Positions 1 through 64,000 of a stretch of 64,000 nucleotides of DNA are shown piece by piece. The notes below the pieces were generated by a model. The model did no database searches and was not told where the DNA came from. It was given only the letters and a program-made list of their open reading frames with translations. This stretch comes from Acidobacteriota bacterium. Lineage in GTDB: Bacteria > Acidobacteriota > Terriglobia > Bryobacterales > Bryobacteraceae. Both the position numbers and the translations under genes were made by a program. Location of the stretch: contig JACPNQ010000014.1 in NCBI GenBank assembly GCA_016185425.1, forward strand, positions 1 to 64,000. The letters run 5' to 3'. Each line of letters starts with the position of its first letter. Within the stretch, counting starts at the first letter, position 1.

Positions 1-402
1 GCCGCCGGCGATGGAGACTTCGACCTCGGCGGTGAGGTTGATTTTGGCCTGGTCGCGGAGTTTGGGCGCACTGCGGGTGACGGCGGCGACCTGGTCGTGG
101 ATGTGGTCGTTTTTGGCGGCGTGGAGACGCTTGGATTCCCAGAGTATGCCGACGAGTTCTTCGACGAGGGTTTCGTCGTAGAAACCTTTGGGCTGCCAGT
201 ATTGGCGGAGCTGGGCCTGGAATTCGGCGTACTCTTCGTTGGACTCGCCGGGCAGTTTGTAATTACGGACGGCGTAGAGGCCGTGTTTGTAGCTGGCGGT
301 CTGGGAGCGGAAGATGCCTTCGGGCGTTTTCGGGCCGCGGGATTTGGCGCCGTTGATCCGGGCGGATTCGGCGCGGGAGAGTTTGGTGGAATGCGGTACC
401 AT
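1..402 (-). CDS. Hypothetical protein, 3' end cut by window
   Basis: The minus strand is open for 134 codons from an ATG at 402 to the window edge, so the C-terminus is missing. A GGGAG ribosome site lies a few bases upstream of the ATG. The N-terminus reads MVPHSTKLSRAESARINGAK, followed by SRGPKTPEG and a TASYKHGLYAVRN segment. This RINGAKSRGPKTPEG-type opening is, as I recall it, common in uncharacterised proteins of Solibacter-like acidobacteria. The rest is hydrophilic and charged, with no signal peptide or membrane segment in the visible part. No function can be assigned. Codon use (third-position C) is that of a real gene. Confidence 0.7.
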   Translation of the reverse strand, partial: MVPHSTKLSRAESARINGAKSRGPKTPEGIFRSQTASYKHGLYAVRNYKLPGESNEEYAEFQAQLRQYWQPKGFYDETLVEELVGILWESKRLHAAKNDHIHDQVAAVTRSAPKLRDQAKINLTAEVEVSIAGG

Positions 403-905
403 TCGCTCCCATTCTGGATTGGGGGCGTATAGCAACTGCCGGCTAGAGATCTTGGGAATCCAGATAAGTGATCTTATATGAGTTAGTTAGGGGGGATCAA
501 GTTTATTTTCGAAAGGTGTGAACATTAAATACTACAATAATAGTTTATGCTGATCGGTCGGCTTCGGACGTTTGATCATGCGTCGCTATTAACTTCGCAT
601 TGAAGCCAGTTCCAGGATGCGACTAACAAAATTCAAGCGAGGCGTTCGCGCCGAGGGAAAGGTGTCTCGTCAGTCTCGTCATTCGTTGGGGACCTGTTCA
701 TTCACTTCCCCTTGCCTATTCGTAATGGCCCCGAATTCCCCTCGTCACGGTTCATCTCGCAATTTCGCTTACTATAGAGATGAATTTGCGAACTTCAACT
801 TTTCAGAGCCTTCGCGCGTTGCCGCATCCATATGCTCGTTCCCGCTAAACGGTGCGCCCCTCACCGTAACCCCAGGCAAACCAGATGTTGTGGTAGGCCG
901 CACTC
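403..905. other. Gene-less stretch, AT-rich at 480-600
   Basis: No convincing reading frame is visible. Bases 470-600 are clearly AT-richer than the surroundings and could hold the promoter of the upstream minus-strand gene. The plus-strand frame at 617-1015 has no ribosome site or recognisable protein. The stretch adjoins a chain of gene fragments and is probably decayed coding DNA. Confidence 0.4.
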
Positions 906-1166
906 TCACCGTAACGGTAACAGATAGGACCTCGCGCCATCCTTCACATTGTCGCGTAACATTCCCCGCGGATAGACGTAGGACGGAGAGACGGGTCGGG
1001 AAGTTGGCGGCGTAGGGATCCAGGTTCGGCCTGGTGAACTGGCGTACGGCTCTTCAGTCGGCATGCCGTTCAGGATCAGCTTCTTCTCGATGAACTGGAT
1101 CTTATCGCCGGGTACAACGCAGTGCTGATTGTGAATAGCTGTCTGCTTATTAAAAGGATGCGCCAT
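906..1166 (-). pseudogene. Type I signal peptidase fragment (LepB-like), decayed
   Basis: The minus-strand translation contains VVPGDKIQFIEKKLILNG, followed by a PTEEPYA segment. This matches the signal peptidase I pattern in which GDxI is followed by a short beta-strand, NG and EPY. Further on, YVYPRGMLRDNVKDG resembles the YVxPR...NV..GEV stretch of acidobacterial LepB proteins. Between them a second frame reads DPYAANFPTR, which is the expected intervening sequence, so a frameshift has occurred near 1000-1015. The catalytic Ser and Lys regions and the GDNRD box are absent. This is a non-functional internal piece of a gene. Confidence 0.5.
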
Positions 1167-1217
1167 TCAAGGGAACTGGACTGGTGCCGCACTGCTTGTG
1201 TCACTCTGACTGATCGA

Positions 1218-1450
1218 TCACGGTTGACGATTGTCGACGGCGTCCCGTCCACGTCGTGCCTCCGTACCGACCGTGCCTTTCAGACTTGCCCCGCGGCGCA
1301 CAAAGTGCGCCTTCCTGCCGTATCGAAAGTAGGGGACGTCCGACAGAACCGTGCAATTCTCGGATTGGTGCCACACGAACCATCCGCGTTCCAAGTTCTT
1401 CAAAAAGAGATACAATCCCTCATCATCGAACCAGACCGTCGTGGCAGGTC
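1218..1450 (-). pseudogene. Unidentified coding remnant
   Basis: A minus-strand frame reads TVWFDDEGLYLFLKNLERGW followed by FVWHQSENC and a basic tail. The composition is that of a real folded protein, unlike the overlapping frames. It has no start codon with a ribosome site, ends abruptly and sits between other gene fragments. I do not recognise the family. It is best read as a piece of a decayed gene. Confidence 0.3.
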
Positions 1451-1552
1451 GGGCTCGCCTTGAAAAAAGATCATGTAGACTTGACTAAGCATTTGCCGAA
1501 AGGCCGTGTCCTTACTGGCCGCTGCTGATCGCCAGTATGTCGGCGCGGACCG

Positions 1553-1861
1553 GGATGAGTGTTGACAGAAAAGACCGGGAGGAGCGTTGACACTTTAGGG
1601 GTTGTGTCGGACGGCCGATGGAAGGCAAAGATGCCTTGGAAAGCGAGCAGTCCGATGGACGAAAGAGCGAAGTTCGTGCTGGAGAAGCAGCGGGACGAGC
1701 TGAATATGGCGGAGCTGTGCCGGCGGTATGGGATATCGAGGCAAACCGGATACAAATGGCTGGAACGGTATGCGGACGGCGGCTTGGGAGCGATGGGGGA
1801 CCGCAGTCACGCGCCGATGGCGAGGCCGCACGCAATGGGCGAAGAAATGCGGGAGGCATAG
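1553..1861 (+). mobile_element. IS481-like insertion sequence, 5' end only
   Basis: The coding start is an ATG at 1631 and gives MPWKASSPMDERAKFVLEKQ, then ELCRRYGISRQTGYKWLERY. This is the N-terminal helix-turn-helix of IS481-family transposases. The frame stops at 1859-1861 after 76 codons, where the DDE catalytic domain should begin, so the transposase is inactive. Upstream, 1556-1592 carries two GTTGACA copies (about 1559 and 1586) separated by GC-rich sequence, compatible with the left end of the element. The right end is absent: the sequence passes directly into a TonB receptor fragment. Confidence 0.6.
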
Positions 1862-1867
1862 TTCTGC

Positions 1868-2404
1868 TTGACGAAAAAAGGCGTGCCCGCAACCGGTGTC
1901 TACGAACTGCCCTTCGGCAAGGGCCACAGATTCCTGTCCAGCACAAGCCGCGCCATCGAGCTCCTGGTCGGCGGCTGGCAACTGGCCGCGACATACGAAT
2001 ACCAACCCGGTCCGCTCGTCGATTTCGGAAACCTCTTCTACTACGGGTCCGATGTCAACAACGTAGCCAACGTCAATCGCACATTCAATACCTGGTTCAA
2101 CACGGCCGGCTTTGAGCGAAAGGCCGCCCTCGGCCCGAACTCTTTCCACCGGCGCGTCTTCCCCACTCGAATTGATGGTATCCGCGCTGATTCCACCAAT
2201 CAGTGGAATGGCAACCTCGCCAAGAACATCGCGTTCAGCGAAAGCGCTAAGATGCAGCTCCGCGTCAACACGCTCAACCTGCAAAACCGCTCCCAGATGG
2301 CCGGACCGAATACCGATCCTTTCTCCACGAACTTCGGCCGTATCACCAGCCAAACCGCGGCAACGAATCGCTGGATCGAAGTGCAGGCTCGCCTCACATT
2401 CTGA
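1868..2404 (+). pseudogene. TonB-dependent receptor (Oar-like), C-terminal fragment
   Basis: The frame encodes 178 residues resembling the last barrel strands of Oar-like TonB receptors. It includes TGVYELPFGKGHRF, GGWQLAATYEYQPG, WNGNLAKNI, LRVNTLNLQN and a terminal ARLTF with the outer-membrane C-terminal Phe. The full-length receptors in this window carry the same ELPFGKG...GGW...G and final-Phe pattern about 170 residues from their ends. The signal peptide, regulatory domain, plug and most of the barrel are missing. The fragment begins immediately after the truncated IS481 transposase, so the insertion and a later deletion probably removed the 5' part. Confidence 0.7.
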
Positions 2405-3064
2405 TGTGGGCCTGTTCCAACTTGTCAGGATTCAGCACCGCGTAGACCGCGGTAATTCGCGCACCATCCGTCTCAATCGACATCACTGAGGTGACTCGTC
2501 CCTCATCGCGGACGCAAATTCCGGGTTCTCCATTCACGGTCACGATCTCCAGGACTCGCCTCTGCGGCCACTGCTTCTCGCGGATTCCCAGCAAGAGTCT
2601 GACGGTGGACTCGGCGGCGATGATCGGACGTGCCGCGGCCGCCGCTTTGCCGCCGCCGTCCGCCATCCAAGTGGCGTCGGGAGCGAAGAGCGAGAGAAGG
2701 ATCTTCTCGTCTCTCGCCTCTACAGCCTGAGCAAACGCTCGTAAAAGTCCTTCCTGGGCGGCCCCAGTCGCATCGAATCGCTTGCGGTCTCGGATCTGTC
2801 GAGAATCGATGCTATGTCGCCGTAGCCGACATCGAACACCTCGTGCAGTAGAAAGGCGGCGCGTTCCTCGGGGACGAGTCTCTCGAGGAGCACCAGAAAT
2901 GCAAGTGACAGGTCAGACGCCAACTCGACTCCTTGATCCGGCGGCGGACTGGCCAACAACGGCTCGGGCAGCCACGCACCGGTGTAAGTTTCACGCGCCT
3001 TCCGCAGCCGGCGCAGACGGTCGATCGCCAGCCGCGTCGCCGTCGTCACCAGCCAGGCCTTGCC
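2394..3064 (-). pseudogene. SigJ-like ECF sigma factor, 3' portion with frameshift
   Basis: Read on the minus strand, KAWLVTTATRLAIDRLRRLR, then ETYTGAWLPEPLL and LAFLVLLERL, match the end of sigma region 2 through region 4 of SigJ-type ECF sigma factors. After DIASILDRSETAS about 30 residues of region 4 are missing. Near 2728 the frame breaks: DFYERLL is followed by a stop, while another frame continues QAVEARDEKILLSLFAPDAT, WMADGGGK and the SnoaL-like C-terminal domain ending at 2394. Region 2 is cut off at about 3062, and its missing piece is found on the same strand at 6240-6300. The gene is therefore inactive. Confidence 0.7.
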
Positions 3065-3066
3065 AC
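3061..3066. repeat. TGCCAC direct repeat, left copy
   Basis: TGCCAC occurs here, where similarity to the sigma factor stops, and again at 6235-6240, where it resumes. It may be a target-site duplication flanking a 3.2-kb insertion, or a short microhomology at a recombination junction. Six bases can also match by chance. Confidence 0.3.
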
Positions 3067-3203
3067 ACTAAAGCGCCGAGGTCGCCTGCCGAAACGCCGA
3101 TTCTTCTGCCTATAAACGAGCGGGTTCTGCTACCAAGTGGCGCTGGTAAGCGCCACCCAAAGAAGGCTCTTATAAGTATTTTCGAGAAACGCAATTCTTT
3201 CGC

Positions 3204-3242
3204 TTGACAGATAATTAAATTGATGATTGATTATTAATCAAT
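3204..3242 (+). promoter_or_regulatory. TTGACA box and 17-bp palindrome upstream of secreted-protein cluster
   Basis: A consensus -35 hexamer TTGACA lies at 3204-3209 in a strongly AT-rich stretch. Bases 3226-3242 (ATTGATTATTAATCAAT) form a perfect palindrome around a single central base. The palindrome overlaps any -10 element (TATTAA at 3232-3237, with a long 22-bp spacer), so it looks like an operator for a repressor. It precedes the first gene of the three-gene cluster by about 65 bases. Which protein binds is unknown. Confidence 0.45.
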
Positions 3243-3305
3243 AGATCGTCGAGTTTATCAGTGCAAATGCACTAGTTGAGAACAAACCGCAATAAGGAGA
3301 CTAGA

Positions 3306-4283
3306 ATGCTACCGTTACGGTCCCGTCCGGTGCTTTCCCACGCCCCATGGAAAACGACCCTGTGCTTCGTTTCCATGATGCTATCGATCGTTTCCGCTCA
3401 GCAAGCGGACCGAATTCCCTCACGGCTCATTATGAGTCCGGTCCCATTTCTAACAACGGATGCTCACAACAAAGTGCTGAGCGATAAAAAACAATCGGCT
3501 TTTTTCGATAGCAAACGAAATCAACTTGTACTGTTTGTCGCAAATTTGAGCGATGGCCCGTTGGAAGAGCGCCGTTATGATATTCCGAATGCAACACGGG
3601 CGAACCTCAACTCGTCCGTTGCGACTTCAGACGGCAAAATATTCCACTACACATTCTCGCTGACGGACCATCCGCAGACGCCACAGGCAGCGGCACGCTT
3701 GGCGCTCTTTCTTCCCGGAAGTGACAACACCTTAGAATGCACAGTGGCTCGCTGGGCGTTCACGCGGCAGCCGACTGACATTGGAGATCGGGTCAGCGCA
3801 GTCCACGGCGGGAAAATGGCCTACGCGGTATGGGAATACTCGGCGAAAAGTCCCGCAGCATTTCAGCAAGCGGTTTTGCGGTCCACCTATAAGCCGGGGT
3901 TCGCGGACGCATATGTTTCGGGGCGCGTTGCCAAACCGCTCACTTCTGATGGTTTGGCGGGTCTATCGCCAGAGTTGGTTCAACAGGTTCAGGATTTTCT
4001 GACTCCTGGCATTGGCAGTAACCATCACCTCGTGATAGCTCCCATTTTTCGGCCCGGCCTTTCCAAGGAAGTGATCGCGGCGAACTTCCATTACGGGATC
4101 TCGGTTCTGATGAACAACGGCTCATTGGCGAGGGACAGCGCCTACTCGCGAGAGCTACTCAACAACCTTTCGGCATTTCTCGGCGAGCAAGGTCTAGGCG
4201 CCGGGATTGCTACACCGGTAGCAAAGCCAGCCACAGCGCTCGAAGTTTCAATTCAGCAAGCAGCTGCAATCTCACTGCACTAA
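3306..4283 (+). CDS. Secreted protein of unknown function (paralogue A)
   Basis: The ATG at 3306 is chosen over the in-frame one at 3276 because AAGGAGA lies five bases before it. The N-terminus has a basic start, a hydrophobic core and a SAQQA cleavage region, so the protein is exported. The mature part has about 300 residues without a recognised domain. It shares layout and the motif RSTYKPG (then a predicted helical segment and APxFxPG) with the gene at 5165, so the two are diverged paralogues. Between them lies a putative metallopeptidase. The three are likely one transcript starting at the AT-rich promoter. No membrane segment follows the signal peptide. The function is unknown. Confidence 0.7.
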   Translation: MLPLRSRPVLSHAPWKTTLCFVSMMLSIVSAQQADRIPSRLIMSPVPFLTTDAHNKVLSDKKQSAFFDSKRNQLVLFVANLSDGPLEERRYDIPNATRANLNSSVATSDGKIFHYTFSLTDHPQTPQAAARLALFLPGSDNTLECTVARWAFTRQPTDIGDRVSAVHGGKMAYAVWEYSAKSPAAFQQAVLRSTYKPGFADAYVSGRVAKPLTSDGLAGLSPELVQQVQDFLTPGIGSNHHLVIAPIFRPGLSKEVIAANFHYGISVLMNNGSLARDSAYSRELLNNLSAFLGEQGLGAGIATPVAKPATALEVSIQQAAAISLH

Positions 4284-4315
4284 CCCTCGCACACTATGGA
4301 ATTCGGAGAATGACT

Positions 4316-5155
4316 ATGTCGACTACAAAATATGCTCTGTCTGCAATTGCGTTCGTGACGGCTCTCGGCGCTTCGGCGCCGCATCTGTCAGCACAATCGT
4401 ACACCCCCATGTACGCGCCTCAATCCAGCCGGAATCTATACTACACCTGCGTAGACCAGTATAACAACGGTCTACCGTATGCGCAGATTGTTTCAGGCCC
4501 GGGGGTGTACTTGAATACTAATGCTCACTTTCATGACGATGTCTATCATGCCATGTCAAGCGTCACGCCCACCACGCAGTATGCGGATTCAGGTGGGAAC
4601 TTTACGATTACATTGGCAACGTCGTTAGTTGCGCAGGCAGAGATACTGTTCATAAACTGCACGTACGGACCGTCAACCTTCTATGGAAGTTACAACTATG
4701 CAGTCGGCTACAATGACGTCTACTACGCGGATGCGCCTTCTGTATGGGTCAAGATCGGTGGTTCGGACACCGGTGGAGGTACTGGACACGGAACGACGGC
4801 CTACAACCGTTACCTGAAGACCGCCGCTGGTGATGGTCTTTATGCCGCAACCGTGTCGTATATATCAACTCACCCTGGTGTGAGCCAAATCTGTACCAAC
4901 GATATGGCCCTACCATTTGGAGGAAAGTTTGATATCAACCGAAATTGGACATCGCCACACTCACAGCATGACCGCGGTACGGCGGCAGACGTGGCGGGAA
5001 CCGGGAGCGCACAATGCTCAAACGCGGGCGGATCCGGCGTCGATGTTGCTGATTTTCGACTCCGATGCATCGCCGCAGGCGCAAGTACCACCTACTCCTT
5101 CAATGAAGGCGATCACGCTCACTGTGGTTTTGAAGCACCAACTTGGCCCCACTAG
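4316..5155 (+). CDS. Secreted protein with M15-type zinc peptidase motif
   Basis: GGAG at 4305-4308 fits a start at 4316; another ATG lies at 4310. A signal peptide ends near SAQS. Residues about 40-115 look like a beta-sandwich (TCVDQYNNGLPYAQIVSGPG) with two Cys that could pair. A Gly/Thr-rich linker near 150-160 leads to a C-terminal domain with HDRGTAADV (H218, D225) and, 40 residues later, EGDHAH (E264, H267). This is the HxxGxAxD...ExxH arrangement of M15/VanY-type D-Ala-D-Ala peptidases. The final EGDHAHCGF corresponds to the EPWHFxY-type ending, but overall similarity is low. The likely role is cleavage of peptidoglycan or another extracellular peptide (inferred). It lies between two paralogous secreted proteins. 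Confidence 0.6.
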   Translation: MSTTKYALSAIAFVTALGASAPHLSAQSYTPMYAPQSSRNLYYTCVDQYNNGLPYAQIVSGPGVYLNTNAHFHDDVYHAMSSVTPTTQYADSGGNFTITLATSLVAQAEILFINCTYGPSTFYGSYNYAVGYNDVYYADAPSVWVKIGGSDTGGGTGHGTTAYNRYLKTAAGDGLYAATVSYISTHPGVSQICTNDMALPFGGKFDINRNWTSPHSQHDRGTAADVAGTGSAQCSNAGGSGVDVADFRLRCIAAGASTTYSFNEGDHAHCGFEAPTWPH

Positions 5156-5164
5156 TCGAATCGC

Positions 5165-6118
5165 ATGATCAGAATAGGAACACGACTCTTCGCCTCGGTT
5201 CTATTGAGCGTCCAGACGCTGTCGGCACAGGAGCTCCCTCCTGCTCCCGTGCCGATCTGGTCCGGCAAGGGAGACTTGCCGCCGAATTCGGCCGGGCATC
5301 ACGTCTTTCTTACACCAGATCGTCATACAATTCTGGTACGCCTGCCTCAGGAATCACCTAACGTGCCGCCCAGGGTCGTGTCGGTTCCGATTCACAACGA
5401 CTTCCGGCCCTCTTTGGCGAATGCCGTCTACCCTGAGCCTTCGAACCTTTACCGCTACGAATACAGGTTGTCAAACGGTCGTGACGCGAAGGACGATATT
5501 GGCGCACTATCGCTGATTGTACCCGCAGGCGATTCCTCGTTGAGGGTACCCGCCGATGACCCTCCCGGCAGCGGATGGGCAGGTGCCCCGGCCCACGTAG
5601 CCGTCGCCAAGCAGCCGCTGTTTTCAGATTTGCCTCTCGGTCAATATGTCCTTTGGGTGCGACGAAAGGACCTAGAACTTAAACCGGGGAAGTCACTTGA
5701 TCCCCTCTTGGTGCGTTCGACCTATAAGCCGGGGCTCAGTGCCGCTTGGGCCGCATCGATCAATCCTCCAGATTTCGATCAGAGCTGGCCCCGAGAGGTT
5801 TTCGAGCAATTGGAAAAGCTAGAAGATCGGCAATGGCGGGAAAAGTATATGATTACAGCGGCACCAATGTTTCCGCCAGACACTCCCTCGATTCGCATTG
5901 TTAAACATCTGAGTATGGCAGTCCCTGAACTGGCGAAACACGCTCTCATTGACCGAGCGACCCCTTTCATTATCGACCTAGAGAGCGTGCTTCAGGAAGT
6001 CGTCAATACTGGTGCGGTCGATCCGAAGAAGCACGCCATCAGCGTCAGACCTCGAAGCGAAGTCGAGCGCGCCATAGCCTCAGTGCTGCGCACCAGCCTA
6101 GGAATAAAGGTTCCGTGA
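5165..6118 (+). CDS. Secreted protein of unknown function (paralogue B)
   Basis: The ATG lies nine bases after the previous stop, pointing to co-transcription. The N-terminus MIRIGTRLFASVLLSVQTL followed by SAQELP is a signal peptide. The mature protein has 300 residues with no known domain. Residues around 185 read LLVRSTYKPGLSAAW, matching LRSTYKPGFADAY in the gene at 3306. The downstream ITAAPMFPPD corresponds to VIAPIFRPG there. The C-terminal part is helical (ALIDRATPFIIDLESVLQEV). There are no catalytic motifs. Being secreted and paired with paralogue A around an M15-like protein, it may be a partner or substrate-binding subunit, but this is only inference. Confidence 0.7.
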   Translation: MIRIGTRLFASVLLSVQTLSAQELPPAPVPIWSGKGDLPPNSAGHHVFLTPDRHTILVRLPQESPNVPPRVVSVPIHNDFRPSLANAVYPEPSNLYRYEYRLSNGRDAKDDIGALSLIVPAGDSSLRVPADDPPGSGWAGAPAHVAVAKQPLFSDLPLGQYVLWVRRKDLELKPGKSLDPLLVRSTYKPGLSAAWAASINPPDFDQSWPREVFEQLEKLEDRQWREKYMITAAPMFPPDTPSIRIVKHLSMAVPELAKHALIDRATPFIIDLESVLQEVVNTGAVDPKKHAISVRPRSEVERAIASVLRTSLGIKVP

Positions 6119-6234
6119 ACGAAGCGATTCGCGTGTTGAGATTTATCAGGCCAAATGGCCTTCGAGTAGGTGTTGTCTTCGGAGACATGCGGAGGTGAAT
6201 ACGTCTTGCTCGTGCCGAGATCGGTCAGAAAAAA

Positions 6235-6240
6235 TGCCAC
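6235..6240. repeat. TGCCAC direct repeat, right copy
   Basis: This is the second copy of the hexamer found at 3061-3066. It lies exactly where sigma factor similarity resumes on the minus strand. See the left copy for interpretation. Confidence 0.3.
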
Positions 6241-6300
6241 CGCTTCGTGCCAGCGCACATAGCACTCCTGAACCACGTCCTCGGCATCCCCGCCTGTTCA
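6240..6300 (-). pseudogene. SigJ-like ECF sigma factor, region 2 fragment
   Basis: The minus strand reads GGDAEDVVQECYVRWHEA, an almost canonical sigma-70 region 2 core (DAEDVVQExxLRWHxA). The similarity begins at about 6297, next to an SBBP-repeat remnant, and stops at about 6243. In SigJ-type proteins the next conserved segment is PKAWLVT...RLAIDRLR, which is exactly where the fragment at 2394-3064 starts. The two pieces appear to be one gene, split by the intervening block of three secreted-protein genes and cut off at its 5' end. Confidence 0.6.
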
Positions 6301-6319
6301 GCGGATCCGCGGCGTTCCA

Positions 6320-7404
6320 GGTCCATCCCGCTACATAGCGGTGGATGCGACTGGCGTTTACACGGTCGCATCGACTAACAAAGCCCTGCCCGGCCAGTGC
6401 TATGCTACGCCGGGCGCGGCGACGTCTTTGTCCGCAAGTACGACGCTTTGACGGGCAACGATTTGTGGACCCGGCAGTTCGGTACGTCGGGAAACGAGTA
6501 CGAGGGCAGCGTGGCGGTGAATGAAACCGGAGTCTACGTGGTCGGCAACGTGTACAGGTACGGAGAGCGGTCCGGTGATGAAAGTTTCCTGGCGAAACTC
6601 GTGACGACTTCGCGTGTGATCGAGGAGTCAAAGCCGCGGATCTTGTGGGAGTGTGTCCTCAACGCGGCCAGCAACATCGGTGGAGGCGTGGCGCCCGGCG
6701 GGATCGTGACAGTCCTGGGCACAGCGATGGGCCCGCTTCAGTTGACCCCACTGCGTGTGACCGACCAGGGTCAGCTCGACACGACGCTGGCGGGTGCGCG
6801 CATCCTGTTCAACGGCGTGCCCGCACGCCTCCTCTATGTATCGGAGCAGAAGAGCAGTGCGATCGTTCCGCATGACGTGGCGGGCCGTACATCGGTGGAC
6901 GTTCAGGTGGAGTATCAGGGGATCCGGTCCGACGCCGTTACGGTCCCCGTCCTGGCTAACCGTCCCGGCATTTTTACCATCGATTCCTCCGGTAAGGGAC
7001 AGGCCGCCATCGTGAACGAAGATGGGAGCGTCAATTCGCCTTCGAATCCTGCACCGCCGGGCTCTGTCGTCTCGATTTATGCCACGGGTGGAGGGGCGAC
7101 AGATCCTGCAAGCGAGGATGGCGTCATCGTAGGTGGCGCGCTGCCGAGGCTCAAGTCTCGGGTGGCTGTGGCCATTTCCGACAACATCATCGCGTACCCC
7201 GAAGTTGATGGCGGCTCTGAAGACTACCGTTACTACGCCCAGATCCTGTACGCCGGAGGGGTTCCCGGGCCGGTGGACGGGCCGGTCCAGATTAATGCAC
7301 GGGTGCCTGCGGGCGTTCCGCCGGGCAGCGCAGTGCCACTTCACATCATCATCGGGGATTGGCCTGAAATTGAGCAATCGCTGACAATCGCGATCGGCCA
7401 GTAA
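6320..7404 (+). pseudogene. SBBP-repeat protein with TIGR03437 C-terminal domain, 5' truncated and frameshifted
   Basis: Upstream frame 6329-6396 reads YIAVDATGVYTVAS...NKALPGQ, one SBBP beta-propeller blade. After about 6396 the frame shifts and continues GDVFVRKYDALTGNDLWTRQ, FGTSGNEYEGSVAVNETGVY, a second blade. From about residue 85 of the longer frame the protein becomes the Solibacter C-terminal domain: NAASNIGGGVAPGGIVTVLG, then GVPARLLYVS, GPVQINARVPAGVPPGSAVP and a final IAIGQ. A GTG at 6397 could start translation, but no ribosome site is seen and no signal peptide remains. The intact family exports these proteins as surface or extracellular beta-propellers. The 5' end is missing and abuts the sigma factor fragment. 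Confidence 0.6.
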
Positions 7405-7421
7405 ATCTCTTGGAGGAAAAC

Positions 7422-7514
7422 ATGAAACCGTTTGCCGAGGTGCACGCTTTCACCATGATCGTGGCTATTCAAGCGGGGTTGCCAAAAACAAACAAAGGAG
7501 GAGTGTTACTTTAA
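7422..7514 (+). CDS. Possible 30-residue leader peptide
   Basis: The ATG at 7422 follows a strong TTGGAGG ribosome site (7409-7415). The frame encodes MKPFAEVHAFTMIVAIQAGL followed by ten more residues. Its stop TAA (7512-7514) overlaps the ATG of the next gene by one base (TAATG), and the next gene's own AAAGGAGG lies inside this frame. The arrangement suggests translational coupling. There is no evidence for a folded product. Confidence 0.35.
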   Translation: MKPFAEVHAFTMIVAIQAGLPKTNKGGVLL

Positions 7515-7750
7515 TGTCCGTATTCTCGTTTCGAATAAACTCATCTGGCGTTCGCGCCCTACTGACGATGATCCTCATGCTCACTTTCGGAGTGGCGAGC
7601 GCGCCCCTCTTCGCCGCACCGATCACCGATGCTGCCAATGATCTTCAGAGGATCGACGGCGATTCCGGCAATCGCTACCTTCCCGTTCCTGCAAAAGAAT
7701 GCGGTGGTGGCGGACCGTTTCTTCGGACTGCCTCCGAGACAAGTCGTTGA
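7514..7750 (+). CDS. Small exported protein or truncated gene
   Basis: The ATG at 7514 is preceded by AAAGGAGGAG. The first 35 residues are a clear signal peptide (ALLTMILMLTFGVASAPLFA then APITDA). The mature part has only about 43 residues, ends in a Gly/Pro/Arg-rich tail and resembles nothing I know. The 120 bases after the stop show no gene, so the protein may be an N-terminal piece of a longer, decayed exported protein. The strong ribosome site argues that it is still translated. Confidence 0.45.
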   Translation: MSVFSFRINSSGVRALLTMILMLTFGVASAPLFAAPITDAANDLQRIDGDSGNRYLPVPAKECGGGGPFLRTASETSR

Positions 7751-7874
7751 GCTCGGGACGCAGATGGATCTATAGTTGATCTCAATTCGTAACCCTCCTA
7801 ACAGAACCGTATACCCAAGTAACGGTCCAGAAACGTCCCCGTTCCAGTCCTCCTCTCCCATGTAGGAGGCAACG

Positions 7875-8579
7875 ATGAAAGCCTACGCCACAGTAACCCT
7901 CGCGCTCCTGGGTACGGCCCTCTTCGCACAGGATCAACGCACGTGGAACGGCACGCTTGTCGATGCAACGTGTCAAAGCACGCGTATCGAGCGGAAAGAA
8001 TCCCGGCAAACCGGCGCGGACCGCACCGTGACAACAACGCGCACCGAGACGACGCGCACCGACTGTCCGGTGACCGTCACCACCACTACATTCGGAATTT
8101 TGACATCGGACGGCCGCTTCGTCCGCTTTGACGAACCCAGCAATACGCGCGTCGTTGAAATCGTGCGTACCAACAAAGTCTTTGTCGAACGCCCCACTAC
8201 GCGCGTCAAAGTCATCGGCGCCGCGAGCGGCGATGTCGCCATCGTACAGTCGCTGGAGCCGGAAGGCATTGTCCAGCGGGAATATGTGCAAGTCGATCGC
8301 GTCGATAACGACATGATCTTCGACGTGCGCTACCACGGCGACCGCGGCAAGCTGGTCGTTTCGGCGAATCGGATCAGCTTTGAAGACATATCGGAATCCA
8401 AGCACTCCCACACCTGGAATTACTCCCAGATCAAGGAACTCAGGCGCGAGGGCAGCAAAGAGATCAAGTTGGAACCCTACTCCGGCGATTCGTTCGAATT
8501 CAAGTTCGAAGGCCGGAGTATGTCCGACAACGTCTACAACGAAATCGCGAACCGCATCGCGGCGGCGCGCAACCGCTAA
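7875..8579 (+). CDS. Secreted protein of unknown function
   Basis: TAGGAGG ends nine bases before the ATG. Residues 1-20 form a signal peptide cleaved near LFAQD. The mature protein (about 215 residues) begins RTWNGTLVDATCQ, a stretch I have seen in exported acidobacterial proteins of unknown role. It continues with a Thr/Arg-rich segment (TTTRTETTRTDC, then TVTTTTFG) whose two Cys could form a disulfide. The C-terminal 80 residues (RGKLVVSANRISFEDISESK, then WNYSQIKELRREG and IKLEPYSGDSFEFKF) look like a PH-like beta-sandwich fold. There are no catalytic motifs. It stands alone in a gene-poor stretch. Confidence 0.7.
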   Translation: MKAYATVTLALLGTALFAQDQRTWNGTLVDATCQSTRIERKESRQTGADRTVTTTRTETTRTDCPVTVTTTTFGILTSDGRFVRFDEPSNTRVVEIVRTNKVFVERPTTRVKVIGAASGDVAIVQSLEPEGIVQREYVQVDRVDNDMIFDVRYHGDRGKLVVSANRISFEDISESKHSHTWNYSQIKELRREGSKEIKLEPYSGDSFEFKFEGRSMSDNVYNEIANRIAAARNR

Positions 8580-8925
8580 CTGTCCCCATAACAGGCGCGG
8601 CTACGCTACATGAACAGAACTGCGGCAACGAATTTGCTCAGGTCTGCAGTACGCGGAGCGTTGAGCCGGAGGTTGCGCGTTTCCTCCCCAGTGGAGAAAC
8701 CATACGCACAAACAATGTAAGTATTTGAAAAGGCGAAGGAAAAGGCCGGTTTTCTGCGACTCATGGACGAGCTAGCAGGGGTGCCCTACTACGTCAATCA
8801 GCGCGATGGGCGGAGCGGTTGGGGCCAGGATGCGGTGGCCAGTAATGTTGCGCCAGCGTATGTTCAGGCCAGCCACTCGTCGCGCAAGATCTGAAAGCCG
8901 TCTTGGATGGGACGGGAGATTCATT
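8580..8925. other. Gene-poor stretch
   Basis: No gene is convincing. A plus-strand frame from an ATG at 8764 reads MDELAGVPYYVNQRDGRSGW and stops at 8896, without a ribosome site; it may be a fragment. Confidence 0.35.
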
Positions 8926-9141
8926 CTATGCGTAACACGGGCCAAGGCAGGCGGAGGAGCCAGTGTGCAACGACCCACGAGAGGAGTCCGATGCCGTAGC
9001 GGCAATTATTATGAGGCGATGCCGATTCGGATGCTCATAAACTCCGCGCCGAAGTGCAAGGAGGCCAACTATGAACGTGACTAGAGCGCCCCATGGCATG
9101 AGGAAAAAGGCGCGCGTGTAAACCCACTTCAGATTCGCCAT
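8926..9141 (-). pseudogene. Possible fragment of a membrane protein
   Basis: From ATG 9141 the minus strand encodes about 71 residues with one convincing hydrophobic segment (FFLMPWGALVTFIVGLLAL) followed by RRGVYEHPNRHRLI. The basic RRGxxExPxRHR after a membrane helix recalls polytopic membrane proteins such as the DUF418 group, but this is a weak impression. There is no ribosome site, and the frame ends in low-complexity sequence. Confidence 0.25.
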
Positions 9142-9510
9142 GCGAGCAGCAACGACAGATCGAAAGCTGGTGTTCGATACCTCCTTTGCAAACGCCTTGC
9201 GCGTCGCAGTTGTCATTTCTCGGGTCCTGGCGCGCTTGCCTTGTCCTGACACAAGGCAACCGTGTCCTCATTCCAGCAGGGTACGCTGGGGCGTGTGTGA
9301 AGGTGATGAGTGATGATGTACCTCATAGTGATTTCCGCGATTCCACCGCGATCGTGGTAGCACCGGACGTTTGTTCCGGAAAGAGCGCTATCGAACGACG
9401 CTCCGGTTCGATCTTGGAGTTTGTAGCACTTGCGGGAATTCGTAACGAGCGGTGCGCCGGTTTCATCCAACGTTCGGTACGGTGTAGCTAAACCGTCGTT
9501 GGTGAACCCA

Positions 9511-9651
9511 ATGGAAGATCACCTGATTGAAAAAGATGAAGTCCCCGAAAGTCCTCGACTGCGGCCGGGACTTAAGAGCTTCGCGATTGCGCTTCTAGGA
9601 ATAACGGTAATCGGAATCGTCGTTGGCATACTTTTGCGTTTCCTGGATTGA
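9511..9651 (+). CDS. Small single-pass membrane protein
   Basis: The ATG at 9511 begins a 46-residue frame. An acidic N-terminus (MEDHLIEKDEVPE) is followed by a basic anchor and a 20-residue hydrophobic segment (FAIALLGITVIGIVVGILL) ending RFLD. The layout is that of a tail-anchored or single-pass inner-membrane peptide. No good ribosome site is visible. It lies just upstream of the response regulator/kinase cluster on the same strand. Confidence 0.35.
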   Translation: MEDHLIEKDEVPESPRLRPGLKSFAIALLGITVIGIVVGILLRFLD

Positions 9652-9832
9652 CCGCACGGAGGCGATCCGCCGCCTACACGAGAGTAATGCTAGGGGTATA
9701 CTCTAAGTTCTGGAAGGGCAGCGCACTGGCTCGGCTTGCCGTAAAGGGAAATCGTTGGCAATCGACACCTTTACCGTGACTCGGCCAAGGGCCCTGCGTT
9801 GCTTTTTTGGCGGAGAGAAGGACGTGGGCAAC

Positions 9833-10273
9833 GTGACAGTCCTGAGAAAAATTCTCGTCGCCGAGGACAATCCCGGTGATGTACTTCTGATCCGCGAGGC
9901 GCTACGAGAACATAACGTCGATTGCGACTTGCCGGTTTATAGTGACGGCGACCAGGTGATCCGCCGGTTTCAGCAATTGGAGAACCGCCCGAGCTCCGAA
10001 TACCCGGACCTGCTTCTGGTCGATTTCTATCTTCCCAGGCATGATGGACTGGAGATCCTCGATCGTTTTCGGAGGCTGCACTACTGTCAAAATACTCCCG
10101 TGATCTTCATGACGGCGTCGGATTCGCCAACTTACCGGCAACAGGTAGAAAGGCATGCGGCCGTTTCCTTCTTCCGAAAGCCGATTGACTTGAATGAGTT
10201 CCTTACCTTTGGAGGCATAATCGAGCACTTCCCGAATGTAGACATCTGTGACGAGGAGCCCTCCAGTGACTGA
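9833..10273 (+). CDS. Single-domain response regulator (Rcp1/CheY-like)
   Basis: The protein is a 146-residue receiver domain only. The acidic pocket is E11-D12, the phospho-acceptor is D64 (LLLVDFYLP), with T94 (VIFMTAS) and K116 (FFRKP). NPGDVLLIREAL after the first strand is typical of response regulators paired with phytochrome- or PAS-type kinases. The GTG at 9833 is preferred: GAGAAGGA lies about ten bases upstream, whereas the TTG at 9755 has no ribosome site. The next gene, a hybrid kinase, starts at a GTG at 10266 inside this gene's last codons. The two are therefore translationally coupled, and the kinase is the likely phosphodonor. Confidence 0.85.
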   Translation: MTVLRKILVAEDNPGDVLLIREALREHNVDCDLPVYSDGDQVIRRFQQLENRPSSEYPDLLLVDFYLPRHDGLEILDRFRRLHYCQNTPVIFMTASDSPTYRQQVERHAAVSFFRKPIDLNEFLTFGGIIEHFPNVDICDEEPSSD

Positions 10274-13200
10274 TTCCGGCACTTCCGGCGATTCCCCGCG
10301 CCCATTCGGCGTCGTTGGGATCGGCGCGTCCGCGGGCGGCTTGGAAGCGTTCCTGGAATTTTTCCGCGCCCTTCCAACACCGATCGACATGGCATTCGTC
10401 CTGCTGACACATCTCGAGCCGACGCACGAGAGTCAACTCGTGGCCATTGTCAGCGGCATCACCCGGCTTTCGGTGAGCCAAGCCAAAGACCAGGAGCCGG
10501 TAAAACCAAACCATCTCTATATCCTGCCCCCAAACGCGGAAATGGCCATTCAGAACGGCGTTCTGCAGGTGACTCCGCGCAATGGCGAGTGTCCCCACTA
10601 TCCCATTGACCGTTTTTTTGAATCGCTGGCGGAGGATCGGGGGGCTAGTGCCGTCGGAATCGTTCTTTCGGGAGGCGGGTCCGATGGCGCCCAGGGCTTG
10701 CGCGCGATTAAGAGCCACTTCGGAATGACCTATTGCCAGGATCCTCTAACAGCGCAACATTCAGCGATGCCGCATAGCGCAGTGGCCACCGGAGCCGTGG
10801 ATGCAGTCCTATCACCGGCGGAGATCGCGCGTTCCCTGTCGGAGCTGCCATCCCACCCCAGCCCGGCTCCAATCTCGACAGATGACGAATTGGATACGAG
10901 TCCGGAAGACCGAAAACATTTTTCCCGGATTCTCGGACTCTTGAAGGCGCGTCATGCCGTCGACTTCAATCAATACAAGCCGAGCACAATCAGCCGGCGC
11001 ATCGCCCGGCGGTCGATGATACGGCACACCGAGTCGCTCGCCGAGTATGCCCGGTACCTGGAAGCCCACCCCGCCGAGCTGGACGATCTGTACCGGGATG
11101 TTTTGATCTGCGTAACGTCTTTCTTTCGAGAGCCGGCCATGTTCGAGCGGTTGCAGGAAATCGTGCCGGACATGTTGCAGGGCCGCAAACCGGCCGAGCC
11201 GTTTCGAATCTGGGTCGCCGGCTGCGCAACCGGAGAAGAGGCGTATTCGTTCGCGATTGCCATCGTCGAGATCATTGAGGCATCCGGGAAGCCGATACCC
11301 ATTCAAGTTTTCGGGACCGATATTAGCGATACCGCCATCGATCGCGCCAGAAGCGGCATTTTCTCCGACAAGATCCAGGAAGCGGTTTCCCCTGAGCGGT
11401 TGCGCCGTTTCTTCAGCCGCGTCGATTCCGGCTATCGGATTGCCGAGAACATCCGGCAGCATTGCATTTTCGCCAGGCACGACCTGACGGCCGATCCTCC
11501 GTTTTCGCAAATGGACATTCTCAGTTGCCGGAACGTCTTGATCTATCTGGGCTCGACAAGTCAAAACCGGATCCTGCCCGCGCTGCACTATGGACTCCGG
11601 AGTGGCGGATTGCTCATTCTGGGAAGCGCCGAAACCATCGGCCGGCGGTCGGATTTGTTCTCTACAGTCGATGCGGAGCACAAAATCTTCGCCAGGAAAG
11701 CAGTCCCCGGGCGCGTGGCGCTGGAATTCGGCACCGATGCACCCATCCGCAGCCTGCCCGAAATTCCCAATCCCATTGGTCATGAGGTGATGACGTTGGT
11801 CGATCTGGAGACACGCGCGACCCGTCTGCTTCGCGATCATTACGCCCCACCCGGCGTGATTGTCAACGAAGATATGCAGGTTATGCACTTTCACGGGCAG
11901 ACGGGCTTTTATCTGGAGCCGGTGCCGGGCGAAGCCAGCCTGAACCTGCTGCGTCTGGCGCGCGAAAGTCTCATCTATCCGCTGCGCAACCTGGTGGAGC
12001 GCGCCATCAAATCAAAAGGCGCCGTCGAGGAACCCGGAATCCGCGTGGAACGGGATGGCGAGGTTCGCGAGATTACGCTTCGGGTTCTTCCCGTGAGTGA
12101 GAATGAGCCGTCCTATCTTGTCCTTTTCGAAGAGTCCTTGCGGGGGACCAAGGACCACCGGCCCGCAAGCATTCCGGCGGATCAGGAATCCGGCACGGAT
12201 TTGCCGCTCGCGGATGCGCAGCGGGAACTTGGGCAAATGCGCGACTACCTCCGCAAGGTCATCGAGCAGCATGAAGCCGCCAATGAGGAATTGCGTGCGG
12301 CGAATGAGGAGGCGCGCTCCTCGAACGAGGAATTGCAGAGCACAAATGAGGAGCTTCGCACGACCAAGGAAGAGCTGCAGTCCTCCAATGAAGAACTCAC
12401 CACGGTCAACGATGAATTGAAGCACCGCAACGACGAGCTGCGGCTGGCGACGAACGATCTGACCAATGTTTTGAGCGCCGCGGACATTCCCATCGCGATG
12501 GTCGACATGGACCTCCGGCTTCGCCGGTTCACTCCGGCCGCCGAACGGCTCCTAGGGCTTTCGCCCTCCGATATCGGCCAGAAACTCATCGACGCCCGCT
12601 ATGCGTTTCCGGTTCCGAATTTGCTGAAGATGCTGCGAGCCACGCTGGACCAACTTACCACGCAAAGTGAACGTGCCCAGGACCGGCAAGGCCGGTGGTT
12701 TGAAGTCTTCGTACGTCCTTATCGCACCGCCGACAATCGCATTGACGGCGCTATCGTGGCATTCATCGACGTCGACGATTCGAAGCGGGCGTTGGAGGAG
12801 GCCGACCACGCACGACAATTCGCGGAAGGAATTGTGGAGACCGTACAGCATCCGCTCCTGGTACTCGATCAAGAGCTGCGTATTCTCCGCGCGACAGACG
12901 CATTCTATCGGACGTTCGACGCCGTGCGGGAAGAAACCGAGGGGCGGCTGGTCAGCGAATTAGGCACGGGCCAGTGGAATTTTCCGGAGTTGCACCGGCT
13001 TATGGAAACCGCGCTCATTCGCGACGTGCCATTCCGGGATCTCGACATCGAGCATGATTTCCCCAAGATCGGCAGAAGGACCATGCGCTTAAATGCGCGC
13101 CGGATTGTCAGCGGCGGCCATCCACAAAGGCTGCTGCTGGCAATCGAAGATGTGACAGAGCGGAAGGAGTCGGCCGAGATTCAGTACCGGCGGCTCTTCG

Positions 13201-14225
13201 AATCGGCGCGCGACGCCGTCGTGATCGTGTCGGCCAGAACGGGCGAGGTGATCGACGTCAATCCTTATTTCAGCGAGCTCACGCGGTACCAGCGCGCGGA
13301 AGTGGCAGGCGAGTGCTTGTGGGATTTGCAACTGTTCCTGCATTCGGACGAGGCACGTCAAATCGTGTCCACGGTGCGGGAGAAATCAGCCTGCCGGTAT
13401 GATTCCGTGCGGGTGCGCGCCCGCGACGGCGCCGAGTTGATTCTCGAAATTATTGCGAGTTCCTACCGTGTCCGGGACAGCGAATTCGTTCAAGTGAACA
13501 TTCGGGACGTCACCGAACGGCGGCGGATGGAGGATCGTTTGCGGAGCTCCAATCTGGATCTGCAGCAGTTTGCCTTCGCGGCCTCCCATGACCTGCAGGA
13601 GCCGTTGCGAACAGTCACCAGCTTTTCTGAGTTGTTGAAGAAGCGGCTGGAAGGGAAGTTGGACGAGGACGGTAGCCGCTATCTGGGCTTCATCGTTTCG
13701 GCGGCGGACCGCATGCGGCAAATGGTCCTGGACTTGCTGGGTTATTCGCAGATTCTGCGGGCGGATGCCCGCCCGTCGCTGATCCACACAGAGGCGGTAC
13801 TCTCGTCCGTGTTGCTGAATCTGCAGATGGCCATTCACGGCAGTGACGCGCGTGTGACGTTTGACCCGCTCCCGTCTGTCGTGATGGATCAGACGCATCT
13901 GACCCAGCTTATGCAAAATATCATCGGAAATGCCATCAAGTATCGGAGTGAGGCGCCGCCGCTTATCCATCTCTCGGCGCGGGAAGTGGGTCTTTTCTGG
14001 GAATTTTCGGTGAGGGATAATGGAACAGGTATTGAGCCGCGCTACGCGGAGCACGTATTTACGATCTTCAAACGCCTACACGGCCCCGATCGCCCCGGAA
14101 GCGGTATAGGGCTGGCGATCTGTAAGCGAATCGTCGAACGGTATGGTGGCCGCATCTGGGTGGATTCGGCTCCAGGGACCGGCTCGACGTTCTATTTCAC
14201 CGTTCCCAAGGAACCTCTTCAATAG
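10266..14225 (+). CDS. CheB-CheR-PAS hybrid sensor histidine kinase
   Basis: This protein of about 1,319 residues combines, in order: a CheB methylesterase domain (about 15-185, GIGASAGG with S22 and SGGGSDGAQG); CheR N- and C-terminal methyltransferase domains (about 205-480, VAGCATGEEAYS near 319 and CRNVLIYL); a coiled coil of NEEL repeats (about 665-725); three PAS-like domains; and a histidine kinase core. The phospho-acceptor is H1108 in ASHDLQEPLR, followed by the N box (NIIGNAIKYR), G1 (DNGTGI) and G2 (GSGIGLAI). There are no membrane segments, so it is cytosolic. GTG at 10266 is preferred over GTG 10248 because AGGAG precedes it by eight bases. No chemoreceptor or CheA is nearby; signalling is presumably to the flanking response regulators. 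Confidence 0.9.
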   Translation: MTDSGTSGDSPRPFGVVGIGASAGGLEAFLEFFRALPTPIDMAFVLLTHLEPTHESQLVAIVSGITRLSVSQAKDQEPVKPNHLYILPPNAEMAIQNGVLQVTPRNGECPHYPIDRFFESLAEDRGASAVGIVLSGGGSDGAQGLRAIKSHFGMTYCQDPLTAQHSAMPHSAVATGAVDAVLSPAEIARSLSELPSHPSPAPISTDDELDTSPEDRKHFSRILGLLKARHAVDFNQYKPSTISRRIARRSMIRHTESLAEYARYLEAHPAELDDLYRDVLICVTSFFREPAMFERLQEIVPDMLQGRKPAEPFRIWVAGCATGEEAYSFAIAIVEIIEASGKPIPIQVFGTDISDTAIDRARSGIFSDKIQEAVSPERLRRFFSRVDSGYRIAENIRQHCIFARHDLTADPPFSQMDILSCRNVLIYLGSTSQNRILPALHYGLRSGGLLILGSAETIGRRSDLFSTVDAEHKIFARKAVPGRVALEFGTDAPIRSLPEIPNPIGHEVMTLVDLETRATRLLRDHYAPPGVIVNEDMQVMHFHGQTGFYLEPVPGEASLNLLRLARESLIYPLRNLVERAIKSKGAVEEPGIRVERDGEVREITLRVLPVSENEPSYLVLFEESLRGTKDHRPASIPADQESGTDLPLADAQRELGQMRDYLRKVIEQHEAANEELRAANEEARSSNEELQSTNEELRTTKEELQSSNEELTTVNDELKHRNDELRLATNDLTNVLSAADIPIAMVDMDLRLRRFTPAAERLLGLSPSDIGQKLIDARYAFPVPNLLKMLRATLDQLTTQSERAQDRQGRWFEVFVRPYRTADNRIDGAIVAFIDVDDSKRALEEADHARQFAEGIVETVQHPLLVLDQELRILRATDAFYRTFDAVREETEGRLVSELGTGQWNFPELHRLMETALIRDVPFRDLDIEHDFPKIGRRTMRLNARRIVSGGHPQRLLLAIEDVTERKESAEIQYRRLFESARDAVVIVSARTGEVIDVNPYFSELTRYQRAEVAGECLWDLQLFLHSDEARQIVSTVREKSACRYDSVRVRARDGAELILEIIASSYRVRDSEFVQVNIRDVTERRRMEDRLRSSNLDLQQFAFAASHDLQEPLRTVTSFSELLKKRLEGKLDEDGSRYLGFIVSAADRMRQMVLDLLGYSQILRADARPSLIHTEAVLSSVLLNLQMAIHGSDARVTFDPLPSVVMDQTHLTQLMQNIIGNAIKYRSEAPPLIHLSAREVGLFWEFSVRDNGTGIEPRYAEHVFTIFKRLHGPDRPGSGIGLAICKRIVERYGGRIWVDSAPGTGSTFYFTVPKEPLQ

Positions 14226-14240
14226 GAAGTTGGAATCGTA

Positions 14241-14684
14241 ATGTCTTATAACCAGTTTTCTATCGTCGTTGTAGAAGACAGTGCCGCCGATGCGGAGATG
14301 GTTCGTATCGCGTTGGAGGAAGTCGGAATTACGAATGGCCTGACTTGCTTCCAGTCCGGCCCGAGAGCGCTGGAGTATCTCGAAGCCGGAACCGCCTCTT
14401 GCGACCTGCTGCTGTTGGATTTGAATCTACCGTGTTTGAGTGGATTCGAGGTGCTGGAGCGGATCAGAAACACGCAGAGATGGAGGGGCTTGCCCATTAT
14501 TATGATGTCCGGATCCAACTCCGAACAGGACATCGAACGTAGTTACGCGCTGGGGGCCAATGGCTATATTTCCAAGCCCGTTCATCTCCCCGATATTCTT
14601 GCCACCGGACAACGCATCGCCGATTACCTGGTTAACGGCATCCCGCCAGTGGAAACTGCCGGCAGCAACGCCGGACGCCCGTAA
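14241..14684 (+). CDS. Single-domain response regulator
   Basis: The ATG lies 15 bases after the kinase stop, with AGGAAG just upstream, so it is in the same operon. The 147-residue receiver domain has E12-D13, phospho-acceptor D60 (LLLLDLNLP), S90 (IMMSGS) in the switch position, and K112 (YISKPV). There is no output domain, so signalling must go through protein contact or a phosphorelay. It is the second of three receivers around the CheB-CheR-PAS kinase and the one closest to it in sequence order. Confidence 0.85.
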   Translation: MSYNQFSIVVVEDSAADAEMVRIALEEVGITNGLTCFQSGPRALEYLEAGTASCDLLLLDLNLPCLSGFEVLERIRNTQRWRGLPIIMMSGSNSEQDIERSYALGANGYISKPVHLPDILATGQRIADYLVNGIPPVETAGSNAGRP

Positions 14685-14941
14685 CCTGAGCCGATTCCGT
14701 TTCGGCGTTCCGATCCGCGCATATGCCGCCGCGTCCGTGAGTCACGTGACCGGCATGTTTTACCTGTGTGACTATTCCGCAACCTAACTGTTTGGGGGCT
14801 GACAAGCCCGCATTCAATGAGTAGTATTGGGTTAGATCTTTTCGAAGTGTCCTTGCATTCTGGGTGTTTATCGCAATTGACCTTTTTCGTCTGGCCGGAG
14901 ACGGGAATTTTTTGAAACAGTACGGACCGGAGCCCAATCTT

Positions 14942-15409
14942 ATGTCGACAGCGCTTGGCGGCGAACGACCATTTGAAGTCCTGATCGTGGAGGACAACCC
15001 AGGCGACGTCTTCCTGCTGCAGATGGCCTTGGAGACGGTTCGCTTTCCCTTGCACATAACAGTCGTTTCCGACGGAGATGCGGCCATTCAGTACATTCTT
15101 GCCAAAAACGCCTCTACGGCCCACCCCCGGCCGGATGTCATGCTGCTCGATTTGAACTTACCCAAAAAGTCCGGCTATGAGGTCCTAACAGCGCTCCGCA
15201 AGCATGAGGAAGCCTCCGGCGTCCCGGTACTCATTGTGTCCTCTTCGGACGCCACGAAAGACATACGTCAGGCCTATGAGCTGGGCGCCCACGGTTATAT
15301 TCAAAAGCGATCAGACCTGGACGATCTCAAACAAGTCGCGGCAGGCATCGAGGCGTTTTGCATCTCCGTAGCTGAACGAGCCGCGAATGCAGATAGCGCG
15401 TCCGCATAA
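14942..15409 (+). CDS. Single-domain response regulator
   Basis: ATG 14942 is preferred because GGAG lies nine bases upstream; the longer frame from 14864 has no such site. The 155-residue receiver has E17-D18 (LIVEDNPGDVFLLQMAL), phospho-acceptor D70 (VMLLDLNLPKKSGYEVL), S100-S101 and K122. It resembles the regulator at 9833 more than the one at 14241 in its NPGDVxLL helix. A gap of 257 bases separates it from the previous gene, so it may have its own promoter. The partner is presumably the same kinase. Confidence 0.85.
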   Translation: MSTALGGERPFEVLIVEDNPGDVFLLQMALETVRFPLHITVVSDGDAAIQYILAKNASTAHPRPDVMLLDLNLPKKSGYEVLTALRKHEEASGVPVLIVSSSDATKDIRQAYELGAHGYIQKRSDLDDLKQVAAGIEAFCISVAERAANADSASA

Positions 15410-15416
15410 ATGCCGG

Positions 15417-16170
15417 TTAGATGGCGGGCGCGCCGAACCAGATCCCGTTCGGGGCGTCCGAGCGCACGGCGACGATGTCCCGCCAGCCGTCGCGATCGAT
15501 ATCGGGATGTCCGTCGCGATTGAGGCCGGCCACTCCAAGAGAGTAGGGCATCGTTTCCTTCCGGCAAGCATGCCAGGGCGGACCGGGAAGCCGCACCGGT
15601 TCTGCGAATTGGCGCCGTCCGCGATTGCCGATTAGGAACGCGGCCTTTTTTTGTTCCTCGACGATTGCGAGATCGAGGCGGCCATCTCCATCGAAATCGC
15701 CGGCGGGTCCGATGCGGGCCCACGTGTCAGCGGGGCCTATTTTGGTCGATGCCGGGAAGTCTCCCTTGCCGTCATTCCACAGGAAGATACTTTGCCCGCC
15801 GTCGCGGTGAGGAACGAAGAGGTCGATGGCACCGTCGAAGCCGGCGGCGGCGACGTCGGGATACCCATCGGCATTGAGGCCGGCGAGAGTGACGTAGCGC
15901 GTGGTCCAAGCCGGGTCGCCAAACTCCCCGCTGGCGGTGAACCTTCCTTTGCCATTGTTTTTCTAGATCAGTTTGCGGCCGGGGGCGTCGTTGCCGACGA
16001 TGATGTCGAGGTGTCCATCGGCGTCGATATCGGCCAAGGCGGCGGAATAGGTTCGATCCGGGGCCGCGCCCAGCTTACTTGCGGAAAAATTCCCCTTACC
16101 GTGATTCAGCAGGACGCGATTGAGCAGCGGCCAGCGCCTGGCCCGGCGAGGAAGCGAGGAGGAGAAGCGG
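15417..16170 (-). pseudogene. FG-GAP/VCBS repeat protein, truncated with internal stop
   Basis: The minus strand reads as FG-GAP blades: SAALADIDADGHLDIIVGND, then VTLAGLNADGYPDVAAAGFD, GPAGDFDGDGRLDLAIVEEQ and LGVAGLNRDGHPDIDRDGWR, ending IWFGAPAI. The DxDxDGxxD loops are calcium-binding sites of the beta-propeller. A TAG interrupts the frame at about 15965 where GRKLIW would be expected, a single-base change of Trp to stop. Upstream, a signal peptide (YFIPLLLLASSPGQALAA) lies in another frame directly before the first blade, so a deletion has removed the link. The gene is inactive. Intact homologues are exported surface proteins. Confidence 0.65.
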
Positions 16171-16258
16171 GATGAAATATCTTGCGAGGAGGCAGTGCCG
16201 GGATCCTATTCGGACGTAGAGTACAGCCGATTGGCGGGCATTACAATAAGGGAACGCT

Positions 16259-17158
16259 ATGGAATGTCTATATGAGGCGGGCATGCTCTCTTTGCGAGGA
16301 TCCCGCGGGCGAACTTTCGCCCTGATTTTCGCCGCGTCGACTGCCATTTTGGCTCAACCGCCGCAGCAAGGGCAGCGGAGACCGGGAGGATTTGTACCGG
16401 GACAGCAGCGCCCCGCGGGAGACCCGGCTGAAATCGCGCACGGCAAAGCCCTTTATGGGATCTCCTGCCGCGGGTGCCATGGGGCGGATCTACGCGGCGG
16501 CGACATGGGCGGTCCTAATCTCCTGCGTTCTCAACTTTCGTTAAGCGACCGCGACGGGGAGAAGATCATCCCGGTGATCCAAAAAGGCGTTCCTGGCGGA
16601 GCGATGCCGCCGATTCCGATGGGCCCGGAAGACGCAAAGGCCGTCGCAACCTTTGTTCGAAGCATTCTGGCGACGATTGGCGGGCAGGGTAAGCCGCCGA
16701 ACGCGCAGGAGCCGCCAACAATTTTGGTTGGCGACGCGGCCGAGGGCCAGGCTTATTTTGCGGCGAAGTGCACGAGCTGCCACTCGGCTACGGGCGACTT
16801 ACAGGGCATCGGGACGAGAATCGCAGATCCGAAGATGCTGCAAAACACATGGGTGGCAGGAGGAGCGCGCGGGGGACGCGGCGGTCCGCCCGCCGCGGCA
16901 GCGCGTTCTGAAAAGCGGACGGTGACAGCATCGGTAACTCCGCCCGGAGGAAAAACGATGGAAGGGCGCCTGCTCCGCATCGATCATTTTGTGGTGACGC
17001 TGGAGCTTGCCGATGGCAGCTCGCGATCGTTCCGGCGCGAAGGTGACGTGCCGCAGGTTGTTATTCACGATCCGCTGGCCGGGCACCGGGAATTGCTTTC
17101 AGTCTATACCGACAAAGAGATGCACAACGTGACCGCCTACCTGGTGACACTGAAATGA
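16259..17158 (+). CDS. Exported di-haem cytochrome c, partner of PQQ dehydrogenase
   Basis: AAGGGA lies five bases before the ATG. A signal peptide ends near residue 32 (STAILAQ). Two haem sites are present: C70-RGC-H74 and C171-TSC-H175. Candidate axial Met ligands lie in the GGAMPPIPM stretch near 115-121. The C-terminal 90 residues (TVTASVTPPGGKTMEGRLLR, then GSSRSFRREGDVP) form a beta-rich domain common in acidobacterial cytochromes next to PQQ enzymes. The stop overlaps the ATG of the dehydrogenase (ATGA), so the two are translated together. The cytochrome probably accepts electrons from the dehydrogenase in the periplasm and passes them to an oxidase. Confidence 0.85.
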   Translation: MECLYEAGMLSLRGSRGRTFALIFAASTAILAQPPQQGQRRPGGFVPGQQRPAGDPAEIAHGKALYGISCRGCHGADLRGGDMGGPNLLRSQLSLSDRDGEKIIPVIQKGVPGGAMPPIPMGPEDAKAVATFVRSILATIGGQGKPPNAQEPPTILVGDAAEGQAYFAAKCTSCHSATGDLQGIGTRIADPKMLQNTWVAGGARGGRGGPPAAAARSEKRTVTASVTPPGGKTMEGRLLRIDHFVVTLELADGSSRSFRREGDVPQVVIHDPLAGHRELLSVYTDKEMHNVTAYLVTLK

Positions 17159-18831
17159 AGCTCATCCGATTTTTCTCCTTTGGGTTCTGCTTTGCGGCGG
17201 CGCTGTTCGCCCAGGGCGACGGTATATCGCCGAGCGAGTTGCTTAAGCCGCTGAAAGACTCGTGGCCGACTTACAACGGCGACTACTCCGGACGCCGCTA
17301 CAGCGCACTGAAGGCGATCAACACATCCACGGTCAAGAACCTGTCGCTGGCGTGGAGTATCCGGTTAACGCCTGGAGCGAATCCACCGGCGGGGGGGCGT
17401 GGACGATTTGGCGGCGGGCAACCGGCAAAGCTGATTACCGGCGGCGAGGGGACCGGCGAGTTGATGGCAGGCGGCGTGTCGATCAAGGCGTCGCTGCTGG
17501 CGGTGGACGGGACATTGTATTTCACGATGCCGGACAATGCGTGGGCAGTGGATGCGCGCGACGGGCGCGAGCTCTGGCACTACTATTGGAAGACGCGAGG
17601 CGGTACGCATATCGGCAATCGCGGCCTGGCGATGTGGAACAACTATCTCTACATGGAGACGCCGGACAACTATCTTGTATCGCTCGACGCGAAGACCGGC
17701 AAAGAGCGGTGGCACAAGACGATCGCCGATCTCGATCAGGGGTATTTTTCGACGCCCGCGCCGATCGTCGTGGGGAACCATGTGCTTGTCGGGACCGGAA
17801 ACGATATCGATTCTCCGGGATTCCTGCAGTCGTTCGATCCGGAAACCGGCGAGTTGCAGTGGAAGTTTTACACCGTTCCGATGAAGGCAGGGGATCCGGG
17901 CTTGGACACGTGGGCGAGCCTGGACGCGGCGCGGCACGGCGGAGCGCAGACGTGGATTCCCGGTGCGTATGATCCGGAGACGAAGCTCTACATCATCGGC
18001 ACGGGCAATCCGACTCCCGCTTACACGACCGGCAAGCGTGGCGAAGGGGACAACTTATTCACGTGCTCGCTGGTGGCTATTCACGTCGATACGGGCAAGA
18101 TGGCCTGGTATTTCCAGACATCGCCGCACGATATGCACGACTACGACTCGGCACAGACGCCGATCCTGGTGGACGCGCCGTTCAACGGGAAGATGCGGAA
18201 ACTGGTGCTTACGGCGGCGCGAAACGGTTATTTTTTCACGCTTGACCGAGTGACCGGGGAACGGCTGGTGACTTCCAAGTACGGCTTGCTGACGAATTGG
18301 GCGAAGGGGTTGAACAAATTTGGCGGCCCCGAGCATGATCCGACGAAGGACCCGACGGTGGGCGGAGCACTCGTCTCGCCAACGTCCGACGGCACGGTGA
18401 ACTGGGAGCCGCCGGCATACTCGCCGGATACGGGTTTGTTTTATGTTCCGGAAGGGAATGGCTATTCGCTGTTCTATTTGACGGATCTCGATCCACGTGG
18501 ATCGATGGGACTCGGCGGGAAAGAGGAAGTCAACGTGGGCACCGGGGGCAACTACCTGAGTGCGATTGATTATCGCAACGGCAAGGTTGTGTGGCGTCAT
18601 CGCTATTACGGAAATGGCGGCGGGGGTGGGCTGTTGGCGACAGCCGGCGGATTGTTGTTAGCCGGCGATGGGATGGGGAGTCTTGTGGCGCACGACGCGA
18701 AGACGGGCAAGCCGCTTTGGAATACGCGCATCGGGAATATTACTAATGCGCCGCAGACGTTTCTGCTTGATGGGCATCAGTACGTGACGGTGGCTACGGG
18801 CGATACGCTTTGGGCGTTTGTTTTGAACTGA
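17155..18831 (+). CDS. PQQ-dependent dehydrogenase (quinoprotein, periplasmic)
   Basis: The start overlaps the cytochrome gene by four bases. A signal peptide ends near ALFAQ. The mature protein is an eight-bladed quinoprotein propeller: DSWPTYNGDYSGRRYSAL at the N-terminus, repeated W-docking strands such as LLAVDGTLYFTMPDNAWAVD, and a catalytic-Asp segment SPHDMHDYDSAQTP. It lacks the vicinal Cys-Cys pair of methanol and ethanol dehydrogenases. A Gly-rich loop (PAGGRGRFGGGQPAKLITGG) near residue 80 is an insertion. The substrate, probably a primary alcohol or aldose, cannot be read from the sequence. At 558 residues it is of normal family size. Electrons should go to the adjacent cytochrome. 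Confidence 0.88.
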   Translation: MKLIRFFSFGFCFAAALFAQGDGISPSELLKPLKDSWPTYNGDYSGRRYSALKAINTSTVKNLSLAWSIRLTPGANPPAGGRGRFGGGQPAKLITGGEGTGELMAGGVSIKASLLAVDGTLYFTMPDNAWAVDARDGRELWHYYWKTRGGTHIGNRGLAMWNNYLYMETPDNYLVSLDAKTGKERWHKTIADLDQGYFSTPAPIVVGNHVLVGTGNDIDSPGFLQSFDPETGELQWKFYTVPMKAGDPGLDTWASLDAARHGGAQTWIPGAYDPETKLYIIGTGNPTPAYTTGKRGEGDNLFTCSLVAIHVDTGKMAWYFQTSPHDMHDYDSAQTPILVDAPFNGKMRKLVLTAARNGYFFTLDRVTGERLVTSKYGLLTNWAKGLNKFGGPEHDPTKDPTVGGALVSPTSDGTVNWEPPAYSPDTGLFYVPEGNGYSLFYLTDLDPRGSMGLGGKEEVNVGTGGNYLSAIDYRNGKVVWRHRYYGNGGGGGLLATAGGLLLAGDGMGSLVAHDAKTGKPLWNTRIGNITNAPQTFLLDGHQYVTVATGDTLWAFVLN

Positions 18832-18838
18832 GGAAGCG

Positions 18839-18990
18839 TTAGCCAGATAACGGCTGGACGCAGAGTTGAGCGGCGTCGAAGGAGTTGGGGTGGTTGAAAG
18901 TGACCGTGAGGTTGGACTTGATTTTGATGCAGTCGCAGGCTGGGAGGCCGGCGGGAATGGCCCGCGTAGAGGGGCTCGGCCGTATGGCTG
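18839..18990 (-). pseudogene. C-terminal remnant of an unidentified protein
   Basis: The minus strand ends at a TAA (18839-18841) after AIPAGLPACDCIKIKSNLTV and TFNHPNSFDAAQLCVQPLSG. The segment looks like real coding sequence with four Cys, but no start or family is recognisable, and it dissolves upstream of about 18990. It may be the tail of a decayed gene. Confidence 0.25.
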
Positions 18991-19051
18991 TAGCCGGCGA
19001 GGCCAGGAGAGGGAGCGGTATTGAGAGACGCGCCGCCGGTCGAATTCGGGA

Positions 19052-19321
19052 CTAGCGGCTGAAGGCCTGTTCGCGGGAGATGACTCTTATCCAGCCGTTT
19101 CCTTCGAGGACCGCATATTCGACATCGCCGAGGGAGGTGAGACCGTGGGCGTTGACGGCGCGGAGGAGATCGAGGCGACTCACGATGGGAGAGTTGCCGA
19201 GCCGCTCCTCAAGAACACGGCCCTGGTAGATGAGGACGCGGGGCGCGCGCCAACGGTTGACAAGAAAGCTACCGACAAGGAGTGCGACGGCGACCGCCGC
19301 AGCGAGAATTGTGATCGTCAT
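19052..19321 (-). CDS. Orphan YetF-type (DUF421 C-terminal) domain with one membrane anchor
   Basis: The 89-residue protein starts with a single membrane helix (TITILAAAVAVALLVGSFLV) followed by RWRAPRVLIYQGRVLEERLG, SRLDLLRAVNAHGLTSLGDV and EYAVLEGNGWIRVI. This is the C-terminal soluble domain of YetF/DUF421 proteins, where PxVLIxxGxxLxExL and YAVLExxGxISV are conserved. Full-length YetF proteins have three membrane helices and about 150-230 residues, so this is a shortened version. The start lies two bases after the stop of the upstream gene, so the two form a small operon. The function of the family is unclear. The gene may be a viable minimal form or a truncated copy. Confidence 0.6.
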   Translation of the reverse strand: MTITILAAAVAVALLVGSFLVNRWRAPRVLIYQGRVLEERLGNSPIVSRLDLLRAVNAHGLTSLGDVEYAVLEGNGWIRVISREQAFSR

Positions 19322-19323
19322 GA

Positions 19324-19611
19324 CTAGGGGAGCGCGATCGTTGAGACGTCGAGTTCATGGCCGCCGATGCCCAGTTTCCAATGGAAGCATCCGTAGTCTT
19401 TGACGATGTAGTGAATGAGCACGAGGGTTGTGGATTGGAACATCAACTCGTGCACGGCCGCACTGATGCGGCTGCGAACGGGCGCAGGCTCGATTTTTTC
19501 GATGCTCGCGAATTTGTAGAACCCCGATCCGAGGAGCAGGGACTCGTCGGAACCTTTTGGTATGCGCAGTGTGTGGCGGGTTCCGCAGCGGACGAATTTG
19601 TCGATTTCCAT
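19324..19611 (-). CDS. Hypothetical protein upstream of the YetF-domain gene
   Basis: From ATG 19611 the frame encodes 95 residues (MEIDKFVRCGTRHTLRIPKG, then SLLLGSGFYKFASIEKIEPA). A longer version from a TTG at 19656 is possible. No clear ribosome site is seen for either. The protein is soluble and mixed alpha/beta, ending in LGIGGHELDVSTIALP. I do not recognise a family. Two bases separate its stop from the YetF-domain ATG, so the two probably act together or at least share a transcript. Confidence 0.5.
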   Translation of the reverse strand: MEIDKFVRCGTRHTLRIPKGSDESLLLGSGFYKFASIEKIEPAPVRSRISAAVHELMFQSTTLVLIHYIVKDYGCFHWKLGIGGHELDVSTIALP

Positions 19612-19847
19612 ATTGACGACCCAGCTACGGGAGTGTAGGAGCACGCACCGGGCCAAACGTTAAATGTTGGATAAGATGCAACGATTTGACGAGCGGCAGT
19701 GTAAATGCGGAAGGAGAAAGATTCCATGGGCTGTCAAATCTTCCATAGGATCTTTCCGACGCTGGAATTGGCGCGCCGCGTGCAGGTAAGTAGGGTGGGA
19801 TTGCCCACTCCAGGCTGTCCTGTAACTAACGATAGGAGATTAAGAAA

Positions 19848-20414
19848 ATGGCAAGCAACACTTCCGTTTACGGCATATTTAATGACCGTTACCAGGCTGA
19901 GGCCGCGGTGGATCGTCTGCGGGCCGCCGGGTTCCGAAGGGAAGATATTTCCCTGCTTTCCCAAGAGAACGCAGGGACGAAGGATTTGAAGGTCGAAGGG
20001 AACACGAAGGCGCCGGAAGGCGCGGCGGCGGGCGGCGCGGTGGGAGCTGTCACAGGCGGCGTGTTTGGCTGGCTGGTGGGTATTGGAACGATTGCAATTC
20101 CTGGTTTTGGGCCATTCCTTGCGGCCGGACCGATTATGTCGGCGTTGGCCGGATTGGGCGCGGGGGCGACGGTGGGTGGCCTGGGCGGCGCATTGGTGGG
20201 TGCAGGGATACCGGAGTATGAAGCGAAGCGATTTGAGGGTTTAGTGACGAAGGGCGGCGTGCTGATTTCGGTTCATTGCGATGACCGCGACTGGACAGGC
20301 CGCGCGAAGAAGTTGTTGAAAGATGGCGGCGCGGAGGAGGTTTCGTCTTCGAGCGAGGCTTCGGCGCAGTATGCGGTTACGGATAAGCCATTGCCTAGGC
20401 GGACGGCTTATTAG
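19848..20414 (+). CDS. General stress protein, YflT-like domain
   Basis: GATAGGAGA precedes the ATG by eight bases. Residues 5-55 (SVYGIFNDRYQAEAAVDRLR, then GFRREDISLLSQ) are the YflT-type heat-induced stress fold, with its regular alternation of strand and amphipathic helix. Residues 65-125 are extremely Gly/Ala-rich and hydrophobic (AAAGGAVGAVTGGVFGWLVG, then PGFGPFLAAGPIMSALAGLG), like glycine-zipper membrane segments. The C-terminus (VTKGGVLISVHCDDRDWTGR) repeats a ferredoxin-like strand pattern. The protein is probably membrane-associated and induced by stress. It stands alone, directly upstream of a tandem repeat array. Confidence 0.75.
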   Translation: MASNTSVYGIFNDRYQAEAAVDRLRAAGFRREDISLLSQENAGTKDLKVEGNTKAPEGAAAGGAVGAVTGGVFGWLVGIGTIAIPGFGPFLAAGPIMSALAGLGAGATVGGLGGALVGAGIPEYEAKRFEGLVTKGGVLISVHCDDRDWTGRAKKLLKDGGAEEVSSSSEASAQYAVTDKPLPRRTAY

Positions 20415-20433
20415 TTGATTCCTTCCTTGGCGA

Positions 20434-20945
20434 GGGTTGAGGTGGTTGTGGCGGGCTGGGGGGACACACGCACCTGCGCCCGCGGTGCGGGCTACGGCGC
20501 GAATGTCCCCGGCGTTGGGTGCTTGAGGGGATTCTGGCCTTCCTTTGGGTTCGCCGACCTTCTTTGGCGCGGGTTGGGGTGGTTGTGCGGGCTGGGGGAC
20601 ACACGCACCTGCGCCCGCGATGCGGGCTACGGCGCGAATGTCCCCGGGTTTGGGTGCTTGAGGGGATTCTGGCCTTCCTTTGGGTTCGCCGACCTTCTTT
20701 GGCGCGGGTTGGGGTGGTTGTGCGGGCTGGGGGGACACACGCACCTGCGCCCGCGATGCGGGCTAGGGCGCGAATGTCCCCGGCGTTGGGTGCTTGAGGG
20801 GATTCTGGCCTTCCTTTGGGTTCGCCGACCTTCTTTGGCGCGGGTTGGGGTGGTTGTGCGGGCTTGGGGGACACACGCACCTGCGCCCGCGGTGCGGGCT
20901 ACGGCGCGAATGTCCCCGGGTTGGGTGCTTGAGGGGTTTTCCCTT
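20434..20945. repeat. 135-bp tandem repeat, nearly four copies, nested hairpins
   Basis: A unit of 135-136 bases repeats from about 20434 to 20945. The landmark GGGTGCTTGAGGG recurs at 20517, 20652, 20788 and 20923. Copies differ by only a few substitutions, and the last one lacks the ending. Each unit contains GGGACACACGC and, about 35 bases on, GCGAATGTCCC. These can pair as an outer stem, with GCCCGC and GCGGGC as an inner stem around the loop GGT or GAT. The array lies between the 3' ends of two converging genes. The reading frames across it are products of the repeat and not genes. Confidence 0.85.
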
Positions 20946-20979
20946 TGGATTTTTCCTTTGAAGTGTCTCCGGAATGCCG

Positions 20980-23900
20980 TTAGAACGATAGGCGGAGGCC
21001 GAAGCGGAATTTACGCTCGTCGCTGGCGCTGGTGATGGCCATGAAGTTGTTGGCGTTCACTACGGCGCCGGAGGCGTTCAGTGTCATGTTGCTGACGTTC
21101 GCGGCGGGGTTCCCGAAGCGGGGCGTGTTGGTGAAGTTGAAGGCCTCCGCCTTAAACTGCAGCACAATCCGCTCGGTGAGCTTGAAGTCCTTGAACATGG
21201 CCAGGTCCGCTTTCTGAAAGCCGGGGCCGCGGACGGCGTCGCGGCCCATGGTGCCGAAGCGGAAGACGTTCGATGGACGCTGGAAGTTGGGGTCCCGGAA
21301 GGACGTGACGGCGTAGTATTGGCTGCCGGGGCCGGCGTCACCGATTTTCACGAGCTCGCCGATCTGATCGGCGGTTTGGGAGGACCCCGGCGCGTTGAGC
21401 GATGTAGATGAGGCGCCGACAGTGAACGGTGTTCCGCTATAGGCACTGTAGATGCCGTTGACGCGCCAGCCTCCGGCGACTGCGTCGGCGAAGCCTTTGA
21501 GATTCATCGGACGGCCTTTACCGAAGGGAAGCTCGTAGACCCAGCTCATGACGAACATGTGGGTGCGATCGTAGCCGGCGAGGGCGCGGTTGCGGCGAAT
21601 GGCGCTGGGGAGGTTCGTGAGCGGGAGCCCGGCCCAGCCATCGTCGTCGCTCATGTTAATGGCCTTCGACCAGGTATAGGCGCCTTTCAGGAAGAGGCCC
21701 TTGGCCATGCTCTTGTTGAGCGAGGCCTGCAGGGCGTGATAGCTGGAACTGGCCCAGCCGTCCCACATGAGCGTCTCAATGAGGCGGTTCTGCGTGGCGA
21801 CGAGGGGGCGCCCAGCGGGGCCGCTGCCGATGGGCGCGGCGTTGATGTCGATATCGAGGAACTGACGAACGGTTTGATTGCCTACGTAGCCGACGGAGGC
21901 GAGGAGCTCGGCGGGGAGGCGGCGCTCCATGGTGTAGTTCCAGCTATGGATGTAGCCGCGGTGGAGCTCGCCACCCCAAGGGCTGCGTGGACCCATGTTG
22001 ACAGTGGGCGGAAGAACGACGGTACCGGAACTGATGTCGGGCGTGGGCACGTCGGGGATACCCTTCGAGAGTGTGCTGTAGTAGCCAAACTGCGTGGGCG
22101 CGACCCAGGAGGCGGCAATGGTGGCGGGGTAGAGGCCGCGGAGGGGTCGCGAGATGACCATGGGGTTGTACGTCACACCGTAGCCGGAGCGGATGACGGT
22201 TTTCTCGTCGAGGCGCCAGGCGAAACCGACACGCGGGGCGAAGAGTTTTTTCGAAACCGACATGCCGTTGTTGGTGGGGATGTTGCCGACGCCCCCGATG
22301 GTGACGAGGTTGGTGGCGGGATCCCAGCGCTCGAGGCCGCGGCCGTCGCCGCGGGTCATCAGTGGGTAGTATTCGTAGCGCAGGCCGAGGTTGAGGGTGA
22401 GTTTACGATTGACCTGCCAGCGGTCCCGGAAGTACAGGCCGTGCTGCCATTCCTGGGTCTTCATGTCGAAGAATTGAACCGACTTGTCGGCGCTGCCGAG
22501 GATGTCCAGGAGTCCGGCGGCGTATTGGTGCGTGGCGCGGGCGACTTGCCCTTGGAGGACAGTGGCGTTGCCTGTGGGGGTCAGGTTGCCGCGGGGGTTG
22601 GCGATTTCGGGCTGCCAGTGATTGAGGGCATGGCGGATGATGTCGATGCCCCAGCGGAATTCATGCGCTCCGTGGATCTTGGAGAAATTGGTGGAGTAGG
22701 TGTAGCTGCGATCGGCGTAGAAATTCGGGTTAGAGGCCGAGCAGTTGCCCCACGCGGTGAAGCCGTTGTTGATGCAGGGTTGGCCGGAGTAGCGTTCGAC
22801 GCCGGCGAAGGCCTTGCCGCCGTTCGTGCCGGGGATGCCCCAGATCGCTGAGCCCCAGTTCTTGCCGTAGTCGGGACCGGTGGCGACATTGGAGAAGCGG
22901 GTATGACCGAAGACTCCGTCGATGAGGAAGGTAGGCGTGAGGGTGTAGTTAAAGCCGAAGGTGGGGATGTCGACACGCACGTCGGCTTTGCCTAGCTGGC
23001 CGAGGGCAGGACCGGTCAGTTCGCCAAGCGCGCCGGCACCCTGGACAGGCGCCTTCATCAGCGAGTATTTACCCCAGACCATGAGTTTCCGGGTGACGTT
23101 GTAGTTGGACTTGATGTCGTATTGATCGCGTGTAAGCGCGAGGGTGGCGGAAGAGGCGTAGTTGCCGGTGAGGCCGAAGGCATCCTGTGCCGGCTGGTTT
23201 GGAAGCGGCGCCAGGGCCTGGATCTTTGTCCAGGTTGGGGAGAAGCGGTTGGAAGGAATCTGGTTGTTGGCGAAGGGGACGCGGCCGGCGCCATTGGCAT
23301 CGCCCGTGAGGGGGTCGTAGATATTGCCGAGCCCCGCATAGGCGGAGAAGTTGCCGGCGCGGATATCAGCGGGCGGCGTGGAGAAGTTGCCGAATTGCGC
23401 GGTGCGCTCAGAGGTGCGTTCGTAGCTGAAGAAGTAGAAGAGTTTGTTTTTGACGATCGGCCCGCCGACAGTGAAGCCGGGGATGTTGACGATGGATTTG
23501 GGCAGGATGGGCTTCGGTGTGGCCTGCTGGAAGAAGTAAGGGCGAGCGTAGAGGTGCTGGTTATCGTGATACCAGAAGGCAGAGCCGCGGATCTGGTTGG
23601 TTCCGGATTTCGTGGCGACAGTGACGGCGGCGCCGCCGGCCATACCCTGTTCGGCATCATAGGCGGAGGTGGAGATGTTGACGGTTTCGATGGACTCGAC
23701 GGGGGGATTGTAGAGGGTGTGGTGGGGGAGCCAGATGTAGACGTTCGTCGCGCCGTCGACGCGCGTGTTGTTGTTATTTCGATTGGTGCCGTTGACGTTG
23801 GTGGTGAGAGAGCGCTGCGGAGAGGCGCCGACGGAATTCTGGAACGCGGCGGGGGTGGCGCCGGGCACGAGGTTGAGCAAGCTCTGGAAGTTTCGATAGG

Positions 23901-24366
23901 CGGGGAGGGGGAGTTCGACGACGGTTTTGGAGGAGATCTCGGCGCGCGTATCGGAGCGGTCCGTCTGGAGTGTGGCGGCGGTGGCTTCGATGGTGATCCT
24001 GTCACTCACCTGGCCGACTTCGAGCCGGTTTTCGACGCGGGTCACGTTGTTGATGGTGACGGTGATGCCGGTGCGGGTGAGGGTGCGGAAGCCGGCGGCG
24101 GAGACAGCCATGGTGTAATCGCCGGGGAGGAGGCTGGCGGCGGTGAAGCGGCCGGAGTCATCGCCTTTGACTTCGCGGGCGGCGCCGGTGGCGGTGTTGG
24201 TGAGGGTAACGGTGGCGCCGGGTATGACAGCGCCTGTGGGATCTTCCACCGTGCCGACGATGGAGCCATAGAGGACCTGTGCGGAGATCGATTGGGCGGC
24301 GGCGCAACTGAAGAGAACAAGGGCCGCGAGCGTGCGGAACCCTCTGGGAGAATGGAGTGTACTCAT
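20980..24366 (-). CDS. TonB-dependent receptor, Oar-like
   Basis: ATG 24366 has GAGAGGA eight bases upstream; the TTG six bases earlier is discounted. A signal peptide ends near SISAQ (residue 30). Residues 34-115 are a carboxypeptidase-regulatory domain (GSIVGTVEDPTGAVIPGATV, then RFTAASLLPGDYTMAVSAAG). A plug domain follows (VVELPLPAYRNFQSLLNLVP; AEQGMAGGAAVTVATKSGTN) and a large barrel ends in RFGLRLSF with the terminal Phe used for outer-membrane insertion. The length of 1,128 residues is normal. The family imports or senses large substrates such as plant polysaccharide fragments at the cell surface, powered by TonB. No SusD-type lipoprotein lies nearby. Confidence 0.88.
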   Translation of the reverse strand: MSTLHSPRGFRTLAALVLFSCAAAQSISAQVLYGSIVGTVEDPTGAVIPGATVTLTNTATGAAREVKGDDSGRFTAASLLPGDYTMAVSAAGFRTLTRTGITVTINNVTRVENRLEVGQVSDRITIEATAATLQTDRSDTRAEISSKTVVELPLPAYRNFQSLLNLVPGATPAAFQNSVGASPQRSLTTNVNGTNRNNNNTRVDGATNVYIWLPHHTLYNPPVESIETVNISTSAYDAEQGMAGGAAVTVATKSGTNQIRGSAFWYHDNQHLYARPYFFQQATPKPILPKSIVNIPGFTVGGPIVKNKLFYFFSYERTSERTAQFGNFSTPPADIRAGNFSAYAGLGNIYDPLTGDANGAGRVPFANNQIPSNRFSPTWTKIQALAPLPNQPAQDAFGLTGNYASSATLALTRDQYDIKSNYNVTRKLMVWGKYSLMKAPVQGAGALGELTGPALGQLGKADVRVDIPTFGFNYTLTPTFLIDGVFGHTRFSNVATGPDYGKNWGSAIWGIPGTNGGKAFAGVERYSGQPCINNGFTAWGNCSASNPNFYADRSYTYSTNFSKIHGAHEFRWGIDIIRHALNHWQPEIANPRGNLTPTGNATVLQGQVARATHQYAAGLLDILGSADKSVQFFDMKTQEWQHGLYFRDRWQVNRKLTLNLGLRYEYYPLMTRGDGRGLERWDPATNLVTIGGVGNIPTNNGMSVSKKLFAPRVGFAWRLDEKTVIRSGYGVTYNPMVISRPLRGLYPATIAASWVAPTQFGYYSTLSKGIPDVPTPDISSGTVVLPPTVNMGPRSPWGGELHRGYIHSWNYTMERRLPAELLASVGYVGNQTVRQFLDIDINAAPIGSGPAGRPLVATQNRLIETLMWDGWASSSYHALQASLNKSMAKGLFLKGAYTWSKAINMSDDDGWAGLPLTNLPSAIRRNRALAGYDRTHMFVMSWVYELPFGKGRPMNLKGFADAVAGGWRVNGIYSAYSGTPFTVGASSTSLNAPGSSQTADQIGELVKIGDAGPGSQYYAVTSFRDPNFQRPSNVFRFGTMGRDAVRGPGFQKADLAMFKDFKLTERIVLQFKAEAFNFTNTPRFGNPAANVSNMTLNASGAVVNANNFMAITSASDERKFRFGLRLSF

Positions 24367-24464
24367 TTTCAATTCCTCTCGTGAACCAACAGAGGTTTGG
24401 ATGGACGACAGCAGGGTGGTTCCAGTTGTAAATGATAACGGGCGACGGGGAAAAATGAAAGTCT

Positions 24465-24498
24465 GTTTATGCCCCGGCGGAGAAGCCGGGGCATACGG
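24465..24498 (-). terminator. Terminator after TonB receptor gene at 24505
   Basis: TATGCCCCGGC (24469-24479) pairs perfectly with GCCGGGGCATA (24486-24496) around a six-base loop. It lies immediately downstream of the receptor's stop on the minus strand, before the 5' end of the next receptor. The T-tract is weak (AAACAGACTTTCATTTTT). Confidence 0.6.
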
Positions 24499-24504
24499 GG
24501 ACTT

Positions 24505-27504
24505 CTAGAAGAGCAGCTTTATGCCGAGTTGGATCTGGCGGGAGCTGCCGAGGTCGCCGCGGGTGGTGCGGGTGGCGGTGATCTGACCGAAGTTTGCAGC
24601 GAGGAGGTTGTTGACGGGCTGGCCGAAGTTCGGGTGGTTGAAGAGATTGAACGCTTCGGCGCGGAACTGGACGGAAACACTCTCGCGGATGCGCGTGTTC
24701 TTCGCAACGGAGAAGTCGATATCCTGGAAGCCCGGGGCGGTGAGGATGTTGCGGCCGGCGTTGCCGAAACCGGTAGCCTGCTGGGTGAAAGCGGCGCGGT
24801 TCACGAAGCCGGATGGGTCAGGATTCGGCGTGTAGAGCGGAACGCCGAGGTTGACGAAGGGCCGGTTAAAGGCGAGGAGGCTGCCCCTGGCGTCCGCGGC
24901 GTTGATGATCGGACTGAAGGGGTTGCCGGATTGGAGATTCACGATGGGGGCGACGGTCCAGCCATCCATCAGACGGCGGGTGAGGCCGTTGGGACCTTTC
25001 GGCAGGGGGAGTTGATAGACACCGCTGAGGACGAAGCGCTGCCGGGCGTCGAAATCGGAGAGGGCGCGCTCGGCGGCGAGGTTGCGGTAGTCCTGCACCT
25101 GCGGATTGGAGCTGCCGACGGAGTTGTTGTCTATGGACTTGGAGAAGGTGTAAGAAGTTTGGAAGGTGAGTCCCTTGGTGAATCGCTTTTCGGCGCTGAG
25201 CCAGAGGCCGTTGTAACTGGAGTTAGATACGGACTGCTGATAGGTGATGCTGGAGAAGCCGGGGATTGGGCGGACGCCGAGGATGCCCTGGTTCAGATCG
25301 CCCAGGATACGCAGATGGCGGCCGGTGCTGCCGACGTAGGTAGCTTGGAAGACAGTTCCGAAGGCTTCGTGCTGGATATTTGTATTGTAAGAGAGGACGC
25401 GGCCGCTCTTGAAGTTCGGGTCGATGGCACCGATGGCGCTTGATCCTCCGGGCGGAACAGCGAAGGGATTGGCGACGTTGATGTTACTCGTGTTATTGAC
25501 CGAGGCGGAGAAGGGCGGATTAGTAGACAGGCCGCCGAGTATGTTCGTGACGGGCTGGTCATAATAAAAACCAGTGCCGCCGCGGATGACGGTTTTGCCT
25601 TTACCGATGGGGTCATAACTGAAACCAATGCGCGGTCCAAAATTCGTGTACTGCTTTTGATAGGGCAGATCGACGCCGTTCGTCCCGATGGGGACGAGCT
25701 TATTCTGCGCGATGTCGTACACGCCGAGGCGATTGTGGATTTCGCGGGGAATGCCGTTGTACTCCCAGCGGACGCCAAGATTCAACGCGAGGCGCTGCGT
25801 AATCTTGAAGTCGTCCTGCACGAAAATTCCGAGGGCGTTGACGCGGTAGCCGGGCGTGACGGCGAGCGCGGTTTCGGTGGCCGAGCTAGGGGTGCCGGCG
25901 AGGAAGGTGGCCATGGAGGCGAAGTTGATGATGCCGCCTGTACCGTAGTTGAAGTTGTTGTTACGGAAGCGGCGGTATTCGGCCCCGATTTTCAGGGAGT
26001 GGCGGCCTTTGATGACGGCGAGCGTGTCGTTGTACTGGAAAGTAGTATCGCCGCGGCCCTGGGGGAAGCCGCTGATGCCGCCGAATTCGGGACCGCCGCC
26101 ACCACCGCCGGCGACGATGATTTGCGGGAAGACGGAGGACGGAGACCTGATGCCGAAATCGTTCGGGTTCAACTTCGTGTCCTGCATGAAGTCGATGCGG
26201 ACGCGGTTGAGCCCGGCGCGAAATTCGTTGGTGACGGTTGGGGCGAGGATCTTGGTGTAGCCGATGGCGAGTAGCATGCGCTTGGCGGGCCTGGTGTCAC
26301 CGAAGCCGGGAAGATTGTTGTTCTGCAGGGTGGGCTCGGTGCGCTCATCGCGATTGGAGATGAAGGTTCCGAAGAGCAGGTCGTTGGGCGTGAAGGAGTG
26401 ATCGAAGCGGCCGGTGAACTGATTCAGCGTGCGGCGGCGGGGCGCGGAGCCCTGGAAGAAGCCGCCGGTGGAGTCATTGGCGCGGGGAATGAGTGGGAGC
26501 AGTTGCTTGATGACCGGGTTAGTGACGGCGGCCCGCTGCACCTCGTTGGGGACAGGAGCATTTAACGTTGCGACTTCCCGGCCCTGGCGGCCTTCATAGC
26601 TGTGGAAGAAGAAAGTCTTATTGCGGATGATAGGTCCGCCGATGGAGTAGCCGAAGATATTGCGTTTGAAGGGAGCGATGGGCTGGTTGGCGCGGTCGAA
26701 GAAGTTTTTGGCGTCGAACCTTTCATTGCGGACGAATTCGAAGGCGCTGCCATGAAAGCCGTTGGTACCGGATTTGGAAACGGCATTGATGATGATGCCG
26801 GCGTTGCGGCCATATTCGGCATTGAAGGAGTTGGTTTGTACCTTGAACTCCTGGATCATGTCGATGTTGGGCTGAAAGGTGATCTGGTTCTGCACCATAT
26901 CACTCAAGTTGATTCCATCGAAAAGATAGTTTGTGGAATCTTCACGGGTGCCGCTGGCGTTGATGCCGGAGATACCGATGCCGCTGGGCGCGGCGAGGAA
27001 CGTACGGTTGCTGGTGCTGGGGACGACCGTGCCTGCGGTGAGGAGCGCCAGATCGAGGAAGAAGCGGCCATTTAGGGGGACTTCGACGATTTTCTTGGTG
27101 TCGACAACGGTGCCGAGGCTGGACGATTCCGTTTGTACGCCGCCTGCGGATGCTTCGACCGTGAGTACGGTGGCCGTGTCACCGACTGTGAGAGAGACAT
27201 CGACACGGCCGCGCTGTGTGACAGCAAGGACGATGTCATTTTGCAGGAAGGTACGGAAGCCGGCGCGCTCTATTTTGAGGGAGTAAGTTCCGGGCCGGAC
27301 GACGGGGAATTCATAGTTACCGGAGTCGTCCGTTTCGGTGGATTGCGCCACCTTGGTTTGTTGGTTAGTCAGCGTAGCCTTGGCTGAGGGAATCGTCGCG
27401 TCTTGTGGATCTCTCACTGTTCCCGTAAGCGCGGCACTCTGCGCCAATGCGGGAATTGACATGGAGAGAAGCGCGAAGGCAATCACGAGCGGTCTGCGTT
27501 GCAT
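24505..27504 (-). CDS. TonB-dependent receptor, Oar-like
   Basis: The start is ATG 27504 with AGGAG seven bases upstream (MQRRPLVIAFALLSMSIPAL, then AQSAAL), a signal peptide cleaved near residue 22. The carboxypeptidase-regulatory domain follows (LTGTVRDPQDATIPSAKATL; FPVVRPGTYSLKIERAGFRT). The plug carries VEVPLNGRFFLDLALLTAG and AEYGRNAGIIINAVSKSGTN, and the barrel closes with IQLGIKLLF. The protein has 999 residues, the usual size. It is the upstream gene of a pair with the receptor at 20980, but the hairpin between them suggests separate transcripts. The substrate is unknown. NGRxFxxLxxLxxG and SGTNxFHGSAxEF are the two motifs that define this acidobacterial group in the window. Confidence 0.88.
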   Translation of the reverse strand: MQRRPLVIAFALLSMSIPALAQSAALTGTVRDPQDATIPSAKATLTNQQTKVAQSTETDDSGNYEFPVVRPGTYSLKIERAGFRTFLQNDIVLAVTQRGRVDVSLTVGDTATVLTVEASAGGVQTESSSLGTVVDTKKIVEVPLNGRFFLDLALLTAGTVVPSTSNRTFLAAPSGIGISGINASGTREDSTNYLFDGINLSDMVQNQITFQPNIDMIQEFKVQTNSFNAEYGRNAGIIINAVSKSGTNGFHGSAFEFVRNERFDAKNFFDRANQPIAPFKRNIFGYSIGGPIIRNKTFFFHSYEGRQGREVATLNAPVPNEVQRAAVTNPVIKQLLPLIPRANDSTGGFFQGSAPRRRTLNQFTGRFDHSFTPNDLLFGTFISNRDERTEPTLQNNNLPGFGDTRPAKRMLLAIGYTKILAPTVTNEFRAGLNRVRIDFMQDTKLNPNDFGIRSPSSVFPQIIVAGGGGGGPEFGGISGFPQGRGDTTFQYNDTLAVIKGRHSLKIGAEYRRFRNNNFNYGTGGIINFASMATFLAGTPSSATETALAVTPGYRVNALGIFVQDDFKITQRLALNLGVRWEYNGIPREIHNRLGVYDIAQNKLVPIGTNGVDLPYQKQYTNFGPRIGFSYDPIGKGKTVIRGGTGFYYDQPVTNILGGLSTNPPFSASVNNTSNINVANPFAVPPGGSSAIGAIDPNFKSGRVLSYNTNIQHEAFGTVFQATYVGSTGRHLRILGDLNQGILGVRPIPGFSSITYQQSVSNSSYNGLWLSAEKRFTKGLTFQTSYTFSKSIDNNSVGSSNPQVQDYRNLAAERALSDFDARQRFVLSGVYQLPLPKGPNGLTRRLMDGWTVAPIVNLQSGNPFSPIINAADARGSLLAFNRPFVNLGVPLYTPNPDPSGFVNRAAFTQQATGFGNAGRNILTAPGFQDIDFSVAKNTRIRESVSVQFRAEAFNLFNHPNFGQPVNNLLAANFGQITATRTTRGDLGSSRQIQLGIKLLF

Positions 27505-27557
27505 ATTGCACTCCTGAGCGAGAATTGATCCGAATGTAGCACGCAAAGGGGGGGGGA

Positions 27558-27599
27558 ATTGTAACAAATAAAGAGCCCCGGCTGAGTGGCCGGGGCTCT
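27558..27599 (-). terminator. Rho-independent terminator of the glutamine synthetase gene at 27625
   Basis: AGAGCCCCGGC and GCCGGGGCTCT (27572-27599) form an 11-bp perfect stem with a six-base loop. On the minus strand it is followed by TTTATTTGTTAC, and it lies 25 bases beyond the glnA stop. Confidence 0.8.
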
Positions 27600-27624
27600 A
27601 TGGCGGACAGTGTTAGGGAACAGT

Positions 27625-29052
27625 TTAGAACTGGTTCCAGAGGTATTGGTTGTAGACCTCGTGGTGGAACTGGACTTCGGCGGGCTTGACGACTGTGCCG
27701 AGGAGGCGGGAGCAGCGGTCGGCCGACGCCTGCTTGAGATCGGCGTAGCGGCCCTTGACGTCGTCACCAAGCAGCTTGCCGGTCCATTCGGCGTTCCTGA
27801 AGTTTGTCAAGGCGTCGTAGATGTTATCCGGCAGGTAGCGTTCGGCCTGGCGGAGATTCTTCACCTTGCTGATGTCGCCCTCAAGACCGGTCTTGAACAC
27901 CGTGTAGAGCACGAGGTAGGGGTTCGCGTCCGGGCTCACCGAGCGGACTTCCACGCGGGAGCTCTTTTCGTTGCCGATCGGGATACGGATCATCGAGCCG
28001 CGATCGACCGGCGAAGCCTTGATCTGGTTCGGTGCTTCAAAGTGTGGATCAAGCCGGCGGAAGGCATTGACCGAGGCATTGAGGAGCAGGCAGATGTCGT
28101 TGCCGTGCGTGAGGATCTTATCGACGAAGCTCCAGGCGAGCTTCGAGATCTTTTCGTCGCCCTTCGGATCCCAGAAGAGGTTTTTGCCCTTCTGTGAGAT
28201 GGACACGTTGGTGTGCATGCCGCTGCCATTTACGCCGACGACAGGCTTCGGGAGGAAGCTGGCGGTGAGGCCCATCTTGGTGGCGACCTGCCGGCAGATT
28301 AATTTATAGAGCTGGATCTGGTCCGCCGCGGAGACGACATCGCCGTAGCTGTAGTTGATTTCAAACTGCGACGGCGCGACTTCGGGATGGTCCTTCTCGT
28401 TCTCGAAACCCATGGCGCGCTGCACTTCGGCCACCGAGTCGATGAACGTGCGCAGCGGATCACTCGGCAACGAGTGGTAGTAGCCGCCGGTGTTGACGTA
28501 CTCAAACTTGCCGGTATCGTGGAATTTCCGCTCGGCGTCGGTTCCATTGAAGAGGAAGCCTTCAATCTCGTTAGCAGCGTTGAGGGTATAGCTTTTGCTC
28601 TCGTACATCGACGCGGCATAGCCCTTCAGGACGCCGCGAATGTCGCCGTTATAGGGGCTGCCGTCTTTGTCGATGACTTCGCAGAAAGCCAGAACTTTGC
28701 CTGAACCGAACATGTCCGAGGGGGCATGATAGAAGGCGCCCCAGTCGATGCCAAGCCGTAGGTCGCTCTCGCGCTGAGGGGTAAAACCGCGGATGGACGA
28801 GCCGTCAAACGTCAGGTTGTCCCAGCTCTTCAGCAGGAACTTCTTGTCGTAGTCGAGCATGTGCAGGCGGCCTTCGAGGTCACTGAAGAGGACGGTGATG
28901 GCCTTGATGCCCTTTTCGTCGGTGAGATACTTCAGCCTGTCTTCCCGAACTTGATCCGCAGGAACACGCTCTTTCCGCTGCTGCTTAATTGCCAGGTTCT
29001 TCTCTTCCAGCTCTGCATAAGAGAGCTCCAAAAACTCGCGCAAGTTGCTCAA
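27625..29052 (-). CDS. glnA: Glutamine synthetase, type I-like (divergent)
   Basis: TTG at 29052 is the likely start: GAGGAG lies six bases before it and the sequence then reads LSNLREFLELSYAELEEKNL. No better in-frame ATG exists. The beta-grasp domain (ITVLFSDLEGRLHMLDYDKK; FDGSSIRGFTPQRESDLRLG) and the catalytic domain (SYGDVVSAADQIQLYKLICR; GVNGSGMHTNVSISQKGKNL; RVEVRSVSPDANPYLVLYTV) are complete at 475 residues. It makes glutamine from glutamate and ammonia in the cytosol. The adenylylation-loop region reads YLPDNIYDALTNFRNAEW, unlike the DLPPEE context of regulated enzymes, so adenylylation control is doubtful. A second, different glutamine synthetase lies at 30577. Confidence 0.88.
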   Translation of the reverse strand: MSNLREFLELSYAELEEKNLAIKQQRKERVPADQVREDRLKYLTDEKGIKAITVLFSDLEGRLHMLDYDKKFLLKSWDNLTFDGSSIRGFTPQRESDLRLGIDWGAFYHAPSDMFGSGKVLAFCEVIDKDGSPYNGDIRGVLKGYAASMYESKSYTLNAANEIEGFLFNGTDAERKFHDTGKFEYVNTGGYYHSLPSDPLRTFIDSVAEVQRAMGFENEKDHPEVAPSQFEINYSYGDVVSAADQIQLYKLICRQVATKMGLTASFLPKPVVGVNGSGMHTNVSISQKGKNLFWDPKGDEKISKLAWSFVDKILTHGNDICLLLNASVNAFRRLDPHFEAPNQIKASPVDRGSMIRIPIGNEKSSRVEVRSVSPDANPYLVLYTVFKTGLEGDISKVKNLRQAERYLPDNIYDALTNFRNAEWTGKLLGDDVKGRYADLKQASADRCSRLLGTVVKPAEVQFHHEVYNQYLWNQF

Positions 29053-29107
29053 TTCAATCTCCTCAAGACACGGGGTGGGGAACGGCGGAAATCGCCGCCA
29101 CTGTTCG

Positions 29108-29113
29108 ATTATA
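29108..29113 (-). promoter_or_regulatory. TATAAT -10 box upstream of glnA
   Basis: A perfect TATAAT lies on the minus strand 56 bases before the proposed glnA start. No good -35 is seen at 16-18 bases. Confidence 0.35.
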
Positions 29114-29181
29114 GGCGTGTGCGTGTGATTTGCGGGCTTCCAACGGGGCACTTTTTCAAACGAATATATTTATGGACCCTA

Positions 29182-30522
29182 TTAGGATTCGTTGGTTGTG
29201 GCGGAGACCGCACCCTCGGCGAGGCGGATTTGGAGCCGCGTTCCCGGGGGCGCGGCGGCGGGTGAACGGAGGACCGAACCGCTGGGGAGGGTGACGACGG
29301 CAAAGCCTCGATCCAGTATTTGCAAGGGGTTAAGGGCGCGGAGGCGGGTGATTTGGATTTCGTGACGGGCGCGGGACTGCGTGAGCCGGCTGCGGATGGC
29401 GGCTTGGAGGCGGGCACCGGCAGTTTGCGCCTGATGGCGGGCGGATTGCAAACGGAGGCGGAGGTCGAGACGGCGGAGGCGGCGGTCGAGTTGCTCCCAG
29501 ACGGCGCGGGAATCGACGAGTTCCCGGGTGATCGCTGAGCGGAGGGATTGCGACGCATCGTCGAGGCGCTGGCCGGCGCGGAACAGGCGGCGTTCGACGA
29601 TCATCTGGACGCGCTGGGTGCCGAGTTCGCCGAGCTGGCGCGCGGCGCGGGAGATGCGGAGGTGGATGGCCTGTGCGATGCGGGACTGTGCGGCGGAAAC
29701 CAGGTTGAAGATGGTTTCGCGCGATTCGGTGACAATTTCGGCGGCCGCGGAGGGAGTGGGGGCGCGGCGGTCGGCGACGAAATCGGCGATGGTGAAATCG
29801 GTTTCGTGGCCGATGGCGGAGATGACGGGGACACTGCTGCGGGCGATGGCGCGGGCGACGGATTCTTCGTTGAAGGTCCAGAGGTCTTCGAGGGAGCCGC
29901 CTCCGCGGGCGAGTATGATGACATCGGCCCAGGGGTTTGCGGAGAAGTACTCGAGACCGGCGATGACCTGTTCGGCAGCGCCGGGACCCTGGACCTGGGC
30001 GGGGAAAAGGCGAAGATGGAGGCCGGGGAAGCGGCGTTCGACAACGTGCAGGATGTCCCGAATGACGGCGCCGGTGGGGCTGGTGACGATAGCTATGCGG
30101 CGGGGAAGACGCGGGAGGGGGCGTTTGCGGGCTTCGTCGAAGAGGCCTTCGGCGGATAATTTCTTTTTCAGTTTTTCGAAAGCAGCCTGGAGGGCGCCGG
30201 CACCGACTGGTTCGATAGCGTCGACGATGAGCTGATATTCGCCGCGGGGTTCGTAAACTTCGATGCGGCCGTGGACTAGGACCTCGTCGCCGTCGCGGGG
30301 CTTGAACTTGACGAAGCGGAACGATCCTTTCCAGCAAGCGGCGCGGAGTGTGGCGCGTTCGTCCTTGAGGGTGAAATAGGCGTGGCCGGAGGCGGCGAGC
30401 TTGAATCCGGAGACTTCGCCGCGGACCCAGATGCCGGAATAGGCGCCGGTAAGAAGCTCGCCGATCTCGGATGTGAGATCGCCGACGGTGTATTCGCGAC
30501 GGGCGACGAGAATCGGGTCCAT
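29182..30522 (-). CDS. xseA: Exodeoxyribonuclease VII large subunit
   Basis: The 446-residue protein has the N-terminal OB-fold ([40 protein letters not shown]) and the nuclease core ([70 protein letters not shown]), followed by a long Arg-rich coiled coil and the C-terminal [14 protein letters not shown] motif. It degrades single-stranded DNA to oligonucleotides together with XseB, whose gene is not in the window. The start ATG 30522 is 54 bases from the divergent second glutamine synthetase, so both share one promoter region. Length and motifs match the family. Confidence 0.93.
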
Positions 30523-30576
30523 TGTGATTTGCTAGTCTGGACGAGTTATCATCCCATTCTTCCACGTGGAGGTTCA

Positions 30577-31986
30577 ATGAGTCCGAAGGATGTTTTGGCG
30601 TTTGCGAAGGCCGAGGGGGCGCGGCAGGTGGATATCCGTTTCACGGACATTCCGGGATTGCAGCATCACATCACCTATCCGATCTCGCAGTTGACGGAGG
30701 ACTCGTTTGAAGAGGGGTTTGGAATTGACGGGTCCTCGATTCGCGGATGGGCGGCGATCAATGAGAGCGACATGCTGATCATTCCGGATCCGCCGACGGC
30801 GATTATGGATCCGTTTTTCGAAGTGCCGACGATCATTATGTTAGGCACGATCCAGGATCCAATTACGAAGCAGCGGTACGATCGGGACCCGCGTAACATC
30901 GCGCGGAAGGCGGAGGCTTATCTTACTAACTCCGGGCTGGCGGATACTTGTTACTTCGGGCCGGAGGCGGAGTTTTTTGTATTCGATAATGTCCGGTTTG
31001 AATCCAACCGGCATTCGGCCTTCTACGAGATCGACGCGGAAGAGGGACAGTGGAACAGCGGGCGGAAGGAAAACAACCTGGGCTACCGGCCGCGTTACCG
31101 CGAGGGGTATTTCCCGGTGCCGCCGACGGATCATTACCAGGATCTGCGGGCGGAAATGGTGGAGGTAATGGAAAAGGCCGGTCTGGTGATCGAGTGCCAT
31201 CACCACGAAGTAGCGACGGGCGGGCAGTGCGAGATCGACCAGAGATTTGACACGCTCGTGCGAGCCGCGGATAACATGATGACTTATAAGTACATCGCGC
31301 GGAACGTGGCCTACCAATACGGTAAATCGGTTACTTTCATGCCGAAGCCGTTGTATGGGGATGCGGGAAGCGGGATGCATTGTCATCAATCGCTGTGGAA
31401 GGACGGGCAGCCGTTGTTTGCCGGGGATGGGTATGCGGGACTAAGCCAGATGGCGTTGTGGTATCTGGGCGGCCTATTGAAACATGCCCGGGCACTGTCG
31501 GCAATTATCGCGCCCACGACGAATAGCTATAAGCGGTTGGTGCCTGGTTATGAGGCGCCTGTGAATCTGGCGTATAGCCGGAGGAACCGTTCGGCGGCGT
31601 GCCGGATTCCGATGTACTCCTCGAGCGCGGCGGCGAAGCGTGTCGAGTTCCGTCCGCCGGACCCGAGCTGCAATCCGTACCTGGCGTTTGCGGCGATGCT
31701 GATGGCGGGGCTGGACGGGGTGTTGAATAAGATCGATCCGGGCGAGCCGCTCGATAAAGATATTTATGATTTATCGCCGGAGGAACTGAAGCGGGTGCCG
31801 TCGATGCCGGCGTCGCTGGAAGAGGCGCTGTATTGTTTGGAAGAGGATCACCACTTTCTGCTGAAGGGCGATGTGTTTACAGAGGAGTTGATTGAGACCT
31901 ATATCGCCTATAAGGGGAAGCACGAAGCGGACGCTGTGAGGCTGCGGCCGCATCCGTTTGAGTTTTCGTTGTATTACGACATTTAG
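30577..31986 (+). CDS. glnA: Glutamine synthetase, type I (adenylylation-type)
   Basis: GGAGG lies four bases before ATG 30577. The 469-residue product equals the E. coli GlnA length. Motifs: beta-grasp [20 protein letters not shown] and [20 protein letters not shown]; metal/glutamate sites [44 protein letters not shown] site [12 protein letters not shown] and [20 protein letters not shown]. The adenylylation Tyr is at residue 397 ([20 protein letters not shown]), the same number as in the E. coli enzyme, so GlnE/GlnB control is likely. This is the probable housekeeping copy, with the divergent form at 27625 as a second isozyme. A macroglobulin gene follows after 68 bases. Confidence 0.93.
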
Positions 31987-32054
31987 AGATTGCTGAAACC
32001 GGATTCCCTTTCTGTGCGTCTGGACTGCACAACGGGTAGTAACAGGGAGGGGTT

Positions 32055-35000
32055 ATGCGGCTTGCAGCGTCTGCAGGGGTGCTTCTATTTGCGCTTGCTT
32101 TCCCGGGGTGTGGGACGGCAGCCGTTTATATTGATGAGGCCAAAGTCCGGGCCGAGTTAAGAGACGGGAAGACGGTGATCGTGCTTCCTGCGGAGAATAG
32201 TGGCAGCCGGGCAGTCGGGGCGAGTGTGTTTGCCGAATGGCTGAGCCCGAAAGACTCCACTTTGGGCGAGGCGAGGGTTGCGGTGCGGATTGAACGTGGG
32301 CGGTCGGAGATCATTGTTCCGCTGGCGTTGCGGTTTCCATCGATCTGGACGAGACTGCGATACACGGTGGATCCGGAGCGGGCGGACGCAGGGATATTCG
32401 GGCGTATTCAGTCGACGCTCCCGCTGGCGCGAATTGCGGAGCACGTCTTTACGGTGCGGACGGATTTGGCGGGCAGACCGCGGCCGGGAGCGCCGGTGAC
32501 CGTGTATGCCCGGGCGGAGCATCCGGTGACTAAGAAGGCGGTAAAAGCTGTGGCGTGGAATGCAGTATTGGCAGTTGGAAAGAAGAGCATCAAGCCAAAC
32601 GATGTGACGGCGTTGGACGCTGAATTCTCCGCGTTTACGTTTGCCGTTCCAGAGGATGCGGAATCGTTGGAGGTATTGGTTACGGGAAGTAGTGGCGACT
32701 TCGCGCAGGATGCCCGGGTGGAAGTGCAAATAGAAGAGAAGCCGGCGGTGAAGGTGCAGACCGATAAGCCGATCTACCAACCAGGGCAGACGATCCATTT
32801 CCGTGCGCTGGTGCACGATGCGCGAGGCAAAGCCGCGGCGGGCGCGAAGGTTGCATTGCACATCGACGATCCGGAAAACGAACGCGCGCTCACAAGGGAA
32901 TTGACTGCATCGCGGTTTGGCGTGGTGCAGGCTGATTACGCGCTTCCGGAGCGGGCGGTGCCGGGGGTGTACCGGATGCGAGTGCGGATGGATGACGACG
33001 AGATCGGCCATCACGCGGTACAGGTGAAGCGGTACGAACTGCCGGCGTTTCGTGTGTTGGCGAAGAGCGAAAAATCCGCGTATTTGGCTGGTGAAAAGGC
33101 GTATGCGGTTGTATCGGGCGAGTATCTATTTGGCAAGCCTGTGCCGCGTGGCGCCGTAAAGATTGTGCGGACCGAGAATCCGCACTGGAACCGGGAGACG
33201 AGGAAGTACGAGTCAAACGAGAAGACGGTTGCGGAGGGAGTGGCGGGAGAAGACGGGAAGTTTCGGGCGGAAGTCCCCGCGCCAATTGATCCGGAACGAG
33301 AGGGGCGTTACGAGGACTTGCATTTCGCGGCATACGTGAAAGACCCGTCATCCGGCCGTTCCGAGCAAAGGCGGTTCGATGTGCGGATCTCGAAGGAGCC
33401 GGTGCATGTCTATCTGCATCCGGGACTGGGAGGCGGATCGCTTCCATTTGCGGCATATGTCTCGACATACCGGGCGGACGGAAGTCCCGTTCCGGCGAGC
33501 GTGGAAATTGTTTCGGACGGGAAGACAGAGCAAGTCCAGACGAATCGTTATGGGGTTGGGAAAGTGTACCTGCGGCCAAGGGAGAGCGGGGAGCTCAAGC
33601 TGCGGGCAGTAACCGCCGAGGGCGGCGCCGGTACGTTGACTGAACCATGGCTGGCGTACCAGGGCCGCGCATGGCGAATGACGGCGCAGCGGACGATTCA
33701 CCGAGTTGGGGAGGCTGTGACACTCCGGCTAACGGCCCCCGCGTCCGCCGCCGAGGGCGAAACGGTGATGGTTCATGCCATTGCGGGAGGGCGGCGTGTG
33801 GCGAGCCGCGTGGTCCAGATGCGTGGGCGGACGGGAGAGGTAGTGTTTCCGAATCAGCGCGAATTCCGACGCGTCGTGACGTTCCTGGCGGCGGGAGCGA
33901 GTGAACTGGGTTCGTGCAACACCATATTTCCGGATGGAAGCGATCTGGCAATGGAGGTTAAGACCGATAAGACCGTGTACCGGCCAGGGGAGAAGGCGAC
34001 GGTGCAGTTGAAGGTTTTGAACGCCGATGGCAGCGGAGAGGAGGCGGCGCTGGGATTGGCGATAGTGGATCGGAGCGTGATGGAACGGGCGCGAACGGAT
34101 TCCGAATTCGGTCAGCGGCCCTGGTTCGGATGCGCCTTTTGTGCCGATCAGGGGGAGTTTGAGATGGGCGGCGTGCGGGTGAACGATCTATTTCACCTAA
34201 AGAGTTGGACGGCGGAGTTGGACCTGGTTGCCGAGGCGCTGGTAGCGGGCGGAATGGGAGGATTGGCGCAGAATTCTAGTGAGGATTGGGATACGCCCCC
34301 ACAGTTTGCCAGCATCCTAACGCATGAGAAGGCGGCGAGGGAGATGGTCGAACGGTATTATGCCGTGACGATTGAATTTCCCAGGGATATCGCGACATTC
34401 TATGCGGCGATTGGGAGGGTTGGCTGGGATTTCCGGGATCCGTGGGGCACTGCCTACAAACCTGCGTTCAGCGTGGACGGAACGAATTATGTGATTACGA
34501 TTGGCAGTGCCGGGCCGGATAAGCGACATGGCACAGCGGATGACTTCGTTGCGTTTACACTGCAAAAACAGTATTTTTTGCCGCTGCGCGCGATGATTCA
34601 TGCAGCGTTGATGAAGGGTGGGGACTATCCGGCGACGGCGGAGGGCTTCGCGGAGGAGTTGAAGGAGAGCGGGTTATTGTTCGCTTTGTTGCGAGACCCT
34701 TGGGGTACACCGTACCGGGCAGGGGTTTCGACGCGCGGGATTATGCGATCGATAGAGATGCGGAGTGCCGGGCCCGACGGGGCATTCGGCACATCCGATG
34801 ACGTTGTTGTCGAGACGTTTCACGGAACGTACTTCGAGAAGGAAAGAACGCGGATAGAAGCCGCGGTGCGGTCCGCAGTGCAGCCGCCTCAGACGCTGGA
34901 GGCGTTTGAGGCCGTGCTGCGGAGCGCGGGCATTTCAGTTGAGTCTTATCGAGACGCGTGGGGGAATCGCTACCGCGCGGCGAGTACGATTCGCAGCGAA

Positions 35001-37670
35001 TACCGGGACAAAACGAATACGCGTATTGTCGGCGATTTCGGGCAGCCGGGAACGGTGGTCCGCGAGATTGTTCCCGTCACCCAGAAGATCATCACGTTCG
35101 CACTGCGCAGCCGGGGCGAAGACGGCACCGAGGGTACATACGATGATTTCGACGTCGTGCGAATTCCGGTGATTATGTCGACGGAATCGGCGGGCGGAGA
35201 TCAGCAGACGCCGCAAAAGGGGGAGTTGTTAAAGGGAACCGGTGGAATCTCCGGCGTCGTGACGGACGCAAGCGGCGCGGTTGTCCCTGGTACGAAAGTG
35301 ACGCTGGTCGCCGCGTCAGGCGCGGAGTTTGAGACGGAGACCGGACCGGATGGCGTGTACCACTTCCTTTCCGTCCCGGCCGGTGTCTATACGGTGCGAA
35401 TGAGCAATACAGGATTTATGCTCCGCGAGATTGCTCGCGTGCCCGTTGTGGAGGGGAAAACGACGGCTGCCGACGCTGAGCTGCAGGTGGGGAGCGTCAC
35501 GCAGATGGTTGCGGTGGAGGCGGAGGCCACCTTGCTGCAAACGTCGACGAGTTCGATGGTTGCTTTGTCTGCCGCGACGGCGACGCCGCGGGTGCGGGAG
35601 TATTTTCCGGAGACGCTGCTGTGGTTGCCGGAGGTGACCACCGACGCGAATGGGCGGGCGAAAGTGGAGGTGCCTCTAGCGGATTCAGTGACGACATGGC
35701 AGATGGCGCTGTTCGCATCGACGCGGGATGGGCGGTGGGTAGACGGCGCGGGGGACATTCGCGCCTTTCAGCCGTTCTTTCTGGACTTTGTGCCGCCCGC
35801 CGTGTTGACGGAGGGAGACCGCGTGGAGATGCCGGTGACGGTTCGGAACTACGAGACGAACGCGCAGAAGTTGGGCTTGCGGTTTGAGGCGGGAGATTGG
35901 GCGAACGTATCCGGACCGGCTGCGAGCTCGGTAACGGTTCGAGCGGGCGAGAGTGCGAATACCGTTTTTGCCGTGACCGCGGTGAAGACAAGAGACAATG
36001 CGACAGCAACGATTACGGCGCGAACGGCTCGCGGCGGAGACGCGATCAAGAAGCCGCTGCAGGTGCATCCAGACGGACAAAAGCGCACGCAGATTCACGG
36101 CGGAATGCTGGGAGGCGGAATGACGATGCTGGCGACGGTTTCTCAAGACGCGATTCGAACAGCGACGCGCGGAGAGTTGCGACTATACTCGAATCATGCG
36201 TCGCTGATTTGGGAGAGCGCGGGCAGCATCGATCGTATGCCTCATGCCTGTGCGGAACAGACGATTTCGGCGGGGATGGCGAGCTTCATTGCGTTGCGGT
36301 TCGCACGGGCTACGGGAATCAAAGATACGAAGCGGGAAGAACTGGCACTGCGAAGCGTGCGGGATACCGTGGCGGATTTGCTGGCGCGGATAAACGGCGA
36401 CGGCGGCGTGCCCTACTGGCCGCGGGAAGAGAGCGATCCGGCGGTGACCGCGCACGCATTACAGTTTCTGTTGGAAGCGAGAGGAATAGCCACGGTAGAC
36501 GAGGACGTCCTCAATGAGATGGCTGCGTGGCTTGCCGGGAAACAGAGTGAGGATGGGCAATGGAAGGTGCAGGGGCGTGATAGCGAGACGCGATCGTTGT
36601 TGCTGACTGCCCTGGCCGCGCGGGCACTGGCGGCCGCGACGAACGCGGGCATTTCCGTACGCGAAGGGACCTTGGGCAGCGCATATCACCACTTGGCCAG
36701 GTTCACGATGGAGTACGGAGAACCATACACGCTGGCGCAGTTTGTCCTGGCGGCGTTAGACACTGGCGACGACGCGCTTGCGGCCAATGGGGTTGCACGG
36801 CTACTGGCGGGTGCGCGGAAAGAGAGGGACGGCCTGTATTGGGATTTGCGAGCGAACACGCCATTCTTTGGATGGGGTGCCGCGGGACGGTTGGAGACAA
36901 CAGGGTTGGCAGTGAGCGCGCTGGCGGCGTGGCGGGCGAAGCATGCGGAGGACAAGGCAGCGGAGGCGGCGATCCAGGGCGGCGTGATGTTCCTGCTGCG
37001 CAACCGGGATCAGTGGGGTGGTTGGTTTTCGACGCAGGCCACAGTGCGGTCCATGCGGGCGGTTGCCGATTCCGTAGAGGGAAAGTGGGCTGTTAGCGAT
37101 TCCAGCGCCGAGGCGCGGATCATTGCCGGCGGAAAGGCGGTGAAGGCCGTGCCGCTCCAGGGAGTGGATCCGATTATTGTGGACATTTCCGCATACCTGC
37201 AGCCGGGGGAGAACCGCGTCGAAGTATCGGGACGTACGGGAACGCTCGCGCGGTTGACGGTAGACGAGTGGGTGCCATGGACAAAGGCCGAGCGCCAAGC
37301 GAATCCGGAGTTGCGGATGTCGGTCACGTTCAACCGTGTTGCGATGAGTGTGGGGGAGGCAGTACGTTGCTCCGTGCGCGCGGAGCGAGTGGGCTTCCGG
37401 GGATATGGAATGATGATGGCGGAAGTGGGTCTGCCGCCGGGAGTGGATGTGGACCGGTCGTCGCTGGAGGCACTACCAGTGGGCCGGTATGAGGTGCTGC
37501 CGGACCGCGTGCTATTTTACCTTTGGCCGCAGGCCGGAGGGATCGCGTTCGATTTCCTCGTGAGCCCGCGAATGCGCATGGCGGCAAAGACAGGTGCATC
37601 AACGCTGTATGACTACTACAATCCGGAGGCGCTGACGGAGGTTGCGCCGGTGCAGTGGACGGTACAATGA
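32055..37670 (+). CDS. Alpha-2-macroglobulin family protein with replaced bait region
   Basis: A 1,871-residue exported protein; GGGAGGGG precedes the ATG. The N-terminus ends in FPGC, a weak lipobox. MG domains include VQTDKPIYQPGQTIHFRALV near 235 and, again, MEVKTDKTVYRPGEKATVQL near 640. After LAIVDRSVMERA (about 668) the usual bait region is replaced by about 500 residues. These hold three pseudopilin-like repeats (RDPWGTAYKP near 794; RDPWGTPYRAG near 880; RDAWGNRYRA near 965), each followed by a GTxDD loop, then a carboxypeptidase-regulatory module (GISGVVTDASGAVVPGTKVT near 1062) with a TonB-receptor-like linker. The A2M domain resumes with YFPETLLWLPEVTTDANGRA near 1182. The thioester CAEQ is at C1399. 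Such proteins trap proteases covalently. Confidence 0.9.
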   Translation: MRLAASAGVLLFALAFPGCGTAAVYIDEAKVRAELRDGKTVIVLPAENSGSRAVGASVFAEWLSPKDSTLGEARVAVRIERGRSEIIVPLALRFPSIWTRLRYTVDPERADAGIFGRIQSTLPLARIAEHVFTVRTDLAGRPRPGAPVTVYARAEHPVTKKAVKAVAWNAVLAVGKKSIKPNDVTALDAEFSAFTFAVPEDAESLEVLVTGSSGDFAQDARVEVQIEEKPAVKVQTDKPIYQPGQTIHFRALVHDARGKAAAGAKVALHIDDPENERALTRELTASRFGVVQADYALPERAVPGVYRMRVRMDDDEIGHHAVQVKRYELPAFRVLAKSEKSAYLAGEKAYAVVSGEYLFGKPVPRGAVKIVRTENPHWNRETRKYESNEKTVAEGVAGEDGKFRAEVPAPIDPEREGRYEDLHFAAYVKDPSSGRSEQRRFDVRISKEPVHVYLHPGLGGGSLPFAAYVSTYRADGSPVPASVEIVSDGKTEQVQTNRYGVGKVYLRPRESGELKLRAVTAEGGAGTLTEPWLAYQGRAWRMTAQRTIHRVGEAVTLRLTAPASAAEGETVMVHAIAGGRRVASRVVQMRGRTGEVVFPNQREFRRVVTFLAAGASELGSCNTIFPDGSDLAMEVKTDKTVYRPGEKATVQLKVLNADGSGEEAALGLAIVDRSVMERARTDSEFGQRPWFGCAFCADQGEFEMGGVRVNDLFHLKSWTAELDLVAEALVAGGMGGLAQNSSEDWDTPPQFASILTHEKAAREMVERYYAVTIEFPRDIATFYAAIGRVGWDFRDPWGTAYKPAFSVDGTNYVITIGSAGPDKRHGTADDFVAFTLQKQYFLPLRAMIHAALMKGGDYPATAEGFAEELKESGLLFALLRDPWGTPYRAGVSTRGIMRSIEMRSAGPDGAFGTSDDVVVETFHGTYFEKERTRIEAAVRSAVQPPQTLEAFEAVLRSAGISVESYRDAWGNRYRAASTIRSEYRDKTNTRIVGDFGQPGTVVREIVPVTQKIITFALRSRGEDGTEGTYDDFDVVRIPVIMSTESAGGDQQTPQKGELLKGTGGISGVVTDASGAVVPGTKVTLVAASGAEFETETGPDGVYHFLSVPAGVYTVRMSNTGFMLREIARVPVVEGKTTAADAELQVGSVTQMVAVEAEATLLQTSTSSMVALSAATATPRVREYFPETLLWLPEVTTDANGRAKVEVPLADSVTTWQMALFASTRDGRWVDGAGDIRAFQPFFLDFVPPAVLTEGDRVEMPVTVRNYETNAQKLGLRFEAGDWANVSGPAASSVTVRAGESANTVFAVTAVKTRDNATATITARTARGGDAIKKPLQVHPDGQKRTQIHGGMLGGGMTMLATVSQDAIRTATRGELRLYSNHASLIWESAGSIDRMPHACAEQTISAGMASFIALRFARATGIKDTKREELALRSVRDTVADLLARINGDGGVPYWPREESDPAVTAHALQFLLEARGIATVDEDVLNEMAAWLAGKQSEDGQWKVQGRDSETRSLLLTALAARALAAATNAGISVREGTLGSAYHHLARFTMEYGEPYTLAQFVLAALDTGDDALAANGVARLLAGARKERDGLYWDLRANTPFFGWGAAGRLETTGLAVSALAAWRAKHAEDKAAEAAIQGGVMFLLRNRDQWGGWFSTQATVRSMRAVADSVEGKWAVSDSSAEARIIAGGKAVKAVPLQGVDPIIVDISAYLQPGENRVEVSGRTGTLARLTVDEWVPWTKAERQANPELRMSVTFNRVAMSVGEAVRCSVRAERVGFRGYGMMMAEVGLPPGVDVDRSSLEALPVGRYEVLPDRVLFYLWPQAGGIAFDFLVSPRMRMAAKTGASTLYDYYNPEALTEVAPVQWTVQ

Positions 37671-37679
37671 TTCGATAGT

Positions 37680-40600
37680 GTGTCGAGCGTTGCCGTAGTC
37701 GCAGAAAAACCGTCCGTGGCTCGCGATTTAGCGAAGGTCCTGGGCGCCACGCAGAAGGGCGATGGATTTTTACACGGGGGCGGGTATGTTGTCACCTGGG
37801 CGATCGGCCATTTGGTGGCACTGGCGCAACCGCATGAGATCCGGCCGGAGTGGAAGCAATGGCGGCGGAACCTGCTGCCGATGCTGCCGGCCGAATGGCC
37901 GCTGGTAGTTTACGACAAAACGAAAGACCAGTTTGAAACGGTCCGCAAGATTCTGAATTCGCCGAAGGTAGAACGGATCATCTGCGCGACGGACGCGGGG
38001 CGGGAGGGAGAGTTGATCTTCCGCTATATCTATGATGCCTCCGGAAGTTCGAAGCCGGTGGAGCGGTTGTGGATATCGTCGCTAACGGCGGATGCGATCC
38101 GCGAGGGATTTGCGTCTTTGAGGAACGCACGGGAGTACGACGGCCTGGGGCAAGCCGCACGAGGGCGCTCGCGCGCGGACTGGCTGGTGGGGATGAATCT
38201 GTCGCGGGCCTATTCACTGGCGTTCAACGAGGAGTTGTCCGTCGGTCGCGTGCAGACACCGACACTGGCGATGATCGTCGAGCGGGAGTTGGCGGTGCGC
38301 GCGTTTGTGCCGGAGGAGTACCGCGAAGTAGTGGTTACTTTCTCACCCCGGGGCGTGGCTGGGAAGCCGGCATATAACGGCACGTGGTTCCGCAGGCCGC
38401 TGCCCAAGGGCGAGACCGTGCAACAGGCGATGCGGCTTCCCGCCGAGACCGGCGATGCGAAGGAGATTGTCGCGCGGGCGAAGACGGGCGAGGCACGGAT
38501 TGCTTCGATTGAATCCGAGCAGAAAAAGATGGGGCCGCCACCGCTGTACGATTTGGCGGAGTTACAACGGCACGCGAACCGGTTGTATGGATACAGCGCG
38601 CAGAAGACGCTCGATATTGCGCAGAAGCTGTATGAGGCGCACAAGCTGATCAGCTATCCACGAACCGACAGCCGGCACCTCTCGCGGACTGTGGCGGCGG
38701 GGCTGCCGGGAGTGGTGCGCGTTGTTGGCCCGCAGTACGCGAAGCTGCTGGCGCCCGGTACGGGCGAGCGGCCGTTGGGACCGAAGTATGTGGACGACGC
38801 GAAGATCTCCGATCACCACGCGATTATTCCAACGGTGACGCCGCCGGCCAAGGCCAGCTTGAGCGAGGAGGAGCGCCGGATCTACGACCTGGTTTGCAGG
38901 CGTCTGCTGGCGGCATGGCATGACGATTACCTCACCGAGGTGACGACGGTGATCACGACGATAACGAATGGGGAGTTAGTGGATTCCTATCATTCGACGG
39001 GAACGGTCGTCCGGCAAATGGGGTGGAAGGTGCTGGATATCGTCATCGAGAAGAAGGGAAAAGACAAAGAGCCGGCCGAGCAGACGCTGCCGTTGGAACT
39101 GCGTCCGGACCAGTTGCAGGACGTTGTGAAGGCGGAGTCCGTACTGAAGAAGACGCGGCCGCCGAAACGATTCACCGACGCGACGCTGCTGACGGCGATG
39201 CAGACGGCGGGCAAGACGTTGGATGAGAAAGAGCTGTCGGATGCGATGAAGGAGAGCGGGCTGGGCACGCCGGCGACGCGGGCGGCGATTATCGAGGTTT
39301 TGCTGAAGCGCAGTTATGTGGAGCGGCAGGCGAAGGCGCTGGCGGCGACCGATAAGGGGATTCACCTGATCGCCGTTGTTCATCCGGAGGTGAAGAGTCC
39401 GGTGATGACCGGGCAATGGGAGGCCCGGCTGAAGCGGATCGAGCGGGGCGAGGCGGAGTTGGCGCCGTTTATGGAGGGAATTGAGGAGTACGTGCGGGAT
39501 GTGGTGGGGAAAGTGGGAACAGCGCCTCGCGCGGCCGCGGCGCCCGCTCCGGTTGCCGGGACGCGGGAAGTGCCTTTGCCACTGAAGACGACGGCGAAGG
39601 ACCTCCCTGCGTTGCTGCACGAGGCATTCGGATTTGCGGAGTTCCGGCCGAGCCAGGAGGCGGTTTGCCGCGCGGTTGTCGATGGAAAAGACGTGCTGCT
39701 TGTGATGCCGACGGGATCGGGCAAGTCGTTGTGCTACCAGTTGCCGGGGCTGGCGCGGGGTGGGACGACGCTCGTCATCAGTCCTCTCATTGCTCTGATG
39801 GAAGACCAGGTGGCAAAGCTTCGGGAGCGGGGTTTTGCGGTGGAGCGGATTCATTCCGGGCGGGATCGCGCGGCTTCGCGGCAGGCTTGTATCGACTACC
39901 TGGAGGGCAGGCTACAGTTTTTGTTCATCGCCCCGGAGCGGTTGCGTGTGCCCGGGTTTCCGGAGATGCTGGCAAAGCGCAAGCCGTCCCTTGTGGCTGT
40001 CGACGAGGCGCATTGTATTTCTCAATGGGGGCACGACTTCCGGCCGGATTACCGCACGCTGGGCCACCACGTTCCGTCGCTGCGGCCGGCACCCGTGATC
40101 GCCATGACGGCAACTGCTACGCCGATTGTGCAGAATGACATTGCGCGGCAACTGGGGCTGGTGGAAGGAGGCCGGTTCATTCAGGGCTTCCGGCGGGAGA
40201 ACATTGCGATTGAAGTTGTGGAGGCGGCGCCGGGAGAGCGGTCCGGGCTTGTGTTGGAGTTGCTGGGCGATGAGGAGCGGCGCCCTGCAATTGTGTATGC
40301 GCCAACGCGGCGGCAGGCGGAGGAACTGGCGGCCGACTTGAAAGGAGCGATGCCCGCGGCGTCATACCATGCGGGGCTAAAAGCGGACGTCAGGCAGCGC
40401 GTGCAGGAAGCGTTCCTTGGCGGCAATCTGCAGGTGATTGTGGCGACGATTGCGTTTGGAATGGGAATTGACAAGCCGAACGTGAGAACCGTGGTTCACA
40501 CGGCGCTGCCGGGGAGCGTGGAAGGGTATTACCAGGAGATCGGGCGCGCCGGGAGAGATGGGCAACCGTCACGAGCGGTGTTGATGCACTCGTACGCGGA

Positions 40601-41570
40601 CCGGCATACGCACGATTATTTCTTTGAGCGGGACTATCCACCGGTGCCCGTTCTGGCGAGCATTTTCAAGGTGCTGACAGAGGATCCGCAGCCGAAGGAT
40701 GCGCTGGGGAAGCGGGTGCGGCTGGATGAAGAGGCGTTCGACAAGGCGCTGGAAAAGCTATGGATTCACGGCGGCGCGATGGTGGACTTCGCGGAGAATG
40801 TGACAAAGGGAAGGGCGGAGTGGCACGCTCCGTACGAGGCGCAAATCGCGCAGAAGACGGAGCAGTTGCAGATGATGCTGCGCTACGCCGACAACAGCCA
40901 GTGCCGGATGTGCGCGCTGGTGGCGCATTTTGGGGATCGGGCGGGGGCGATGAAGCCGTGCGGTATTTGCGATTTCTGCGCACCTGATTCCTGCGAGGCA
41001 CAATTGTTCCGTGATGCGACGGCACGGGAGTTGGGTATCTCGCGGGACGTGTTGCAAGCACTGCGAAAAGCGGATGGGCGATCGTCGGGGAAATTGCACG
41101 CGGAAGTTTGTGGCGCGGTTGTAGACCGGGATGGATTTGAGCAGGTGCTGAGTGCAATGGCGCGGGCGGGTTTGGTGGAATTGCGCGAGGAGACGTTCAC
41201 CGCGGAGGGACGGGAGATCGCGTTCCGCCGCGTGCTGTTGTTAAGAGGGCCCGACGACTATACCTTGTTGATCAAGGAACGGCCTGAGCGAAAGCGTTCG
41301 ACGAAGCGCAGAGCGGCACCGGCGAAGAAGGCCCGGAAGCGGGCGACGGTTGAAGACCCTGCTGTCGAGGCGCTGAAAAGTTGGCGACTGACGCAGGCCA
41401 AGAAGGAGGGCGTGCCGGCGTTCCGGGTCATGACGGATAAGGTACTGGAAGAGATCGCCGGTGAGCGCCCGGCCGACGAAGAAGAGCTGGCGCAGATTGC
41501 GGGAGTGGGGCCACGATTAGTGAGCCGGCATGGGGCGGCTATCCTGCGCGTGCTGCGAAAGGGGAATTGA
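37680..41570 (+). CDS. DNA topoisomerase III - RecQ helicase fusion
   Basis: A GTG start nine bases after the macroglobulin stop gives 1,296 residues. Residues 1-620 form a complete topoisomerase III: TOPRIM AEKPSVARDL and ICATDAGREGELIF (Gly where many topoisomerases have the second Asp), and SYPRTDSRHL with catalytic Y326. A short Ala/Pro linker (about 620-635) leads to RecQ: FRPSQEAVCRAVVDGKDVLL, Walker A MPTGSGKS (K682), DEAHCISQWGHDFRPDYR (D775), MTATAT, and motif VI QEIGRAGRDG. The RecQ zinc site follows (QCRMCALVAHFGD; CGICDFC), then a winged helix. After a Lys/Arg-rich linker a C-terminal HRDC domain ends the protein. Expected role: dissolution of recombination intermediates by coupled unwinding and strand passage. 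Confidence 0.92.
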   Translation: MSSVAVVAEKPSVARDLAKVLGATQKGDGFLHGGGYVVTWAIGHLVALAQPHEIRPEWKQWRRNLLPMLPAEWPLVVYDKTKDQFETVRKILNSPKVERIICATDAGREGELIFRYIYDASGSSKPVERLWISSLTADAIREGFASLRNAREYDGLGQAARGRSRADWLVGMNLSRAYSLAFNEELSVGRVQTPTLAMIVERELAVRAFVPEEYREVVVTFSPRGVAGKPAYNGTWFRRPLPKGETVQQAMRLPAETGDAKEIVARAKTGEARIASIESEQKKMGPPPLYDLAELQRHANRLYGYSAQKTLDIAQKLYEAHKLISYPRTDSRHLSRTVAAGLPGVVRVVGPQYAKLLAPGTGERPLGPKYVDDAKISDHHAIIPTVTPPAKASLSEEERRIYDLVCRRLLAAWHDDYLTEVTTVITTITNGELVDSYHSTGTVVRQMGWKVLDIVIEKKGKDKEPAEQTLPLELRPDQLQDVVKAESVLKKTRPPKRFTDATLLTAMQTAGKTLDEKELSDAMKESGLGTPATRAAIIEVLLKRSYVERQAKALAATDKGIHLIAVVHPEVKSPVMTGQWEARLKRIERGEAELAPFMEGIEEYVRDVVGKVGTAPRAAAAPAPVAGTREVPLPLKTTAKDLPALLHEAFGFAEFRPSQEAVCRAVVDGKDVLLVMPTGSGKSLCYQLPGLARGGTTLVISPLIALMEDQVAKLRERGFAVERIHSGRDRAASRQACIDYLEGRLQFLFIAPERLRVPGFPEMLAKRKPSLVAVDEAHCISQWGHDFRPDYRTLGHHVPSLRPAPVIAMTATATPIVQNDIARQLGLVEGGRFIQGFRRENIAIEVVEAAPGERSGLVLELLGDEERRPAIVYAPTRRQAEELAADLKGAMPAASYHAGLKADVRQRVQEAFLGGNLQVIVATIAFGMGIDKPNVRTVVHTALPGSVEGYYQEIGRAGRDGQPSRAVLMHSYADRHTHDYFFERDYPPVPVLASIFKVLTEDPQPKDALGKRVRLDEEAFDKALEKLWIHGGAMVDFAENVTKGRAEWHAPYEAQIAQKTEQLQMMLRYADNSQCRMCALVAHFGDRAGAMKPCGICDFCAPDSCEAQLFRDATARELGISRDVLQALRKADGRSSGKLHAEVCGAVVDRDGFEQVLSAMARAGLVELREETFTAEGREIAFRRVLLLRGPDDYTLLIKERPERKRSTKRRAAPAKKARKRATVEDPAVEALKSWRLTQAKKEGVPAFRVMTDKVLEEIAGERPADEEELAQIAGVGPRLVSRHGAAILRVLRKGN

Positions 41571-41587
41571 CAGTAGACTGAAAGGCT

Positions 41588-42613
41588 ATGTCCAGCCTGG
41601 ATGTGATCCTTTCGGCCGATTTCTTAAATGAGAGTGGCGGGTTGGTGTTCCCCGATATCGCTCTGGAAACGATTGCCGGCAATGCACGGGTGAGTCACCG
41701 ATTTCTGGATGCGTATCACGCCGAGTATCTGCCGGAGCAGCTAACGGACGCCGACGTCCTGCTGTCGTTGAAGCCGAAGGTGACCGCGGCGTCGCTGGAC
41801 GGAGTGACGCGGCTATGTGCGATCGGGCGGTTCGGCGTGGGCTATGACAATGTCGATCTGAAAACATGCACCGAGCACGATATAGCCGTGTACATCACAC
41901 GGCAGGCTGTGGTGCGGCCAGTGGCGTCATCGATTGTGCTGCTGGTGCTGGCGGCGTCGCACAACCTAGTGTCGAAGGATCGACTGATCCGCCGCGGCGA
42001 ATGGGTGGGGAGTACGCGCGTGCTTGGCAAAGAGCCGCGCGGACGCGTGTTAGGTACGGTGGGGTTGGGAAATATCGCGCGGGAGGCGCTACGGCTACTG
42101 GCGCCGTTTGGATTTGCGGAGATGCTGGCGTTTGATCCGGCGGTATCCGCAGACGATGGAGTGCGGATGGTTTCGCTCGAGGAGTTGTTTAGCGTAGCCG
42201 ATTACGTGCTGATCAATTGCCCTCTGACAGCGGAGACGCGCGGCTTGATTGGCGAGCGTCTGTTGCGGCGAATGAAAAAGGACGCCGTCCTGATCAACAC
42301 GGCGCGCGGACCGATTGTGGACGAAGTGGCGTTGACGCGCGTGCTGGAAGAAGGGGCGATCAAGTGCGCGGCGCTGGACGTGTTTGCGCAGGAGCCGCTG
42401 CCGATGGCCTCGCCACTGACAGCGTTGGAGAATACGATACTTACGTCGCACTCGCTGTGCTGGACGGAAGAGTTGTTTCGCGATATGGGCCGGGAGGCAT
42501 TCGCGGGCACGCTGGCTGTGGCGCGGGGCGAGGCGCCGGCGAATGTCGTGAATCCCGGCGTATTGACGCGGCCGGGCTTCTTGAGCAAGTTGGAACGGTT
42601 GAGGTCACTATGA
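41588..42613 (+). CDS. D-isomer-specific 2-hydroxyacid dehydrogenase
   Basis: The 341-residue cytosolic protein has the NAD-binding fold (GTVGLGNIAREALRLLAPFG) and the catalytic set of the D-2-hydroxyacid family: Arg in LINCPLTAETRGLIGERLLR, INTARGPIVDEVALTRVLEE, Glu in DVFAQEPLPMASPL and His in TILTSHSLCWTEELFRDMG. It is closest in layout to phosphoglycerate dehydrogenase-like and hydroxypyruvate reductase-like enzymes without a regulatory domain. The substrate is a 2-hydroxy- or 2-oxo-acid. The following aldolase overlaps its stop (ATGA), so the two probably work in one pathway: aldol cleavage gives an oxo-acid that this enzyme reduces, or the reverse. Confidence 0.85.
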   Translation: MSSLDVILSADFLNESGGLVFPDIALETIAGNARVSHRFLDAYHAEYLPEQLTDADVLLSLKPKVTAASLDGVTRLCAIGRFGVGYDNVDLKTCTEHDIAVYITRQAVVRPVASSIVLLVLAASHNLVSKDRLIRRGEWVGSTRVLGKEPRGRVLGTVGLGNIAREALRLLAPFGFAEMLAFDPAVSADDGVRMVSLEELFSVADYVLINCPLTAETRGLIGERLLRRMKKDAVLINTARGPIVDEVALTRVLEEGAIKCAALDVFAQEPLPMASPLTALENTILTSHSLCWTEELFRDMGREAFAGTLAVARGEAPANVVNPGVLTRPGFLSKLERLRSL

Positions 42614-43368
42614 GCTTACGGAAGAGACTGCAGGCGGGCGAGACGGTATTCGGGCAGATGATCCTGGAGTTGTTCACGCCTGGCGTGGCCCCGGTGCTGC
42701 ATCACGCGGGTCTGGATTTCGTCATCTACGACATGGAACACGGCCGGTGCGGGTACGAGTTGTTGAGCCAGATGGTGACATCGTGCCGGGGAACGCGGTT
42801 GACGCCGATCGCCCGCGTACCTGACGTCTACGCGTACCCGATGGCCCGGCTGCTGGATATTGGCGCGAAGGGCGTGATGATTCCGCGGCTGGAGACGCCG
42901 GAACAGATGCAGGACGCGGTGGCGCAGTTGAAGTATCCGCCGCAGGGAAGACGCGGCGTGGCGCTGGGACTGGCGCACGACGACTATCGCTCGCGCGGCG
43001 CCGCCTATTTCGAACAAGCGAACGAGGAGACGGTGGTGATTGCGATCATCGAGACGCCGAAGGCGCTGGAGAATCTGGACGCGATCGTGGCGACGCCAGG
43101 TTTGGATATCGCGTGGATGGGGCATTTCGATTTGACCGTTTCGCTCGGCATTCCCGCGCAGTTCGATCATCCGGTGTTTCTCGACGCGATGGACTCGCTG
43201 GTGGCATCATGCAAGAAGCACGGCGTGGCCGCGGGTTTTCTGCCGGCGTGCGCGGACGATATGCGGCACTGGCTGCATAAGGGTTTCCGCGCGATCAGCC
43301 TGGGAAGCGACGTGGGTGTGTACGCGCGGGGGATTGCGGAGTTTCGGAAGGCGGCCGATTCGGCATAG
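42610..43368 (+). CDS. HpcH/HpaI-type aldolase
   Basis: The ATG at 42610 overlaps the previous stop by four bases. A longer reading from 42217 is a shadow of the dehydrogenase gene. The 252-residue product carries VIYDMEHGRCGYELLSQMVT (catalytic-His and Asp region), IARVPDVYAYPMARLLDIGA, KGVMIPRLETPEQMQDAV (metal Glu) and GLDIAWMGHFDLTVSLGIPA (metal Asp). These are the class II pyruvate/2-oxoacid aldolase motifs of HpaI and 2-keto-3-deoxy-rhamnonate or -galactarate aldolases. It cleaves a 4-hydroxy-2-oxoacid to pyruvate and an aldehyde. The substrate is not readable, but a sugar-acid or aromatic catabolic role fits the window. Confidence 0.85.
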   Translation: MSLRKRLQAGETVFGQMILELFTPGVAPVLHHAGLDFVIYDMEHGRCGYELLSQMVTSCRGTRLTPIARVPDVYAYPMARLLDIGAKGVMIPRLETPEQMQDAVAQLKYPPQGRRGVALGLAHDDYRSRGAAYFEQANEETVVIAIIETPKALENLDAIVATPGLDIAWMGHFDLTVSLGIPAQFDHPVFLDAMDSLVASCKKHGVAAGFLPACADDMRHWLHKGFRAISLGSDVGVYARGIAEFRKAADSA

Positions 43369-43379
43369 ACTAGGGGCGG

Positions 43380-45707
43380 ATGCGCTGGGTTTGGCTGATT
43401 ACCGCGGCGGTATATGGGGCGTCTATCGAGCCCGACAGAATTGTGTTGAGTGGCGCCGGCGCGACGCAACAGTTGCTGGTTTCCGGTGCGGATTGCCGGG
43501 TTAGCTCGTCGGATACGCGGATTGCCGCTGTGGCCGGCCTGGGGGTGACGGGGCGCACGAAAGGCGAAGCGGAGATTCGCGCCGTATGCGGAAAAGAGAC
43601 GGCGCGCATTCGCGTGGAGGTGCGGGATCAGGCGGGCGGACAATGGGAGCCACGGTTTTCGCCGGACGTTGTGTCCGCACTGACGATCAAAGGGTGCAAC
43701 GGGTCGGGGTGCCACGGATCGCCGGCCGGGCAGAACGGATTCAAGCTTTCGCTGTTTGGATATGACGTCGAAGCCGATCATGGAATGGTTCTGAAGCGTG
43801 TGAACTTGCAGGAGCCGGAAAAGAGCCTGCTACTGCGGAAGCCACTGTTCGATGTTCCGCATGGCGGCGGGCGGCTGATGACGCGAGATTCCGATGAGTA
43901 CAAGACGTTACTGACGTGGCTGCGACAGGGGGCGAAGGCGACATCGGGCGGAGCGCGCGTTCTGCAAATGGAGATGTACCCGCGGGAGGTGATATTTTCC
44001 GGCGGACGGCAGAAGGTGGTGGTGATCGGGCGGATGTCGGATGGGACCACGCGCGACATGACGCGCGAGGTGCGGTATTCGACGAGTGACGAGGCGGTGG
44101 CGCGCGTTGCGGCGAGCGGGGAGGTGGAGGCCGGGTCGCGAGGGATGGCGACGATTCTGGCGCGCGGGATGGGACAAGTGGCGGCGATGCGCGTGGGCGT
44201 GACCGCGGACGGCGATGCGATGCCGCTGGCGGTGAATAACTTTATCGATGAACTGGCCGGCGCGCGGCTGCGGCAGATGAAGGTGAACCCCGCGCCATTG
44301 ACCACGGACACGGAGTTCCTGCGGCGTGTTTATCTGGACGCGATTGGGCGGCCGCCGGCGCCGGAAGAGACGCGCGCGTTTTTGGCCCAGCCGGACCGTG
44401 CGGCGCTGATCGATACGCTGCTGGCGAAGCCGGAATATGGGTCGTTCTGGACGGTGAAGTTTGAGGATTGGTTCCGGAACAATCAGGTGAATTCGCAGGG
44501 ACGCGGAATGGGCGTTTTCAAAGAATGGATTCGCGAGTGCCTGGCGGAAGACCGGCCGTACGACCGAATGGTGCGCGAGATTCTGACCAGCGACGGAGAT
44601 ACTTTTCTACGCCCGGAGACGGCATTCTGGGCGCCGGCGACGGACTTCATGTTGAAGAGATTTGAAGTCAACAAGGCTGTACCGACGGTGACCCGGCTAT
44701 TCCTCGGCGTGCGTCTGGAGTGCGCGGAATGCCACAACCATCCGCTGGAGAACTATACACAGGACGACTTTTACGGGTTGTCGGCGTTCTTCGCGCGGCT
44801 GCGTGTGAAGCACGGCATGGGTGAGTATCGCCGGACCTGGTATCTGGAGGATGACGGCGAACTGTCGCATCCCGTGACAAAGAAACCCGTGTTGCCGAAA
44901 TTGTTAGGCGGAGATACTGTTCAGGCCGGGGACGGCGTGGACCGCCGCGAAGCGCTGGCGAAGTGGATTACGGCTCCGGGCAATCCGTACTTCGCACGTG
45001 CGACGGTGAACCGCATCTGGCATGAATACTTTCAAACCGGGATTGTGGAGCCTTTCGACGACATGCGGCTGAGCAATCCGGCGACAAATCCCGAACTGCT
45101 CGACCGGTTGGCAAAGCATTTCGTGGAGAGCGGATTCCGGTTGAAAGCCTTGCATCGCGTGATTCTCAATTCGCGGACGTATCAGCTTTCGTCGCGGCGG
45201 AAGGGCGACGCGCCGGAGGCGTTGGAGAGAATGCTATTCGCCCGCTATCAGCCGCGAAAGCTGCCCGCGGAAGTGCTATTGGATTCGTTGTCGCAGGTGA
45301 CGGGAGTGCCGCAAACCTTTATGTTTCATCCCAAGGGGACGCGGGCAATGGACGTCTATATCCCCGACCAGCCCGACTCCTTCCTGGTGACGTTCGGGTT
45401 TCCGCGCAGGGACATCCTGTGCGAGCGGGCCGGTGCACCGACACTGGCGCAGACGTTGCATCTGATGAATGGCAAGACGATTCAGGCGAAGGTGGAGGAA
45501 AAGGACAATGTCCTCGCCGCATGGGAGGCGATGCCGGACCGCGAGGTAGTGACGGCGCTTTATGAGCGCGCTCTGGCGCGGCGGCCGAATGATACGGAGT
45601 TGGGGATGGCGATGGAGTTTTTGAAGGCGGGCGTGTCGCGGCGAAAGGCGCTGGAGGGGTTGTTGTGGGCTACCCTGGTGTCGAAGGAATTTCAGTTGAA
45701 TTATTGA
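43380..45707 (+). CDS. DUF1549/DUF1553 protein with Ig-like domain and Cys-His motifs
   Basis: The 775-residue exported protein starts with a short signal peptide (MRWVWLITAAVYGAS), then a beta-sandwich domain (RIVLSGAGATQQLLVSGADC). CNGSGCHGS near residue 102 is a degenerate cytochrome-c-like CxxxCH. A BIG2-type Ig domain spans about 200-270 (DGTTRDMTREVRYSTSDEAV). DUF1549 (about 285-470, TDTEFLRRVYLDAIGRPPAP, CAECHNHPLENYTQDDFYGL, a real CxxCH) and DUF1553 (about 515-740, FARATVNRIWHEYFQTGIVE) follow. The function of the family is unknown. It is always next to DUF1501 genes, as here (ten bases on), and may be a haem-binding surface protein in polysaccharide breakdown. Confidence 0.88.
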   Translation: MRWVWLITAAVYGASIEPDRIVLSGAGATQQLLVSGADCRVSSSDTRIAAVAGLGVTGRTKGEAEIRAVCGKETARIRVEVRDQAGGQWEPRFSPDVVSALTIKGCNGSGCHGSPAGQNGFKLSLFGYDVEADHGMVLKRVNLQEPEKSLLLRKPLFDVPHGGGRLMTRDSDEYKTLLTWLRQGAKATSGGARVLQMEMYPREVIFSGGRQKVVVIGRMSDGTTRDMTREVRYSTSDEAVARVAASGEVEAGSRGMATILARGMGQVAAMRVGVTADGDAMPLAVNNFIDELAGARLRQMKVNPAPLTTDTEFLRRVYLDAIGRPPAPEETRAFLAQPDRAALIDTLLAKPEYGSFWTVKFEDWFRNNQVNSQGRGMGVFKEWIRECLAEDRPYDRMVREILTSDGDTFLRPETAFWAPATDFMLKRFEVNKAVPTVTRLFLGVRLECAECHNHPLENYTQDDFYGLSAFFARLRVKHGMGEYRRTWYLEDDGELSHPVTKKPVLPKLLGGDTVQAGDGVDRREALAKWITAPGNPYFARATVNRIWHEYFQTGIVEPFDDMRLSNPATNPELLDRLAKHFVESGFRLKALHRVILNSRTYQLSSRRKGDAPEALERMLFARYQPRKLPAEVLLDSLSQVTGVPQTFMFHPKGTRAMDVYIPDQPDSFLVTFGFPRRDILCERAGAPTLAQTLHLMNGKTIQAKVEEKDNVLAAWEAMPDREVVTALYERALARRPNDTELGMAMEFLKAGVSRRKALEGLLWATLVSKEFQLNY

Positions 45708-45717
45708 GAGGGACGGA

Positions 45718-46968
45718 ATGCTAACCGATCGGCGCGACTTTCTCCGTTTGGGCAGCCTGGCATTTGGCGGGCTGCAATTGCCGTCGCTGCTGGCGGCGGA
45801 GCAGGGGAAGAGCGAGCGGTCCTGCATTGTTATCTTTCAGAACGGAGGGGCGAGCCAGCTCGACTTTTTCGATCCGAAGCCGGACGCGCCGCACGATGTG
45901 CGCGGGAGTTTCGGATCGGTCCCGACATCGGTGCCTGGCGTGCATTTTTCGGGCTTGCTGCCGCGCACGGCGAAGGTATTGGATAAGTTCGCCGTGATCC
46001 GCTCGATGCACTCCGACGAAGCGATTCATGAACGCGCGCGGCAGTATATTTTCAGCGGGACGAAACCGCGCAACGATCTGTTGCACCCGAGCTTTGGGGC
46101 AGTAGTGTCGAAGGAGTGGGGCGCGAAGAATGGCTTGCCGCCGTTTGTGGTGATCCCGGACAAGGACCTGTCGGCGGAGGCCGGATTTCTAGGGCCGGCC
46201 CACGATCCGTTTGTTACCGGCGATCCGAACGCAAAGGGATTTGCCGTGAAGGATCTGACACTGCCGGCGGGCGTGACCGATGAAGAGTCGCAGGCGCGGC
46301 GAGCGCTGTTGGCCAAGATGGACCGGGAGTTTGAACGGGTGACGTCGTCTCCGTTATTGAGCGATATGGATGAGTTTTCGGTAAAGGCTCTGGAGTTGAT
46401 CGCCTCGCCCGCGGCGCGCAAGGCGTTCGACATTCACGCCGAGCCGGACAAGTTGCGTGACGAGTATGGGCGCACGGGGATCGGCCAGGGGTGCCTTCTT
46501 GCCCGGCGGCTGATCGAATCCGGCTCGCGGCTGGCCACGGTGTTTCATGGTGGATACGACACACACCGCGAACATGAAAAGGGTGCGAAGAAGATCACGA
46601 CAGATTTCGACCAGGCGTTTCCGGCTTTGCTCGAAGACCTGTATCAGCGCGGGTTGCTGGCGACGACTCTGGTGTTGGTAATCGGTGATTTCGGGCGCAC
46701 ACCGAAGCTGAATTTTTCAGGCGGTCGCGACCACTGGCCCCGCGGGTTCTCTGTGGGGTTGGCGGGCGCGGGAATTCGTGGAGGCGCCGTAGTCGGCAAA
46801 AGCGATGCGCAGGCCGGCGAGCCGGTGGACCGCCCGGTGACGATCGAGGATCTGGGCGCGACGGTTTATAAAGCGCTGGGGATCGACGTGCACAAGGAGT
46901 ACCATGCGAACGGCCGGCCGGTGCGAATCAATAAAGACGGCACTCCGGTGCAGGAGTTGTTTGGGTGA
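45718..46968 (+). CDS. DUF1501 protein, Tat-exported
   Basis: Starts with TDRRDFLRLGSLAFGG, a twin-arginine signal (RRDFLRLG). The 416-residue product has the DUF1501 fold, related to sulfatases and alkaline phosphatases: CIVIFQNGGASQLDFFDPKP, then RSMHSDEAIHERARQYIFSG, LATVFHGGYDTHREHEKGAK and LVLVIGDFGRTPKLNFSGGR. DHWPRGFSVGLAGAG is conserved in the family near the C-terminus. The Tat route implies that it folds in the cytoplasm, possibly with a metal. The gene overlaps its successor by four bases (GTGA-type). It belongs to the DUF1553 operon and may hydrolyse esters on extracellular material. No substrate is known for the family. Confidence 0.88.
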   Translation: MLTDRRDFLRLGSLAFGGLQLPSLLAAEQGKSERSCIVIFQNGGASQLDFFDPKPDAPHDVRGSFGSVPTSVPGVHFSGLLPRTAKVLDKFAVIRSMHSDEAIHERARQYIFSGTKPRNDLLHPSFGAVVSKEWGAKNGLPPFVVIPDKDLSAEAGFLGPAHDPFVTGDPNAKGFAVKDLTLPAGVTDEESQARRALLAKMDREFERVTSSPLLSDMDEFSVKALELIASPAARKAFDIHAEPDKLRDEYGRTGIGQGCLLARRLIESGSRLATVFHGGYDTHREHEKGAKKITTDFDQAFPALLEDLYQRGLLATTLVLVIGDFGRTPKLNFSGGRDHWPRGFSVGLAGAGIRGGAVVGKSDAQAGEPVDRPVTIEDLGATVYKALGIDVHKEYHANGRPVRINKDGTPVQELFG

Positions 46969-48749
46969 CACTGCGCCTGTACGCGGTGTTGATGGCGAGC
47001 GCGTTGGCGGCGGCGGATCATGAACCTCCCGCGTTGACGCGCGTCCATCCGTTGGGAGGGCGTGCGGGCAGCATTGTGGAAGTTGAGATTCTTGGCGCCA
47101 AACTCGAGGGAACGACGGGCGTGGAATTCGATTCACGAGACTTGGTGTGGGAGCAGACGACGCTACGGGAGGCCGGGCGAGTGAAGGGGGTTGTGTCGAT
47201 TGGTCGCGGAGCGGCGCCGGGCGGGCACATGCTGCGCGCCATAACGGCACAAGGACCATCGACTTCGCTGCTGTTCAACGTTGGGCAGTATCCGGCATTC
47301 GTCGAAGGCGAGCAGCGCGCTTTGCCCTCGCTGCCAGCGGAGATTTATGGGCGGCTGGACGGCGCGGCGGATATCGATACGTATTGGTTTTCCGTGAACA
47401 CTGGGGAACGGTGGGTATTCGATCTACAGGCGATGGAGCATGGCTCGGCCGTCGAGGCGCGGATGATTTTGATCGACCGCGCGGAGGCCAAGCTGGCGTA
47501 CAACGACGATCGCGACGCGTTCAATGAGAATCCGCTGATCGAGCACACGTTCGCCAAGAGCGGCATTTATGGCGTCCGGCTGGACCAGTATCGCGGACCG
47601 CGCGGCTTCACATTTGGAAAGAACAACGGGTACGTTTTGCGAGTGTCCCAGTTGCCGCGTGTGCGGTCCGTGGCGCCGCTGGGCGCGCGGCGCGGCGGGA
47701 AGGCGCGGTTCGTCTTGCGCGGATCCGGGTTCGGCGGCGTTAGCAACGTGTATCTGACGGAAGTGCGGCGCGCCGAATACGCGCGGATGACGTATCCATA
47801 CACGATGCCGATTCGGTTTGGCGAGGACACGAGCGGGCGTGTGGACGGGAAAGTGATCAGCCGCGCGGATGAAATGTTGGAAGCGGCATTTGTGATTCCG
47901 GAGCCGGTTAGTAAAGGGCTCTGGAAGTTATGGCTGACCGGTCCCGCGGGCGTAGCCGAGGGGTTGCCGATCGAAATCGGCGACGATACGGAGTTTACTG
48001 AAGGCGAGCCGCTGCCCGAACGTTTTCCATTTACCGTGAACGGCTCGCTGCTTCATGCCCGCGAGCGCGACCTCTACCGTGTTGCCGGCCGGAAGGGCGT
48101 GCCCATTCACATCTCGACACTAAGCGCGCAGTTGGGCGGGCCGCTGCTTGATACGGTGTTGACGCTGCGAGATGCGGCCGGGAAGAAGGTGGCGGAGAAT
48201 GACGACGTTGTGGCGGGCTGGGGCGGATTACTGGGCAACCCGGATAGTAGTTTGTTCTATACGCCGTTGAGCGATGGACCGCTGCAATTGGAGGTGCGCG
48301 ACCGGCTGAACCGCGGAGGAGAATTGTTCCCGTATCGGCTAAAGTTCGACAGTGCGCGTCCGGGGTTTCAGTTGTTCACAACGCCGGAGAATTTTTCGGT
48401 GAGGCGCGGCGGTACGGCGGTGATGAAGGTACACCTGGTACGCGAGGCTGGGTTTGCAGGCGAGGTGGATGTGTGGGTGGAAGGACTGCCAGGATTGAGA
48501 GGAAGATTTCGCGCGGACCAGTTCTTTGAGCCGAATGCCGATGGGGCGGACATGTTGATTCCGGAGATGGAGCTGCGCGCACAGGCGCCGGAGAAGACTG
48601 GCGTCTATCCGGTCCGCGTATTCGGGCGTGCCGTGGACGGCCGCGTTGCCGAAGGACACACGGCAACGATGATCGGCCCGATTTATCAGGGCGACTGGAA
48701 TTTCTTCCGCCGGCCGGTCCCGGAGATTACGCTGACGGTGGTGGAGTAG
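46965..48749 (+). CDS. Pre-peptidase C-terminal (PPC) domain protein
   Basis: The GTG at 46965 overlaps the previous stop. A signal peptide ends near residue 17 (ASALAAADH). The 594-residue mature part has a repeated IPT/TIG-like and PPC domain layout: LTRVHPLGGRAGSIVEVEIL, then GRLDGAADIDTYWFSVNTGE, WVFDLQAMEHGSAVEARMIL, and again FPFTVNGSLLHARERDLYRV. PPC domains are beta-sandwich modules for attachment to proteins or surfaces. The protein lacks catalytic motifs. As last of the DUF1553-DUF1501-PPC trio it is probably a surface partner of the other two. The stop is followed by a 185-base gap before the next plus-strand gene. Confidence 0.8.
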   Translation: MTLRLYAVLMASALAAADHEPPALTRVHPLGGRAGSIVEVEILGAKLEGTTGVEFDSRDLVWEQTTLREAGRVKGVVSIGRGAAPGGHMLRAITAQGPSTSLLFNVGQYPAFVEGEQRALPSLPAEIYGRLDGAADIDTYWFSVNTGERWVFDLQAMEHGSAVEARMILIDRAEAKLAYNDDRDAFNENPLIEHTFAKSGIYGVRLDQYRGPRGFTFGKNNGYVLRVSQLPRVRSVAPLGARRGGKARFVLRGSGFGGVSNVYLTEVRRAEYARMTYPYTMPIRFGEDTSGRVDGKVISRADEMLEAAFVIPEPVSKGLWKLWLTGPAGVAEGLPIEIGDDTEFTEGEPLPERFPFTVNGSLLHARERDLYRVAGRKGVPIHISTLSAQLGGPLLDTVLTLRDAAGKKVAENDDVVAGWGGLLGNPDSSLFYTPLSDGPLQLEVRDRLNRGGELFPYRLKFDSARPGFQLFTTPENFSVRRGGTAVMKVHLVREAGFAGEVDVWVEGLPGLRGRFRADQFFEPNADGADMLIPEMELRAQAPEKTGVYPVRVFGRAVDGRVAEGHTATMIGPIYQGDWNFFRRPVPEITLTVVE

Positions 48750-48752
48750 CGG

Positions 48753-48917
48753 CTAGTATTCGGAACCGATGAGGACTTCCTCGCCGAAGCCGCCATTGTG
48801 CGTGGGATCGCGATTCACCGAGTTGCGGGCGGGAAGCACGCGGATGGGCCGGGCGCAATAAAAAGAAGCCAGATTCGTCTGGACATCGTTTTCGCTTCCG
48901 TTTAGCGCGCAGGCCAT
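48753..48917 (-). CDS. Possible small protein or fragment
   Basis: The minus strand encodes 54 residues (MACALNGSENDVQTNLASFY, ending NSVNRDPTHNGGFGEEVLIG plus SEY). AGAGAGGG precedes the ATG by a few bases. It is not a shadow of any plus-strand gene. There is no recognised family. It may be a fragment of a longer gene or a real small protein. Confidence 0.35.
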   Translation of the reverse strand: MACALNGSENDVQTNLASFYCARPIRVLPARNSVNRDPTHNGGFGEEVLIGSEY

Positions 48918-48935
48918 CTGTTACCCTCTCTACAA

Positions 48936-50351
48936 ATGAGGTTAGCCACACTACTCCTGCTCAACGCGGCGTTCCTCTTCGCGCAGCCGAAAGAACTGGA
49001 TTGGAAGCAGATCGACGCGGAAGCGCTGCAGCATTTTTCGGCGCTCGTTCGGATCAACTCAACCGATCCAGGCGGCAGCGAGAAGCCTGTTGTCGACTAT
49101 TTGAAGGCGGTATTGGACAAGGAAGGCATTGAGTCGAAGATCTTCACACGCACGAACCTGGCCAACCCGGAAATCGTGCGGCCGAATATCGTCGCGCGGT
49201 TGAAGGGCAACGGAAAGAAGAAACCGCTGCTGATTGTGGGCCACACCGACACGGTGAATATCGACCCGAAAAAGTGGGCGCACGGTCCGTTCTCGGCGGA
49301 CCGCGAGGATGGCTACATTTACGGCCGCGGCACTGTGGACGACAAGGATAACCTGACAGCCGCGCTGATGTCGATCCTGCTGGCGAAGCGGCAGGGACAG
49401 GCGCTCGACCGCGACATCATATTCCTGGCCGAGGCCGGAGAGGAAGGCGCAACGTCGATTGGTATTGCGTTCCTGGTGCGCGAGCATTTCGAAGACTTGG
49501 ATGCGGAGTATTGCCTGGCGGAAGGCGGGTCGGCCGTGCGCACGGGCGGGAAGTTGAAATTCGTGTCGATTCAGACGACAGAGAAGATTCCGCGCGGCGT
49601 GAAGCTAATCGCAAGCGGAGTGGCGGGTCACGGATCGGTACCGTTACGGACGAATCCCGTGGCGCACATTGCGAAGGCCGTGGCGAAGGTGGCTGACTGG
49701 CAGCCGCCGATGAAGCTGAACGATACAACACGCGCGTATTTCGAACGGCTGGCCGCAATATCCACGCCGGAGGAGAAGGAGCGCTATAACGGCATTCTCA
49801 ATCCGGAAAAGACCGATGCCATTCAGGAATACCTCGCGATCTATGAGCCTCGCCACAACTCCATGCTGCGGACGTCGGTATCGCCGAATATCATTCAGGC
49901 CGGGTATCGCTCCAACGTGATTCCATCGACAGCGGAGGCGACGCTGGATATTCGTGCGCTACCCGATGAGGACATGACGAAGTTCTACGACACGCTGAAG
50001 AGCGTGATCAACGATCCGGTAATTAAGATTGTGCCGGCTACGGGATCGGGGCGGCCGCTCGCGCCGTCATCCGCGCTGGACAACGAGGCATTTCGCACGA
50101 TTGAGGCTGTCGCGAAGAAGCATTACGACGGGGCGGCCGTGCTGCCGGCGATGGCGACAGGTGCGACGGATATGTCGTTTCTCCGGGCCAAGGGAATGCA
50201 GTGCTACGGTGTAGGTCCCGCGATTGATTCCGAGGACGGGCCGAAGGGCTTTGGCGCGCACAGCGACCAAGAGCGGATACTGGAGGCCTCGCTGTACCAG
50301 TTCGTGAAATTTCATCATGACCTGGTGGTGCAGTTGGCGGGAGCAAAGTAG
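48936..50351 (+). CDS. M20-family metallopeptidase, exported
   Basis: The signal peptide MRLATLLLLNAAFLFAQ ends near residue 17. The product (471 residues) carries the M20 zinc sites: H103 and D105 (LLIVGHTDTV), D135 (GRGTVDDKDN), catalytic E169 and metal E170 (LAEAGEEG), and a later His in GAHSDQERIL. A dimerisation domain lies between (VSIQTTEKIPRGVKLIASGV). The family hydrolyses peptides or N-acyl amino acids with two zincs. Being exported it probably works in the periplasm. The stop overlaps the next gene's GTG by one base, so they share a transcript. No substrate specificity can be read. Confidence 0.88.
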   Translation: MRLATLLLLNAAFLFAQPKELDWKQIDAEALQHFSALVRINSTDPGGSEKPVVDYLKAVLDKEGIESKIFTRTNLANPEIVRPNIVARLKGNGKKKPLLIVGHTDTVNIDPKKWAHGPFSADREDGYIYGRGTVDDKDNLTAALMSILLAKRQGQALDRDIIFLAEAGEEGATSIGIAFLVREHFEDLDAEYCLAEGGSAVRTGGKLKFVSIQTTEKIPRGVKLIASGVAGHGSVPLRTNPVAHIAKAVAKVADWQPPMKLNDTTRAYFERLAAISTPEEKERYNGILNPEKTDAIQEYLAIYEPRHNSMLRTSVSPNIIQAGYRSNVIPSTAEATLDIRALPDEDMTKFYDTLKSVINDPVIKIVPATGSGRPLAPSSALDNEAFRTIEAVAKKHYDGAAVLPAMATGATDMSFLRAKGMQCYGVGPAIDSEDGPKGFGAHSDQERILEASLYQFVKFHHDLVVQLAGAK

Positions 50352-51154
50352 TGCGCGTGTTGTTTTTACTGGCGGTGGCCGCCTGGGCACAGAAGCCCGA
50401 TCCATACGGATATGTCATCCGGGTCCCTAAACTGGAGCGGGCAGTGACGGTGGACGGCCATCTTGCCGAGTGGAAGGACTACGCGTTCAGCGACGGCGTG
50501 TGGGACATCGCTCGTCTGCGGCATTCGCCCTGGTACGATCCAGTGATCAATCGGCTGACGGTGCATGGGGACGAGCCGGGCGCGGAGGAGGATTTGGCGG
50601 CGCGTTATTACATCGCCTGGGATGAGCGGTTCTTGTACCTGGGAGCGGATGTGAAGGACAACGCCAACGATGTGACCGATCCTGCGCATGAGCCGAAGCG
50701 GTGGTACTACAAAGACGCCATCTGCTGGTTCATTGAAGCACCGCAATTGAGGACAGCGAAAAAGTTCGGCGAGGGCGACAACGCATTTTGTTTCGTCATC
50801 GACACGTCGAAACCGGCATATGGCGCATGGTGGCGGCACGGCGCGCGAGGCAAGACGTACTTGGAAGAGCCATTGCCGAAGGACGCCGTGCAGTATGCGA
50901 TCCGCCGGGGCGCACGCGGCGATTTTGTTCTGGAAGCGCGCGTGGCAATGGCGCCAACGTTGGGTGTCAGCAGCCCCGACTGGCATGCGCCGCGAGTTGG
51001 GGATACGTACAGCTTGGAGATTGTCCACACCGATCCGGACGGCGGCGATTACGGCGGACATTTTCTGATCTACGGCCGCGGCGACGACGATTCCACCTGG
51101 GGACGGATGGAGCTGACCGGACCGCAAACGCCCATAGAGCGAAAGCCGAAGTAG
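50351..51154 (+). CDS. CBM9-like (DUF1083) carbohydrate-binding-type protein
   Basis: A GTG start overlaps the M20 stop (TAGTG). A short signal peptide (MRVLFLLAVAAWAQ) is followed by about 250 residues with the CBM9-like fold: LERAVTVDGHLAEWKDYAFS, YYIAWDERFLYLGADVKDNA, YKDAICWFIEAPQL and AIRRGARGDFVLEARVAMAP. These are the usual opening W, DGxxxEW and YLGxxVxDNxx strands of carbohydrate-binding module 9. In acidobacteria such domains occur in cytochrome-associated periplasmic proteins. It lies directly upstream of a PQQ dehydrogenase. Sugar binding is likely but not shown by the sequence. Confidence 0.75.
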   Translation: MRVLFLLAVAAWAQKPDPYGYVIRVPKLERAVTVDGHLAEWKDYAFSDGVWDIARLRHSPWYDPVINRLTVHGDEPGAEEDLAARYYIAWDERFLYLGADVKDNANDVTDPAHEPKRWYYKDAICWFIEAPQLRTAKKFGEGDNAFCFVIDTSKPAYGAWWRHGARGKTYLEEPLPKDAVQYAIRRGARGDFVLEARVAMAPTLGVSSPDWHAPRVGDTYSLEIVHTDPDGGDYGGHFLIYGRGDDDSTWGRMELTGPQTPIERKPK

Positions 51155-51175
51155 CACCGATACAATCACAAAGAC

Positions 51176-53458
51176 ATGAAGTATTGCCTGGTTGTGGGAG
51201 CGGCCCTGCTGGCGGTTTCGGCGCAGGATGCCCGGGTATTGTTTGAGAAGAACTGTTCGGTGTGCCACGGCGGCGGGCACGGCACGGAGCGCGGTCCAAA
51301 CCTGGCGAATAACCGCAAGGTGCGCGGTTCGTCGATCGCCGATTTGCGGACCGTGATTCGCGACGGCGTGCCGGCGCGCGGAATGCCAGCATTCCCGCTG
51401 CCGGCCGCGGAGCTGGATGCGTTGACTGCGCTGGTGCGGTCCTTCAGCGCGCCCGCGTCGGAAAGCCACGCACCCGGCGACATAGGCGCGGGCGAACGCT
51501 ATTTCTTCGGTAGCGGCGGGTGTGCGAATTGCCACATGGCCATGGGGCGGGGAAAGGCCGTAGGTCCGGATCTGTCATCGATCGGCCGCGAGTTGACGTT
51601 GACGGAAATTGACGAGGCCGTACGGCAGCCCGGGGAGCGCGTGAAGCCCGGCTACCAAGTGGCCGCGGTGAAGCTGCGTAATGGGAGTTCCGTTCGCGGA
51701 TTCGCGCGAAATCGCAGCCGCTACAACTTGCAGGTGCAGGATCTGCAGGGCCGCTTCCATCTGCTGGACGACACCGAGATTGCGTCGACGGCGATGGAGA
51801 CCGGATCGATGATGCCGGCGCCGCAGTGTTCCGCGAACGAGTGCCGGGATGTCATCGCCTATTTGAGTTCGCTGACCGGAGTGAGTGCTGGCAAGCCGGG
51901 TGCGGCGATTGCCGGCGAAGGCGGGCCTGCATTCGCGCGGATTGCGGCTCCGAAGCCGGGTGACTGGCCAAGCTATCACGGGAAATTAACCGGCAATCGA
52001 CACAGTGAGCTCAATCAGATCAATCCGGCCAACGTGAAGAATCTTGCGCTGCAGTGGGTATTCCCTGTGAACCACAACGTACTGGAACTGACGCCCGTTG
52101 TTGCGGACGGCGTGATGTATGTGAGCGGGCCAAACCAGGTATTCGCGCTGGACGCGCGCGCCGGCCGAACGCTGTGGCACTATCAACGGGCGCGGTCCAT
52201 CGAGACACGCGGCGACCCGGCAAAGGGGACCAATCGAGGCGTGGCGATTCTGGGCGATCGCGTATTCGTTGTTACCGACAATGCGCATCTCCTGGCGTTG
52301 CACCGGTTGACCGGCGAGCTTTTGTGGGAGACGGAGATCACACAGGGCGTCACGGATAAACGCAACATCGGGAACACCGCCGCTCCATTGGTGGTGAACG
52401 ATCTCGTTGTGGCCGGTGTTTCCGGGGGCGATCTTGGCATGCGTGGATTCCTGGACGCCTACAAGGCATCGACGGGCGAGCGTGTGTGGCGATTCTGGAC
52501 CGTGCCGCAGCCCGGCGAGCCATTATCGGAGACTTGGGGAGGGACGGCGTTGGCGCGCTTCGGCGGCGGCGGAGCGACGTGGATGACCGGCACATTCGAC
52601 CCCGAGACCAACACTGTGTTCTGGGGCACCGGCAATCCCTATCCGGCAATGAATGGCGATGAACGCAAGGGCGACAACTTGTATTCGGATTCCGTTATCG
52701 CGCTTGACGCGGCGAACGGACGGTTGAAGTGGCACTATCAGTTCACGCCGCATGATCTCTACGACTGGGACGCGGGACAGACGCCGCTGCTCGTGAATCG
52801 AAAATACCGCGGTGAAGAGAAGAAGCTGCTGATTCAGGCGAACCGGAACGGGTTTCTATATGTGTTTGACCGTACAAACGGCAAACTTATCCTCGCGGAA
52901 AAGTTCGTCGACCGGCTGACGTGGGCCAAAGGGATCGGCGCGGACGGGCGGCCCATCGTGGTCCCTGGACTGGAGCCAACGCGCGATGGAACAAAGGTAT
53001 GTCCGAATGTGTTGGGAGCGACGAACTGGCCGTCGATGGCGCACAATCCGTCGACGGGGCTGTTCTACCTGATGGCGCGCGAGGCGTGCGGCATCTACGT
53101 GAAGCCGCCGAACTGGAATCCGAAACCGATCCCGCTGGAGCCGGGCCGGATGTTCCTGCGTGCGCTGGACATCGAGACCGGAAAACGTGTGTGGGAAGTA
53201 CCGCAGATTGGTCCGGCGGATAGCTGGGGCGGTGTACTGTCCACGGGTGGCGTGATCTTCTTCGGTGAGGATAGCGGCGCGTTGGGCGCTGTCGATGCAA
53301 AGACCGGCAGGGACCTCTGGCACATCCAGACAAACGCTTCGGCGGCGCTGGGCGACGGGCACAGTTGGCGCTCATCCCCGATGACCTATATGGCCGGCGG
53401 GAAGCAGTACATCGCCTTCGCCGCCGGACCCAACATCATGGCGTTCAGCTTGCCCTAA
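51176..53458 (+). CDS. Cytochrome c - PQQ dehydrogenase fusion
   Basis: The 760-residue exported protein starts with a signal peptide (MKYCLVVGAALLAVSAQ). It has two haem sites, C27-SVC-H31 and C116-ANC-H120, in N-terminal cytochrome domains. The quinoprotein propeller begins at about residue 262 (KPGDWPSYHGKLTGNRHSEL) and carries the catalytic-Asp motif FTPHDLYDWDAGQTPLL and CPNVLGATNWPSMAHNPSTG. Electrons can pass within one chain from PQQ to haem. This differs from the pair at 16259/17155, where the cytochrome is a separate gene. The substrate is unknown. It is the last gene of the plus-strand run and is followed directly by a minus-strand dioxygenase gene. Confidence 0.9.
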   Translation: MKYCLVVGAALLAVSAQDARVLFEKNCSVCHGGGHGTERGPNLANNRKVRGSSIADLRTVIRDGVPARGMPAFPLPAAELDALTALVRSFSAPASESHAPGDIGAGERYFFGSGGCANCHMAMGRGKAVGPDLSSIGRELTLTEIDEAVRQPGERVKPGYQVAAVKLRNGSSVRGFARNRSRYNLQVQDLQGRFHLLDDTEIASTAMETGSMMPAPQCSANECRDVIAYLSSLTGVSAGKPGAAIAGEGGPAFARIAAPKPGDWPSYHGKLTGNRHSELNQINPANVKNLALQWVFPVNHNVLELTPVVADGVMYVSGPNQVFALDARAGRTLWHYQRARSIETRGDPAKGTNRGVAILGDRVFVVTDNAHLLALHRLTGELLWETEITQGVTDKRNIGNTAAPLVVNDLVVAGVSGGDLGMRGFLDAYKASTGERVWRFWTVPQPGEPLSETWGGTALARFGGGGATWMTGTFDPETNTVFWGTGNPYPAMNGDERKGDNLYSDSVIALDAANGRLKWHYQFTPHDLYDWDAGQTPLLVNRKYRGEEKKLLIQANRNGFLYVFDRTNGKLILAEKFVDRLTWAKGIGADGRPIVVPGLEPTRDGTKVCPNVLGATNWPSMAHNPSTGLFYLMAREACGIYVKPPNWNPKPIPLEPGRMFLRALDIETGKRVWEVPQIGPADSWGGVLSTGGVIFFGEDSGALGAVDAKTGRDLWHIQTNASAALGDGHSWRSSPMTYMAGGKQYIAFAAGPNIMAFSLP

Positions 53459-55012
53459 TCAGCCGGCAGCAGTCCCCGCAGCCATGACGTTATGTGCAGG
53501 CCGGCGTCCCGTCCTGCGGAACGCCAGTTTTGCCGAAGCGGCTACTTTCAGCAAGGCACCCGATTGAGAGCTGGATCCTGCAACCGTCGCGACGACCGCG
53601 TGATTGCCGTCGGCCAGATTGGAGGGAACAGTAACGTTGAGTTGATATAAGCCCGGGCTCACCAAGCCTGCAAAACTCACATCCGCGGAGAGGCCGCCAA
53701 TGGTTACGGTAACGCGGTTCGTGGCCGGATACGCACCGGTGAAAACCAGGCCCGTGGCTTCTGTGGATGAACTCGGGCCGAAGCCTGTGCCATAGAGCGA
53801 TAGGATCGTCCCTTGGCCAACGGCGGCCGACGTTACATACCCAGTCTCGGCGTTTCCCGTGCCGTTGATGATGGCGCCATCGGGATAGCGGACGGCGCGG
53901 ACGTAACCGGACAGAGTCGCGAGTCCCGGCAGCACGCTTTGCAGTGTGGTTGTGACGCTATTCGATGTGCCCGCCGCATTTGTGACGGTTACCCCAACAG
54001 AGCCCAGGCTGGAGTCATTCGGCGCAAGGACGTTGATTTGCGTCGCGCTGACATATTGTACGAAGGCCGGTTTGTTGTTGATCTGCACGCTTACACCGCC
54101 GAGGGACGTGGGAATCGTGTTGTTGACCAGATCCGCACTGGCGAGTGCGCGCGCCGCCGAAGCGAGATTCGTTCCGAATATGCTGATCCATGAACCGGTG
54201 CTCAGGCCGGCTCCGCCGCTGAAGGCATTGCCGACACCACCGGACGTAATCGCCGGTGTGGTGACGGATGGAGTCTGGAACGCCGCGCCTACGGTAATCG
54301 ATGCCGCGTACCCGGCGGACACGCTGCCCGTCGCCGCCGCCAGCATGCGCGTATTGTTCGCAACGCTGTAGACATTGTCGCTTGCATTTGTCGTGTCTCG
54401 CACGGAGGTTCGGGAATAGGCGGACTGCGCCAGCACGGTGTTATTGACCGTTTCGTCGAAGAAGATTTGGCTGACGAAGTTGCTCAATACGGTGGCGCCG
54501 TTATAAGTGCGCACGCGCATGTGGATGTGAATGGTGCGGCTGGTATACCATCCGGGGAAGATGGTGGTGAACGTCACTTTGCCGTCGGAATCGGTGATCT
54601 GGTAGCCCCGCAGGAATCTCTGTCCGGTCGTCGTGACATTACCCGTCCCGCCGCCTGGATTGTATGTGGCTTCATCGGAATAGATCCGCTTCGCATCGCA
54701 ATGCCAGATGTCGACATAAGCGCCGGTGACGGGCGTACACGCCGTTCCGCTGAGGTTCTGCACATAGATTGTCAGCGTGAGCGGGACGCCGTCGCGCGCG
54801 ACTCCTGTGCTTGGGTCGGTACGAATATCGGAACGGAAAAGCTTTTCATCGACCCAATAAGGTCCTTCGGTTACAGTAGGCGTCGCGGCGGCGCAAGTGA
54901 TTGTGTCGGCGGCCTCTACGGCGTCATTCCAGGCGGGAATAAAATAGGCGGCCGCGCCTGCGCCCGTTAGAGTGGCGAGAGTTTGACGTCGTGTTAAGAC
55001 CCGCATCTTCAT
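53459..55012 (-). CDS. Intradiol ring-cleavage dioxygenase fused to TIGR03437 domain
   Basis: A Tat signal (RVLTRRQTLATLTGAGAAAY) starts the 517-residue protein. Residues 38-230 are an intradiol dioxygenase: GAYVDIWHCDAKRIYSDEAT (Fe ligand Y111) and GWYTSRTIHIHMRV (Y156, H162, H164), a full set of two Tyr and two His. Residues about 255-500 are the Solibacter C-terminal domain (TGSWISIFGTNLASAARALA; SVQINNKPAFVQYVSATQIN; LAPNDSSLGSVGVTVTNAAG). The C-terminal tail is odd, basic and short (LAFRRTGRRPAHNVMAAG). Ring cleavage of catechol-type compounds outside the cytoplasm is inferred. The start ATG at 55012 has no clear ribosome site; 55006 is an alternative. Confidence 0.85.
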   Translation of the reverse strand: MKMRVLTRRQTLATLTGAGAAAYFIPAWNDAVEAADTITCAAATPTVTEGPYWVDEKLFRSDIRTDPSTGVARDGVPLTLTIYVQNLSGTACTPVTGAYVDIWHCDAKRIYSDEATYNPGGGTGNVTTTGQRFLRGYQITDSDGKVTFTTIFPGWYTSRTIHIHMRVRTYNGATVLSNFVSQIFFDETVNNTVLAQSAYSRTSVRDTTNASDNVYSVANNTRMLAAATGSVSAGYAASITVGAAFQTPSVTTPAITSGGVGNAFSGGAGLSTGSWISIFGTNLASAARALASADLVNNTIPTSLGGVSVQINNKPAFVQYVSATQINVLAPNDSSLGSVGVTVTNAAGTSNSVTTTLQSVLPGLATLSGYVRAVRYPDGAIINGTGNAETGYVTSAAVGQGTILSLYGTGFGPSSSTEATGLVFTGAYPATNRVTVTIGGLSADVSFAGLVSPGLYQLNVTVPSNLADGNHAVVATVAGSSSQSGALLKVAASAKLAFRRTGRRPAHNVMAAGTAAG

Positions 55013-55062
55013 GCCGTCAGTATAGGAGCGATTTGACGAGATCGATGTCAGAAAGTCCTTAC

Positions 55063-55105
55063 ACCAAAAAATGAAGGAGACGCCAAAACAAAGGCGCCTC
55101 CTTCA
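55063..55105 (-). terminator. Rho-independent terminator after TonB receptor gene
   Basis: On the minus strand, GAAGGAGGCGCC pairs with GGCGTCTCCTTC (one mismatch) around TTTGTTTT and is followed by ATTTTTTGG. It lies 16 bases past the receptor stop. Confidence 0.75.
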
Positions 55106-55120
55106 TCGATCTATTGTGGT

Positions 55121-58100
55121 CTAGAAAAGTATCTTCAATCCGAGCTGAACCTGCCTCGGGCCATTCTCCTGGCTGGTCACGACGCCGAACGTCGGGCTAC
55201 CGAGAGTGAGTCCGGGCAGGCCGAAGATCGGTGTATTGGTGAGGTTGAACGCTTCGGCCCGGAACTCGATTCGCATCCGCTCCACAGGCTTGAAGCTCTT
55301 GAAGACGGAGAAATCGATGTTGCGGGAAGCGGACTGCCGAACCGTGGCGATGTTGCGGCCGAGGGTGCCAAAGGTATACGGCGCCGGTTGCGCGAAGGCC
55401 GCCGGGTTGAACCACATGTCGACCGTAGGATTGTCGACGCGCGGGCTGATGCCGGTAGCGTCCGGACGCTGGCTGCCGCCGAAGCAGAAGCAGGTGTTGT
55501 TCGCCACGCCGAAGTTAAAGAGCGGGAGGCCCTGCGACAGCGTGACGATACCATTCATTTGCCAGTTGCCGAGTGCCGCGTTCAACGGCTTGTTCATTGT
55601 GGATGCGAATGCCTTTCCCCGGCCGAAGGGCAGTTCATACGTTGTGTTGATGACGGCGCGATGGGGCTGGTCGTACGACGAGACAGACCGCTCGCAAGCA
55701 CGGCAGTAGAAGGAGCGGATGAGGTCCGCGCGGTTCCACAGGCCATCGGCTGCGTCGGTGATGGTCTTCGAGAACGTGTACGAGAGCAGGAAGCTCAGCC
55801 CCGCGTTGAAGCGGCGCTCGTAGCGGGTTTGGACGGCGTGATAGTTGGAGTTTGCGTAGCCGCCGTTGACGGCGCTGACGCCGCTGTACAACGGATAGGG
55901 CCTTAACAGGTTGCCGCGCTGGATGGTCGGCGTGCCAAGCGCGAGTGTGGAAGGTATGACGCCATAGAACGGATTCGGTACCTGTTCCAGGAGCTTGTCG
56001 CCCATTGCGAGATAAGAGGGGTCGAGCTGGTTGAACTGATAAGTCTGCGAGAGGCGCGTACCCTTGTTGCCCGCATAGGCGACCTCCCAAACTGCGTTGC
56101 CCGGCAGCGAGCGCTGGATGGTGAAGTTCCACTGCTGGTTGTACATGGGGCGAAGAGACGGCGCCCACGCACCGCTCAGCCCTTGGCCCAGGGCGGCGTT
56201 TGGTCCCGCCTTCGCGCCTAGCGGCAGCGAGAAGCCCGACGGGAACGGATTTGTCCAAGGATTCGACGGGGTGATGCCGTCGCCGTCTCTGGATGAGATC
56301 CACGCCGTCGACGAAGAGAACGCGCCGCCCGTGTAGCCGGAGCTCGCCGCATAGGACGGCAGTCCGAAGAAGATCCCATAACCGGCACGGATGACGGTCT
56401 TGTCGTTGAGTTGATAGGCGATGCCCAACCGCGGATTCCACTGCTTCGGATCGACATTCCGCGCGCCGCGGCGGCCCAACGTATCGCCTGCGAACTGCGC
56501 GATGCCGCGGAGGTCCATCTTGAGCGTATCGGCAAGCGGGTTCTTCGCAATAGGATCGATGCCGGTGATCCGATTGAAACGCTCCGTCACGCCGCCTTCG
56601 AAGTCCCAACGGAAACCAACGTTGATGGTTAACTTTGAGTTGTATTTGAAGTCGTCCTGCACGTAGAAGGCGAAATAACGGTTGAAGTTCGCCGGCCGGA
56701 TCTGGTGCGTAATGCTGCCGGTGCCGAAGCCGACGAGGAACGAGGCGAAGCCTACGCCGCCGACCGCAGTTGGCGTGCGCGGGTCGGGTCCCTGCGTCTG
56801 GGCGCGAGTGAAGTCAAATGTGCCGCTAGGCGTGCCGAGCTGGCCGTAGTTGACATAGTTGAAGCGCGCGTCGATGCCGTACTTCATGGAGTGGCGGCCC
56901 TGCACACGCGAGACGGTGCCGATCAACGAATGAGACGTATCCCCCATGAAGTAGATGTCGCCGCCGTTGGGTCCGAGCTGTGTGTAGTCCTGCAACGTGA
57001 TCGTTGGGAATACCTGGTGATCGGAGATGCTGTCGATGTACGAAGGCAAGCCGAGCGAAGTCGTCTTGAATCCATTGGCGGCGTCAAACGTCGAACTCCA
57101 CGGAACGCGGTTGCCCGACACGCGGCCCAGGCCGTATCGGATATTCACCACCGTCGTCGTGCCGACATTCTCGGTGTAGTCCATTGCGGCGTTTTGCAGG
57201 CGTTGATTCATCGGGTCGCAGCAGCCCGGATCGGCCAAGTTCTTCCAGAAGTTGGGCTTTGAATAGACCGAATCCATGAAGGTGAAGCGGCCGAAGAACC
57301 GCCGCCTGTCGCTGAAATTGTGGTCGACCTTCATCTCGATCCTGTCTTGCGGCTGCGGGTATGCGTCCTGCAGCACCAGGTTGTTTTGACGCGTGAACGG
57401 CAGACCCGGCGCGTTCGGCAGGGGATAGTAAGCGAGCGCCTTGGCGGCCACGGGGCTAATGGCGCTCACCGGGATCCGGTTATTCGGATACGGCGTGCGG
57501 ATGAAGCGTCCGGGTTGCGCGGGGTTGGCCTGCGTGGTGAACGGATCGAAAACAAGACGCATCTGGCCGGCGGCCGTCAGCGTCTGCGAGAAGTCGCCGG
57601 CCCGCTCGAGCTCGGTCGGAGCCGTGTGCTGCGCAAGGCTCGCCGCCTTGATCCGTTGGCCCTCGTAGAGCATGAAGAAAAACGTCTTGTCCTTGCCGTT
57701 ATAGATTTTCGGGAACGAGATCGGCCCGCCTGCCGATGCGCCGAACTGATTGCGTTTGAAACTCGCAAGCGGCCTGCCGGCGCGGTTGCTGAAGAAGTTG
57801 TTGGCGTCGAGCTTCGAATTGCGGAGGAACTCGAACAAGCTGCCGTGCAGCGAGTTCGTCCCCGACTTGGTAACGATCGTTACGAGCCCACCGCCCGACC
57901 GGCCGTACTCCGCCGCGAATGCGTTCGTTTGAATTCGGAACTCCTGCACGCCCTCAACCGACGGAATCGCGCTGACCGCCGGAATATTGGTGATGTTATG
58001 GGAGACCGTTGCCGTGACGCCGTCGAGGATGATGTCCGACGTCGATTCCTGGCCGCCATTCACGATGAAACGATTTGCAGTGAAGCTGTCGGCGACTCCG

Positions 58101-58600
58101 CTCGTCTGGCGAACGAAGAACACGCCCGGTACCAGGGCCGAAAGCGAAAAGATGTTGCGGCCGTTGAGCGGCAGATCGAGGATTCGCTTGTTCTCGACGA
58201 ATCCGGAGAGTGTGGAGGTGCCGGTCTCGACGAGCTGCGCTTCGCCGGTAACGGAAACCTGGTCGCTTGTGGCGCCGAGCTGTAGTGTGATGTTGACTGT
58301 GGCGCGTTCCTGCGTGGTGAGGGGCAGGCGGTCCACGGTGTGTTTCTTAAAGCCCGCATGTTCCGCGGATACGCCATAGGTGCCGGGCTGTAACTGCGAA
58401 ACGATGTAGAACCCGGTGTCGTTGGACTGTGTCCGGAAAGCGGTGTTGCGTTGAAGATCGGTGACCGTAATGTTGGCACCGGCGACGACGGAACCTGTCG
58501 GATCGGTCACGAGTCCCGAGATGGAACCGGTGAACGATTGTGCCGATAGCGAGGCAGCCAACGCCACTAGGCCGGCTGATAAAACGAGAACTCTCTGCAT
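55121..58600 (-). CDS. TonB-dependent receptor, Oar-like
   Basis: The start is ATG 58600 (MQRVLVLSAGLVALAASLSA plus QSFTGS); AAGGAG precedes it by eight bases. The signal peptide ends near residue 21. The carboxypeptidase-regulatory domain (SGLVTDPTGSVVAGANITVT; YIVSQLQPGTYGVSAEHAGF), plug (LPLNGRNIFSLSALVPG; AEYGRSGGGLVTIVTKSGTN) and barrel ending QVQLGLKILF give 1,159 residues. The final LF is the outer-membrane signal. It has the NGRN and SGTNSLHGSLFEF motifs in common with the receptors at 24505 and 62235. The gene is followed by a strong terminator. No partner lipoprotein or regulator is adjacent. Confidence 0.88.
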   Translation of the reverse strand: MQRVLVLSAGLVALAASLSAQSFTGSISGLVTDPTGSVVAGANITVTDLQRNTAFRTQSNDTGFYIVSQLQPGTYGVSAEHAGFKKHTVDRLPLTTQERATVNITLQLGATSDQVSVTGEAQLVETGTSTLSGFVENKRILDLPLNGRNIFSLSALVPGVFFVRQTSGVADSFTANRFIVNGGQESTSDIILDGVTATVSHNITNIPAVSAIPSVEGVQEFRIQTNAFAAEYGRSGGGLVTIVTKSGTNSLHGSLFEFLRNSKLDANNFFSNRAGRPLASFKRNQFGASAGGPISFPKIYNGKDKTFFFMLYEGQRIKAASLAQHTAPTELERAGDFSQTLTAAGQMRLVFDPFTTQANPAQPGRFIRTPYPNNRIPVSAISPVAAKALAYYPLPNAPGLPFTRQNNLVLQDAYPQPQDRIEMKVDHNFSDRRRFFGRFTFMDSVYSKPNFWKNLADPGCCDPMNQRLQNAAMDYTENVGTTTVVNIRYGLGRVSGNRVPWSSTFDAANGFKTTSLGLPSYIDSISDHQVFPTITLQDYTQLGPNGGDIYFMGDTSHSLIGTVSRVQGRHSMKYGIDARFNYVNYGQLGTPSGTFDFTRAQTQGPDPRTPTAVGGVGFASFLVGFGTGSITHQIRPANFNRYFAFYVQDDFKYNSKLTINVGFRWDFEGGVTERFNRITGIDPIAKNPLADTLKMDLRGIAQFAGDTLGRRGARNVDPKQWNPRLGIAYQLNDKTVIRAGYGIFFGLPSYAASSGYTGGAFSSSTAWISSRDGDGITPSNPWTNPFPSGFSLPLGAKAGPNAALGQGLSGAWAPSLRPMYNQQWNFTIQRSLPGNAVWEVAYAGNKGTRLSQTYQFNQLDPSYLAMGDKLLEQVPNPFYGVIPSTLALGTPTIQRGNLLRPYPLYSGVSAVNGGYANSNYHAVQTRYERRFNAGLSFLLSYTFSKTITDAADGLWNRADLIRSFYCRACERSVSSYDQPHRAVINTTYELPFGRGKAFASTMNKPLNAALGNWQMNGIVTLSQGLPLFNFGVANNTCFCFGGSQRPDATGISPRVDNPTVDMWFNPAAFAQPAPYTFGTLGRNIATVRQSASRNIDFSVFKSFKPVERMRIEFRAEAFNLTNTPIFGLPGLTLGSPTFGVVTSQENGPRQVQLGLKILF

Positions 58601-58661
58601 CCCTGCTGCTCCTTGAGCGCTTAAGCGCCTAAAACTGATATCGCAGTTGATGGCAGAAAGC

Positions 58662-58690
58662 AAGGGGGGAGCTGGAAGGCTCCCCCAAAG
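58662..58690 (-). terminator. Possible terminator after TonB receptor at 58691
   Basis: GGGGGAGC (58665-58672) pairs with GCTCCCCC (58679-58686), loop TGGAAG. It starts a few bases after the receptor's stop on the minus strand. The U-tract is poor. Confidence 0.45.
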
Positions 58691-61600
58691 TCAGAACTTG
58701 TAGTGCAGTCCCAACTGAATGATTCGCGCCTGATTCCCTCCAATCAGGCTGCTGATCCGGCCGAAATTCGCATTCCCTCGCTGCTGATTGGGCAGCGCGA
58801 AGTTGGCGTGATTGATGAAGTTGAGCGACTCGGCGCGGAACTGCAGCCGGTGCCCCTCAGCAATCGCGAAGTCCTTTAGCAACGACAGGTCCGCGATCAC
58901 CGCGCCGGGTCCGCTCGCCACAGTCCGGCCTGCGTTGCCGAACGTGTAGAGTGCCGGCGCGGCGAAGCTGGAGGTGTTGAAGAACGGCTCGGCGAGCACG
59001 TTGTCCCGCCAGTTTGCGTTCTGTTGATAGGGCGTGACCACGTTCGATCGCACAGCCGCGGCGGTGGGGTAGATAGCGGCGCCGTTGTTTTCGATCACTC
59101 CGAACGGCGCTCCGCTACGGGCCTCAAACAATAGCGACGTCGACCAGCCGCCGAACGCTTGCCGGAGCGGTCCCTTGCCGGCAGGCGACGGCAGCGCCCA
59201 GGTCGCGTTGCTGACGAACCGATGGGCGATGTTGTTGCCGGAAAGCCCGCGGTCGGCCGCACGATCGTACTGGTTGCCGAACGCGTTGTCCCCGGCGTTG
59301 CCGCCCAACTCATTCCGCGCGCGAACATCGTCAATCGCCTTCGACCAGGTGTAGTTGAAGCCGAACTGCACGCCATGGGAGCTCCGCTTATCGAGCCGGA
59401 TGTTCAGCCCATGGTAGTTCGAGTTGCCGATGGTGGGCGAGATGACGCGCACATCGGAAAATTGCGGGAATGGCCGGAGGATCTGCGAATTGCCGTTCGT
59501 GCCGATTAACGACTGCGGCACCTGGTTAATGGAACGCGATGTAGGCGCCCCGAGCTTGTGGCCAAGCGAGCCGAGATAGGCGATCTCCAGCACCGATTGG
59601 AACGGGAGCTGCCGTTGGATATTGAAGTTGAACGTATTCAGATACGGCACAGCGCGGCCGCCGGGCTCGAAGAATTCGACTGCCAGGGTTGGAGACTGTC
59701 CCACTTTCACCGCGCCGAAGCCAGGGACCAGGCTCGCTTCCGTCAACGGGGCGATATAGGGCAGGCCATTGCGGAGCAGGAACGCCGCGGTACGTCCGCC
59801 GTCCGGTGAAACGAAGTCGCCGCGTGTGCCGAAGCCGATATTGGCCACGATCGGCGTGGCCTGGTCGTATTGACCGATGAACAGTGTTGCTCCGCCGGCA
59901 CGAATCACCCACTTATCCGATACGCGGTAGGAGAATCCCAGCCGTGGCCCGAAGTTGTTCTTGTCGAAGTTGTGCGCGTATCTGCTCAGGCCGTTGCGGC
60001 CGGACCAGGTCAATACGCCGGGTGTGCCGCTCACGGGATTGATCGCATAACGGTCGAACGAGTTTTGACGATTATCGACCGACTCCCAGCGCGGCCAATC
60101 CAGATCCCAGCGCAGGCCGGCGTTAATGGTTAGACGCGGCGTGACTTTCCAATCGTCCTGGATAAATGCGCCAAACGCGTTGGCGCGGCTGCGAATGAGT
60201 GGAGCCTCCGCCCGTGATCCGCTCGCGGCCCATCCGGTTAACAACGCGGCCAGAGCATCGCCAGTGGCTGTGTTGTTGAAAGCAAATACGCCGCCGGCTG
60301 AGCCGCTCCAGACGTCGTCATTGGACGACCGCCGGAACTCGCCGCCGAACTTCCACGTGTGCCTGCCGGAGATCTTTGTCAGGTTGCTGGTGATATGGTC
60401 GCCGCGGATCGGCACTTGCAGGCGCTCATGGTTACCCACGCCGAATCCGGTGAGGCCCGTGATGCTGAACTGCGGGAAGAAACGATCGTTGGTGCCGATG
60501 ATTCCGAACTTCTGCGCCAGGCCAAGATCGGCGCCGCCGGACCGGCTGATCCCTTTGCGGCGGTCATACGAATAGCGGCTTTCGAGAATGGTCGTTGGCG
60601 TGAAGTTATGCTGCCAGGTGGCGGACCAGCTATAGTAGCTGCCTTCGCTCCTGGAGTGATACGGATCCACGCCAGCCACTGGAAACACAGGTGCGTTGAG
60701 TGTGGAGGAAGTATTGGTGAGCAGGCGCCCGTAGACGCGGTCGCGATCGGAAAATGTGTGATCGATCCGCGTGACGAAGGAGTTCGATGGATTGCGGACG
60801 TTCTGGTTCGCGCGGAAGTTGAGGTTGCGGCTGCGCGCGCCATCGACGTTGGGCCCCGGGTAGAGCTTCGCAATTGCGGCGCCGGCCGGATCCAGGCGGC
60901 TCGATGGAATGATGTTGCCGGCGAAAGGCGTGTTGGTGAGTGGGTCGCGTACGGCGGTGGAACTGGCGGAGAAGTTGCCGCTTGCTTCGGCGGCTGTCGG
61001 GACGCTCGCTAACAGGGTATTTTGCCGGTTGTCCCGGGTGCCTTCGTAGTTGAAGAAGAAGAACGTGCGGTCTTTCCGGATCGGCCCGCCGATGCTGGCG
61101 CCGAATTGGTTGTAGCGAAGCCGGGGTTTCGAGGCGGCAAAAAAATTGCGGGAGTCGAGCGCGTCGTTGCGCAGAAACTCATAGGCGGAGCCGTGGAAAC
61201 GATTCGTCCCGGAGCGCGTGGTCATCTGGATATAGCCGCCGCCGGTACGCCCGAGCTCCGCCTTATAGTTCGCTACCTCTACGTTAAACTCCTCGAGCGA
61301 TTCTACGGGCGGATCGTAGTTCAGGGTCGCGACGCCCAGCAGGATATTCTGCGCGTTCCCGCCGTCGATGGTCCACATAGCGTTATCGCCGCGGCCGCCC
61401 GCAATGGCGAATGTCGACCCGCTGCCATTCTGCACAACGAATCCGTTTAACCGTACAAGCTGCGCGGCGCGACGCCCCACTAGCGGCATGTTCGCGATGG
61501 TGCTGTTCCGCACAACCGAGCCGAGGGACGATGTATCTCCGCTGAGCAGCGGCGCGTCGGCCTCAACAGTGACGCTATCCGCTACGGTGCCGATTTCCAA

Positions 61601-61927
61601 CTGCAGATCAATGCGCGCCGTGTTACCCGTTTCCAGGCGAATTCCCTGGCGATGATACTGCTTGAAACCCTGCGCGCTGACGGTCAGTTCGTATTGGCCG
61701 GGCTTGATGAGGGGAAGCGTGTATGCGCCGTTGCCTGCCGTGGTAACGCTATAGTTTTCGCCGGTCTGGGAATTGGACAGCTTCACTGCGGCATCGCCAA
61801 TCGCGCTCGCGCTAGGATCGGTGACGTTTCCGGTAAGAGTGGCGGTTTGCTGGGCCGGGAGAGAGAAGCTCAGCAGAAAAAGAGAATAAAAGAGCTCGCG
61901 TGCGCGGCTCTCATACGAGAGAAGCAT
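58691..61927 (-). CDS. TonB-dependent receptor, Oar-like
   Basis: The start is ATG 61927 (MLLSYESRARELFYSLFLLS then FSLPAQQ) with AAGGAAAG upstream; the longer frame from 61969 has no ribosome site. A signal peptide is cleaved near QQ. The carboxypeptidase-regulatory domain (LTGNVTDPSASAIGDAAVKL; YTLPLIKPGQYELTVSAQGF), plug (NMPLVGRRAAQLVRLNGFVV; GRTGGGYIQMTTRSGTN, with Arg where the others have Lys) and barrel ending ARIIQLGLHYKF give 1,078 residues. It diverges from the other receptors in the plug (GRRAAQL in place of NGRxFxxL). It is transcribed away from the receptor at 62235, with 307 bases between. Confidence 0.88.
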   Translation of the reverse strand: MLLSYESRARELFYSLFLLSFSLPAQQTATLTGNVTDPSASAIGDAAVKLSNSQTGENYSVTTAGNGAYTLPLIKPGQYELTVSAQGFKQYHRQGIRLETGNTARIDLQLEIGTVADSVTVEADAPLLSGDTSSLGSVVRNSTIANMPLVGRRAAQLVRLNGFVVQNGSGSTFAIAGGRGDNAMWTIDGGNAQNILLGVATLNYDPPVESLEEFNVEVANYKAELGRTGGGYIQMTTRSGTNRFHGSAYEFLRNDALDSRNFFAASKPRLRYNQFGASIGGPIRKDRTFFFFNYEGTRDNRQNTLLASVPTAAEASGNFSASSTAVRDPLTNTPFAGNIIPSSRLDPAGAAIAKLYPGPNVDGARSRNLNFRANQNVRNPSNSFVTRIDHTFSDRDRVYGRLLTNTSSTLNAPVFPVAGVDPYHSRSEGSYYSWSATWQHNFTPTTILESRYSYDRRKGISRSGGADLGLAQKFGIIGTNDRFFPQFSITGLTGFGVGNHERLQVPIRGDHITSNLTKISGRHTWKFGGEFRRSSNDDVWSGSAGGVFAFNNTATGDALAALLTGWAASGSRAEAPLIRSRANAFGAFIQDDWKVTPRLTINAGLRWDLDWPRWESVDNRQNSFDRYAINPVSGTPGVLTWSGRNGLSRYAHNFDKNNFGPRLGFSYRVSDKWVIRAGGATLFIGQYDQATPIVANIGFGTRGDFVSPDGGRTAAFLLRNGLPYIAPLTEASLVPGFGAVKVGQSPTLAVEFFEPGGRAVPYLNTFNFNIQRQLPFQSVLEIAYLGSLGHKLGAPTSRSINQVPQSLIGTNGNSQILRPFPQFSDVRVISPTIGNSNYHGLNIRLDKRSSHGVQFGFNYTWSKAIDDVRARNELGGNAGDNAFGNQYDRAADRGLSGNNIAHRFVSNATWALPSPAGKGPLRQAFGGWSTSLLFEARSGAPFGVIENNGAAIYPTAAAVRSNVVTPYQQNANWRDNVLAEPFFNTSSFAAPALYTFGNAGRTVASGPGAVIADLSLLKDFAIAEGHRLQFRAESLNFINHANFALPNQQRGNANFGRISSLIGGNQARIIQLGLHYKF

Positions 61928-62234
61928 ACGTTCTTTCCTTAAAGAAAAATGGGGCTCCCGCCCGCTCACGGTGAGCAGGTGGTGCGCGGTGGTTTGTATT
62001 TCTACAGGGGTTGTCAGCGGGCTGCTAGCAGTGACAACAACAGCGGGAACCGCGCATCTGAGGACAGGAGACAGGTGCGTGGATTACTATACTCGACATT
62101 TCATATCGAGAATACGATGTTAAGACCATTTGCGTCAACAGGTATTTGCTCCATGGCGCCAAACCATCTGACATTTCAGTTGATATATACTTCTTGCAGT
62201 CGTCCTTGGGGACCTTTAAGAGAGAGTTAGCCTC
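61928..62234. other. Divergent control region between two TonB receptor genes
   Basis: The 307-base gap separates two receptor genes running outward and must hold both promoters. Bases 62080-62220 are AT-rich. CTCGACAT and ATATCGAG at 62092-62110 form an inverted repeat (one mismatch) with a three-base centre. This could be an operator for a common regulator. No gene is seen. Confidence 0.45.
62092..62110. promoter_or_regulatory. Inverted repeat, possible operator
   Basis: CTCGACAT-TTC-ATATCGAG is an eight-base arm pair with one mismatch. It lies between divergent receptor genes, about 125 bases from the plus-strand start. Confidence 0.3.
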
Positions 62235-64000
62235 ATGTTCAAATGGTTATTCTTACCGGCGCTATGCTGCGCCGCAATCGTTCCTGCCTATGCCCAAGTA
62301 GCTTCGGCCGAAGTCAGTGGCACCGTACTCGACTCAAGCGGGGCCGGCGTCGCCAATGCAAAAGTTACCGCCACCAACAAATCCACCAACGTCTCGCGCG
62401 AGACGGTTTCAAACGCCACTGGTGCGTACCTGATCAACCTTCTCCCGCCTGGTGACTATCAACTGGCTGTGGAAGCCGCCGGATTCCGGAAGCTGTCCCA
62501 ATCCGGCCTCACCCTCCAGATCAATCAGCAGGCGCAGGTCGACCTCACCATGCAGGTCGGCCAGGTCACCGAGACAGTGGAAGTCACCGCCGCCGCGCCC
62601 TTGCTCGAATCGGAGTCCTCGTCGCTTGGAACCGTCGTCAGCGAGAAGCTCGTCAATCAGCTTCCACTCAACGGCCGCAACTTTATTCAGCTTGCAACAC
62701 TCAGCCCTGGCGTCAACGGCGTTGGGTTCTCTGCCGCCGGCACCATCATGAGCGGCACTCGTCCGGACGATCGCCGGCCCGGCACCGAGATCTTCTCGAA
62801 CGGCAACCGCGAAGGGTCCAACAACTTCCTCTACGACGGCATCGATAACAACGAGCGCCTCACGCTCTCCATCGTGCTCCGGCCTGCCGTCGAAGCCGTG
62901 CGCGAATTCAAGATCCAGACCAACATGTACTCCGCCGACGTGGGCCGCAACTCCGGCGCCGTCGTCGACGTCATCACCAAATCCGGCACCAACGAATTCC
63001 ACGGCAGCGCCTTCGAATTCCTGCGCAACTCAGCGATGGACGCACGCAACTTCTTCAGCCCGAAAGGCACTGCATTCCCTGCCTTCCGGCTGAATCAATT
63101 CGGCCTCTCCTTCGGTGGCCCGGTCATCTTCCCGAAGCTCTACAACGGCAAAAACCGGACCTTCTTCTTTGTCGATTACGAAGGCTACCGCCGCGACTCG
63201 CAGCAACTTCTGCTCGGTAACATACCCACGCTGAAGATGCGCACGGGCGACTTCACCGAGACCGCCAACGTCTACGATCCACTCTCCACGCGGCCGGCCG
63301 GTTCGGGCTTCACCCGCGACCAGTTCCCCGGGAACATCATCCCGGCCAACCGGTTTGACCCGATTGCGATCAAGATGATTCGCGCCTATCCCACGCCTAC
63401 CAGCACCGCCCGCTTCAACAACTATCTGACTAACCTCGTCCAGCACCAGAAGTGGAACCAGGGCGACGTGCGCGTCGATCACCAGATCACGCCGAAGGAC
63501 AACTTCTTCGCGCGCTGGTCCATCCAGAACACCGAGACGCAAGTCCCCAGCACATACCCGCCGGTGAGTATCCCTGGTATCTCGAAGCCTGTAAATCTGG
63601 CCGACGAAGCCTCGTTCGCCGGCACGTCCTTCGCGCCCACGCAGCACGCCGTGGCGAGCTATGCCAAGGTCTTCACGCCGCGCCTCGTCAATGAGCTTCG
63701 CGTCGGTTTCAACCGCTTCCGCGTCGACTACACGGCCGACCAGTACGAGCCCGGCGGCGGGCTCGGCAATCAGCTTGGTGTCCCGAACGCGAACGTTACT
63801 CCCAACGAGCAGAACATGCCCATCTTCTCGCCGTCCAGCTACATCGGCACCGGCCAGACGCGCTCGCTGCCGATCTTCCGCCGCGAGAACCTGTTCCAGT
63901 ACATCGACAACGTGACCTATACGATCGGCCGCCACACTCTAAAATTCGGCGGCGATTTCCGCCGCCGCCAGTTGACGATCTATCAGACCAACGCGGGCAA
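62235..64000 (+). CDS. TonB-dependent receptor, Oar-like, cut by window end
   Basis: ATG 62235 starts a signal peptide (MFKWLFLPALCCAAIVPAYA). The frame stays open to the window edge, 588 codons. The carboxypeptidase-regulatory domain (SGTVLDSSGAGVANAKVTAT; YLINLLPPGDYQLAVEAAGF), plug (QLPLNGRNFIQLATLSPG; ADVGRNSGAVVDVITKSGTN then EFHGSAFEFLRNSAMDARNF) and first barrel strands (FFFVDYEGYRRDSQQLLLGN) are present. The C-terminal half of the barrel is beyond the window. It transcribes away from the receptor at 58691. Its base composition, rich in C at third positions, differs from the minus-strand receptors. No substrate can be given. Confidence 0.9.
   Translation, partial: MFKWLFLPALCCAAIVPAYAQVASAEVSGTVLDSSGAGVANAKVTATNKSTNVSRETVSNATGAYLINLLPPGDYQLAVEAAGFRKLSQSGLTLQINQQAQVDLTMQVGQVTETVEVTAAAPLLESESSSLGTVVSEKLVNQLPLNGRNFIQLATLSPGVNGVGFSAAGTIMSGTRPDDRRPGTEIFSNGNREGSNNFLYDGIDNNERLTLSIVLRPAVEAVREFKIQTNMYSADVGRNSGAVVDVITKSGTNEFHGSAFEFLRNSAMDARNFFSPKGTAFPAFRLNQFGLSFGGPVIFPKLYNGKNRTFFFVDYEGYRRDSQQLLLGNIPTLKMRTGDFTETANVYDPLSTRPAGSGFTRDQFPGNIIPANRFDPIAIKMIRAYPTPTSTARFNNYLTNLVQHQKWNQGDVRVDHQITPKDNFFARWSIQNTETQVPSTYPPVSIPGISKPVNLADEASFAGTSFAPTQHAVASYAKVFTPRLVNELRVGFNRFRVDYTADQYEPGGGLGNQLGVPNANVTPNEQNMPIFSPSSYIGTGQTRSLPIFRRENLFQYIDNVTYTIGRHTLKFGGDFRRRQLTIYQTNAG

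What the first reader, a model, noticed from the sequence alone, without database searches (positions are those of the whole stretch)
34100..35600. Macroglobulin bait region replaced by pseudopilin-like repeats and a receptor-like module
In alpha-2-macroglobulins the protease-cleaved bait lies between the VDxSVL strand and the YFPETxxW strand. Here these anchors are at about residues 668 and 1182, and the roughly 500 residues between hold three repeats of RD.WGxxY plus SxGxDGxxGTxDD, the calcium-loop signature of GspG-type pseudopilins. A carboxypeptidase-regulatory module with the TonB-receptor linker (VGSVTQMVAVEAEATLLQTS) follows. The thioester CAEQ is intact. The bait may present decoys of the cell's own secretion and receptor proteins to attacking proteases.
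Basis: partly seen in the sequence, partly recalled or inferred. Interest (0 to 1): 0.85.

Follow-up and report, generated by a model that had tools for sequence, protein, structure and literature searches.

The report
Macroglobulin with domain cassette beside bait
This soil-bacterium protein resembles the protease traps of animal blood, but next to its probable trigger loop it carries a conserved block of domains related to secretion pseudopilins and nutrient receptors, much as complement proteins carry an extra domain at the same spot.

Summary
ORF 32055-37670 encodes a 1871-residue thioester macroglobulin. Between its MG6 anchors (VDRSVM 671, YFPETLLW 1183) lie three GspG-like repeats (Pfam T2SSG) and a CarboxypepD_reg (CPD) domain. 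The cassette is old: 53 usable homologues from 78 fetched loci, 51 labelled Acidobacteriota, carry three repeats and CPD at the same site.

It does not replace the bait. Repeats and CPD are predicted folded. The likely bait is residues 1148-1182, between CPD and YFPET: disordered in the model, adjoining the strand that follows the bait in human A2M, variable in length (28-117), and the least conserved segment pairwise (below core and repeats in 20 of 20 pairs). In 20 of 54 family members it is recognisably TonB-receptor plug sequence. I read CPD plus bait as one ancient receptor capture, since eroded; in the window too little is left to be significant alone.

It most likely works as a snap-trap with a passenger cassette, formally like anaphylatoxin in C3 or LDLa in MCR. 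Maintained decoy mimicry is not supported: macroglobulin CPDs group mostly with each other, not with own-genome receptors. The cassette's role is unknown. New variant of a known kind.

The parts
32055..37670 (+). whole macroglobulin gene, 1871 aa, P0001
   Evidence: single intact ORF
32754..33023 (+). MG2 domain, residues 234-323
   Evidence: Pfam PF01835 82.3 bits
33699..34082 (+). A2M_BRD match (MG5/MG6a), residues 549-676, ending in the VDRSVM anchor 671-676
   Evidence: Pfam PF07703 30.3 bits; anchor position
34083..34307 (+). link1, residues 677-751: segment after MG6a with short low-confidence patches (683-687, 693-700, 738-746)
   Evidence: alignment; AF2
34308..34571 (+). GspG-like repeat 1, residues 752-839
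   Evidence: repeat profile E 3.4e-25 (profile built partly from it); AF2; the best match to solved GspG falls here
34578..34832 (+). GspG-like repeat 2, residues 842-926
   Evidence: Pfam T2SSG best stretch 873-916
34836..35162 (+). GspG-like repeat 3, residues 928-1036, with long beta strands
   Evidence: repeat profile E 5.7e-21; AF2
35163..35240 (+). link2, residues 1037-1062
   Evidence: low pLDDT patch 1048-1055
35241..35495 (+). CarboxypepD_reg (CPD) domain, residues 1063-1147
   Evidence: Pfam PF13620 57.5 bits
35496..35600 (+). link3, residues 1148-1182: predicted true bait; remnant of a TonB-receptor linker and plug
   Evidence: pLDDT about 32; variability; receptor origin shown in homologues, not in the window alone
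35601..35873 (+). MG6b strand YFPETLLW (1183-1190) and A2M domain match 1187-1273
   Evidence: Pfam PF00207 62.5 bits; aligned to human A2M
36222..37067 (+). thioester domain, residues 1390-1671, with CAEQ at 1399-1402 (36249-36260)
   Evidence: Pfam PF07678 53.9 bits
37407..37631 (+). A2M receptor-binding-like domain, residues 1785-1859
   Evidence: Pfam PF07677 27.4 bits

Best explanation
This is a secreted or periplasmic thioester macroglobulin that traps proteases. In the loop between the two halves of MG6, an ancestor gained folded GspG-like domains (here three) and, just before the bait, the N-terminal piece of a TonB-dependent receptor (CPD domain, linker, most of the plug). The receptor linker and plug, presumably disordered outside their barrel, took over as bait and have eroded since, at different rates. 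A protease cuts link3 (1148-1182). Loss of continuity lets the stretch leading into YFPET retract, the thioester domain swings out, and Cys1399-Gln1402 couples to the protease. The folded cassette stays joined to the N-terminal half through link1, as a spacer that presents the bait or as a docking element at the cell envelope. Shown: architecture, site, conservation of the cassette, predicted disorder and fast evolution of link3, and receptor-like link3 in relatives. Inferred: cleavage at link3, trapping, erosion from one capture, and the cassette's role.
For: Domains pass Pfam cut-offs. In the 54 rows (window and 53 homologues) CarboxypepD_reg matches 54 and T2SSG 40 at E<=1e-3; on the repeat piece alone T2SSG matches 47 of 53 rows at E<=0.01. 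The session's own repeat profile, built from these rows, finds three copies in 54 of 54. All 8 PDB sequences matched by the repeat profile up to E 1 are GspG or type II pseudopilins. Cassette lengths are near-constant while link3 varies. AF2: repeats mean pLDDT 95.1, link3 about 32. Link3 identity is below the core in 20 of 20 independent pairs, repeats in 20, link1 in 18, CPD in 17 and link2 in 15. Human A2M aligns to the profile from the residues just before YFPET. A profile of 40 receptor post-CPD segments matches link3 in 20 of 54 rows at E<=1e-3 (best 1.4e-20) and in 0 of 1080 shuffles. TKSG-like plug motifs occur in 9 of 54 link3s against 0.11 expected. CPD tree: 4 label changes against 30.7 shuffled, and one clade is not rejected (p-AU 0.496). 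CxEQ in 50 of 54 rows, 1 without, 3 not covered.
Against: No biochemistry. The AF2 model has pTM 0.49, so the placement of the cassette relative to the MG domains is unknown. Foldseek on the repeats found no PDB match at E<=0.001 and no GspG among the 50 rows shown, so GspG kinship rests on sequence. Link1 and link2 also hold low-confidence patches that could be cut. Column by column, over the columns present in the window, link3 is not less conserved than other segments (top-residue frequency 0.49 against 0.33-0.55 in the other segments before MG6b); only length and pairwise identity single it out. Link3 of the window is not significantly receptor-like (E 0.45). Three of 40 receptor rows (L168, L169, L184) fell inside the macroglobulin group of the CPD tree, L184 of the own genome in the smallest starred set that holds the window; the tree has few columns. 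In human A2M, lengthening the bait during translation hindered the native form (PMC9352918, passages), so an insert of some 400 residues must be accommodated.
Confidence: 0.7

Rival explanations
1. Decoy bait: the modules mimic the cell's own secretion and receptor proteins so that proteases attacking those are lured and trapped.
For: The modules derive from envelope proteins of the same kind of cell. In 3 of the 6 rows whose own genome was sampled (L131, L095, L099), the best receptor match of link3 came from the same genome, and L099 link3 is 65% identical over 74 aa to such a frame. One own-genome receptor CPD (L184, long branch) groups near the window's CPD.
Against: Repeats and CPD are predicted folded and present in all 54 rows. 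They do not generally track own-genome copies: 23% identity to own GspG, CPDs group mostly among macroglobulins. Link3 is not recognisably receptor-like in 34 of 54. Constrained receptors would stay closest to each decaying bait even after a single capture.
Confidence: 0.08
2. Releasable messenger: cuts in link1 and link3 free the roughly 45-kDa cassette, as anaphylatoxin is freed from C3 (recalled), and it acts as a signal or on the type II system or TonB receptors.
For: Low-confidence patches flank the cassette on its N side (683-687, 693-700, 738-746) and link3 on its C side. The site is the one used by anaphylatoxin in complement and LDLa in MCR (PMC7016707, passage). The cassette is kept in all 54 rows.
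Against: No processing site was identified; no receptor is known; link1 changes more slowly than link3 in 18 of 20 pairs, unlike a bait.
Confidence: 0.12
3. Recurrent bait swapping: link3 is repeatedly replaced by gene conversion from the many TonB receptor genes, diversifying protease specificity.
For: Relatives carry link3s of different receptor types (L095 and L099: core identity 0.68, link3 0.25). Of 19 rows compared, link3 scores higher against a receptor than against any other macroglobulin link3 in 7 (clearly in L095, L099, L118), ties in 1 and is lower in 11, while the CPD scores higher against a macroglobulin in 17 (the other 2 hit L220, probably a macroglobulin itself).
Against: TKSG-like plug ends shared by distant lineages (9 of 54) fit one long capture followed by different deletions, and slow receptors against fast baits give the same score pattern. 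CPDs form nearly one group.
Confidence: 0.2
4. Chance or assembly artefact: motifs or domain fusion without biological reality.
For: Short motifs alone can mislead.
Against: Intact ORF; three repeats and CPD in 53 homologues, two of them from named strains (Granulicella rosea DSM 18704, Bryocella elongata DSM 22489); 0 of 5000 shuffles.
Confidence: 0.01

Closest known systems
Complement C3/C4/C5 (anaphylatoxin domain at the bait site)
   Same: Thioester macroglobulin with a folded domain between MG6a and the stretch that leads into MG6b; the 50 Foldseek rows shown for the whole model are complement or other macroglobulin entries, at low global TM.
   Different: No anaphylatoxin and no C345C domain among Pfam hits up to E 1; the cassette is some 400 residues of GspG-like and CPD domains. 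That C3a is freed is recalled knowledge.
MCR proteins (LDLa in place of anaphylatoxin or bait)
   Same: A receptor-type domain stands at the bait site (PMC7016707, passage).
   Different: MCR has a mutated thioester and C-terminal transmembrane helices according to the same passage; here CxEQ is intact and the only hydrophobic run of 19 residues is the signal peptide.
Bacterial type I A2M (ECAM, Salmonella A2M)
   Same: CxEQ and bait; in bacteria (PMC5764988, passages).
   Different: No bMG10 domain here, whereas macroglobulin L055 of the same bacterial family has it; ends in A2M_recep; a loose lipobox pattern fits 3 of 49 N-termini examined.
GspG major pseudopilin of type II secretion
   Same: DPWGxPY and SxGxDGxxGTxDD region, helix-helix-strands; above the Pfam T2SSG cut-off.
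   Different: Three tandem copies inside another protein, no N-terminal pilin helix; far below the NCBIfam GspG equivalog cut-off (28.8 against 88.85 bits).
Acidobacterial TonB-dependent receptors with N-terminal CPD (OMP_b-brl_4)
   Same: CPD, VGxVxExVxV linker and, in 20 of 54 family members, post-CPD receptor sequence in link3; four such outer-membrane proteins lie in this very window.
   Different: No barrel; in the window only the start of the linker remains.

Membership tests
Thioester alpha-macroglobulin superfamily | MG2, bait-region domain, A2M, TED and receptor-binding domains in order | tested here: met
   all five over Pfam cut-off on the whole protein
Thioester alpha-macroglobulin superfamily | CxEQ thioester motif | tested here: met
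   CAEQ at 1399; family 50 of 54, 1 without, 3 not covered
Thioester alpha-macroglobulin superfamily | protease cleavage of the bait followed by trapping | not testable with these tools
   needs biochemistry
GspG / T2SSG | match to the Pfam T2SSG domain | tested here: met
   37.6 bits on the repeat piece, cut-off 21; 47 of 53 rows match at E<=0.01, 40 of 54 longer rows at E<=1e-3
GspG / T2SSG | GspG equivalog (TIGR01710) | tested here: not met
   28.8 bits, cut-off 88.85
GspG / T2SSG | N-terminal hydrophobic pilin helix before the globular domain | tested here: not met
   the only hydrophobic 19-residue run of the protein starts at residue 8, the signal peptide
GspG / T2SSG | pseudopilin fold | tested here: inconclusive
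   confident model, but Foldseek shows no PDB match at E<=0.001
CarboxypepD_reg domain | Pfam PF13620 | tested here: met
   57.5 bits, cut-off 32.3; 54 of 54 rows
TonB-dependent receptor | outer-membrane barrel | tested here: not met
   no barrel family among the Pfam hits
TonB-dependent receptor | plug-linker sequence in link3 | tested here: inconclusive
   20 of 54 rows at E<=1e-3; the window itself E 0.45
Bacterial type I A2M (ECAM type) | bMG10 domain | tested here: not met
   absent among the window's hits, present in control L055
Bacterial type I A2M (ECAM type) | pbpC partner gene | tested here: inconclusive
   no neighbour common to the 54 loci; largest shared cluster in 8; neighbours read by eye, not searched by family, and many loci have cut flanks
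Complement C3 or MCR | anaphylatoxin or LDLa domain | tested here: not met
   no such Pfam hit up to E 1

The most novel reading that the evidence does not exclude
Acidobacteriota have a complement-like tripwire built from their own envelope machinery: the bait is a captured TonB-receptor plug, renewed or reshaped from receptor genes, and the GspG-like/CPD cassette is an effector or docking module that is unmasked or freed when a foreign protease cuts it, reporting breach of the envelope to the secretion or TonB system.
Probability: 0.12. Interest if true: 0.88.

Novelty: new variant of a known kind. Interest (0 to 1): 0.62.

Why it matters
It shows that bacteria, like animals, put whole folded domains beside the macroglobulin trigger, in their own family and with different domains, so this design arose more than once or is older than thought. 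It also offers a traceable origin for a bait region: receptor plug sequence that seems to be decaying into bait. That makes it possible to ask by experiment what a bait needs beyond being flexible, and what inserted domains do.

Tried and rejected
Rejected: assembly artefact or chance (homologues and shuffles). Rejected: repeats as bait (predicted folded, kept in all 54 rows). Rejected: my own early note that family B lacks the thioester; a too narrow pattern missed GCFEQ, which 12 of 12 carry. An early motif pattern with the wrong spacing was replaced.

Led nowhere: Foldseek with the three-repeat model gave no useful match. With the whole model it returned macroglobulins at low global TM. Gene neighbourhoods showed no universal partner. 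A first try at anchor patterns missed many homologues and was replaced by alignment. A family search with T2SSG over the own genome listed two other genes and did not list the window's repeats, although hmmscan and the profile A3 find them; its first look seems to have passed them over.

Weak points kept in view: the receptor set of 59 holds L220, which lies in a 1971-aa frame and is probably another macroglobulin. Only the four receptors of the window were checked by Pfam; the others are called receptors from size, CPD and plug motifs. The 20 own-genome CPDs in the tree were taken mostly from the top of the hit list, the other 20 from hits to one homologue's link3. One search scored only three candidates a genome, so its counts are lower bounds. 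The genomes overlap. Of 78 loci, 11 had no frame with the YFPET pattern and were dropped, 10 fragments and 4 outgroups were set aside, and L096 was dropped from A3 for an unknown residue.

Full report
WHAT IS THERE. Window 32055-37670 (+) is one intact frame of 1871 residues. Pfam finds, in order, MG2, A2M_BRD (549-676), T2SSG (873-916), CarboxypepD_reg (1065-1144), A2M (1187-1273), TED_complement and A2M_recep, all above the curated cut-offs. The two motif series occur three times each and in none of 5000 shuffles. The interval between A2M_BRD and A2M is 511 residues here. It is 510 in homologue L011, 398 in a second family (L040) and 69 in a macroglobulin without the cassette (L055).

THE REPEATS ARE GspG RELATIVES BY SEQUENCE. 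On the repeat piece T2SSG scores 37.6 bits (cut-off 21), and it matches 47 of 53 rows (window and 52 homologues) at E<=0.01. A profile of the 53 matches 8 PDB sequences up to E 1, all GspG or type II pseudopilins (best 3.5e-4). Against the genome's own GspG, hhalign gives E 2.2e-5 at 23% identity, probability 76%. They are not GspG itself: the equivalog cut-off is missed and there is no pilin helix. AlphaFold2 gives three confident helix-helix-strand domains (mean pLDDT 95.1, pTM 0.83). Foldseek did not link this model to any PDB chain at E<=0.001, which does not help the case. The DPWG aspartate is invariant in all three repeats of 53 rows. The last two aspartates of the loop are 100% in repeat 1, about 90% in repeat 2 and about 84% in repeat 3, so calcium binding is plausible but untested.

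THE CASSETTE IS OLD AND SHARED. A scan of named genomes kept 78 loci. In 67 of them a frame with the YFPET strand was found. After setting aside 10 fragments and 4 outgroups, 53 remained. With the window, 54 of 54 rows have CarboxypepD_reg by Pfam and three repeats by a profile built from the family itself, in the same order and site. By record title 51 of the 53 are Acidobacteriota, among them Granulicella rosea and Bryocella elongata. L093 (labelled Actinomycetota) and L126 (labelled Betaproteobacteria) fall among them and may be mislabelled. In 150 genomes of the window's bacterial family, 10 matches over 1000 bits lie in 9 genomes; the 5 other genomes of the same genus reach only E 1e-14 to 6e-17. 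In 247 genomes across the phylum, 19 carry the repeats at E<=1e-8, not all with all three. Distribution is therefore broad but patchy.

A GRADED SERIES. In the tree of the cores without the insert, family A (the window's) is one clade. Family B (one repeat in 12 of 12; CPD found in 11 of 12) is another and groups with Armatimonadota L135 (one repeat, no CPD) and three Chloroflexota (neither). Family A member L051 shows two repeat matches. All carry CxEQ: B 12 of 12, outgroups 4 of 4, cassette-free family C 5 of 5. Whether A and B gained CPD once or twice is open.

WHERE IS THE BAIT? The stretch between CPD and YFPET (link3, 1148-1182) has what a bait should have. It is the only long stretch of the model with pLDDT near 32. 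Human A2M aligns to the family profile from the residues just before YFPET, next to its bait (position of the human bait recalled). Its length runs from 28 to 117 with SD 17.8, against at most 4.4 for every other cassette segment. In 20 independent pairs with core identity of at least 0.5, link3 identity is below that of the core in 20, repeats in 20, link1 in 18, CPD in 17 and link2 in 15. Against this, the column-wise measure over columns present in the window does not single out link3 (0.49), since it sees only the shared ends. So the cassette lies beside the bait, on its N-terminal side, as anaphylatoxin does in complement (recalled; MCR and anaphylatoxin placement from PMC7016707, passages seen).

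THE BAIT IS A RECEPTOR REMNANT. Link3 of L131 matches many frames of about 1000-1300 aa in six genomes, down to E 8e-11 apart from itself. A profile of 40 receptor segments after the CPD matches 20 of 54 link3s at E<=1e-3, best 1.4e-20; of 1080 shuffles none does (3 at 0.01, 34 at 0.1). Motifs of the plug end (TKSG) stand in 9 of 54 against 0.11 expected. In receptors (seen in 7 of 21 frames, some partial) they lie about 90-100 residues after LPxNGRN where both are found, in baits much closer, which points to internal deletions. The macroglobulin CPDs nearly form one group (4 changes against 30.7; held together the tree is as good, p-AU 0.496). Exceptions: three long-branched receptor rows, L168, L169 and L184, fall among them, and L184, of the window's genome, is in the smallest starred set that holds the window. 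With 11 family B CPDs added, B is one clade and the A group needs 6 changes. I read this as one ancient capture of a receptor N-terminus followed by erosion. Against a single event: of 19 link3s compared, 7 score higher against a receptor than against any other macroglobulin, 1 ties and 11 do not, and L099 reaches 65% identity over 74 aa with a receptor-sized frame of its own genome. Later exchange cannot be excluded. In the window the receptor part has shrunk to a short linker that alone is not significant. Four outer-membrane proteins with this CPD lie in the same window, and one search lists 137 other matches in the genome, all to the CPD region and its flanks (query 1044-1262).

HOW IT WORKS. 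[quoted passage not shown] a break in continuity, not bait sequence, triggers the change (PMC9352918, passages). The same logic fits here: a cut in link3, retraction of the YFPET-side stretch, thioester coupling. This is inference. Of 49 N-termini examined, a loose lipobox pattern fits 3; a hydrophobic start was found in 46. The C-termini that were complete end at the last MG domain, so the protein is likely soluble in the periplasm or outside. The cassette stays on the N-terminal half unless link1 is cut too.

NOVELTY. Eight searches of the open-access library were made; six of them bear on whether this is known. None listed a paper whose title or shown abstract speaks of GspG-like or CPD domains in a macroglobulin; macroglobulin with pseudopilin, and macroglobulin with 'carboxypeptidase regulatory-like domain', returned none. 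Passages were read in PMC9352918, PMC12939704, PMC7016707 and PMC5764988; of the rest only listings were seen. The principle (a domain at the bait site) is known in animals; the domains, the bacterial family and the receptor-derived bait appear new as far as these searches reach.

Noticed in passing
L133, L134, L136 (Chloroflexota), between MG6a and YFPET: Macroglobulins of Chloroflexota carry hydrophobic, transmembrane-like runs inside the bait interval (six in L133, one each in L134 and L136), as if the bait loop itself were anchored in the membrane.
   Followed up: partly
L135 (Armatimonadetes): One GspG-like repeat (E 5.2e-14) without CPD at the same bait site, a possible earlier stage.
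   Followed up: partly
G202 contig C112: Three repeat-bearing frames within about 18 kb, i.e. probably neighbouring copies of this macroglobulin.
   Followed up: no
flanks of L062, L078, L080, L082, L104, L119, L125, L131: A gene that by eye looks like an S9 (DPP IV-like) peptidase lies upstream of the macroglobulin in 8 of 54 loci.
   Followed up: no
window 37680-41570: Next gene, 10 bases downstream: by eye a fusion of topoisomerase III and a RecQ-type helicase in one 1296-aa frame.
   Followed up: no
L099 link3 against G152 contig C44: Bait of this macroglobulin is 65% identical over 74 aa to a receptor-sized frame of the same genome, a candidate for recent exchange.
   Followed up: partly
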